A DNA stretch of 35,726 nucleotides from Bacteroidales bacterium (lineage in GTDB: Bacteria; Bacteroidota; Bacteroidia; Bacteroidales; FEN-979). The notes under the pieces were generated by a model that ran no database searches, was not told the DNA's origin, and saw nothing but the letters and a program-made list of their open reading frames with translations. This document shows, piece by piece, positions 1 to 35,726 of this stretch. The stretch is taken from the NCBI GenBank assembly GCA_025355465.1, contig JANXZO010000038.1, positions 1 to 35,726 of the forward strand, in the 5' to 3' direction. Both the position numbers and the translations under genes were made by a program. Each line of letters opens with the position of its first letter. The first letter of the stretch is position 1.

Positions 1-1031
1 CGGTTGTGGAGAATCATTGCAATGTTTCTCCACAACCATATGGGGTATCGATGCAAATCATCGAAACCATTCACGCCGGTGTGGTTCCACTGAGAACCGT
101 TGGGCCAGGTGAATGCGCCCGGATCATGACAGGAGGTATGGTGCCGTCAGGGGCCGACAGGGTGATCATGGTAGAAGATACGGAGTTGCTGTCGCCCGGA
201 AGAGTCAGGTTTTTGAAGGAGCCCGCCGCGCCAAACATCTGTTACATCGCTGAGGATATCAAACGTGGAGACACGGTATTGAGTGCCGGCCAACGCATTG
301 AGGCTGCCCAGATGGCGGTACTTGCCGCAGTGGGGGCAGTTGAACCATGTGTAGCCTCGTTGCCACGCGTGGCGGTGATCTCCACTGGCGATGAGCTGGT
401 TGAGCCGGTCCAGAAGCCCGCCGGAGCACAGATCCGTAACTCCAACGCCATTCAGCTTATGTCGCAGCTGATGCAGGTTCCGGCAATACCTACCTATGCT
501 GGCATTGCCCGCGATACCGGAGATTCCATCCGGACAATCATCGACAATGCACTGATCCAAAACGATATGATCCTTCTTACCGGGGGTGTGTCGATGGGCG
601 ATTTTGATTTCGTACCAGCAGTCATGCAGGAAGCCGGTATTAAAATACTGTTTAAAAGCGTTGCCATTCAACCTGGTCGCCCCACTGTATTTGGACGCAT
701 TGGCAATAAACTGGTATTCGGACTTCCCGGGAACCCAGTCTCTTCGTTCGTGTTGTTCGAGCTGATGGTAAAGCCAGCATTATATAAAATGATGGGACAT
801 ACTTTCCGGCCCCGGATACTGAATCTGCCCATCGGTGAAAAATTCAGCCGGCGGAGATCTGAGCGAATGTCACTTATCCCGGTAAAGATTACTAACGGCG
901 TGATCCATCCGGTCGATTATCACGGATCGGCACACATTAATGCATATGCTTCAGCCGATGCGATGCTCATGCTGGAAATAGGGGTCATGGAGCTCAGGAA
1001 AGGTGAACATGCCAATGTACGACTCCTTTAA
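1..1031 (+). CDS. moeA: Molybdopterin molybdenumtransferase MoeA, 5'-truncated by window edge
   Basis: MoeA inserts molybdate into adenylylated molybdopterin, the last step of molybdenum cofactor (Moco) synthesis in the cytoplasm. The frame is open from base 3. Family signatures seen are IETIHAG followed by GPGECARIMTGGMVPSGAD and VMVEDTE, then the MogA-like core TGGVSMGDFDF and LPGNPVSSF, and a C-terminal beta-barrel domain (domain IV). About 340 residues are visible against a usual 390-410. The missing part is the N-terminal DNSAMDGYA-type region, so the gene starts upstream of the window. The GTG at 6 and ATG at 51 are not credible starts. The first ~45 bases, within a palindrome, do not resemble MoeA and may be a contig-end artefact. 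The gene overlaps moaA by about 20 bases. Family assignment is secure. Confidence 0.93.
   Translation, partial: VVENHCNVSPQPYGVSMQIIETIHAGVVPLRTVGPGECARIMTGGMVPSGADRVIMVEDTELLSPGRVRFLKEPAAPNICYIAEDIKRGDTVLSAGQRIEAAQMAVLAAVGAVEPCVASLPRVAVISTGDELVEPVQKPAGAQIRNSNAIQLMSQLMQVPAIPTYAGIARDTGDSIRTIIDNALIQNDMILLTGGVSMGDFDFVPAVMQEAGIKILFKSVAIQPGRPTVFGRIGNKLVFGLPGNPVSSFVLFELMVKPALYKMMGHTFRPRILNLPIGEKFSRRRSERMSLIPVKITNGVIHPVDYHGSAHINAYASADAMLMLEIGVMELRKGEHANVRLL
2..37. repeat. 36-bp near-perfect palindrome at window edge
   Basis: Bases 2-13 (GGTTGTGGAGAA) are the exact reverse complement of 26-37. The centre, CATTGCAATG at 15-24, is itself palindromic, so only the 14/25 pair mismatches. It lies in the moeA reading frame where MoeA homology has not yet begun. 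It could be a fold-back assembly or amplification chimera at a contig end, or a real hairpin. Confidence 0.85.
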
Positions 1032-1815
1032 CCGCCGGATCAACTACCTCCGGGTATCGGTCACCGACCGGTGCAACCTGCGCTGCACCTACTGTATGCC
1101 CGAATCGGGGATCAAACTGCTCAGTCATACTGACATCCTTCCATACGAGGAGCTCATCCGGGTGATCACGGAAGCTGTCGCAATGGGTATTACCAAAGTG
1201 AAGATTACCGGCGGGGAACCACTGGTGCGCAAAGGGATACTCGACTTCGTGGCAATGGTCGCTGACATTCCCGGAATTGATGACTTTGGACTTACCACCA
1301 ACGGAATCTTGCTGGAGGATTTTGCCGAAGGACTGGCTCAAAGCGGACTGCACCGAATCAACATCAGCCTCGATACCATCGATCCGTTAAAATTCGCACT
1401 ACTCACACGCGGTGGAGAGTTAACAAGGGTATTCCGTGGAATTGATGCAGCCCGCAAAGCCGGACTGAATCCGATCAAGATCAATTGTGTGGTAAAGCAG
1501 AGTTCAGAAGAACCCGATGCCTTGGCTGTGAAAAGGTACTGCCTTGAAAACGGTCTCCAGGTGCGGTTCATCCACGAGATGGATCTCGAATCGGGTTGCT
1601 TTACCGTGGTAGAGGGGGGCAACGGAGGCGATTGTATGCAATGCAACCGTTTGAGAATCACAGCCGACGGATATATCCGTCCGTGCCTTTTTAGTAACCT
1701 GAACTTCAGCACCCGCGAACTTGGGATCCGGCAAGCCCTGGAAATGGCAACCGGGTTAAAACCCGAAAAAGGGTCCACCAATGCCGTTAATAAATTTCAT
1801 AATATTGGGGGATGA
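1009..1815 (+). CDS. moaA: GTP 3',8-cyclase MoaA (short form)
   Basis: Radical SAM enzyme that, with MoaC, converts GTP to cyclic pyranopterin monophosphate. The N-terminal cluster is CNLRCTYC (Cys22, 26, 29), followed by the SAM-binding TGGEPLVR. The C-terminal second [4Fe-4S] cluster is C-x2-C-x13-C (Cys209, 212, 226) in the CNRLRITADGYIRPCLF context, and the protein ends in the conserved Gly-Gly. At 268 residues it is about 55 shorter than typical MoaA. The missing part lies between VRFIHEMD and the second cluster. The ATG at 1009 is preferred because AGGAAAGG sits at 996-1003; the GTG at 1003 and ATG at 1015 are alternatives. It overlaps moeA, and its stop overlaps the moaC start as ATGA, so translation is probably coupled. 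MoaA family is secure; activity of the short form is inferred. Confidence 0.9.
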   Translation: MPMYDSFNRRINYLRVSVTDRCNLRCTYCMPESGIKLLSHTDILPYEELIRVITEAVAMGITKVKITGGEPLVRKGILDFVAMVADIPGIDDFGLTTNGILLEDFAEGLAQSGLHRINISLDTIDPLKFALLTRGGELTRVFRGIDAARKAGLNPIKINCVVKQSSEEPDALAVKRYCLENGLQVRFIHEMDLESGCFTVVEGGNGGDCMQCNRLRITADGYIRPCLFSNLNFSTRELGIRQALEMATGLKPEKGSTNAVNKFHNIGG

Positions 1816-2270
1816 AAATGACGCTGAAAAAACTAACACACGTCACAGAATCAGGCAAAGCCAACATGGTGGATGTTACCGAAAAGCCTGATCAGGTGCG
1901 AACAGCCAGGGCTACCGGACACATCCGGCTCAGTGCCGCCACACTGGAACTCATCCGAGAAAATGGTCTCAAAAAAGGAGATGTTCTCACGGTCGCCGAG
2001 ATCGCCGGCATCCAGGGTGGAAAGCGGACATGTGACCTTATCCCGTTGTGCCACCCCCTTGCCATCACCAAACTCGAAGTGAGGGCCACTCCCGATGAAA
2101 CCGGTGTTACTTTGACCAGTCTCGCCCATTGTACCGGTCCGACAGGTATTGAGATGGAAGCGCTCACAGCAGTTTCTGTTGCATTGCTTACTATTTACGA
2201 CATGTGTAAAGCGGTGGATAAGGGAATGGTGATTGAGGAGATCAGGCTTTTGGAAAAAACGAAAATGTGA
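1812..2270 (+). CDS. moaC: Cyclic pyranopterin monophosphate synthase MoaC
   Basis: MoaC acts on the 3',8-cyclo-GTP product of MoaA to form cyclic pyranopterin monophosphate, the first stable Moco intermediate. The 152-residue length is normal. Diagnostic motifs are MVDVTEK near residue 19, GGKRTCDLIPLCHPL near 69-83, and GPTGIEMEALTAVSVALLTIYDMCK. The last contains Asp130 and Lys133, matching the catalytic Asp128/Lys131 of the E. coli enzyme. The ATG lies within the ATGA overlap with moaA. The TGA stop is followed directly by TAA and then by short octamer repeats. An operon with moeA, moaA and the following MOSC-MogA gene is clear from spacing. Confidence 0.96.
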   Translation: MKMTLKKLTHVTESGKANMVDVTEKPDQVRTARATGHIRLSAATLELIRENGLKKGDVLTVAEIAGIQGGKRTCDLIPLCHPLAITKLEVRATPDETGVTLTSLAHCTGPTGIEMEALTAVSVALLTIYDMCKAVDKGMVIEEIRLLEKTKM

Positions 2271-2271
2271 T

Positions 2272-2330
2272 AATGAGGTAATGTGGTAATGCGGAAATTA
2301 TTTCACTTTGTGACCCTGTGACCCTGTGAC
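2272..2330 (+). repeat. Two short octamer tandem repeats in the moaC/MOSC-mogA spacer
   Basis: Bases 2272-2295 hold three degenerate copies of AATGNGGT. Bases 2309-2330 hold TGTGACCC twice plus a partial third copy. Both have an 8-base period. They occupy most of the 81-base spacer; no terminator or consensus promoter was seen there. Confidence 0.8.
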
Positions 2331-2351
2331 TATAACTTATAAATTGCAAAC

Positions 2352-3284
2352 ATGAAATCCATCATCATTGAATCAGTCAATATCTCCGAGGCCAAGGGGA
2401 CCATCAAAAAACCTGTTGACTCTATCCGGCTTACGCAGCGCGGGGTGGAGGGCGACGCACATGCGGGTCCGTGGAACCGGCAGGTGAGTTTGCTGGGCAC
2501 GGAGAGCATTGCGAAATTTGAGGAGAGTGCCGGTCGAAAGATCACCTTCGGGGAGTTTGCTGAAAACATAACCACCACCGGCATGGAGCTGTGGAAATCG
2601 CATCCGCTCGACCGGTTCACATGCGGGGAAATCGAACTGGAGGTGACCCAGATCGGAAAAGAGTGCCACGGTACCAGCTGTGCCATTTTTAAGGAGGTTG
2701 GGAACTGCGTGATGCCTAAGGAGGGCATCTTTGCACGGGTGGTGAGTCCGGGCTCTTTAAAAAGTGGTGATTCCCTTGAGTATCACCCCAAGATGTTCCG
2801 TATCCTGGTGATCACGCTTAGCGACCGTGCCTCTGCCGGAGTCTATGATGACAAGTCTGGTCCACGAATCAAGGAGCTGATGAAAATCTACTTCGACGAG
2901 CATCACATGCATCACTTTACCCACACTTCACTGATTCCCGACGACCCCCACAGGTTCGAGGAACTGCTGAACAAAGCCAAGGAGGAACTGGTCGACCTGG
3001 TGGTTACTACCGGCGGCACCGGTATTGGTCCCCGCGACTTCACTCCCGATGTAGTGAGACCCATGCTCGACAAGGAGATTCCCGGTATTATGGACATGAT
3101 CCGGATTAAGTATGGCTCCGAAAAACCCAACGCCCTCATCAGCCGGTCCATCGCTGGCGTGATGGGAAAGTCGCTTGTGTTCACGCTTCCGGGTAGTGTC
3201 AGGGCCATCAACGAATACATGACGGAGATCCTGCCCAGCCTCATGCATATGATCTATATGCTGCATGGCCTGGATTCGCATTGA
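2352..3284 (+). CDS. MOSC domain-MogA/MoaB fusion protein
   Basis: Two Moco-related domains lie in one 310-residue chain. Residues ~1-145 are a MOSC domain, with GVEGDAHAGPWNRQVSLL near the start, then Cys105 and Cys110 in GKECHGTSCAIF, then CVMPKEGIFARV. MOSC domains bind a sulfur- or Moco-carrying group through a cysteine. Residues ~148-305 are a MogA/MoaB molybdopterin adenylyltransferase domain, with VITLSDRASAG, TTGGTGIGPRDFTPD (219 onward) and the LPGS loop. The MogA half adenylylates molybdopterin for MoeA, which is encoded at the head of the same operon. The ATG at 2352 fits both the N-terminal homology and the spacing. The stop lies 3 bases from the convergent secreted-protein gene. 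Domain calls are secure; the role of the MOSC half is inferred. Confidence 0.92.
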   Translation: MKSIIIESVNISEAKGTIKKPVDSIRLTQRGVEGDAHAGPWNRQVSLLGTESIAKFEESAGRKITFGEFAENITTTGMELWKSHPLDRFTCGEIELEVTQIGKECHGTSCAIFKEVGNCVMPKEGIFARVVSPGSLKSGDSLEYHPKMFRILVITLSDRASAGVYDDKSGPRIKELMKIYFDEHHMHHFTHTSLIPDDPHRFEELLNKAKEELVDLVVTTGGTGIGPRDFTPDVVRPMLDKEIPGIMDMIRIKYGSEKPNALISRSIAGVMGKSLVFTLPGSVRAINEYMTEILPSLMHMIYMLHGLDSH

Positions 3285-3287
3285 ACG

Positions 3288-5243
3288 TTACCTGATGACC
3301 TGCAACCGTTTCACACCCCAACTCTCCCCTGTTTTTACGATCACAAGGTAAACCCCGTTTGCCAGGCCTCCGGGATCGACTGTCAGGCTGCTTTGCATTT
3401 GCTGGAGGCTGTAATTGTGCTGAAAGCGTAGTTTCCCTGCCGGATCGATGATGGTGAGCGTGAAAGTTTGCGGGATCTCTTTGGTGAATGTCACCCTGAA
3501 TTGTCCTGCAGAGGGGTTAGGACTCAGACGGAGTTCAAATTCTGGGACAGGGTCCGGGTTGTTCATCCCAACAATGAAGTTGACTGAGTCGGTGATGCCC
3601 GTACTCTGATTGAAATAACTCCCGCTGGGGGACTGTTCGAGCTTTACTCCCTTTACCATATAATAGTTCATCCCGTTTACCGGTGCGTTGTCGGTAAAGC
3701 TGAGGGCAGCCAGCGGTTGTGGAGTGAGTCGGTCGAACATGCCAAATGGTTGGGTGGAACGGTAAATATGGTAGCCCTGCACGGTGTCCGTGGTGGGCTG
3801 CCAGCTAAGGTTAACATGAGGACCTGAAGCCGTTGCCTGAACCTCTGAAACCGGAGCAATGATGTGCATCCGCAAAGTCGGGTCGCCCATCAGGGCAATA
3901 TGAACAAAACGGCGACCATAGTTATAGTTGTAGGTCACCTGGTTATTCTGTGTTACCTGAGCTCCATACCCAACAGTCTCTCCAAGTGCCATGTGGTGGA
4001 ACTGCCAGAATGGTCGTCCGGCCCAGCAATTCGTAAGGGCCCGGTCGGCTGAAGCCAGGGGTGCACGTAAAAAATTATCCACATTGTCCCAGTCCCCAAA
4101 GTAGGAACCAAACATCATCGAAAAAATTGTCTGCACGGTATCAGCGGCAAAATCAGATGTACTGCCAACTCCACCCGCTCCTTGATACCATCCGCCGCCA
4201 CAGGCATATGACCAAAGGTAGCTCTGGTTCGAAAGTGTGGTGAAATATGGAAGTTCCGCAATGGAATCAGCACCCAGCAAGGGGGCAAAATTACGCCACC
4301 CGTCTGCGGCAAATGCCTCTCCTCCGAAATATCCGAAATTATCGTTGATCAGCGCCCGGGGATTGGCTGAGATCAGCTTGTTGCGAAATGCATGATCCTT
4401 GTCCAGGTAGCGCCGCATCAGGGCAACTTCTGTAAAAGGAAAGGCGGGCAGATCACTAAGATCAACCCTTCCGATCTGCAACACGATGGGTGAGGACAAA
4501 TAGCTTTGGTCAAACTTCCCGTCGCCCGGAATATTTCTGTTCTCAGGGCGGCTTGCACCCGGGTTGTTAACGTAAATATCTGTGAATGTTCCATTTATAC
4601 AGCCATAATACATGTCAGCCGGCCAGGCCCCTTTGTGGTCGGGATGACCATCGGGATTGATGTCGCCCGAATACGGAACCGGAACATGGCCCAGGATCAG
4701 CAAAGCTTTCACCTCCCCGGGGGCAGCATTATATTCGTTCAAAATGAGCGCTTTAATGTGGGTGACTGAATCCGAAGGTGATACATCATACCTGACGAGT
4801 GACCAGCCATCGCCGGAGATATCCGTCATTAGGCGTTTTATTTCAATCGATAAAGAATCTGAAAGGGTGCTGTCGACCAGCAGAATAAGTTTACCACGAG
4901 AGCCGGCCGCATGGATATTCCAGCCGGCGTTGATATAGCCATAGGCAGTCAGTGTGGGCAGCACCTTCTCCACCCCGTATTCGTAATTCGAATCGGCTGT
5001 CACCAGGTGGTCAGAAAAGCTGGTGAAGTTCCCGGGGAGCAGGTCGTAAATCTCTGTCCAGGTGGGGGAGCTCTTCGCCTTTTTATACACGGTGTATGAG
5101 GTGGCCAGCGTGTCGAGCGGCCAGTTGATGGTGATGGAGGGGATCGTGGTATCGATGGTGGCGGTGAGGCGAACTGCAACGTCGGAGGATACCTGAGCGG
5201 AGAGTTGGAGGGAGAGAAATAATAGTGAAATGGCGTATTTCAT
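3288..5243 (-). CDS. T9SS-exported protein with C25-like fold and FN3 domain, apparently non-catalytic
   Basis: 651 residues. A signal peptide (MKYAISLLFLSLQLSAQ) is followed by an Ig/FN3-like region to ~105. Residues ~110-450 resemble the caspase-like fold of peptidase C25 (gingipain clan): LLILGHVPVPY, then a YYG segment, then the IGRVDLSDLPAF strand. An FN3 domain with the WQPTTDTVQGYHIYRS core follows. The C-terminal ~80 residues are a type A T9SS sorting domain, starting FELRLSPNPSAGQF and ending in a KRLQVIR-like strand. Where C25 peptidases carry a Gly-His-Gly and later a catalytic Cys, I read YACGGG (near residue 347) and FGSYFGDWD (near 380), so the His-Cys dyad seems absent. It is probably a secreted, surface-anchored non-catalytic homologue. 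The substrate is unknown. No clear promoter was found. Confidence 0.8.
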   Translation of the reverse strand: MKYAISLLFLSLQLSAQVSSDVAVRLTATIDTTIPSITINWPLDTLATSYTVYKKAKSSPTWTEIYDLLPGNFTSFSDHLVTADSNYEYGVEKVLPTLTAYGYINAGWNIHAAGSRGKLILLVDSTLSDSLSIEIKRLMTDISGDGWSLVRYDVSPSDSVTHIKALILNEYNAAPGEVKALLILGHVPVPYSGDINPDGHPDHKGAWPADMYYGCINGTFTDIYVNNPGASRPENRNIPGDGKFDQSYLSSPIVLQIGRVDLSDLPAFPFTEVALMRRYLDKDHAFRNKLISANPRALINDNFGYFGGEAFAADGWRNFAPLLGADSIAELPYFTTLSNQSYLWSYACGGGWYQGAGGVGSTSDFAADTVQTIFSMMFGSYFGDWDNVDNFLRAPLASADRALTNCWAGRPFWQFHHMALGETVGYGAQVTQNNQVTYNYNYGRRFVHIALMGDPTLRMHIIAPVSEVQATASGPHVNLSWQPTTDTVQGYHIYRSTQPFGMFDRLTPQPLAALSFTDNAPVNGMNYYMVKGVKLEQSPSGSYFNQSTGITDSVNFIVGMNNPDPVPEFELRLSPNPSAGQFRVTFTKEIPQTFTLTIIDPAGKLRFQHNYSLQQMQSSLTVDPGGLANGVYLVIVKTGESWGVKRLQVIR

Positions 5244-5355
5244 AGACTACATTTTGAGTGATAAAGGTAGTCAAAAAAAAACGACTGGCCGCGCTGAACC
5301 AATCGTTATCCCATTTCCCCAATTTTAATTGTCATTTGCCAATGAATCAGAAATG

Positions 5356-5439
5356 TACCCCGGGCGGGACTTGAACCCGCACGACCGTGAAGTCACAGGA
5401 TTTTAAGTCCTGCGTGTCTACCAGTTCCACCACCAGGGC
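5356..5439 (-). tRNA. tRNA-Leu (anticodon TAA)
   Basis: The minus strand reads as an 84-base class II tRNA. It has a 7-bp acceptor stem closing with a G-U pair, an anticodon loop CTTAAAA with anticodon TAA, and a long variable arm. The T arm is GCGGG-TTCAAGT-CCCGC, and the discriminator base is A as expected for leucine. CCA is not encoded. It lies downstream of tRNA-Gly on the same strand, after a terminator-like hairpin. Confidence 0.95.
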
Positions 5440-5456
5440 ATTTTTATTGTGGTGAT

Positions 5457-5482
5457 AAAAAAACCCTCCATATTTGAGGGTT
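5457..5482 (-). terminator. Intrinsic terminator-like hairpin between tRNA-Gly and tRNA-Leu
   Basis: On the minus strand, AACCCTC (5476-5482) and GAGGGTT (5462-5468) form a 7-bp stem with a 7-base loop. A run of seven T follows. The form is that of a rho-independent terminator, only 4 bases after the encoded CCA of tRNA-Gly and 17 bases before tRNA-Leu. Confidence 0.75.
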
Positions 5483-5486
5483 CTCT

Positions 5487-5562
<76 letters not shown>

Positions 5563-5578
5563 ATGGTAAATTGAGATG

Positions 5579-5586
5579 CAAAAATA
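5579..5586 (-). promoter_or_regulatory. Possible -7 box for the tRNA-Gly unit
   Basis: The minus strand reads TATTTTTG, matching TAnnTTTG, 17 bases before the tRNA-Gly 5' end. No TTTG was found at the expected 19-21 bp spacing upstream, so support is partial. Confidence 0.4.
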
Positions 5587-5608
5587 AAGAAATTTTTCAA
5601 ATCTCCTA

Positions 5609-8230
5609 CTATTTTTCAAGCAATTTTTTAATGCCATGCAGTTTCATCAACGCCTCCACCGGGGTTAGTGTGTTGATCTCGGTGTTGAGGATATCTTCCT
5701 TGATCTGTTGCAGCAGCGGGTCGTCGAGCTGGATGAAACTAAGCTGATAATCTGATGCGGCTCGCGGGATACGGAATTTTGAATCCCGCAGCTCCTCTCC
5801 TGCCCCTTTCATCTGTCGTTCCAGTTTCTCCAGCATCTCATTTGCTTTTTCAAGCACTGATTGAGGCATGCCGGCCATCTTGGCAACATGAATACCAAAA
5901 CTATGCTCACTGCCGCCGGGCAACAGCTTCCGCAAAAAGATCACCTGATTACCAACCTCCTTCACGCCGATGTGGCAGTTTCGGATCCGGGGCATCAGAC
6001 TCGCCATTTCGTTGAGTTCATGGTAATGTGTGGCAAATAAAACTTTTGGGTGATACAGCGGGTGTTGATGCAGATATTCCGCAATAGCCCAGGCAATGCT
6101 GATGCCATCGTAGGTGCTTGTACCCCGGCCGATCTCGTCGAGTAAGATCAGGCTGCGGTTGGAAATATTGTTGAGAATGCTGGCAGTTTCGTTCATCTCC
6201 ACCATGAAGGTCGATTCTCCGGATGAAATATTGTCGGAAGCGCCTACGCGGGTAAATATCTTGTCGGTAATGCCCAGAATAGCCGCCTCGGCGGGAACAA
6301 AACTTCCCATCTGGGCCATCAGCACAATTAGGGCGGTTTGCCGAAGCAGTGCTGATTTTCCCGACATATTGGGACCGGTAAGGATGATGATCTGCTGGCT
6401 CTTATCGTCCAGGGTCACGTCGTTGGCCACATACTGTTCGCCCGGTTTGAGCTGCTGTTCAATAACCGGGTGGCGGCCATTCCTGATCTCCAATACCAGC
6501 GAGTCATTGAGTTCCGGCCTTACATACCGGTGTGCAGTGGCACTGGTGGCAAAAGATACCAACACATCGAGCCGTGCCACGAGCGAGGCATTGAGTTGAA
6601 TGGGCCGGATGTAGTCGGCAAGAAAAAGGATCAGGTCATTATAAATTCTGAGCTCGATCTCCATCATCCGCTCCTCCGCATGCAGGATCTTCTCTTCATA
6701 CTCCTTCAACTCCGGGGTGATGTAGCGCTCCGCATTCACCAACGTCTGTTTGCGTTGCCAATCCTCGGGAACCTTCTCTTTATGTGCATTTGTCACTTCG
6801 AGGTAGTAGCCGAAAACGTTGGTATAACCTATTTTTAGTGAGCTGATCCCGGTACGAGCAGTCTCCCGTTGTTGAATTTGTACCAGATAGTCCTTCCCGG
6901 AACCAGCCACCTTACGCAGGTCGTCGAGTGTTTCATCCACCCCTGAGGCTATGATATTTCCCTTGATGGCCAAGGCCGGCGGGTCGGGGTTTATCTCGCG
7001 TTCAATACGTTCCCTCACGAGGTGACAGATATTGAGTTGCTCCCCTGTTTTCTGCATGCCCTTATTCCCGGAATTTCCACATATGCCTTTTATTGCTTCG
7101 ATCGAATCCAGTGCACGCTTCAGGTAAACCATCTCGCGGGGGTTTACCCTCGCCACAGCCACTTTGGAGATGAGTCGCTCAAGGTCGCCGATAAGCTGAA
7201 AATGATGGCGCATCGCTTCGGTCAGTGCAGAATTTTTTGTAAAAAAATCCACTGCATCAAGCCGTTCCTCAATGGGTAAACGATTTTTGAGGGGCAGGAT
7301 CATCCACCGCCGCAACTGCCTTGCTCCCATTGGCGACACGGTATGGTCGAGTACATCGAAAAGCGTCTTTGCGTTCTCATTGGCAGAACTGAGAAGTTCC
7401 AGGTTCCTGATGGTGAAACGGTCGAGCCACACATAATGATCCTCCTCAATGCGACTGAGTTTACAGATGTGCTGAACCCTGTCGTGTTGCGTCTCAGCCA
7501 GGTAATGGAGTGCCGCCCCTGCAGCAATCACCCCGGCTTCCATGTTCTCTACCCCAAAACCCTTCAGGGAGACAGTGCCGAAATGCTTCATCAGAAGTTC
7601 ATGGGTAAATTCGTGGGTAAAAACCCAATCATCGAACGTATTGATGTAAAATTTGTTCCCGAAAAGTTCCGTGAACCGCTGTCGCTTGCTCTTCTGTATG
7701 ATCACTTCATTCGGACGGAAACTCTGAATGAGCTTATCGATGTATTCATTACTGCCCTGAGCCAGGTAGAACTCTCCGGTGGATATGTCAAGAAACGAGA
7801 TTCCTGAAATCTTGGCTTCCAGGTGAACCGCAGCCAGAAAGTTGTTCTCTTTCTGGTCGAGGATCTTGTCGTGATAAGACACGCCTGGTGTAACAAGTTC
7901 GGTAACCCCACGCTTTACAATGGTTTTGGTAAGTTTCGGATCCTCAAGCTGATCGCAGATTGCGACACGAAGCCCTGCCTTCACCAGTTTGGGCAGGTAG
8001 AGGTCGAGTGCATGGTGCGGAAAACCTGCAAGCTCAATGTACGTCGCAGCTCCGTTAGCCCGCCGCGTGAGTACGATGCCCAAAATGTTGGACGTACGAA
8101 CAGCGTCCTCGCCGAACGTTTCGTAGAAGTCTCCAACCCTGAACAAAAGCAATGCATCCGGATACTTCGCTTTGATGGCGTTGTACTGCTTCATTAACGG
8201 GGTTTCAGCTATCTCCTTTTGCTTGGCCAC
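5609..8230 (-). CDS. mutS: DNA mismatch repair protein MutS
   Basis: Full-length 873-residue MutS, which recognises mismatches and recruits MutL. Domain I begins [27 protein letters not shown], including the Phe-x-Glu mismatch-reading motif (FYE). The lever and clamp domains follow. The ATPase has Walker [15 protein letters not shown] near residue 617, Walker B and signature [12 protein letters not shown] near 697, and FATHYHEL near 730. The C-terminal dimer helix-turn-helix ends [19 protein letters not shown]. The ATG at 8230 gives the usual N-terminus. A minus-strand TACCTTTG box at 8278-8285 may be its -7 element. It is divergent from the methyltransferase gene and stands alone on its strand. 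Confidence 0.98.
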
Positions 8231-8277
8231 AATGGATAATTGTTGGTAAATAACGGGTCACTCTCGCTTCCAGACTC

Positions 8278-8285
8278 CAAAGGTA
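8278..8285 (-). promoter_or_regulatory. Possible -7 box for mutS
   Basis: The minus strand reads TACCTTTG, matching TAnnTTTG, about 48 bases before the mutS ATG. No good -33 element was seen at 19-21 bp, so confidence is modest. Confidence 0.4.
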
Positions 8286-8310
8286 ATAACCCCCTTTGTT
8301 CCGTTACCTT

Positions 8311-8341
8311 TTTGTTGATAAATAGGGATAAACTACTTTTG
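8311..8341 (+). promoter_or_regulatory. Bacteroidota-type promoter for the TrmH-family gene
   Basis: TTTG at 8311-8314 and TACTTTTG at 8334-8341 are separated by 19 bp. This fits the -33 TTTG / -7 TAnnTTTG consensus of Bacteroidota sigma-70 promoters. Transcription would start near 8346, giving a leader of ~60 bases before the GTG at 8409. Confidence 0.75.
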
Positions 8342-8408
8342 CGCAAACTGGTGCAATGGCCAGATACTGAAATGTCTGTTTTATGATCAATTTTTCAACT
8401 GTAAATTC

Positions 8409-8951
8409 GTGAAAAAACTATCAATGAGTGACTTAAACCGGATAACACCGGAGGAATTCAAAGACTCTGAAAAGACCCCGATGGTGATCATCCTCGACAA
8501 CCTCCGTTCGCAGAATAACATTGGTTCGGTGTTTCGCACAGCGGATGCTTTCCGGCTGGCAGGCATTTACCTGTGTGGCATCACGGCAACACCGCCACAC
8601 CGCGAAATACATAAAACGGCACTCGGTGCCACGGAATCGGTCGACTGGAAATACTTCGAAACAACAGAGGAGGCAATCAGGCAGTTGCGCCATGATGGAT
8701 ACAGGCTCATCGCGGTTGAACAGGTGAATGGCGGGGTGCTGCTCCAGGATTTCAAACCGGCGCCTGATGAAAAGCTGGCGATCATTTTTGGAAATGAAGT
8801 GAACGGCATTCAGAATCAAGTGCTTTCCATGTGTGATCTGGCCATTGAAATACCGCAGTCAGGAACCAAGCATTCCCTCAACGTTTCCGTCGCTGTTGGG
8901 ATCGTGATATGGGACATTTTTCTGAAAATGAAAATAATGCCGCAGAAGTGA
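8409..8951 (+). CDS. TrmH/SpoU-family RNA 2'-O-methyltransferase
   Basis: SPOUT-class SAM-dependent methyltransferase of 180 residues that likely 2'-O-methylates a tRNA or rRNA ribose. All three SpoU motifs are visible: NNIGSVFRTADAF (residues 36-48), IIFGNEVNGI (near 126) and the knotted C-terminal motif IPQSGTKHSLNVSVAVGI, including the SAM-binding SLNVSVA. There is no N-terminal substrate-binding domain, as in the compact Bacteroidota members. I use GTG at 8409 because KKLSMSDLNRITPEEFK matches the family N-terminus; ATG at 8424 is the alternative. It has its own promoter. Which RNA position it modifies cannot be told from sequence. Confidence 0.9.
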   Translation: MKKLSMSDLNRITPEEFKDSEKTPMVIILDNLRSQNNIGSVFRTADAFRLAGIYLCGITATPPHREIHKTALGATESVDWKYFETTEEAIRQLRHDGYRLIAVEQVNGGVLLQDFKPAPDEKLAIIFGNEVNGIQNQVLSMCDLAIEIPQSGTKHSLNVSVAVGIVIWDIFLKMKIMPQK

Positions 8952-9122
8952 AACCCTTTTGAAGATTGGCCGTATAATTCAAAAAGTTGAAAAATATTTG
9001 TGTTTTTTCCGTCAAACTTTTTAATTTTACACGCTGAAACGAACGATTGCTAATTAAATAATTTAAAATCAATTAATTACTGTTATTCACCTGAAATTGT
9101 TCATTTTGTAACAAGGTCAATG

Positions 9123-9152
9123 TTGTAATCAAGGATTAATATATTATATTTG
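9123..9152 (+). promoter_or_regulatory. Promoter of the OmpA/TPR outer-membrane gene
   Basis: TTG at 9123-9125 and TATATTTG at 9145-9152 are separated by 19 bp, fitting the Bacteroidota consensus. The predicted start is near 9156, the first base of an 18-base sequence complementary to the gene's 3' UTR. The 245-base intergenic stretch before the gene is AT-rich and holds no other gene. Confidence 0.75.
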
Positions 9153-9155
9153 CTA

Positions 9156-9173
9156 AATCAGTAAACAAAACTA
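9156..9173 (+). repeat. 18-bp inverted repeat, left copy (5' leader)
   Basis: AATCAGTAAACAAAACTA is the exact reverse complement of 11747-11764, which starts at the stop codon of the same gene. The copy coincides with the predicted mRNA 5' end and leaves the start-codon region (9174-9199) unpaired. Confidence 0.9.
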
Positions 9174-9196
9174 AATAAACACAAAACTTCAGTGGT

Positions 9197-11749
9197 ATGA
9201 AAAAACTTCTAACAATCCTGTCTACACTGGTTATCTTGCTTTCTGTGATGACGCTGCCGATGGCTTCTGTAGCCCAGGCAACGAAAGAGACGCCCAAAGC
9301 AGAGACAACCAAGAAAAAGTGTGAGAAGGCACCCTCAAACAGCTATTGGTCGTTCACAGGGTACGCTTCAATGAACCAGTTCAACGGCGACCTCTCCACG
9401 AACATTGCCTTCAACGACAATTGGAAATTTGGTGCTGGTGGTATCTTTACCAAGCAATTTGGCCGTGTCATCGGCGCACGTTTCCGTGGTGGCTGGGCTC
9501 CCCTTGGATCGAGCATCAACAACAAGTATGTGGGTACAAGTTATCAAACCACAAGTTTCGAGGCATGGGTGATCGAAGCCAGTCTCGAAGGAACATTAAA
9601 CTGGGTAAACTGGATCATGGGTTCCAAACCTGAGCGTTTTTTCAGCTCCTATTTCATCGTTGGAATCGGCTTTGACCATACGCAGGGCGTTCGTTATGAT
9701 GCCAAAGGCAACATTGCCGGCTACCTGGGTTATCCGAGCCATCTCACGAAAGATGCCGGTTCACTGGGCGTTGGTAACAACAGCGGCCTCGGCAAATGGA
9801 ACATGGAGTTCACCGCAACCTATGGTATCGGCTTCGACTTCAACATCAGCAAACATTGGTCGATCAATCCGGAAGTCCTCCTCCGTTGGAGAGATGGCGA
9901 TGCGCTTGACATGGTAAAAGCAGGTAACAAATCCGTATATAACGACATGTTCAGCGGTGTAAACGTAGGAATTACCTACAAATTTGCCTATTCAGGCTGC
10001 AACATGAAAGAGATGCTGAAGAACTATGCGCTCGTTAAATATGAGACGACCCCTGCAGTTCTCAGCGAAAAGGGCGACTCTGTAGTATTTACCGTAAAAG
10101 GCACTGTTCCTCCCAAGTATTTCTGCCCCACCGCAGCCATGTATTTCCAGCCAGTTCTTACCTATGCCGGCGGTCAAACAGAGATGCCTTGCGCAACACA
10201 GCTGATCGGCGAAAAAGTTGTAGGCACCGGCACTATGATCAAGTACAAAGAAGGTGGTTCGTTTACCTACACTTGCGTGTTCCCATACAAACCTGAGATG
10301 AATACCTCAACGCTTTCTGTTGCTCCGATCGTTTACGAAGCAAAAGAGAAAATCCTGCTGAAAAAGGATGAGATCAAAGCCAAGGTGAAATTTGTTGAAA
10401 TGCCTTCACGCGACCTGGCTCCCGGTGTAATCTACACTGCCACCCGTGCCCAGATGGACCAGATTACCATTGTTGCTGATCATGGTTACCAGAAAGAGGT
10501 GATTGATTCAAAAACCGGTGTTATTTACTTCAAGAAGAATAAATATGATCTTGATCTGAAATTCGGTGAAAACAAGACCGACGGTGCCAAGAACAACCTC
10601 AACGAACTCAACACCTTCATCAAACAGGGTTGGAAAATTAAGGACATCACTATGAATGGCTGGGCATCCCCTGAAGGAGAAGAGACCCTCAATGCCAACC
10701 TTTCCGAAAACCGTTCGAAAACAGGCCAGGCCTGGATGACAGACCAGTTTAAAGGTTGGGTGAAAGATGCCAACAAAGATAACAAAGACAAAAAAGCTGC
10801 TAAGGCTGCGGTTGAAGCTGCCGGTAAAGATGTCAACATGGCACTTCAGCATCACGGACCGGATTGGAATGGATTCCTCAAAGCCGTTCAGGCTTCGAAC
10901 ATGAAGGACAAGGATAAAATCCTCAATGTTATCAACTCCAATAACGACCAGCTTAAGAAAGAGCAGGAGATCCGCAACATGATCCTGATCTATCCGGAAA
11001 TTGAAAAAGATCTCCTTCCCCCGTTACGTCGCAGCGAGATCACTGCCAACCTGTATGAGCCTCGCTTTACCGAAGCTGAACTCCTGCAGTTTGCCGTTTC
11101 GAGTCCTGAAAAGCTGAAAGTGGAAGAGATTCTTTATGCAGGAACCCTTACCAACGATGATGCTGCAAAACTGACCATCTATGAAAATGCAGCACGCCTC
11201 TTCCCCAACAACTGGAAGGCACACAACAATGCAGCTGTTTCTAACATTGCCAAGAACAATTTCTCCAAAGCAGCCGAACACCTTACAAAAGCTGCCCAGA
11301 TTGCCCCGAACAACGGCATCATCGAAAACAATATCGGTGTGGTTGCTTCAAAACAGGGTGATGTGAAGAAAGCTGAAGCTCAATTCAAAAAAGCTGCTCA
11401 GCTTGGCGAAAACACCAACTACAACCAGGGTACACTGCTTATCAAGAAGGGTGACTATGCAAAAGCCAACACGCTCCTCGGTAACGCAAAATGCACCTAT
11501 AACCTCGGCCTTGCCCAGATGCAATCCGGAAACAACAGTGCTGCAGAGACCACCCTCAAGTGTGCTCCCCAGACTCCGGAAACCTTCTACCTGCTCGCTA
11601 TCATTGGCGCTCGTACAAACAACACCAAGATGCTGTACGAATACCTCATGAAAGCCTGTCAGAAGGCAGACCTGAAAGCTCAGGCAAAAGGTGATCGCGA
11701 GTTTTATAACTACGAAAACACCCCTGATTTTAAGAATATCGTTAAATAG
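9197..11749 (+). CDS. Outer-membrane protein with beta-barrel, OmpA-like and TPR domains
   Basis: 850 residues. A signal peptide ends near SVAQA. A Lys-rich linker precedes a ~230-residue region of alternating aromatic strands (SYWSFTGYASMNQFNGDLS, GARFRGGWAPLG, GIGFDFNISKHWSINPE, GVNVGITYKF) that reads as an 8-stranded outer-membrane barrel. Beta domains follow (275-440). An OmpA-like peptidoglycan-binding segment around 450-540 contains NGWASPEGEE and LSENRS, interrupted by a Lys/Ala-rich insert. Several TPR-type repeats lie at ~660-830 (NNWKAHNNAAVSN, NNGIIENNIGVVASKQGD). It probably links the outer membrane to peptidoglycan and offers a periplasmic protein-binding platform. It is a single-gene unit with promoter and terminator, probably highly expressed. 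Similar proteins are common in Bacteroidota but have no agreed name. Confidence 0.85.
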   Translation: MKKLLTILSTLVILLSVMTLPMASVAQATKETPKAETTKKKCEKAPSNSYWSFTGYASMNQFNGDLSTNIAFNDNWKFGAGGIFTKQFGRVIGARFRGGWAPLGSSINNKYVGTSYQTTSFEAWVIEASLEGTLNWVNWIMGSKPERFFSSYFIVGIGFDHTQGVRYDAKGNIAGYLGYPSHLTKDAGSLGVGNNSGLGKWNMEFTATYGIGFDFNISKHWSINPEVLLRWRDGDALDMVKAGNKSVYNDMFSGVNVGITYKFAYSGCNMKEMLKNYALVKYETTPAVLSEKGDSVVFTVKGTVPPKYFCPTAAMYFQPVLTYAGGQTEMPCATQLIGEKVVGTGTMIKYKEGGSFTYTCVFPYKPEMNTSTLSVAPIVYEAKEKILLKKDEIKAKVKFVEMPSRDLAPGVIYTATRAQMDQITIVADHGYQKEVIDSKTGVIYFKKNKYDLDLKFGENKTDGAKNNLNELNTFIKQGWKIKDITMNGWASPEGEETLNANLSENRSKTGQAWMTDQFKGWVKDANKDNKDKKAAKAAVEAAGKDVNMALQHHGPDWNGFLKAVQASNMKDKDKILNVINSNNDQLKKEQEIRNMILIYPEIEKDLLPPLRRSEITANLYEPRFTEAELLQFAVSSPEKLKVEEILYAGTLTNDDAAKLTIYENAARLFPNNWKAHNNAAVSNIAKNNFSKAAEHLTKAAQIAPNNGIIENNIGVVASKQGDVKKAEAQFKKAAQLGENTNYNQGTLLIKKGDYAKANTLLGNAKCTYNLGLAQMQSGNNSAAETTLKCAPQTPETFYLLAIIGARTNNTKMLYEYLMKACQKADLKAQAKGDREFYNYENTPDFKNIVK

Positions 11750-11764
11750 TTTTGTTTACTGATT
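11747..11764 (+). repeat. 18-bp inverted repeat, right copy (stop codon and 3' UTR)
   Basis: TAGTTTTGTTTACTGATT begins with the TAG stop of the OmpA/TPR gene and is the exact reverse complement of 9156-9173 in the leader. It lies just before the terminator hairpin. Confidence 0.9.
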
Positions 11765-11769
11765 GTTGT

Positions 11770-11802
11770 AAAAGCCCGGCCGGAAGGTCGGGCTTTTTTT
11801 TT
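11770..11802 (+). terminator. Intrinsic terminator, OmpA/TPR gene (possibly bidirectional)
   Basis: AAAGCCCGGCC and GGTCGGGCTTT form an 11-bp stem (one G-T pair) around a GGAA tetraloop, followed by nine T. The A-run at the other side lets it work for the convergent kinase gene as well; its end touches that gene's stop codon. Confidence 0.92.
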
Positions 11803-12436
11803 ACCGTACAATCGTGTGCATCCCGATAGGGTACTCTTTCGAAAGGACTGACCTGATCCATGCATAGTCGTCCTCGTTGTTAACGAAATCAATACCGTTG
11901 GTATCGATCAGCAGAATGCGATGGTCGGGCTGCTGGCGTAAAAAATCAAGGTAGCCGGATTGGATTTTATCGAGGTATTCAAACTGAATATTCTGTTCAT
12001 AAACCCTCCCCCGTTTCTTTATGTTTTTCTTGAGATTTTCGGTTTCCAGGTAGAGGTAGACGATCAGGTCGGGCTTGGGAACCGCCGCCGATACAATATT
12101 AAATAGCTTTCCATAGAGCCCGAACTCCAGTGGCTCCAGGTTTTTGCTGGCAAAGATGAGGGATTTGAAAATAAAATAGTCGGCAATGGTGAGCGGCTGA
12201 AATAAATCGGAAACATTAAAATGGTTCTTTAACTGCTGGTACCGATCGGCCAGGAACGACAACTCCAGTGGAAAGGCATAGCGTGCAGGGTCTTCGTAAA
12301 ATTTTGGCAAAAATGAGTTCTCTTCGAACTGTTCAAGGATCAGTCGCGCACCCTGTTCTTTGGCCAAACGCGTGGCCAGCGAGGTTTTACCAGCCCCGAT
12401 GTTACCTTCTACGACGATGTAATTATAATGTTCCAG
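11801..12436 (-). CDS. Deoxynucleoside kinase, non-canonical start
   Basis: Member of the deoxyguanosine/deoxyadenosine kinase (dNK) family, phosphorylating salvage deoxynucleosides. The P-loop EGNIGAGKTS precedes LEQFEENSFLPKFYEDPARYAFPLE and the nucleoside-pocket DRY, and PDLIVYLYLE and the LID segment KRGRVYEQNI follow. No ATG, GTG or TTG lies between the in-frame folK stop (12494-12496) and the P-loop. The family N-terminus would begin at CTG 12434-12436 followed by EHYNYIVVEGNIGAGKT, giving 211 residues, a normal length. Starting at the ATG at 12367 would remove the P-loop and is rejected as the functional start. Either CTG initiation, readthrough from folK or a sequence error explains it. 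The stop overlaps the terminator at 11770-11802. Family is secure; the start is uncertain. Confidence 0.85.
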   Translation of the reverse strand: MEHYNYIVVEGNIGAGKTSLATRLAKEQGARLILEQFEENSFLPKFYEDPARYAFPLELSFLADRYQQLKNHFNVSDLFQPLTIADYFIFKSLIFASKNLEPLEFGLYGKLFNIVSAAVPKPDLIVYLYLETENLKKNIKKRGRVYEQNIQFEYLDKIQSGYLDFLRQQPDHRILLIDTNGIDFVNNEDDYAWIRSVLSKEYPIGMHTIVR

Positions 12437-12493
12437 GGAGTTTTCTTGATGAGGATGTAAATCTAAGAGGAATTTAGCCGCGGGGATGGTATG

Positions 12494-13000
12494 TTAAAAA
12501 ATATTTACGATGCCTTTATCCGTGCAAATGCCCAGTAACTCAGAAATGCTCTTTCGCAGGATCGGATGTACGAATTCTCCCGCGATTTCTGCCATCGGCA
12601 CCAGGGTAAACCTTCGTTCATGAAGCCGTGGATGAGGAACCATGAGGTTATCATTAAAAATGATCTTACTCCCATAAAACAGTATGTCGATGTCGATGGT
12701 ACGGGCGGAGTAACCAATATCAGAACCTACACCGCATCCAGCACCCATCATTCGCACTCTTCCGAGACCCGCCTCAATGGTAAGTAATCTCTCCAGCAAC
12801 AAATCTGCTCCGAAGTCCGTATCAAGTTCGATTACCTGGTTCAGAAAAGATATTTCATCTTCAAATGCCCAGGGTGATGATTCGTAAACTTCAGAAATAG
12901 TGCATACTGTACCGAGCTTAGCAATCTCCGCTGCTGCCTGATTCAGGTAATTCAGCCGGTCGCCCCTGTTGCTGCCCAGTAGTAAGTAAATGTTTTTCAA
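12494..13000 (-). CDS. folK: HPPK, 2-amino-4-hydroxy-6-hydroxymethyldihydropteridine pyrophosphokinase
   Basis: Transfers pyrophosphate from ATP to 6-hydroxymethyl-dihydropterin in folate synthesis. It shows the N-terminal LLLGSNRGDR, the VYESSPWAFEDEISFLNQVIELDT strand, the catalytic-loop motif YSARTIDIDILFYG and the signature VPHPRLHERRFTLVPMAEI. The length of 168 is normal. A Gly/Cys-rich stretch (MMGAGCGVGSDIG) fills the loop before RTIDIDIL, longer than usual. The start is TTG at 13000, 1 base after the upstream gene's stop, suggesting translational coupling. The downstream kinase is in the same frame beyond a single TAA. Confidence 0.95.
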   Translation of the reverse strand: MKNIYLLLGSNRGDRLNYLNQAAAEIAKLGTVCTISEVYESSPWAFEDEISFLNQVIELDTDFGADLLLERLLTIEAGLGRVRMMGAGCGVGSDIGYSARTIDIDILFYGSKIIFNDNLMVPHPRLHERRFTLVPMAEIAGEFVHPILRKSISELLGICTDKGIVNIF

Positions 13001-13001
13001 G

Positions 13002-13631
13002 CTATAAAAGATAGAGCTGATTTAATAAACTGTTGATCTTTTCTCCATAAGCGGGATCTGCGGCCCATCTGCCGGGAAGATCGTGAATGGTGAATACCGT
13101 ACCCCGGCGAACGTGCACCAGCCGCTTATCCGCATAAGGTGGGGTGATGGGATCGATGCTGGCATATGCCTTGAGATGCTGGATATGCGCTCGAACACCC
13201 TCCTCCATGGAACCGAACCAGTCTCCGGCCGTGTATCCATCGGTTGCCCCGAGTCCGCAAAAGTTATTCTGAAACCGGCTGACCGAGCCGTTGAAACGAA
13301 GGAACCCTGTCTCCAGACACATCTGGCAAATGGCTATATCATAGTTAACTCCTTCCCGGCGGGATTCGATAATATAGGTCTTGACAAGTCGAGCCACAAA
13401 AGCAGAATCGAGGTAGCTGTTATTCCGGCACATGAAGGCTACGAGGCTGGCAGGCCCCTGTTCTCCCCGGTCCATGATAAAAATTGAAGGTAACGCCGGT
13501 GCGGGATGCCCGTGCTTTCCCGTCGTTCCCTTGCCACTTTCAGCGTTTCCGGAAGAGGAAAAGCATGAAATGGCAGGCATCAGAAAAATAAGGAAAAACG
13601 CCAGGGGCTTTAATGTCATCTGAAACGGCAA
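13002..13631 (-). CDS. Secreted glucosaminidase-domain protein, possible lipoprotein
   Basis: 209 residues. A hydrophobic signal (LAFFLIFLMPAISC) contains a plausible lipobox with Cys23. A low-complexity Ser/Gly linker follows, then a mannosyl-glycoprotein endo-beta-N-acetylglucosaminidase (FlgJ/LytG-like) domain from ~60. The motif YIIESRREGVNYDIAICQMCLETGFLRF carries the conserved catalytic-type Glu, and NNFCGLGATDG follows. The enzyme would cut peptidoglycan glycan strands in the periplasm or at the outer membrane. The ATG at 13631 or the inner ATG at 13619 may be used; both keep the signal. The gene leads a tight operon with folK and the kinase, although the functions are unrelated. A minus-strand TATTTTTG at 13645-13652 may be its -7 box. 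Confidence 0.83.
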   Translation of the reverse strand: MPFQMTLKPLAFFLIFLMPAISCFSSSGNAESGKGTTGKHGHPAPALPSIFIMDRGEQGPASLVAFMCRNNSYLDSAFVARLVKTYIIESRREGVNYDIAICQMCLETGFLRFNGSVSRFQNNFCGLGATDGYTAGDWFGSMEEGVRAHIQHLKAYASIDPITPPYADKRLVHVRRGTVFTIHDLPGRWAADPAYGEKINSLLNQLYLL

Positions 13632-13644
13632 ATGGTTACTGTGT

Positions 13645-13652
13645 CAAAAATA
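13645..13652 (-). promoter_or_regulatory. Possible -7 box for the glucosaminidase-folK-kinase operon
   Basis: The minus strand reads TATTTTTG (TAnnTTTG), 14 bases before the first ATG and 26 before the inner ATG. No matching -33 element was seen. The remaining intergenic sequence to 13773 shows only a box for sppA. Confidence 0.35.
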
Positions 13653-13741
13653 AACCATTTAAACGCTGCATTATTGCCGGTATTCGTATTCTTTTACACA
13701 TTCTGATGTTGAAACAGGATCAGTTTTGTTCATTCTTTTTT

Positions 13742-13749
13742 TAACTTTG
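13742..13749 (+). promoter_or_regulatory. Possible -7 box for sppA
   Basis: TAACTTTG matches TAnnTTTG and lies 25 bases before the sppA ATG. No TTTG at 19-21 bp upstream was found; a TTTTG at 13724-13728 is too close. Confidence 0.42.
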
Positions 13750-13773
13750 TATTAACCCTAATAGCTATCCTGT

Positions 13774-15534
13774 ATGAAGCAGTTCTTTAAATTCATGTTC
13801 GCCAGCATGCTGGGAACATTTCTCACGCTCGTAGTTTTGCTTTTTCTGTGCATTGCCATCGTTGTCGGTATTGCAGCAACCGCTTCCGATGATTCCGTCA
13901 CCATCTCAAAAAACACCTTGCTGCTGGTCAGGTTTAACAGAACCATTGTAGACCGTGCGCCCAAATCGCCGATTAATTTCAATTTTTCCGGAAACGAAAA
14001 GTTGAGTGGCTTGAATGAAATTCTGGACAATCTGCGAAAGGCAAGAAAAGATGATAATATAGCGGGAATTCTGCTTGATCTTGATGAAATACCTGCCAGG
14101 ATCTCCACCATCAGCGAAATTCGGGATGGGTTGCTTGAATTTAAAAAGTCGGGGAAATTCATTTGGGCTTACAGTGAAGCCTACGGGCAGTCTGCGTACT
14201 ACCTTGCCACTGCTGCCGATAAAATTTTTATCCAGCCCAATGGGTTAATGCTTTTTAAAGGACTAAGCGCTCAACCCATGTTCCTGAAAGGAACGTTGGA
14301 GAAACTTGACATCAAAATGCAGGTGATCCGCCACGGTAAATTCAAAGCTGCTACCGAGCCGCTTTTCCTTGATAAGATGAGCAAAGAGAACCGGGAGCAG
14401 ATCACCGCTGTACTCAACGATACCTGGGGAAGCATTATCAACGACATTTCGGAAAGCCGGAAGATCGGAAAGATAGCACTCAACGGAATTGCCGACAGCC
14501 TGAGTGTGCAGACTGCCGCGGATGCCCTGAAATATAAACTGGTGGACCAGCTGGTTTACAAAGATGAATTGCTGAAGGAGTTGAAAAAGAAACTGGCCAT
14601 TGATGAGAAGAAGAATCTTAACACTGTTTCACTCGAAGACTATACCAAGGTGGCAGAGGCAAATAAACCGGCTGTTTCGAAGGACAAGATCGCGGTTGTT
14701 TATGCCACCGGCAACATCGGTGGCGGCAGTGGCGACGACCAGAGCATTGGCTCGGAACGCATCTCCAAGGCGATCCGCAAGGCCCGTGAAGATGATAACG
14801 TAAAGGCCATTGTTTTCCGGATCAACTCGGGTGGTGGCAGCGCCCTTGCCTCGGATGTTATCTGGCGGGAAGTAGAACTGGCAAAACAGGTAAAGCCTGT
14901 GGTCGCTTCATTTGGTGATGTTGCTGCCAGTGGGGGTTATTACATCGCCTGCTGCGCCACTAAAATCATTGCTGATCCGACAACCATTACCGGTTCTATC
15001 GGGGTTTTCGGGTTGAGACCCAACATGCAGGGCCTTTTCAATAAAAAACTGGGCATCACCTTCGATGAGGCAAATACGAATAAGAACAGCGACTTTGTTT
15101 CGGTGATGAAGCCACTGTCACCTTACCAGGCCATGCTGTTGCAGCGCGATGTAGACCACACTTATGATGTTTTCACAGGAAAGGTTGCCGATGGTCGTAA
15201 AATCACCAAAGCCCGGGTCGACAGTCTAGGACAGGGACGTATCTGGAGCGGGACAGCAGCGAAAAATCTGGGGTTGATCGATGACTTCGGGGGGCTGACG
15301 AAATCAATCGCAGTAGCAGCTGAGCTCGCCAAACTGAAAAGTTATTCAATTCAATCACTTCCTGAGCAGAAAGAGTTCCTCGACCAGATAATTGAAGAGA
15401 TTACCGGGAAAGACCCTTCGGCGAGGATCCGGCAGGTAATGGGAGAAGATTACAGATTTTACCAGGTGGTGAAAGATCTCAGGGAGATGAAAGGGGTTCA
15501 GGCAAGGATGATTGTTGACCTGAACATCAATTAA
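13774..15534 (+). CDS. sppA: Signal peptide peptidase SppA (67-kDa type)
   Basis: Membrane-bound serine peptidase that digests cleaved signal peptides. 586 residues with one N-terminal transmembrane helix (~10-36) and two tandem S49 domains. The Ser/Lys dyad is readable: Lys191 in HGKFKAATEP (aligning with E. coli Lys209) and Ser386 in VAASGGYYIA (E. coli Ser409). The segment GSIGVFGLRPNMQGLFNKKLG is also typical. The length matches the duplicated bacterial form rather than the short archaeal/Bacillus type. It stands alone, with a possible TAACTTTG promoter box upstream and a BNR lipoprotein gene convergent with it 27 bases after the stop. Confidence 0.96.
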   Translation: MKQFFKFMFASMLGTFLTLVVLLFLCIAIVVGIAATASDDSVTISKNTLLLVRFNRTIVDRAPKSPINFNFSGNEKLSGLNEILDNLRKARKDDNIAGILLDLDEIPARISTISEIRDGLLEFKKSGKFIWAYSEAYGQSAYYLATAADKIFIQPNGLMLFKGLSAQPMFLKGTLEKLDIKMQVIRHGKFKAATEPLFLDKMSKENREQITAVLNDTWGSIINDISESRKIGKIALNGIADSLSVQTAADALKYKLVDQLVYKDELLKELKKKLAIDEKKNLNTVSLEDYTKVAEANKPAVSKDKIAVVYATGNIGGGSGDDQSIGSERISKAIRKAREDDNVKAIVFRINSGGGSALASDVIWREVELAKQVKPVVASFGDVAASGGYYIACCATKIIADPTTITGSIGVFGLRPNMQGLFNKKLGITFDEANTNKNSDFVSVMKPLSPYQAMLLQRDVDHTYDVFTGKVADGRKITKARVDSLGQGRIWSGTAAKNLGLIDDFGGLTKSIAVAAELAKLKSYSIQSLPEQKEFLDQIIEEITGKDPSARIRQVMGEDYRFYQVVKDLREMKGVQARMIVDLNIN

Positions 15535-15561
15535 AACTTCGCGGATTCAGACAAAACCCGC

Positions 15562-16626
15562 CTATTTTACCCCGTTGGCGAAGGATATCCGGCGCATACC
15601 CGATCCTGAAGCGAAATTTTCGTTGAACCAGCTGCGGCCTGAGGTTCGCGTATAGATGATTACACCTTTGGGCGTGAGGCCGGTGTTGTAACCGCACAAC
15701 CACACGCGGTTGCTGTCGGCCATGGTCACACTGGCAAGGGTATAGCGACCACCGAGTGGATTCATGGCGTTCCATAGTCCCGAAACACGGTGATAAACCA
15801 CTCCCCCCTCTCCGCCTGCCCAAACGACGCCTTGCCGGTTTGCACATACACTGTGGATCTTTCCCGCGGCGGCAGCATAGGATTGCTCCCATACAGTTCC
15901 TCCGCTGGAGGTAGCAAATATATAACCTCCTGCAGCAATCCAGGCGACAGAATCATTAACAACCGATACATCATACACATGGCCGGTAAATCCGGTCATG
16001 AAGGATTGCACTTCCCAGCTTGAACCATTATCGGAAGAATGAAGAACCACCGGCCCCGTTTCAACACCCAGTGTATCTGTACGGTTTCCAACAACCCATA
16101 CCGAATTGGCCGAATCGCCGGAAACAGCAGTGAAGTTAACATTGGCAAGGGTATCTATCGGGATCATTGTCCAGGATAAGCCTGCATCTCCCGAATAAGC
16201 AATTTTGCCCCTGTCACCTGCAATCCACACCCTTCGTCCGTTCTTGGCCCAAACAGCCTTAAATCCGGAGGTGCCCAACTGGGTTGAATCGCCTTTGCGA
16301 AACCAGTTTATTCCTGCATCCCTGGTATACCAAACCCCGCCAAACCCTTTGGTGGTATCACCCACAATCCATACTTCGTCTTTGCTTACGACACTGACGT
16401 CCCTGAAACCCACCCCGCCGATATAGGAGATTGAACCCTGGCGGTCCCAGGCCATGCCATCATTGGCAGTATGCATCACTGATCCATAGCCCTGGTCGAT
16501 GTCACCCACAGCCCAACCGATATACGTTGGGTCATTAACCAATTCACCGGCCGGTTTGGTGCAGGAGAGCATAAATAAGGCAACCAGCACAACCCAAAGC
16601 CCCAGAAATAAATGAATCATTTTCAT
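15562..16626 (-). CDS. Lipoprotein with BNR/Ycf48-like beta-propeller
   Basis: 354 residues. The N-terminal signal ends in the lipobox LFMLSC, so a lipoprotein anchored in a membrane is likely. The mature part is built of ~45-residue repeats with the Asp-box form (TRDAGINWFRKG, SGDAGLSWTMIP, SSDNGSSWEVQS, RTSGRSWFNE) and the partner strand xVWxVG (EVWIVGDT, RVWIAGDR, SVWVVGNR, RVWLCGYN). This is the six- or seven-bladed propeller of sialidase-like or Ycf48/HCF136-like proteins. Function is unknown; such propellers usually bind proteins or glycans. A minus-strand TACTTTTG at 16646-16653 may be its -7 box. It lies between sppA (convergent) and tRNA-Glu (divergent). Confidence 0.8.
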   Translation of the reverse strand: MKMIHLFLGLWVVLVALFMLSCTKPAGELVNDPTYIGWAVGDIDQGYGSVMHTANDGMAWDRQGSISYIGGVGFRDVSVVSKDEVWIVGDTTKGFGGVWYTRDAGINWFRKGDSTQLGTSGFKAVWAKNGRRVWIAGDRGKIAYSGDAGLSWTMIPIDTLANVNFTAVSGDSANSVWVVGNRTDTLGVETGPVVLHSSDNGSSWEVQSFMTGFTGHVYDVSVVNDSVAWIAAGGYIFATSSGGTVWEQSYAAAAGKIHSVCANRQGVVWAGGEGGVVYHRVSGLWNAMNPLGGRYTLASVTMADSNRVWLCGYNTGLTPKGVIIYTRTSGRSWFNENFASGSGMRRISFANGVK

Positions 16627-16645
16627 ATGTCACAAAATAGTAGCA

Positions 16646-16653
16646 CAAAAGTA
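16646..16653 (-). promoter_or_regulatory. Possible -7 box for the BNR lipoprotein gene
   Basis: The minus strand reads TACTTTTG (TAnnTTTG), 20 bases before the ATG at 16626. A -33 TTTG at the right distance is missing. Confidence 0.4.
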
Positions 16654-16725
16654 CAAAAAATTGCAGTCCGGAGACCCGGCGGTATAATGGAGTCAGGATT
16701 CCACTTACAATGAATTGAAAATAAA

Positions 16726-16757
16726 TTTGCACAAAAAAAACAAATGCTGTACTTTTG
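16726..16757 (+). promoter_or_regulatory. Promoter of tRNA-Glu
   Basis: TTTG at 16726-16729 and TACTTTTG at 16750-16757 are separated by 20 bp, a full match to the Bacteroidota -33/-7 consensus. The tRNA 5' end is at 16778. Confidence 0.82.
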
Positions 16758-16777
16758 CACTCCCAATCAAAAAATTT

Positions 16778-16849
16778 GGCCCGTTCGTCTAGGGGTTAGG
16801 ACGTCAGGTTTTCATCCTGGTAACAGGGGTTCGATTCCCCTACGGGCTA
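16778..16849 (+). tRNA. tRNA-Glu (anticodon TTC)
   Basis: 72-base cloverleaf. Acceptor GGCCCGT pairs with ACGGGCT (one G-U). The D arm contains AGGGGTTAGGA, the anticodon loop TTTTCAT gives TTC, and the T arm is CAGGGG-TTCGATT-CCCCT. Discriminator A; CCA is not encoded. The accessory region starts just downstream, which would fit a tRNA integration site, though no second copy of its 3' end was found. Confidence 0.96.
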
Positions 16850-16865
16850 CGATCAAAATCATCAA

Positions 16866-16915
16866 GAAGGCTGTAAAAACTGATGTTTGCAGCCTTCGTC
16901 TTTTTCTAAAAAGAC
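16866..16915 (+). terminator. Terminator hairpins downstream of tRNA-Glu
   Basis: GAAGGCTG (16866-16873) pairs with CAGCCTTC (16890-16897), and a GTC then five T follow, giving a terminator for the tRNA. The overlapping palindrome GTCTTTTT-CT-AAAAAGAC (16898-16915) could serve the convergent Fic gene on the other strand. Confidence 0.65.
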
Positions 16916-16944
16916 ACTATACGGGACACTGGGATTACGGATTC

Positions 16945-17544
16945 CTATGAACCTGCAAATTCAATTAATGGCTTGTAATCACCAGTATCGGCTTTCTTCA
17001 AAGCTGCAATGTAAGCACTCCGTAGCTCGCTTTCCTGATACATGCTATAATGACTTCCCCAGGTAAAGGAATCCCGCCCTGTCAACTGTTTTATCAGTAT
17101 ATCAGCACATAATCTCGCGTGTCGTCCATTACCATTTGGGAAGCAGTGGATTGTCACCAATCTATGCTTAAATCGAATCGCTATTTCGACAGCATCAAAT
17201 GTTCTATTGTCAATCCAGTACTTTATATCATCGAGCAAGTAGATTATTGCAGGGTCAATAGCATATTTGTCGACCCCGATATTTTTATTTGAGGTGCGTT
17301 TTTCACCGGCCCAATCCCAGACTTTATTGAACATCCTGTAATGCATGTTGAAAATCCATTCTCTGGTTAACAAGGTATCTACTGGAATTTTCCGGTTCAG
17401 CGCCCATTGAAAAACCTCTTCAATATTGTTCTGTTCATGTTCGTTTAGCTCACCCACTGTCGCGATGGTCTTAATCTTCAGGCCATATATCTCTATTTCA
17501 TCCAAAGGGGTCTGGGCTCCCGTGTAATCCAATTTTATTCCCAT
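16945..17544 (-). CDS. Mobile mystery protein B, Fic-domain protein
   Basis: 199 residues. The Fic motif HCFPNGNGR (133-141, matching HxFxxGNGR) supplies the catalytic His and the phosphate-binding loop typical of AMP-transferring Fic enzymes. The N-terminal half (TPLDEIEIYGLKIKTIATVGELNEHEQNNI), MHYRMFNKVWDWAG and SNKNIGVDKYAI fit the mobile mystery protein B family. It overlaps the end of the upstream XRE gene by 10 bases, so the two are translated together, like a toxin-antitoxin pair. AMPylation targets are unknown. No clear [ST]xxxE[GN] inhibitory motif was seen, so control by the partner protein is plausible but inferred. Confidence 0.87.
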   Translation of the reverse strand: MGIKLDYTGAQTPLDEIEIYGLKIKTIATVGELNEHEQNNIEEVFQWALNRKIPVDTLLTREWIFNMHYRMFNKVWDWAGEKRTSNKNIGVDKYAIDPAIIYLLDDIKYWIDNRTFDAVEIAIRFKHRLVTIHCFPNGNGRHARLCADILIKQLTGRDSFTWGSHYSMYQESELRSAYIAALKKADTGDYKPLIEFAGS

Positions 17545-17990
17545 AGTGCCTTAAGATTTTTTTGTTTGATATCGTGAACTTTGGCTTTTATTGATTTGTT
17601 CAGCATGGCTTGACTTACTGCCTGATCTTCCAATTTCATGGTATTTGCCGTTCTTGCTATAATTTTTGTGGCCATTTCAAGGGCGCGCTTATCGATCATT
17701 TTTTGCAAAGATCCATCTAATGGTACAAAACCATAAACCAGCTTCATGTTTAGCTTTTTGCCAATTTGCTCCAAAGATGCCAGCGTGATATTTCCGTTTT
17801 TCTCCCGGGTTTCTATATCTTTCACTCCTTGTGGTGTAATTCCAACCACATTTCCAAGCTGTCGCATCGACATTCCCAGGGCCATCCGAATTGCGTAAAT
17901 CCAACCATTTGGCGGATTATCATCCTTTATCCGGGCCATCTTTCTGATCTTTTTATCAGTTTGGATTAGGATCAACTCTTGTGTCTTCAT
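17535..17990 (-). CDS. Mobile mystery protein A, XRE-family regulator
   Basis: 151 residues with an XRE/Cro helix-turn-helix at ~38-80 (GMSMRQLGNVVGITPQGVKDIETREKNG, then ITLASLEQIGKKLNMKLVYGFVP). The flanking PPNGWIYAIRMALGMS and LVYGFVPLDGSL segments mark the mobile mystery protein A family, which is nearly always encoded just before the Fic-type protein B, as here. It is likely an autoregulator and possibly an antidote to the Fic protein. The stop lies inside the B gene. A minus-strand TATATTTG box lies upstream between two 9-bp direct repeats that could be operators. Confidence 0.88.
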   Translation of the reverse strand: MKTQELILIQTDKKIRKMARIKDDNPPNGWIYAIRMALGMSMRQLGNVVGITPQGVKDIETREKNGNITLASLEQIGKKLNMKLVYGFVPLDGSLQKMIDKRALEMATKIIARTANTMKLEDQAVSQAMLNKSIKAKVHDIKQKNLKALWE

Positions 17991-18016
17991 AAAGCTATCT
18001 CTTTAATTTACTAATG

Positions 18017-18064
18017 CAAATATAAAGTTATTACTTAAATTAATAAAATAATATTAAAGTTATT
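18017..18064 (-). promoter_or_regulatory. Candidate promoter/operator of the mobile mystery A-B pair
   Basis: The minus strand has TATATTTG at 18017-18024 (a -7-type box, ~27 bases before the ATG). Two AAAGTTATT direct repeats (plus-strand orientation) at 18024-18032 and 18056-18064 are 32 bases apart, about three helical turns. They bracket the -33 region and may be bound by the XRE protein. No TTTG -33 was seen. The rest of the 180-base intergenic region is AT-rich and holds no gene. Confidence 0.45.
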
Positions 18065-18170
18065 TCTGTAATCTTTGTTTTAGTTCTCCACTTCTCCAAA
18101 CATCCTTATCTTTACCTGTTCATAGAATCTTATGGAAGATTAGGCAAAAATCGAACGGGTACTCCGACTG

Positions 18171-19037
18171 TTGCTGCTCATGGCTAACGGAAGGCGATAC
18201 ACGCTGGGGGAACTGGCAGACCGTTTCAGTCTTTCAACCCGAAGTGTAAGCCGGTATCTGGCGACTTTTCGAAAAGTCGGTTTTATCATTGAACGTAAAG
18301 ATGGTTGCTATCGGATCCTTCAAATGGAGAAGCCTCTCAAAGAGATCAGCGACCTTCTTCACTTTTCAGAAGAAGAGGCATTCATCCTGTTGCAGGCGAT
18401 CCATTCCATTGATGAAACCAATGTTTTGAAATCGAATCTCGTTAAAAAACTCCACACCCTCTACAATACGGATCATATCATCGAAACGGTTGTGAATCCT
18501 GGCGCTTCCGAAGTGATCCGGTTACTCGCAGAGGCCATCCGGTCTGGAAAACAGGTCGTGCTCCGGCAATACCGTTCCTCCCATGGCAACATTATCCGCG
18601 ACCGTCTCATCGAACCCTTTGATTTTACCACAAACTATATCGCCGTATGGGCCTATGACCCTGAAAGCGGTCATTCCAAACTATTTAAAACGGCCCGGAT
18701 TAGTAAAGTTCAATCACTTGATCATCCCTGGAAAAATGCGCCATTGCATGTGAAACATCCGATGGATGTTTTCAGGATATCTTCCCCGGAACAATTGCCT
18801 GTCACCCTGCGCCTGACACTTCGTGCGCGAAACCTTTTAACCGAAGAGTACCCGTTAAGCGAGCAGTACCTGACCCAGCTGGATGACAACTTCTGGCAGT
18901 TTCAGGCCTCGGTGTGCGCTTTTGAAGGCGTAGGACGATTTGTCATGGGTTTGCCCGCCGATGTGTATGTTTTTGAATCAGAGGGATTTAAATCCTATTT
19001 AAAAGATCAGGTTAAAAAACTGACCGAAATTTTATAA
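18171..19037 (+). CDS. WYL-domain transcriptional regulator, start codon apparently damaged
   Basis: 288 residues from TTG 18171. An N-terminal winged HTH (YTLGELADRFSLSTRSVSRYLATFRKVGFIIERKDGCYRI) is followed by a helical linker, a WYL domain (~115-190: VLRQYRSSHGNIIRDRLIEPFDFTTNYIAVWAYDPESG) and a C-terminal WCX-like extension. WYL regulators sense nucleic-acid-type ligands and often control defence loci (CapW, BrxR). In frame before 18171 are codons for AKIERVLRL, the expected family N-terminus, but preceded by TAG. One extra T (TTATGG instead of TTAGG near 18139) would create an ATG at exactly that point. TTG 18171 or ATG 18181 is the best remaining start. It probably regulates itself and the HIRAN and type III genes downstream. 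Confidence 0.85.
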   Translation: MLLMANGRRYTLGELADRFSLSTRSVSRYLATFRKVGFIIERKDGCYRILQMEKPLKEISDLLHFSEEEAFILLQAIHSIDETNVLKSNLVKKLHTLYNTDHIIETVVNPGASEVIRLLAEAIRSGKQVVLRQYRSSHGNIIRDRLIEPFDFTTNYIAVWAYDPESGHSKLFKTARISKVQSLDHPWKNAPLHVKHPMDVFRISSPEQLPVTLRLTLRARNLLTEEYPLSEQYLTQLDDNFWQFQASVCAFEGVGRFVMGLPADVYVFESEGFKSYLKDQVKKLTEIL

Positions 19038-19092
19038 AGGACGGAAATTGTCTATACTCCGATCTTTCTTTGTTCTGTTAAAAAAACAGACA

Positions 19093-19422
19093 ATGGAAAG
19101 AAGACATTTTACGCATTTTGTTGTGGCCGGATTCACCTATTATGACGGCCCGCTCGTATTCAACAAGCTCAAGGTGGGCGTCAACCTGAGAATGCAGATC
19201 GAAGAGGCCAATAAATTTGACGCCTATGCCATTGCACTTTACTTTCAGGAACACAAAATCGGGTTTGTTCCGAGAACAGAGAATAAAGTGATATACAAAC
19301 TCCTTGAACAGGGACACGAAATTTTTGAAGCCAGAATTCAACGGGTATCTCCGCAGGAGAACACCGAAAACCAACTTCAATGCATCGTTTATCTGCTTCC
19401 GAGTAAGGCGTCAGCCGGGTGA
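19093..19422 (+). CDS. Stand-alone HIRAN-domain protein
   Basis: 109 residues, nearly all one HIRAN domain: FVVAGFTYYDGPLVFNKLKVG, then EEANKFDAYAIALYFQEHKIGFVPRTENKVIYKLLEQG. In eukaryotic HLTF the domain binds the 3' end of single-stranded DNA; bacterial stand-alone forms are uncharacterised and often accompany nucleases or helicases. I use the ATG at 19093 because HIRAN homology starts a few residues later; an in-frame TTG-type start at 19048 would add an atypical tail. It lies 55 bases after the WYL gene and 194 before mod. Its role could be DNA-end sensing for the restriction system (inference). Confidence 0.83.
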   Translation: MERRHFTHFVVAGFTYYDGPLVFNKLKVGVNLRMQIEEANKFDAYAIALYFQEHKIGFVPRTENKVIYKLLEQGHEIFEARIQRVSPQENTENQLQCIVYLLPSKASAG

Positions 19423-19458
19423 ACCGGTACCATACTGTACCTCACATGAATTGTCCGG

Positions 19459-19480
19459 GCCCCGGGAGATCCGGGCTTTT
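19459..19480 (+). terminator. Possible terminator after the HIRAN gene
   Basis: GCCC(C)GGG at 19459-19466 pairs with TCCGGGC at 19470-19476 with one bulged C and one G-T pair; four T follow. It is weak because the T-run is short. The rest of the 194-base spacer to mod shows no consensus promoter. Confidence 0.42.
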
Positions 19481-19616
19481 ATTCACTCAGGCTATCACGG
19501 AGAGGTCCTGAATTCCTTCAGTATCTCTTTTTTCCAATGGATTCAACCTGAATCGGATTTTTCCGCTAATTTTACCCCTCCGGAAATCCCCGTGAACCTT
19601 ATCTATTCAAATAAGA

Positions 19617-21209
19617 ATGCCCACTCTCAACTGGATCGGAAAAGAGAAAGTCATAAACCACCACCACGACGTACCGTTCCGTGTTCTCGACCATCAGTAC
19701 GGTTACACTCCGAGCGGCAAACAAGAGACACCTGCCGGTAGTGGTAACATGATCATCCGCGGAGATAACCTGGAAGCGCTGAAAGCCCTGTTGCCTCAAT
19801 ATGAAGGAAAGATCAAGTGCATCTACATCGATCCGCCTTACAACACCGGTAACGAAGGGTGGGTGTACAACGACAACGTGAATGATCCGAAAATACGCAA
19901 GTGGCTGCACCAGGTCGTCGGCAAAGAGGGTGAAGACCTCAGCAGGCACGATAAGTGGCTGTGCATGATGTATCCGAGATTGAACCTATTACACAAACTA
20001 CTCACTTCTGATGGAGCTATCTTTATTTCGATTGACGATAGCGAACAAGCGAATTTAAGGCTGGTCCTTGATGAGATTTTTGGTGTCAGAAATTTCGTCG
20101 CGAACATCATGTGGCAAAAAAGGACCTCTCCTGATGCCCGATTAAACCTCGGTCCTGCACATGATTTCATCTTGTGCTATACGAAATCACCTCTAACAAC
20201 CCGTAGTCAATTCAACCTTCTAAAGCCTTCACTAACAAGAATTAGGGAGTATAAAAACCCTGATAACGATTACAGAGGACCTTGGGCGTCTGTTGATCTC
20301 ACCGGTCAAATAGGACATGCAACTGCCACTCAGTTCTATGATATAATCGCACCGAACGGCAGCAAATTCTCACCACCAAAAGACAGATGCTGGGCACTAA
20401 ACGAAAGTTCATTCCTTGGGCTGGTTGCAGAGAACCGAATATGGTTTGGTCGAAATGGCAATTCAAGACCAAGGCTAAAAAAGTTTCTCAGTGAAGTCGA
20501 TGGCGTTTCTGTTTGGACATGGTGGCCTAACACCGAAGTTGGGCACAATCAAGAAGCTACAAAGGAGTTAAAGCTAATCCTTGATTCAACTACATATTTC
20601 GAAACACCTAAACCTGTTAGGCTGATTGATCGAATTGTCACCCTTATTACAGATAAAACCTCGTTGATTCTCGACTCCTTTGCCGGGTCCGGTACAACCG
20701 CTCATGCTGTTCTTAACCTCAATAAGCAGGATGGTGGCAACCGTAAATTTATCCTGGTCGAGATGGAAGACTACGCAGAAACCATTACCGCAGAGCGTGC
20801 CAAACGTGTCATCAATGGATATGCTGATGTAGAAGGCACCGGCGGCAGCTTTGATTATTACGAGTTGGGGCCTCCGCTGTTTGACGATAGCGGAAACCTG
20901 AACGCAGCGGTGCCTGTTGAGAGGATCAAAGAATACATCTGGTATTCCGAAACCCGGTCAGCGCTCAATCCACTGACAGAAGACCAACAACGGAATCCTT
21001 ACTATCTCGGTAACAAGGAAGATACCGGCTATTACTTCTTCTATGATCCGCAGCAGGTCACCACACTTGACTATGACTTCCTTGGTACCATCTATGTTCG
21101 ATCAGAGCAGTATGTCATTTACGCTGACAACTGCCTGTTGTCGAAAACATTCATGCAGAACAACAACATCATATTCAAGAAGATTCCTCGCGACATAAGC
21201 CGGTTATAG
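19617..21209 (+). CDS. Type III restriction-modification methyltransferase (Mod)
   Basis: 530 residues, beta-class N6-adenine DNA methyltransferase giving sequence recognition for the type III system and modifying one strand of the site. Motif IV DPPYNTGNEGW (72-82) precedes motif I DSFAGSGTTAHAV (~355), the beta-class order. The target-recognition region lies between, ~165-345, and is somewhat AT-richer (about 44-45% GC by hand count, against ~51% before and ~49% after), suggesting exchange. The C-terminal ELGPPLFDD and YIWYSETRSALNPL segments are normal for Mod. The ATG at 19617 is well placed. The stop lies 1 base before res, so the two are co-translated. The recognised sequence cannot be predicted. 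Confidence 0.93.
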   Translation: MPTLNWIGKEKVINHHHDVPFRVLDHQYGYTPSGKQETPAGSGNMIIRGDNLEALKALLPQYEGKIKCIYIDPPYNTGNEGWVYNDNVNDPKIRKWLHQVVGKEGEDLSRHDKWLCMMYPRLNLLHKLLTSDGAIFISIDDSEQANLRLVLDEIFGVRNFVANIMWQKRTSPDARLNLGPAHDFILCYTKSPLTTRSQFNLLKPSLTRIREYKNPDNDYRGPWASVDLTGQIGHATATQFYDIIAPNGSKFSPPKDRCWALNESSFLGLVAENRIWFGRNGNSRPRLKKFLSEVDGVSVWTWWPNTEVGHNQEATKELKLILDSTTYFETPKPVRLIDRIVTLITDKTSLILDSFAGSGTTAHAVLNLNKQDGGNRKFILVEMEDYAETITAERAKRVINGYADVEGTGGSFDYYELGPPLFDDSGNLNAAVPVERIKEYIWYSETRSALNPLTEDQQRNPYYLGNKEDTGYYFFYDPQQVTTLDYDFLGTIYVRSEQYVIYADNCLLSKTFMQNNNIIFKKIPRDISRL

Positions 21210-21210
21210 T

Positions 21211-23838
21211 ATGGAACTCAAACCCTACCAGAGTAAAGTCATCAAAGACCTGGAAACCTATCTTAATTATGTTCAGCAGTATAAGGTGACAGATGTTGCG
21301 TTCAAACGTTTCTGGGAGGATCAGGTTGGCCCGTACAACCCGATCACCGGTGAAGGTATGCGCCCGTATCAGAACAATGTTCCGAATGCAGCGCATGTTT
21401 GCATCAAAGTGCCCACAGCAGGCGGCAAGACATTCATCGCCTGCAATGCACTGAAAACGATCTTTGGCGCATTCGACACCAACCGTCCGAAAGCGGTGGT
21501 GTGGCTGGTCCCGTGGAGCAACCTGCTCGAACAAACGGTCCGGAACCTTAACAATCCCGACCATCCATACCGGCAGAAGTTAAATTCGTTGTTTAACCAT
21601 CGGGTAGCTGTTTACGAGAAAAAAGACCTGTTGCAGGGATCGAATTTCAGCCCATCGGTTGTCAACGAGCAATTGAGCATTTTTGTGATGAGCTTTGGCT
21701 CGATCAGGGCTACGCGGAAGGAGGATCGTAAAATTTATAACCAGAACGGTCAGCTGTCGTCGTTTGTACCAACATATAATGATAGTTCTGTGGTACTGGC
21801 CAATACAGATGAGTCTGCATTGATCAACGTAATCCGCAACCTAAACCCAGTATTGGTAGTAGACGAAAGTCATAATGCGGAGACTGATTTAAGCGTTGAA
21901 ATGCTCAAAGCGCTCAATCCCTGTTTCATTCTTGATCTCACGGCCACGCCCAGGGACAACAGCAATATTATAAGCATGGTACCTGCCATTGAGTTGAAGA
22001 AGTACAGCATGGTTAAACTACCTGTGATTGTTTATAACCACAAGGACAAGCATGATGTGATCAGCAGTGCGCTTCATCTTCAACGTAAACTGGAAGCATC
22101 AGCGATTACAGAGGAAAAGGTTACCGGAAAGTATATTCGTCCGATTGTTCTGTTTCAGGCGCAGTCGGCAACCAATGAAGACAATACCACTTTTGAGAAA
22201 CTGAAGACCGAACTTCTGAAGCTCGGGATTGATGAAGCGGAGATTAAAATCAAAACCGCCAACAAAAATGAACTTTCCGGCATAGACCTGTCGGCAAGGG
22301 AGTGCAAAGTCCGGTACATCATCACCATCAATGCGCTGAAAGAGGGATGGGATTGTCCGTTCGCATACATTCTCGCATCGTTGGCCGACCGGTCGTCGGC
22401 AGTTGACGTGGAACAGATTCTTGGACGTGTTCTCAGACAACCATATGTCGTGCGACATCAGGACACCCTGCTGAATGTTTCGTATGTGCTCACCTCCTCT
22501 GCAAAGTTCAACGAAACATTGCAGAACATCGTTAAAAGCCTGCTCAATTCAGGATTCAGCGATAAAGACTACCGGCAGAAAGATGATATGCCCGAAGCCG
22601 AAAAGCAACAGATTAACACCAAGGAACTCGACAAGTTTCTGTTCCCGGAAGACAAACAGGAGGATGAAGGTATAGTGGTGAGGAAGATCAACTTCAGTCC
22701 TGATGGCGAGGATGCACCAACAGCAACAAAAGTCATCAGCAACATAACTTCAATGGCAGATCAGCAAAACCGGGAAATGGAAGAACAGATCAGACAACAG
22801 CCCGATGAACCTGAAGAGAGCTATTTTGCATCGGTGGGAACTAAAGTGAAACAATACCGAATCCGTGAAGGATTGGTGGACAAAGCCAGGGCGGTAACCC
22901 TCCCGCGGTTCTTTATCGAAGTTCCGAAGAACAATCTGTTTGAAACCGGCGCAGGACGTGTGCCTTTGGATGAAAACATTCTATTGCAGGGCTTCCAGCT
23001 TGAAAAGGGTGACAAGAATATCACATGGGATGATGTATCTTCAGACCTATACAAAGTCGATCTACAGGAGACCCGCAAGAACGAGTTTACACCCTCATTT
23101 ACGAAGATTGAAGACAGGATATTCAAGGAACCATTGGTAGAATATATACTCGCAAAGCCAAAAGAAAGCCAGCTTAAAGACCTCTCTGAACTGATTATAA
23201 ACCTGATCGGTGACATGTACCCAATTCCAGACAGTTCAATCCGGAAATATGTTGAATCGGTGTTCTCTGACTTCAGCCTGGAGCAGGTAGCTGACTTCCT
23301 TACGCGCAAGTACAGTTACATCGATAAAATAAAGAAGAAGATCAGGGAGCTTGCAGATGTTTACGCAGAAGGGCAGTTTAGCACTTATGTGAAGGTTGGC
23401 AGGATCATTGTTCAACCTGTTTGGAAGTTCCCTCATGCGATTAATCCCGGCAACCTGGGTTCATCTATTACTCATTCGTTATATGAACGTGAAGGAGCCA
23501 TGAATGCGTTTGAGGAAAAGGCTATCATGGAGTTGTCGAGTCTATCCAACATCGACTTCTGGCACCGCAACATCGAACGTAAAGGATTCGCTATCAACGG
23601 CTATAAATCGAATCATTACCCCGACTTTATTCTCAGAACGAAAAGCGGCAAGATAGTGTTGCTGGAAACCAAGGGCGATTATCTCGACGGTACCGACAGC
23701 AGGGCCAAGTGCAAACTTGGTAACCAGTGGCAGCAGCTTGCCGGATCGGGGTTCAGCTACTTTATGGTGTTTGAATCGAAACCGATTGATGGGGCATACA
23801 CGATTGCAAAGGCACGGGAGATGATCGGAATGCTTTGA
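21211..23838 (+). CDS. Type III restriction endonuclease subunit (Res)
   Basis: 875 residues. SF2 helicase motor: Q-like MELKPYQSKVIKDLE, Walker A VPTAGGKTF (68-75), motif II DESH (218-221), motif III DLTATP (~243), motif IV-V around INALKEGWDCP, and motif VI QILGRVLRQP (~402-411). The C-terminal PD-(D/E)xK nuclease is visible as YPDF (near 804) and LLETKGDYLDG (near 819). It cuts unmodified DNA with Mod after ATP-driven communication between two sites. Both ATPase and nuclease motifs look intact. It follows mod by one base. Between the stop and the convergent sensor gene (52 bases) no clear terminator was seen. Confidence 0.95.
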   Translation: MELKPYQSKVIKDLETYLNYVQQYKVTDVAFKRFWEDQVGPYNPITGEGMRPYQNNVPNAAHVCIKVPTAGGKTFIACNALKTIFGAFDTNRPKAVVWLVPWSNLLEQTVRNLNNPDHPYRQKLNSLFNHRVAVYEKKDLLQGSNFSPSVVNEQLSIFVMSFGSIRATRKEDRKIYNQNGQLSSFVPTYNDSSVVLANTDESALINVIRNLNPVLVVDESHNAETDLSVEMLKALNPCFILDLTATPRDNSNIISMVPAIELKKYSMVKLPVIVYNHKDKHDVISSALHLQRKLEASAITEEKVTGKYIRPIVLFQAQSATNEDNTTFEKLKTELLKLGIDEAEIKIKTANKNELSGIDLSARECKVRYIITINALKEGWDCPFAYILASLADRSSAVDVEQILGRVLRQPYVVRHQDTLLNVSYVLTSSAKFNETLQNIVKSLLNSGFSDKDYRQKDDMPEAEKQQINTKELDKFLFPEDKQEDEGIVVRKINFSPDGEDAPTATKVISNITSMADQQNREMEEQIRQQPDEPEESYFASVGTKVKQYRIREGLVDKARAVTLPRFFIEVPKNNLFETGAGRVPLDENILLQGFQLEKGDKNITWDDVSSDLYKVDLQETRKNEFTPSFTKIEDRIFKEPLVEYILAKPKESQLKDLSELIINLIGDMYPIPDSSIRKYVESVFSDFSLEQVADFLTRKYSYIDKIKKKIRELADVYAEGQFSTYVKVGRIIVQPVWKFPHAINPGNLGSSITHSLYEREGAMNAFEEKAIMELSSLSNIDFWHRNIERKGFAINGYKSNHYPDFILRTKSGKIVLLETKGDYLDGTDSRAKCKLGNQWQQLAGSGFSYFMVFESKPIDGAYTIAKAREMIGML

Positions 23839-23890
23839 ACAGTTGAAGTAAAAATCTTATCAGTTTTTGTTATCACAAGCTTCCCCCGGT

Positions 23891-26800
23891 TTACTTGGGA
23901 ATGTCATATTTTTCTTCGCCGCCGTTCCTTTTCAGGAGTTCATTAATCTCTTTTTTAAGTTCAATCATCCGCAGTTCCCTGCCTACCATGAGCGAATTAA
24001 ACTCTTTCAGCTCGGCTAAACTTTTCTTCAAAGCGATTTCCGACTGCTTGCTTTCGGTTATATCAAGAAAGACAACAATGCCTGCTACGATATTTTCACT
24101 TTCATCCCTGATTGGCGCAGCTTTTGCCAAAACGATACGATCATCATCCACTTCCCTTCGAATGATAAATTCCCGGCTGTTGGTTTCGCCAAACATGATG
24201 GCACGTGCCAATGGCACCTCGTCAGGTTTTAAAGGAGTCCCGTCAAAATCCACCAACTTCCAGCTTGCAACATACTGATCAATTCCCACGGATTCGATCA
24301 TCTCCTGCCGGCTATCTCCACGTATCAGTAAGCCGGCATCGTTGACGTAACGCAACTTTCCGTCTGGGGCATCTGCGATGGCAATACCCGCCTGACTCTG
24401 ATCCATCGACCCCTGCAAAATGGCCTTCGTGTGAAAGAGTTCCCGTTCTTTCTTTTTCAACTCATCAATATCGGTACAGGTACCAAACCATTTTACAACC
24501 TCCCCATTTGTATCAGATACAGGCACACCACGTATCAGCCACCATTTATAGGCCCCATCCACCCGGCGCAGTCGGCACTCGAGCGAATAAGCAGCCCCAT
24601 GCAGGATGGCATTTTCCCACGCAACCCATGCCCGTTGCTGATCGTCGGCGTGAAATGGCTCGTTCCAGCCATGTCCATAACTTTCCTCCAAGGACAACCC
24701 GGTATACTCAACCCATTGATGGTTAAAATAGATGTTTCCCCCATCAGGACTACATATCCAGACAATCTGCGGCATCGATTCTGCCAACAACCTGAATTCA
24801 AGTTCACTTTTCTCTAATTCCTCATGGGTCTGTTTTCTTGTCAATGCCAGACCCACTGTTTCACCGATTCCTTCAAAAAACTTTATCATTATTGGCGTAA
24901 AACAATCTCTTTTCCTGTCGTTGAATTGCAACAGTCCGACGATTTCGCCGGAGTTGCGGATCGGGATCAGGGCCACAGATTGGTAACCTTCATGGATACA
25001 TCGGTTTCGCGGATTGTGCCTGGGCTCCTGATCACCTTTTAAGCCCAACAAAACCGGTGAATCGTTGGTGAAAAAACTGCCCCCTTCGGTAAAAAGAGGG
25101 TTTGATGGATCCAAATTTCCTCTGATGACCAAACCGCACGTGCATTCCAGACAAGGTTTACCAGTCGAATCGCTGCAAATCACACCTTGTCTGGTTTTTT
25201 CAATGAGGGTGTTTTCCGATTGCAGAAAGGAATCGCTGAATCCATATTGGTCAAAATATGAATAGTCATCGCCCTTTTTTATCCGTAGACCGATGGCATC
25301 AAATCCATACAATTCCTGAATATAACTGATGATGAGCTTTATCGTCTCATTGAACGGGGTCGCAGTATTTAATAAGGTAAGAATTTTTGATGATAGTTTA
25401 ATCCTCTTTTCCGATTGTTTACGTTCCGTAATATCAAAGAAAACGGTGACGAACTTATCGTCTTTAAACGGAGAAGTCGAGATATAAAACCATCGGTCAT
25501 CCCCAACGGGACTCATCATTTCGGCATATGCCGTTTCATTTGAATATTTATGCTGTTCCCAAAAAGCTTTTATGACCTCGCCAGGCATCCGGTATAATTG
25601 CGTTGCAACATTATTTATTACTTGTTCCGGAGTTGTGTTCGTTATTTCATAAAATTTTTCATTTACCTCTACAACCCGGTAATCGACCATTTCATTCTTT
25701 TCATTATAAATAATTTCATTGATCGCGACCCCCTCCGTCATCGTATAAAATAATGCTCTATATTTTTTTTCACTTTTTTCGAGGCTCGCATTCGAAGCAG
25801 AAAGGTCGTTCTCACAGGATTTACGTTCCGTGATGTCAATTAAAACACCCGTCACCTTAAGCGGTTTACCGTGTTTGTCCCTGACCAATTCGGCAATAGA
25901 ATTGATGGTTCTCTTTTCCTTTGAATTGCGGGGAATTATCTCATAGACGATATTATACGGCTTATCTTTTTCGATGAGGTCAAGGCGAGCCTGCCTCACC
26001 ATTTCTCCGTCAACAGCGCATTTCATCAGATCTTCGGCCGTGAAATTATCGGATAACAGATCAAAGCCGTAAATTCGTTTGCCTTCATCTGACCCCCAGA
26101 ATGTATCACTTCTTATATCATATTCCCAACTGCCAACATGACCTACAGCCTGCGCTTTTTTAAATTGTTCCTCGCTGTCCTTTAACCTTTCTTCGGCATT
26201 GATACGATCGGTAATATTTCTTACCAATCCGGTTGCACCGATAATTTCATCATTGTCGTTTTTTATCGGATTAAAAAAACTTTCATAGCAGGCAAGATTA
26301 GCATCTCCGAAGACCCGAATAATTGAGTGTGATTCACCTGATAGCGCACGGTCATAGTTTTCTTTTGCAGCCAGCTTGTCTTCGCCGGAGGTAATACAAT
26401 CCAGGATATTCATTCCAATTTCAACATCCTGATCATATGCATATTTCATCGCATTGGAATGCGCCTTATTAAAATACAGGTACCTGTAATCATTATCGAT
26501 GGAAGACATGATCGTATCAGTCTGACTCTCTATACTTGATTTGAGCAGAATTTGGGATTGCCTCAGTAAATCCTCGGTTTTTTTTCGAGCCGAAATATCC
26601 GTTACAATACCAATGAGACCGATTATTTTACCTTCATGATCCTTTATCGCATCCGCTCTTTCGTAGGCAAAAAAGACCCGTCCGTTTTTCGTTACCATCT
26701 GAAGCTCACCAGACCATGATCTGCCATTCTGAATATTTCCGTACATCTCTTTGGCCACATCCGGATCATAAACCACTGCGGCGCCGCCCCCGGCTGCCTG

Positions 26801-26995
26801 CAATTCTTCTGCGGTAGCATATCCGAACAAATCAGAGAGCGCCTGGTTTTGGTAGATATGCTGACCTTGCGCATTTGAGATTCCGATCGCCTCGCCGGAG
26901 GATTCAAATGCTTTGTTTATGAAAAGCAATTTTTCCTCGATGACCTTTTGTGCTTCTTTTTGATAGTCAGCCCTATTCTGTGGTTGGTCTGTCAT
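23891..26995 (-). CDS. Multi-PAS/GAF sensor protein lacking a kinase domain
   Basis: 1034 residues from ATG 26995. Domains in order (approximate): PAS 20-145, PAS 145-272, PAS (PAC-type, GSWEYDI) 275-400, PAS 405-533, GAF 535-725, PAS 730-853 (NHQWVEYTGLSLEE), PAS 855-985, then a coiled coil with FNSLMVGRELRMIELKKEI. This coiled coil often leads into or ends histidine-kinase sensors. No HisKA, HATPase, GGDEF or other output follows; the protein stops. The GAF has cysteines in CLECTCG and NRCIHEGY that could bind a metal or act in redox sensing. No signal peptide or transmembrane segment is seen, so it is cytoplasmic. The start at 26995 is set by AAGGA 8 bases upstream and by the promoter at 27017-27048, which rules out the longer frame to 27019. 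Confidence 0.85.
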   Translation of the reverse strand: MTDQPQNRADYQKEAQKVIEEKLLFINKAFESSGEAIGISNAQGQHIYQNQALSDLFGYATAEELQAAGGGAAVVYDPDVAKEMYGNIQNGRSWSGELQMVTKNGRVFFAYERADAIKDHEGKIIGLIGIVTDISARKKTEDLLRQSQILLKSSIESQTDTIMSSIDNDYRYLYFNKAHSNAMKYAYDQDVEIGMNILDCITSGEDKLAAKENYDRALSGESHSIIRVFGDANLACYESFFNPIKNDNDEIIGATGLVRNITDRINAEERLKDSEEQFKKAQAVGHVGSWEYDIRSDTFWGSDEGKRIYGFDLLSDNFTAEDLMKCAVDGEMVRQARLDLIEKDKPYNIVYEIIPRNSKEKRTINSIAELVRDKHGKPLKVTGVLIDITERKSCENDLSASNASLEKSEKKYRALFYTMTEGVAINEIIYNEKNEMVDYRVVEVNEKFYEITNTTPEQVINNVATQLYRMPGEVIKAFWEQHKYSNETAYAEMMSPVGDDRWFYISTSPFKDDKFVTVFFDITERKQSEKRIKLSSKILTLLNTATPFNETIKLIISYIQELYGFDAIGLRIKKGDDYSYFDQYGFSDSFLQSENTLIEKTRQGVICSDSTGKPCLECTCGLVIRGNLDPSNPLFTEGGSFFTNDSPVLLGLKGDQEPRHNPRNRCIHEGYQSVALIPIRNSGEIVGLLQFNDRKRDCFTPIMIKFFEGIGETVGLALTRKQTHEELEKSELEFRLLAESMPQIVWICSPDGGNIYFNHQWVEYTGLSLEESYGHGWNEPFHADDQQRAWVAWENAILHGAAYSLECRLRRVDGAYKWWLIRGVPVSDTNGEVVKWFGTCTDIDELKKKERELFHTKAILQGSMDQSQAGIAIADAPDGKLRYVNDAGLLIRGDSRQEMIESVGIDQYVASWKLVDFDGTPLKPDEVPLARAIMFGETNSREFIIRREVDDDRIVLAKAAPIRDESENIVAGIVVFLDITESKQSEIALKKSLAELKEFNSLMVGRELRMIELKKEINELLKRNGGEEKYDIPK

Positions 26996-27016
26996 GATTT
27001 TCCTTTTTCGATAAAA

Positions 27017-27048
27017 CAAATATAGGATTTCTTCTAAAGAAATTCAAA
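27017..27048 (-). promoter_or_regulatory. Promoter of the PAS/GAF sensor gene
   Basis: On the minus strand, TTTG (27045-27048) and TATATTTG (27017-27024) are 20 bp apart, a full consensus match. Transcription would start near 27013, so the upstream ATG at 27019 cannot be translated from it. The sensor is thus separable from the secreted-protein operon. Confidence 0.78.
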
Positions 27049-27064
27049 AAGGAACTGACAATAT

Positions 27065-30022
27065 CTATTTTGACAGGATCAGCTTACAGGTAACCTTTTT
27101 CCCCGATTTGAAGCAGATGGATACAAGATAACTACCCGGTCTATTTGCAGAAAGATCAATTGAAATTCGATCCCCGATAGTTTTCGGAATGGTTGATTCA
27201 TAGACACTCCTGCCATCCATATTGGTTATTTTAATTGTGGTGAGTTCTTCTCCGAGATTCTTATCCAGACTGATTTCCACGATCCCTTTTGCAGGATTCG
27301 GGAAAATATGCACCTTGCCTTTCAGGTTATCTTCGACACCTGTGGTTCTGATAAATTTTGCAACAAGGTTCCTGTTTGCATTAACCTCGAAATCGTAATT
27401 CGCCACATCCTTCACCTTGGCATCATTTTCATACCATCCTTCAAACCTGTAACCCGCCTTTGTATAGCAGTTCAATTTCACCTGAGCCCCTGCCTGGTAT
27501 GTGCCGGCTCCGGAAAATGAACCACCACCCTTCGGGAGACTTACTGTATTTACCTGGTACGTTCCGGTCGCCGTATATAAATCTGATTCCCATAACCCGC
27601 GCCCATAAGTGGCTGCACGGATTTTTCCTTTTATATACTGAATTTCAAGCTCAGATATTACTACATTCGGAAGGCCGGTGTTGTACAACTGCCACTGGTC
27701 CATCCCCGCATTTCTGAAATAAACGCCAACATCCGTTCCCACATAAAGTGCATCATTGGCATCTTTCTGGTATACGATACAGTTAACAGGCAAATTGGGT
27801 AACCCTTGTGAAATATTCACCCAATTTGCACCCGCGTCATAGGACCGGTAAACCTTTTTACCCGCCTTGTATCCCGAAAAGGTAACATAGAGTGTATCAG
27901 GGCGTTTCGGGTGCACTGCAACACCAGTCAACATGCAGTAATTTAGCGGAAGAGAATCATGATTTATCACGGTATAGTCTATCCATTCGTTTGTGGTTTT
28001 AAACAATTGAAATTTTCTGGCCGCATACATGATGGCAGGATTGCTTTCCGAAATAACCAATGTTCTTAACAGTGTGTCGGATGGCTTCCTGGGATTGGTT
28101 GACGCCAGGTATGAAATTTTATCCCAGTCATCGCCCCTGTTTTTGGTTTTATAAATCTCCGCATAGCCTGCATACAGAATTTCAGCACTATCGGGATGGA
28201 TGAGGAATGGCGTAATCCACGCTCCGGCTGGTTTTCCACCCGGGAAGTTTTCATAGATGTTGTCCACTTTTGTCCAAGCTGCATCTTTCGTTCTGTAAAT
28301 AGTTCCATTACAATATGTTGCGTATTGTATGTCAGCATTATCATAATCTATGAGACATTCCATCCCATCACCGCCTATGTATGGTGGAGCCAGCCATTTA
28401 CCAGATGACTGATGTATCTGGGATCCATTGTCCTGAAATCCGGCCATGATCATCCCGGGATCGGTATAGGAGCTTCCGATCCTGTATAACTGACCAATCT
28501 GTAATCCATTGCTGATATCGGTCCAGTTCTTACCATTGTCGCGGGTAAAATAGATCCCCCCGTCGTTGCCATCAAAAAACGTATTGTCTTCGAGCGGATG
28601 GAATGTAAACCAATGTTTATCGGCATGTACCGCAGGTATGCTGTCATAGGATTTTTTCCAGTATGTCATCATCAGCCACTCGCCTCCGGCTACATTCGGA
28701 TCGCTTTTCCACGTATTCACGCCACCAAGCCAGCGTTGATTCATCCTTTTGGGATTGATCACGTAGCAAAGATCATAATACCCCTGACCCTTGCATGGCG
28801 GATAAATTCCATTGCCCGGAGTATAATAGGCATTGAGCATGTTGCCACGGCAGTAATCGTTCATCCCGTCAAAAAATTGCACAAAGCGCTGACCATCGTT
28901 AACCGAGCGGTATAAACCCTCAAGGCCATCCCACTGGTTTGTGCAGATGGCTTCCACCACATGGGTCTGCTGCGGGGTAACGGCAAGTCCGATCCGCCCA
29001 ACGCCAACCAGAGAAGTCACTGTATCCCAGCTTTCTCCACCATCAACCGAGCGATAAATCTGAGCCCACGTATATCCGGTTCCTGCACTGTATGTTGACC
29101 TGGTGGCTGCATAAAGTATGGAGGCATTACCGGGATTTATCGCGATGTCGGTAAAATATCCGGTTGCTTTCTTTTCAAACATGTTGCCACCATTGATGGT
29201 TTTGTAAATACCATTGGAGGTTGCTGCAAATAAAACGGCCGAGTTCGTCGGGTGCATGATCAACCTGCGAATCTGCTGAAGAAAATCAACATTCCAGCTC
29301 AAACCGGTAGGGCGCCAGGTTTGGCCCGCGTCGACCGACTTGAGTACGCCGATGCTTTGTGTATCTCCGTTCCCGGTTCCGTTCATGGCAGGAAGGCTGC
29401 CAAAATCACCATCACCTGTTGCGATGTACATAGTATCAGGGTTTCTCGGATCAATGACGATATCACTCACACCCAACACAGGTTGCTGGTCATAATTTGT
29501 GGTCCAGGATTGACCATAGTTGGTGGTCTTCCATACTCCTCCAGATGCAGTTCCGACCCAGAACGTATTTTTATCTGTCGGATGAAACGCGATGCAGTTG
29601 ACCCTGCCCAGCCCTGCATAACCTCCTTCAGTTTCTGACGGCCCCATGGACATCCAGTTCCCGGTAACACCAAGAGGGACGTCACCGGCATGTTCCGCCG
29701 TGTATTTCTTCCATTCCCTTACAATAATATCGTTGGTAGGGAATAACCCTTCACTGCCAACACGCTGCTCCCAGTACCATTCCCACCGGCGAAAAATATT
29801 GTATCCAGAACCCTTGCCGACCGGCTGATCTTTCCATGTATCATTAAATTGTTGCTGAATCTCGAAAAAATTTGTCTGCGGCGGTGCCTGCAAAACGGAG
29901 GCGGGTTTTTGCGCTATGAGCGAATGAAAGGAAGCCAGCAGGAGTAGGACCAGGAAAATTCTGACAGTCATGGTGAATGACTTGGCTGACAAACAGTTTT
30001 CTTGTAGATTTTGGTTTTGCAT
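27065..30022 (-). CDS. T9SS-exported BNR/sortilin-like beta-propeller protein, copy 2
   Basis: 985 residues from ATG 30022. The signal region contains RIFLVLLLLASFHSLIAQ. A conserved N-terminal segment (FFEIQQQFNDTWK, GSGYNIFRRWEWYWEQRV) comes before a large sortilin/VPS10-type propeller with many Asp-box motifs (GGVWKTTNYGQSWT, VDAGQTWRPTG, RDNGKNWTDIS, SYDAGANWVNIS). An InlB B-repeat/Listeria-Bacteroides-type module follows (GYRFEGWYENDAKVKD). The chain ends in a T9SS type A sorting domain (HIFPNPAKGIVEIS to VTCKLILSK). It is a paralogue of the 32128-35106 protein throughout. The frame reaches upstream to 30274, but that extension is an alternative reading of the neighbour's repeat tail and lacks a signal peptide, so it is rejected. 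Likely surface adhesin or binding protein; substrate unknown. Confidence 0.85.
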   Translation of the reverse strand: MQNQNLQENCLSAKSFTMTVRIFLVLLLLASFHSLIAQKPASVLQAPPQTNFFEIQQQFNDTWKDQPVGKGSGYNIFRRWEWYWEQRVGSEGLFPTNDIIVREWKKYTAEHAGDVPLGVTGNWMSMGPSETEGGYAGLGRVNCIAFHPTDKNTFWVGTASGGVWKTTNYGQSWTTNYDQQPVLGVSDIVIDPRNPDTMYIATGDGDFGSLPAMNGTGNGDTQSIGVLKSVDAGQTWRPTGLSWNVDFLQQIRRLIMHPTNSAVLFAATSNGIYKTINGGNMFEKKATGYFTDIAINPGNASILYAATRSTYSAGTGYTWAQIYRSVDGGESWDTVTSLVGVGRIGLAVTPQQTHVVEAICTNQWDGLEGLYRSVNDGQRFVQFFDGMNDYCRGNMLNAYYTPGNGIYPPCKGQGYYDLCYVINPKRMNQRWLGGVNTWKSDPNVAGGEWLMMTYWKKSYDSIPAVHADKHWFTFHPLEDNTFFDGNDGGIYFTRDNGKNWTDISNGLQIGQLYRIGSSYTDPGMIMAGFQDNGSQIHQSSGKWLAPPYIGGDGMECLIDYDNADIQYATYCNGTIYRTKDAAWTKVDNIYENFPGGKPAGAWITPFLIHPDSAEILYAGYAEIYKTKNRGDDWDKISYLASTNPRKPSDTLLRTLVISESNPAIMYAARKFQLFKTTNEWIDYTVINHDSLPLNYCMLTGVAVHPKRPDTLYVTFSGYKAGKKVYRSYDAGANWVNISQGLPNLPVNCIVYQKDANDALYVGTDVGVYFRNAGMDQWQLYNTGLPNVVISELEIQYIKGKIRAATYGRGLWESDLYTATGTYQVNTVSLPKGGGSFSGAGTYQAGAQVKLNCYTKAGYRFEGWYENDAKVKDVANYDFEVNANRNLVAKFIRTTGVEDNLKGKVHIFPNPAKGIVEISLDKNLGEELTTIKITNMDGRSVYESTIPKTIGDRISIDLSANRPGSYLVSICFKSGKKVTCKLILSK

Positions 30023-30083
30023 CGTTATGAATGTTAAGTGTTTAAAATCAGTGTTTATGTGTCTGGACCGCAACCCAAAACCG

Positions 30084-32117
30084 TTATTCAGGATCCGGTG
30101 GATCTGAATTACCCGAATCACCCTGATCATCTGATATGCCGGAGCTGCCCTCATCCACGCCAGCATTTTGATCATCAGCAACATTTTGATCATCAGCAGC
30201 ATTCTGATCATCAGCAACACCCTGACCGTCTGAAACATTTGAATCGGCAGTCTGATTTGGATCATTCGGATCATCCTGGTAACTCATTTCATCAAGGTTC
30301 TCCAACTCATTAACTTCCGCCAGTTCATTCTGATCCCGGCTTTCGTAAATATTGTTCTCTGTGATGTTTATGTAATTGTTTTGCTCATAGTAAGAATAGG
30401 AGTCAACTCCATAATAACTGCTGCAATATCCGCCATAATAAGGCCAATAGCTTGAAGGTCCCCACCAGCCTCCATACCAGTCAGAGCTCCAGTAACTGGC
30501 GGCATACAAGCCCATCGACATGGAAAATCCCAGGCTCCATCCAACCCAGGGATTGTAGATCATGGCGTAACCGAATGTGGAAGGCCGCGGATAATAAAAA
30601 GCGTCATAAAACGGAGAATAGTTATATCCTGTGCCATAAACCACTGTGGGTCCGGATACATAAGCGCCGGTGTAACCGGGGGTGTAGCCAATATAAACGA
30701 CATCGGGCTTTACTTCATAGATGTAAACATACTTCAGGTTGTAGGCAGGATTGTCGGGAGGTATCTTCTGAATCTCTCCCGGAACCGATGTTGCCACCTG
30801 CCATGGGCCGGAAGGACTTTTGCCGGTAAACCATGCACCATTGTCACATACATAGTAGTTGGTTTTATACAACAGCACGGAGCTGGAAGTATTCTGTCCG
30901 CGTGTAAGATCAGTCCCTTTGATTGTTTCAAACTTCGGATCACCGTCCCATGTCACCTCGCATTTGGCTGTCTTTCGGTTCACGGCTGAGGTCTTTGGAA
31001 TATTTGCATCCAGAATTGCAATCTTTGCCGCCTCAGTACCGGCCACACTGGCTAAAACAACATCTTTCTCCGAACCCCTGGGGATCTTTGCAAAATCCAC
31101 GGGAAGTTTAACGGATTCTGTAAAGACCCACGGACCTGAAAGAAGATCGGCGCGATACCACCTGCCCGAAAGCAGAACGTAATACTGGTTTTTGTCGATG
31201 GTCATGAAGATGTTGTTTTCCGTATTTTTCATATAAAGCAGCTGAGTGCCTTTGATGGGTGCAAACTCAGGTTCTCCGTATGACACGATCAGTTCTGCAG
31301 GCCTGGTACGAACAATTATTTCCTGGGGACTGGCTTTCCTGGTGGAAGCTGAACTCTTCTTTACAGGTGCTTCTTGTTTGCCGGCCAACCTGGACTCTTT
31401 CTTTTGTGCATCCAGATAGTGTTGCACCGCCGATGACGGTTTGGCCACGCTGGCCCAGGTCGATTTTACCGGATCCACTGCCTTGTACCAGAACAGATCC
31501 CCGTAGAGGTAATAACTGTTTTCGCGGGTGTCCTGAAGAACCAGGCAGGGTGTATTAACAGCACGTTTGATCCCTTCGGTGCCTGTATCTTTCCAAAAAG
31601 GATCGCCTTCGAAAAGTACCAGAATGGCCTGCCGGTCGAGATAAAAGATCTCCGGCGGATCATTTTTTAATTTCATGGTCGCCTCCAGGGCAGCACTGGA
31701 TAATTCGAGGGAGGATTTCAACTCGTCATACGAATAGGTTATCTCCCATCCTGCAGCCTCCTTCCCGACCAGACTGTCGAATCTCTTTAATTCGAAGGGC
31801 TTAAGGGTATCAATGGCCGGATAGCGAACATTAAGCAGTGTCACCCGGTTCACGGTGCAGATCCCTTTTTCCTTGCTGCCGGTGAACCGGGCATCCATCC
31901 AGATCGCTCCGAAGGCAGGTGATTTGCTTGTTTTGGTAATGATCGAGATGGCTGATCTCAGGTACAGATGGTCCCCGGCAATGGAATCCGGCACCGGCTG
32001 GTATACGACCACCTTGGCCCAATCGGTACTGAATTTCCGGGGCCATGCATTCTGAGTAAACCCGATAAAGGGAAGGAGAATGCAGAGGATCAGCATAGTG
32101 AAAGTTGACTGTTTCAT
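30084..32117 (-). CDS. Secreted protein of the carbohydrate-binding family V/XII-like type, with acidic repeat tail
   Basis: 677 residues. A signal peptide (MKQSTFTMLILCILLPFIGFTQ) is followed by an N-terminal domain to ~250 and an Ala/Ser/Lys linker. Two copies of a ~75-residue module follow: GEPEFAPIKGTQLLYMKNTE with YYVLLSGRWYRA and GPW, then GDPKFETIKGTDLTRGQNTS with YYVCDNGAWF and GPW. A Gly/Tyr/Trp-rich region (VYIGYTPGYTGAYV, VVYGTGYNYSPFYDAFYYP) comes next. From ~605 on the tail is strongly acidic with no Lys and hardly any Arg, and holds three DDQN hexapeptide repeats. Proteins with this module pair are annotated carbohydrate-binding family V/XII in databases; binding is unproved. 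It lies 10 bases from the upstream propeller gene and 61 from the next. I see no T9SS domain, so export beyond the periplasm is unclear. Confidence 0.7.
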   Translation of the reverse strand: MKQSTFTMLILCILLPFIGFTQNAWPRKFSTDWAKVVVYQPVPDSIAGDHLYLRSAISIITKTSKSPAFGAIWMDARFTGSKEKGICTVNRVTLLNVRYPAIDTLKPFELKRFDSLVGKEAAGWEITYSYDELKSSLELSSAALEATMKLKNDPPEIFYLDRQAILVLFEGDPFWKDTGTEGIKRAVNTPCLVLQDTRENSYYLYGDLFWYKAVDPVKSTWASVAKPSSAVQHYLDAQKKESRLAGKQEAPVKKSSASTRKASPQEIIVRTRPAELIVSYGEPEFAPIKGTQLLYMKNTENNIFMTIDKNQYYVLLSGRWYRADLLSGPWVFTESVKLPVDFAKIPRGSEKDVVLASVAGTEAAKIAILDANIPKTSAVNRKTAKCEVTWDGDPKFETIKGTDLTRGQNTSSSVLLYKTNYYVCDNGAWFTGKSPSGPWQVATSVPGEIQKIPPDNPAYNLKYVYIYEVKPDVVYIGYTPGYTGAYVSGPTVVYGTGYNYSPFYDAFYYPRPSTFGYAMIYNPWVGWSLGFSMSMGLYAASYWSSDWYGGWWGPSSYWPYYGGYCSSYYGVDSYSYYEQNNYINITENNIYESRDQNELAEVNELENLDEMSYQDDPNDPNQTADSNVSDGQGVADDQNAADDQNVADDQNAGVDEGSSGISDDQGDSGNSDPPDPE
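30165..30218. repeat. Three 18-bp tandem repeats within the acidic tail of the secreted protein
   Basis: Units at 30165-30182, 30183-30200 and 30201-30218 are copies of ATTTTGATCATCAGCAAC with one or two changes. On the minus strand they encode the hexapeptide repeats DDQNAx/DDQNVA. Copy number may vary between strains by slippage. Confidence 0.9.
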
Positions 32118-32127
32118 ACGATCTGAT

Positions 32128-35106
32128 TTATTTTATCAGCACTATCGGATTCGTTATTTTTCCGCCGGATTTAAAAACAAAAGTGACCAGGTATTTCCCC
32201 TGTGGACAGGATGTCAGATCGATGGAAAAACGATCCCTTTCTACCTTTAAAGAAGACTCATAAACATTTTTTCCCTGCATGGTTGTCACGATTGTTTTCT
32301 GAAGATCATCGGATGTTCCGGCCTGGAGTTTCACCTCCACAATTCCCGTCGTGGGGTTGGGAAAAATCCGGATGTCAGATCGCTGATTTTCTTCAAAGCC
32401 AATGGGATCTCCAAACATGGCTACCAGGTTGCGGTTATCCTGAACAATAAACTCATAGGATGCTGAATCGTGAACCTTAATACCGTTTTCGTACCAGCCT
32501 GAAAATCCTCTGTTCTTTGCCGGGATGGCATTCATTTTAACCTTCGACCCGATTGGATATACTCCTCCGCCTGTAGCAACGCCCCCATTTTTCGGCTTCT
32601 CAATGTCATTGATCTTCTTTGAACCGGATGCGACATAAAGTGGTGATTCCCATATCCCCCGGCCGAATGTTGCGGCACGGATCCGGCCCTTGGTGTAACT
32701 GATGTCAAGGTCAGATATCATCACATTGGGCATGTTGCCGGAGAATTGTATCCAATTATTCATGATGGAATCTTTGTAATAGACCCCAACATCGGTTCCT
32801 ATATAAAGTGCATCTTTTGTGCCATCCTCATAAACAATGCAATTAACAGGCAGTTTGGGCAGTGAGTCGCCAGAAATGTTAGTCCAGTTTGTGCCACCGT
32901 CGTCGGTGCGGAATACCTTTAACGAGTCATATCCGGAAAAGGTAATAAAGACGGTTTTTGGTTTTATGGGATGAATTACAATTCCCGTTACCATATTTCT
33001 GAAGGCAGGAAAGGACATTGATTTAACAGAATCCCAGGTTTTCCATTCGTCTTTGGTCCGGTACACTCGTGCCCCGGTGGCTGCCCACATTACTTTTGGA
33101 TCGGTTGTAGAAATAGCAAGGGTTCTGAAGAGGGAATCAGGCTGTTTAACGGGCAGTTTAAAAACAGATATCCAGGAATCACCCCGGTTGGTTGTTTTCC
33201 AGATATCACGGTAGCCGGCATACAGGGTCGCGGGGTCTTCCGGACTGATAAGATAGGGCGTTACCCAGGCCCCTTTGGGTGCCAGCGGAATGTTCTTGGA
33301 AATTATTTTAAGATTTTTGTCCGACCACGAATCGTCAGTGGTTCTTTTTATGTCTCCTTCGGCATAGGAGGCATATTTAACTTTTTCATCGTACCAATCA
33401 GTCAGGCATTTCATCCCATCCCCACCAATATTTGTCGGAGTAAGCCAAGTCTCAGGAGCGGTGCGTACCTGGGAACCGTTATCCTGAAATCCAGCCATAA
33501 TAACATCTTCTTCCAGCCAGGAACCTGCGATCCGGTATATCTGTCCGATCTGCATTCCAGCGGAGATATCTACCCATTTCTTGCCGCCGTCTTTGGTGTA
33601 AACAATGCCCCCGTCGTTGCATTCGAAAAAAGTTCCCGGCTCCAGCGGATGAAAAGCGAACCAGTGCTTGTCTGCGTGAACCTGTTCTATTCTTGCAGGA
33701 ATCGAGTCCTGCCAGTAGTTTACAAGAGTAAACTCTTTGCCCTTGTCGACACTTTTGTAGGTGTTCACTCCGCCCAGCCAGCGTTCTTCGGCTTTGACAG
33801 GGTTGATGAGGTAACACAAGTCAAAACTTCCCTGCCCGCCACACGAATCTTCATAAAGTTCGGGTGCAGAATAACCATTAAGGTAATTATTGCCGCAGTT
33901 CTTCTGAAGTTTTACGACCGTATCTTTGAGGGTCAGTTGACCATTCTTCTCATTAAACCTGAGCAGGCATGCCAGACCATTCCGGTCCGAAACACAAAGC
34001 GCCTCGAGCAGGTTGCTGTCTTGCGGGGTAACGGCAAGTTTGACGCGTATGACCTTTTTCAACGTCGTTATGGAATCCCAGGTATCACCTCCATTTTTGG
34101 AACGGTATATCCGCGACCAGGTTTTATATTGCTGGGGATCGCCGGATAACGGTTCGGTAGCGCGGGTTGCAGCGTACATGATCTTTGGATTTCCCGTGTT
34201 GAAGGTGATATCGCAAAAATTCAAATCTTTCAACTTGTCATAGCCATACCAGGTCTTACCTCCATTTTCGGTATAGGATATTCCCGAGGAGGTGGCGACA
34301 AACAAAGTATCCGGATTGGCCGGGTGCATTATCAATCGTGCGATCAGCACCTGGTTGGAAACAGCCCATGTCAATGCCTTTACAGTATCCCAGGTTGCGC
34401 CGCCGTTCTTTGATTTCAAAATGCCGATACTTTTAGTGTCACCGGCACCTGTATTGTTCATGGCGGCAACACTGTTGGCGGCGTCGCCATCACCGGTTGC
34501 CACATACATGATTTCCGGTCTCTTCGGGTTTATGGCAATGTCGCTTACCCCGATCACCGGCTTTTGGTCAAGGTTTGCTGAAACTGTCCATGTTTTGCCA
34601 AAGTCGGTAGTTTTCCACAGACCGCCGGAAGGAGTTCCCACCCAGAAAATATTTTTATTCGTCGGATGAAAAGCGATACAGTTTATTCTTCCCACGCCAA
34701 AGTAGCGGTTCTCGGCTTTTACCGGGCCAATCGGAGTCCAGCTCCCCGCAGGCTTAAACCCGGCTTTGTCGGTTTGTTGCAACGATGAAAACCGGCTCCA
34801 CTCCTTTTCGACCACATCGTTCGTCGGGAAGGTTCCATCGCGGCTCACACGCGACTCCCAATACCACTCCCAGCGTTTGAAGGGCTTGTATCCCGATCCT
34901 TTGGTGACCTTGCGGCCTTTCCAGTAATCATTAAAATTTTTCTGTATCTGATAGAAATTCGCCTTGGCCGGAGTGGTGGCCGCCGCAGCGGGTTCCTGCG
35001 CAGCCACTGAATGCGATGATGTTGTGAGGGCAACGAAAAGTCCGATTCCGAGAAGGAGCATCCATGCATTGCCTGTTGAACAATTAGTAGTAACTGTTGT
35101 TTTCAT
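32128..35106 (-). CDS. T9SS-exported BNR/sortilin-like beta-propeller protein, copy 1
   Basis: 992 residues. A long signal region (WMLLLGIGLFVALTTSSHSVAAQ) is followed by the family N-terminus (ANFYQIQKNFNDYWKGR, GSGYKPFKRWEWYWESRV). A propeller with repeated Asp boxes follows (GGLWKTTDFGKTWT, SKNGGATWDT, TKDGGKKWVDIS, TDDGGTNWTNIS), then an InlB-type module (GFSGWYENGIKVHD) and a T9SS type A sorting domain (IRIFPNPTTGIVEVK to KITNPIVLIK). The layout is the same as the 27065-30022 protein, with many identical segments such as QVHADKHWFAFHPLE/AVHADKHWFTFHPLE and MAGFQDNGSQ, so the two arose by duplication. It follows the receiver gene by 13 bases. Anchoring in the outer membrane by the T9SS is expected; the ligand is unknown. 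Confidence 0.87.
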   Translation of the reverse strand: MKTTVTTNCSTGNAWMLLLGIGLFVALTTSSHSVAAQEPAAAATTPAKANFYQIQKNFNDYWKGRKVTKGSGYKPFKRWEWYWESRVSRDGTFPTNDVVEKEWSRFSSLQQTDKAGFKPAGSWTPIGPVKAENRYFGVGRINCIAFHPTNKNIFWVGTPSGGLWKTTDFGKTWTVSANLDQKPVIGVSDIAINPKRPEIMYVATGDGDAANSVAAMNNTGAGDTKSIGILKSKNGGATWDTVKALTWAVSNQVLIARLIMHPANPDTLFVATSSGISYTENGGKTWYGYDKLKDLNFCDITFNTGNPKIMYAATRATEPLSGDPQQYKTWSRIYRSKNGGDTWDSITTLKKVIRVKLAVTPQDSNLLEALCVSDRNGLACLLRFNEKNGQLTLKDTVVKLQKNCGNNYLNGYSAPELYEDSCGGQGSFDLCYLINPVKAEERWLGGVNTYKSVDKGKEFTLVNYWQDSIPARIEQVHADKHWFAFHPLEPGTFFECNDGGIVYTKDGGKKWVDISAGMQIGQIYRIAGSWLEEDVIMAGFQDNGSQVRTAPETWLTPTNIGGDGMKCLTDWYDEKVKYASYAEGDIKRTTDDSWSDKNLKIISKNIPLAPKGAWVTPYLISPEDPATLYAGYRDIWKTTNRGDSWISVFKLPVKQPDSLFRTLAISTTDPKVMWAATGARVYRTKDEWKTWDSVKSMSFPAFRNMVTGIVIHPIKPKTVFITFSGYDSLKVFRTDDGGTNWTNISGDSLPKLPVNCIVYEDGTKDALYIGTDVGVYYKDSIMNNWIQFSGNMPNVMISDLDISYTKGRIRAATFGRGIWESPLYVASGSKKINDIEKPKNGGVATGGGVYPIGSKVKMNAIPAKNRGFSGWYENGIKVHDSASYEFIVQDNRNLVAMFGDPIGFEENQRSDIRIFPNPTTGIVEVKLQAGTSDDLQKTIVTTMQGKNVYESSLKVERDRFSIDLTSCPQGKYLVTFVFKSGGKITNPIVLIK

Positions 35107-35119
35107 TTTGACCGGATAT

Positions 35120-35542
35120 TTAATATGACGTTGTATATTGTTCTATCTCCCGTTCGGGAAAATATTTTCCGCCACTGACTATTGTCCAGATGGCCTTTTC
35201 GAGTTCCTGTTTAACAGCGGTTTTCAGAACAAAACCCCTGGCGCCGGAGTCGCGGATTGAATTGGAATATTCCTGCTCATAATAGAGGGTAAGGATAATA
35301 ACTTTCAGCTCCGGGCTGATCATGAGGGCCTGTCGTGTAGCTTCCAGCCCGTCCATGAACGGCATGTTAATATCCATCAAAACCACTTCGGGATCAAATG
35401 TTTTGAGCAATGTGAGAAATGATTTTCCATCCTTTGCCTCAGCAATGACCTCTCCAATCCCATTTTTTTCGAGGAGGAGTTTGATGCTCTCCCGAAAAAG
35501 ATCATGGTCATCCACGATAATAATCCTGACTCCCCTATTCAC
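35120..35542 (-). CDS. Receiver-only response regulator (NarL/LuxR-type REC, no output domain)
   Basis: 140 residues forming one REC domain: acidic pair Asp11-Asp12 in IVDDHDLFRE, phospho-acceptor Asp57 in VLMDINMPFMDG, Thr85 and Lys107 in GFVLKTA. Sequence around VDDHDLFRESIKLLL and GARGFVLKTAVKQELEKAI is typical of NarL/FixJ regulators, which normally continue into a LuxR HTH of ~65 residues. Here a stop follows SGGKYFPEREIEQYTTSY, so no DNA-binding part is present. The start is GTG at 35542. It is 13 bases upstream of the first propeller gene and probably the first gene of that operon. It may act by protein contact rather than by DNA binding. A TACATTTG box on the minus strand at 35565-35572 may be the promoter. 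Confidence 0.9.
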   Translation of the reverse strand: MNRGVRIIIVDDHDLFRESIKLLLEKNGIGEVIAEAKDGKSFLTLLKTFDPEVVLMDINMPFMDGLEATRQALMISPELKVIILTLYYEQEYSNSIRDSGARGFVLKTAVKQELEKAIWTIVSGGKYFPEREIEQYTTSY

Positions 35543-35564
35543 CTGGCTTGATCTTTAATTTATC

Positions 35565-35572
35565 CAAATGTA
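35565..35572 (-). promoter_or_regulatory. Possible -7 box for the receiver/secreted-protein operon
   Basis: The minus strand reads TACATTTG (TAnnTTTG), 23 bases before the GTG start. The nearest TTTG upstream is 26 bp away, longer than the usual 19-21, so support is partial. Confidence 0.42.
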
Positions 35573-35626
35573 TGAATACCAGTAAAATTATCATCTGGCA
35601 AAGCAAATTTAACCAGTGGTTACTAA

Positions 35627-35726
35627 TCAGTCGCATTTATAATCGGCAATGACATTCAAAGCAGGCAACACCTTTTGCCCATTTTTAATGGCAGTGTCAA
35701 TAATGGATCTCAGGATGGCAAAGTTT
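35627..35726 (-). CDS. C-terminal fragment of a probable IS66-family transposase, cut by window edge
   Basis: A minus-strand frame enters from the right edge and ends at TGA (35627-35629), giving 32 residues: NFAILRSIIDTAIKNGQKVL followed by PALNVIADYKCD. The pattern F-x-x-x-R-S-x-x-x-T-A-x-K-N-G-x-x-V-L-x-A-L is like the extreme C-terminus of IS66-type transposases. The fragment is short, so the family is tentative. If right, an insertion sequence sits directly upstream of the receiver gene. Confidence 0.45.
   Translation of the reverse strand, partial: NFAILRSIIDTAIKNGQKVLPALNVIADYKCD

Follow-up and report, generated by a model that had tools for sequence, protein, structure and literature searches.

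Why should a predicted bacterial mRNA begin with 18 bases that are perfectly complementary to a segment lying on the stop codon and 3' UTR of the same gene? The case arises in a 35,726-nucleotide stretch of Bacteroidales DNA (the window), in which a 5' arm, AATCAGTAAACAAAACTA, at 9156-9173 on the forward strand has its exact reverse complement at 11747-11764, a match of 18 bases. The features of the locus are as follows.

9145..9152, forward strand: predicted -7 promoter box TATATTTG, read from the sequence by the box consensus
9156..9173, forward strand: 5' arm AATCAGTAAACAAAACTA, predicted first 18 bases of the mRNA, an exact match and a unique pair in the genome
9174..9196, forward strand: remainder of the leader as far as the start codon, unpaired, the presumed ribosome landing region, outside the duplex
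9197..11749, forward strand: coding sequence of 850 aa; its start is signal-peptide-like and its N-terminal part weakly barrel-like, and it contains TPR repeats
11747..11764, forward strand: 3' arm TAGTTTTGTTTACTGATT, beginning on the stop codon and complementary to the 5' arm, in the same place in orthologs
11770..11802, forward strand: intrinsic terminator hairpin (stem 11770-11797) and T run

The box TATATTTG, which we take to be a -7 box of the Bacteroidota type, is separated from the 5' arm by 3 bases, and the arm is therefore predicted to be the first 18 transcribed bases; the 3' arm opens with the stop codon TAG (11747-11749), and 5 bases separate the end of the arm from the terminator (11770-11797). 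The match on which the original prediction was built is exact, and a search of the 3.54 Mb genome for the 18-mer, which that prediction had proposed as a check, finds two exact copies only, namely the two arms; within the window the arm pair gives 2 matches at up to 3 mismatches and none further, where the chance mean is 0.01. When the predicted 2646-base mRNA is folded, all 18 pairs are in the minimum-energy structure, with pair probabilities of 0.87-1.0. Scored with RNAduplex, with 300 dinucleotide-shuffled versions of the 3' UTR as background, the gene has a z of -6.5, the extreme among 98 genes with a terminator in its genome (G000), followed by -3.5 (in a repeat run the strongest of the other 97 genes had a z of -3.2), and restricting the 5' region to what follows the -7 box leaves the gene with a z of -5.1. 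Rfam gave 0 matches at the gathering score in 8900-12000.

The product, probably an outer-membrane-type protein, has the signal-peptide-like start and weakly barrel-like N-terminal region noted above; the N-terminal barrel models PorG and OMP_b-brl score under their cut-offs, an OmpA domain appears as a sub-cut-off match in one ortholog only (L058), and solved structures match the C-terminal TPR part only. Upstream lies what is presumably an RNA-methyltransferase-like gene and downstream what is presumably a nucleoside-kinase-like gene, both names being assigned from sequence. A perfect inverted repeat that bounds a transcription unit could also be a feature of the DNA, either the terminal repeats of a mobile or invertible unit, as in the original prediction's suggestion that the arms mark the ends of a once-mobile unit, or a pair of protein-binding sites. 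That suggestion fails on the neighbourhood: the methyltransferase-like neighbour keeps its place and orientation in 23 of 25 named MAG loci, that is, in all that reach it, the record of the other 2 ending at the gene; the kinase-like neighbour is found in 17 of the 25, two of which (L128, L131) have it on the opposite strand. No inverted or empty locus was seen in close relatives, and neither the genome nor the loci of relatives show several copies or a variable location. The constant upstream neighbour and orientation, together with the absence of further exact arm copies from the genome, speak against a mobile or invertible unit, which was rejected, and a DNA-level feature of any kind is very improbable, given also that the arms of other families (see below) are unrelated yet complementary, sometimes over the start codon, and that a 3' arm change shared by genus g3 is compatible with G-U pairing.

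Leaders and 3' UTRs are AT-rich, and chance complementarity of such ends had to be weighed by the same shuffle test in orthologs and controls. A first 5' interval, reaching from 85 bases upstream to a point shortly beyond the ATG, gave 8/40 genes of other families at p<0.05 and 6/40 at p<0.01 (own family, 21/33 and 15/33); after complements of the start codon had been seen by eye, the interval was widened to +33, giving 19/40 and 13/40 in other families and 21/34 and 16/34 in the family. The wide interval, which includes untranscribed promoter bases, was applied by the same method to control genes from G000 and five other-family genomes, of which 5/203 reach p<0.01 and 18/203 reach p<0.05, the latter rate being above 1 in 20 and to that extent favouring chance. 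Fisher tests against the controls give 1e-11 (family) and 3e-8 (other families), where it should be kept in mind that orthologs are related by descent and the tests are therefore not fully independent.

All 43 genomes of the family match the protein at E<=0.001, and 39 contain a clear ortholog; G004, G017 and G039 have weak or partial matches only, and G036 has a weak match and a 21-residue end piece at a contig edge. Both ends are present for 34 orthologs, whereas 5 of the 39 lack one end on the contig (L027, L044, L049, L050, L051/L052); L053 (the 3' end of G005 again) and L054 (G036, no match) were left out of the pairing set. The family rates in the wide interval given above refer to these 34 orthologs, and both arms are recognisable in 21 of them (g1, 1/1; g2, 6/6; g3, 12/16; g7, 2/2): downstream of the -7 box the leaders open with roughly AATCAGTAAACA, and the 20-30 nt between stop codon and terminator contain about TGTTTACTGAT or TGTTTGCTGAT. 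Significant pairing was not found in genera g4, g5 and g8 of the family, nor in G012, G025, G009 and G015; in G020 the 5' arm is damaged, and the pairing with it; and in G035 (g6) the pairing lies over the start codon instead of the leader. Across 14 arm columns in 21 genomes, 17 changed cells keep the pair (4 by two-sided change), whereas in 30, most of them near the ends of the duplex, the pair is lost; within columns 2-11 the pair survives in 11 changed cells, 8 of the 11 through one shared U-G change, and 8 break it. The arm core is mostly invariant within the family, so covariation there is weak, and the compensatory changes in the two arms that the original prediction looked for are seen mainly between families, not inside this one.

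In the order as a whole, 97 of 393 genomes match at 1e-100. Outside the family, 80 regions were chosen from the match list, a selection of its rows, and 79 of them have both ends (L163 does not); these consist of 44 genes of the long architecture, among which the non-pairing orthologs L177 and L178 are counted, and 35 short paralogs of about 600 aa. The long orthologs of other families are 34-44% identical and carry arm sequences unrelated to those of the window, yet 14/44 pair at p<0.01 and 21/44 at p<0.05. When all long orthologs are pooled, 30/78 reach p<0.01, so that the pairing is probably kept by selection in relatives, and 10 of 20 families have such a member (8 of 20 when one gene per family is taken); families f14, f47, f49, f59, f76, f99 and f114 have no member at p<0.05. 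The proposition that the short paralogs pair as well was rejected, their rates (1/35 at p<0.01, 6/35 at p<0.05) being like those of the controls: the pairing is specific to the long form of the gene. Examples of arm pairs are TTCAGAAATTA/TAATTTCTGAA in f21, TAATTTCAATTG/TAATTGAAATTA in f117 (of 19 columns, 18 are paired and one is mismatched) and AAGAATTATG/CATAATTCTT in f102, a family in which AGAATTATGA and AGAATTACC, with the three bases between them bulged, face GGTAATTCTTCATAATTCT over the start codon.

In a swap test, the 5' region of each ortholog was matched with 3' UTRs from other families, and its 3' UTR with their 5' regions. The gene's own pair is best in both directions for 9 of the 44 other-family genes, which belong to 7 families (f21, f41, f84, f102, f103, f110, f117), and for 12 of the 34 family genes; both ranks are below 0.05 for 14/44 and 17/34, respectively. 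The true 5' region beats the same region reversed in 30/44 genes of other families and in 27/34 of the family. With own partners thus favoured, and with p<0.01 in so much larger a share of long orthologs than of controls, chance complementarity is scarcely credible; extended complementarity of 3' UTR and 5' region beyond chance, of the kind described for icaR and hbs, is present here. In family f102 the gene is in 6 of 9 genomes, and 5 of the 6 pair at p<0.02 (G433 does not; G143, G388 and G326 are already in the 44-gene count), four over the start codon and one, G434, through 15 leader bases instead, so that a single family can switch its 5' landing site. An A-U versus G-C change distinguishes AGAATTATG/CATAATTCT of G143 from AGGATTATG/CATAATCCT of G326. 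Complementarity, rather than sequence, has probably been kept, as indicated mainly by the swap test, the excess over controls, and the recounts with the promoter box cut off and with the paralogs, and this suggests that the pairing itself may be a selected switch on the gene. The panhandle envisaged by the original prediction is therefore upheld in so far as the arms recur at the predicted transcript ends of orthologs, those of other families differ yet remain complementary, and the mRNA fold agrees.

The position of the duplex bears on what it might do. Across the 33 orthologs with p<0.0135, pairing on the 5' side peaks twice, at -45..-22 and at about -6..+24, and each position between -21 and -7 is paired in 1-3 of the 33 genes. 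Twenty duplexes are of the leader type (this gene included), 12 are of the start type, defined by pairing within -3..+5, and 1 lies in early coding sequence; the start codon has its A paired in 10/33, and a stop-codon base is within the duplex in 15/33. Every one of the 20 leader-type duplexes ends at -22 or further upstream and leaves -21..-1 free, which agrees with the earlier claim that the paired form does not involve the part of the leader close to the ATG; in this gene -23..-1 is free, so the arrangement differs from icaR-type pairing against the ribosome-binding site. In 18/20 cases the start of a leader-type duplex falls between 4 bases ahead of the -7 box's end and 6 bases beyond it, the remaining two being one that starts 11 before the box end and one for which no box was found. 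In some genes the predicted leader duplex reaches 4 to 11 bases into the untranscribed promoter; with the 5' region trimmed back to the -7 box, p<0.01 is retained by 29 of the 30 significant genes that have a box (no box was found in 3 of the 33).

The best explanation, to which we assign a probability of roughly one half, is that the 3' UTR would act as a built-in antisense to its own 5' region, with the pairing under selection and likely shielding the leader in this gene. When the polymerase has arrived at the terminator, the tail segment of 18 bases would pair with the first 18 bases and close the same mRNA. A ribosome terminating at the stop codon would cover and open the tail segment, which begins on that codon, so that the closed form would prevail only where the mRNA is translated poorly. 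Here the duplex would lie at the very start of the transcript and leave the start codon free, and its most likely effect would be to shield the 5' leader against cleavage of the RNase Y type, as in hbs; in other Bacteroidales families a duplex on the start-codon region would most likely block initiation, as in icaR. Computation shows the match, that it is unique and recurs, that other families have different complementary sequences in its place, and that it belongs to the long form of the gene; we infer the transcript ends, the action in cis, the gating by ribosomes and the direction of the effect. Against this explanation stand the weak covariation within the family, the lineages without significant pairing, and the two binding modes with opposite expected effects, which call for one function or two. 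Somewhat less probable, and tentative, is the broader reading that a self-antisense 3' UTR, in which a tail often beginning at the stop codon is complementary to the 5' end or the start codon and is rebuilt time and again with new letters, may be a lasting feature of this gene family across Bacteroidales, a translation-gated closed-loop switch held open by terminating ribosomes.

The genome encodes RNase Y and RNase III; it has no RNase J match over the family cut-off, with three weak matches, and no Hfq match, and since it is 98.8% complete the absence of Hfq and RNase J is likely, not certain. Protection from 5' exonucleases, which the original prediction had offered for the panhandle, is weakened by the RNase J result and was set aside as a candidate, and protection from the endonuclease RNase Y is possible.

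The same pairing in cis might be repressive in this gene too, closing the start to the 30S subunit and S1, offering a substrate to RNase III and limiting the output per mRNA in the manner of icaR. In its favour are the 12 start-region duplexes of other orthologs, including that of G035, which belongs to this gene's own family, the RNase III gene, the 18-bp length of the duplex, and the S1-based initiation on unstructured leaders proposed for Bacteroidota in the part of the literature consulted (PMC3155529). The leader-type duplexes, all of which stop at -22 or further upstream, argue the other way, as does the available portion of the same source, where a hairpin of -9 kcal/mol at -21 in Prevotella bryantii did not lower expression or translation (PMC3155529). 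Repression here is thus possible, though on the unlikely side, and shielding of the leader by a 3' UTR antisense to its own 5' region remains our preferred reading.

Pairing in cis and pairing in trans are indistinguishable by sequence, and a 3' end cut off as a small RNA, consisting of a seed and the terminator, could act in trans on its own mRNA. The arm is a short seed followed directly by an intrinsic terminator, and OppZ and CarZ provide a precedent (PMC7398697, in its accessible part), but the genome has no Hfq match, lookalikes of the leader start are few (3 in the genome, including this gene), and a promoter-like string in the 3' arm, TAGTTTTG, is not kept in the g2 orthologs; such a small RNA is unlikely. 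For the last reason TAGTTTTG was also rejected as an independent small-RNA promoter, and a start-site motif common to many promoters was discarded, TTTG-N1-9-TCAGTAAAC matching 3 places, this gene included. Quite improbable is a lock of the hok/AapA kind, in which the full-length mRNA is inert and becomes active when shortened by 3' trimming: long-distance pairing of 5' and 3' ends is the anatomy of such locks, as far as the consulted part of the source describes them (PMC6733600), but across a coding region of 2.55 kb co-transcriptional translation would precede formation of the lock, the start codon is free in this gene, and the gene encodes the 850-aa TPR-repeat protein and no small toxin ORF.

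One gene family here displays the pairing in 10 of the 20 families sampled within an order, together with turnover of sequence, two landing places and switching between them, and it offers natural compensatory evidence and ready arm pairs for asking whether closing an mRNA stabilises or silences it. The setting is a phylum reported, in the portion of the source available, to be without a functional Shine-Dalgarno interaction (PMC3155529), and a genome that yields neither an Hfq match nor a full one to RNase J. Pairing of 5' and 3' UTRs within one bacterial mRNA is represented by a few single cases in the available part of a 2021 review (RNAIII and icaR in S. aureus, hbs in B. subtilis), according to which its applicability to other genes requires further work (PMC7821165). 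Judged by titles and the opening lines of abstracts, in a coverage outside which most subscription papers lie, the literature yielded no such pairing in Bacteroidota.

The hbs mRNA of Bacillus subtilis, whose 5'/3'-UTR interaction was reportedly described by Braun et al. in 2017 and in which a 14-nt pairing of 5' and 3' UTR protects the 5' UTR from RNase Y cleavage (PMC7821165, PMC8406224, both in part), resembles the present case in that the UTRs of one mRNA pair with each other and RNase Y is present in this genome too; it differs in phylum and gene, and the duplex predicted here is perfect, 18 bp long, placed at the predicted first transcribed bases and, on its 3' side, begins with the stop codon. 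In icaR of Staphylococcus aureus, an anti-Shine-Dalgarno UCCCC motif lies in a 3' UTR of 391 nt, and S. epidermidis has no equivalent according to the consulted part of the source (PMC3868564); there too the 3' UTR pairs with the mRNA's own 5' UTR, and the start-type orthologs likewise cover the initiation region (PMC3868564, PMC7821165), whereas here 20-30 nt separate stop codon and terminator and the complementarity recurs across families with changing sequence. The type I toxin mRNAs hok and AapA, under antisense RNA antitoxins and activated by 3' trimming (PMC6733600, in part), share the mutual pairing of both transcript ends, which is predicted in our case, but our gene encodes no small toxin. 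OppZ and CarZ of Vibrio cholerae, autoregulatory small RNAs derived from 3' UTRs (PMC7398697, in part), share the base pairing of a 3' end sequence with its own transcript, again predicted here; they are processed by RNase E, and the present genome has no Hfq match. The kind of interaction is thus known, and what appears new is that one long mRNA family shows it again and again in many families, with turnover of the sequence and two landing sites.

The long form of the TPR-repeat protein gene, the full-architecture ortholog, adjoins a short form, a paralog of approximately 600 amino acids, on the same strand at four loci, in genomes G140, G092, G171 and G055, the two being arranged as tandem paralogs:

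G140:C187 30600-35969, both on one strand, long and short pair L063/L140
G092:C171 1194-6775, both on one strand, long and short pair L074/L149
G171:C142 14300-19500, both on one strand, long and short pair L177/L168
G055:C88 52-5300, both on one strand, long and short pair L178/L165

End pairing was not seen in the short forms taken as a group. The ortholog L024 (G014:C116:3661-6216), which comes from a draft genome, contains a single in-frame TGA that may reflect either an error in sequencing or gene decay.

Among the control genes, one (L192:2914-3996, minus strand, genome G175) has strong 5'/3' complementarity (z -4.43); it might be a second case of end pairing or might reflect an intergenic repeat. 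The whole genome G000, to which the window belongs, contains 71 matches to ATCAGTAAACAAAA with at most two mismatches, versus 30 for the reversed pattern, an excess that base composition could cause.

In the f102 family orthologs (L200-L202), two copies of AGAATTA lie around the start codon; in G143 both copies are complementary to the 3' UTR and are predicted to pair with it. CTGAT lies upstream of the terminator in the 3' UTRs of several orthologs (for example, L041, L090, L082 and L032), including orthologs whose 5' region carries a different partner or none, and is possibly the oldest portion of the pairing element.
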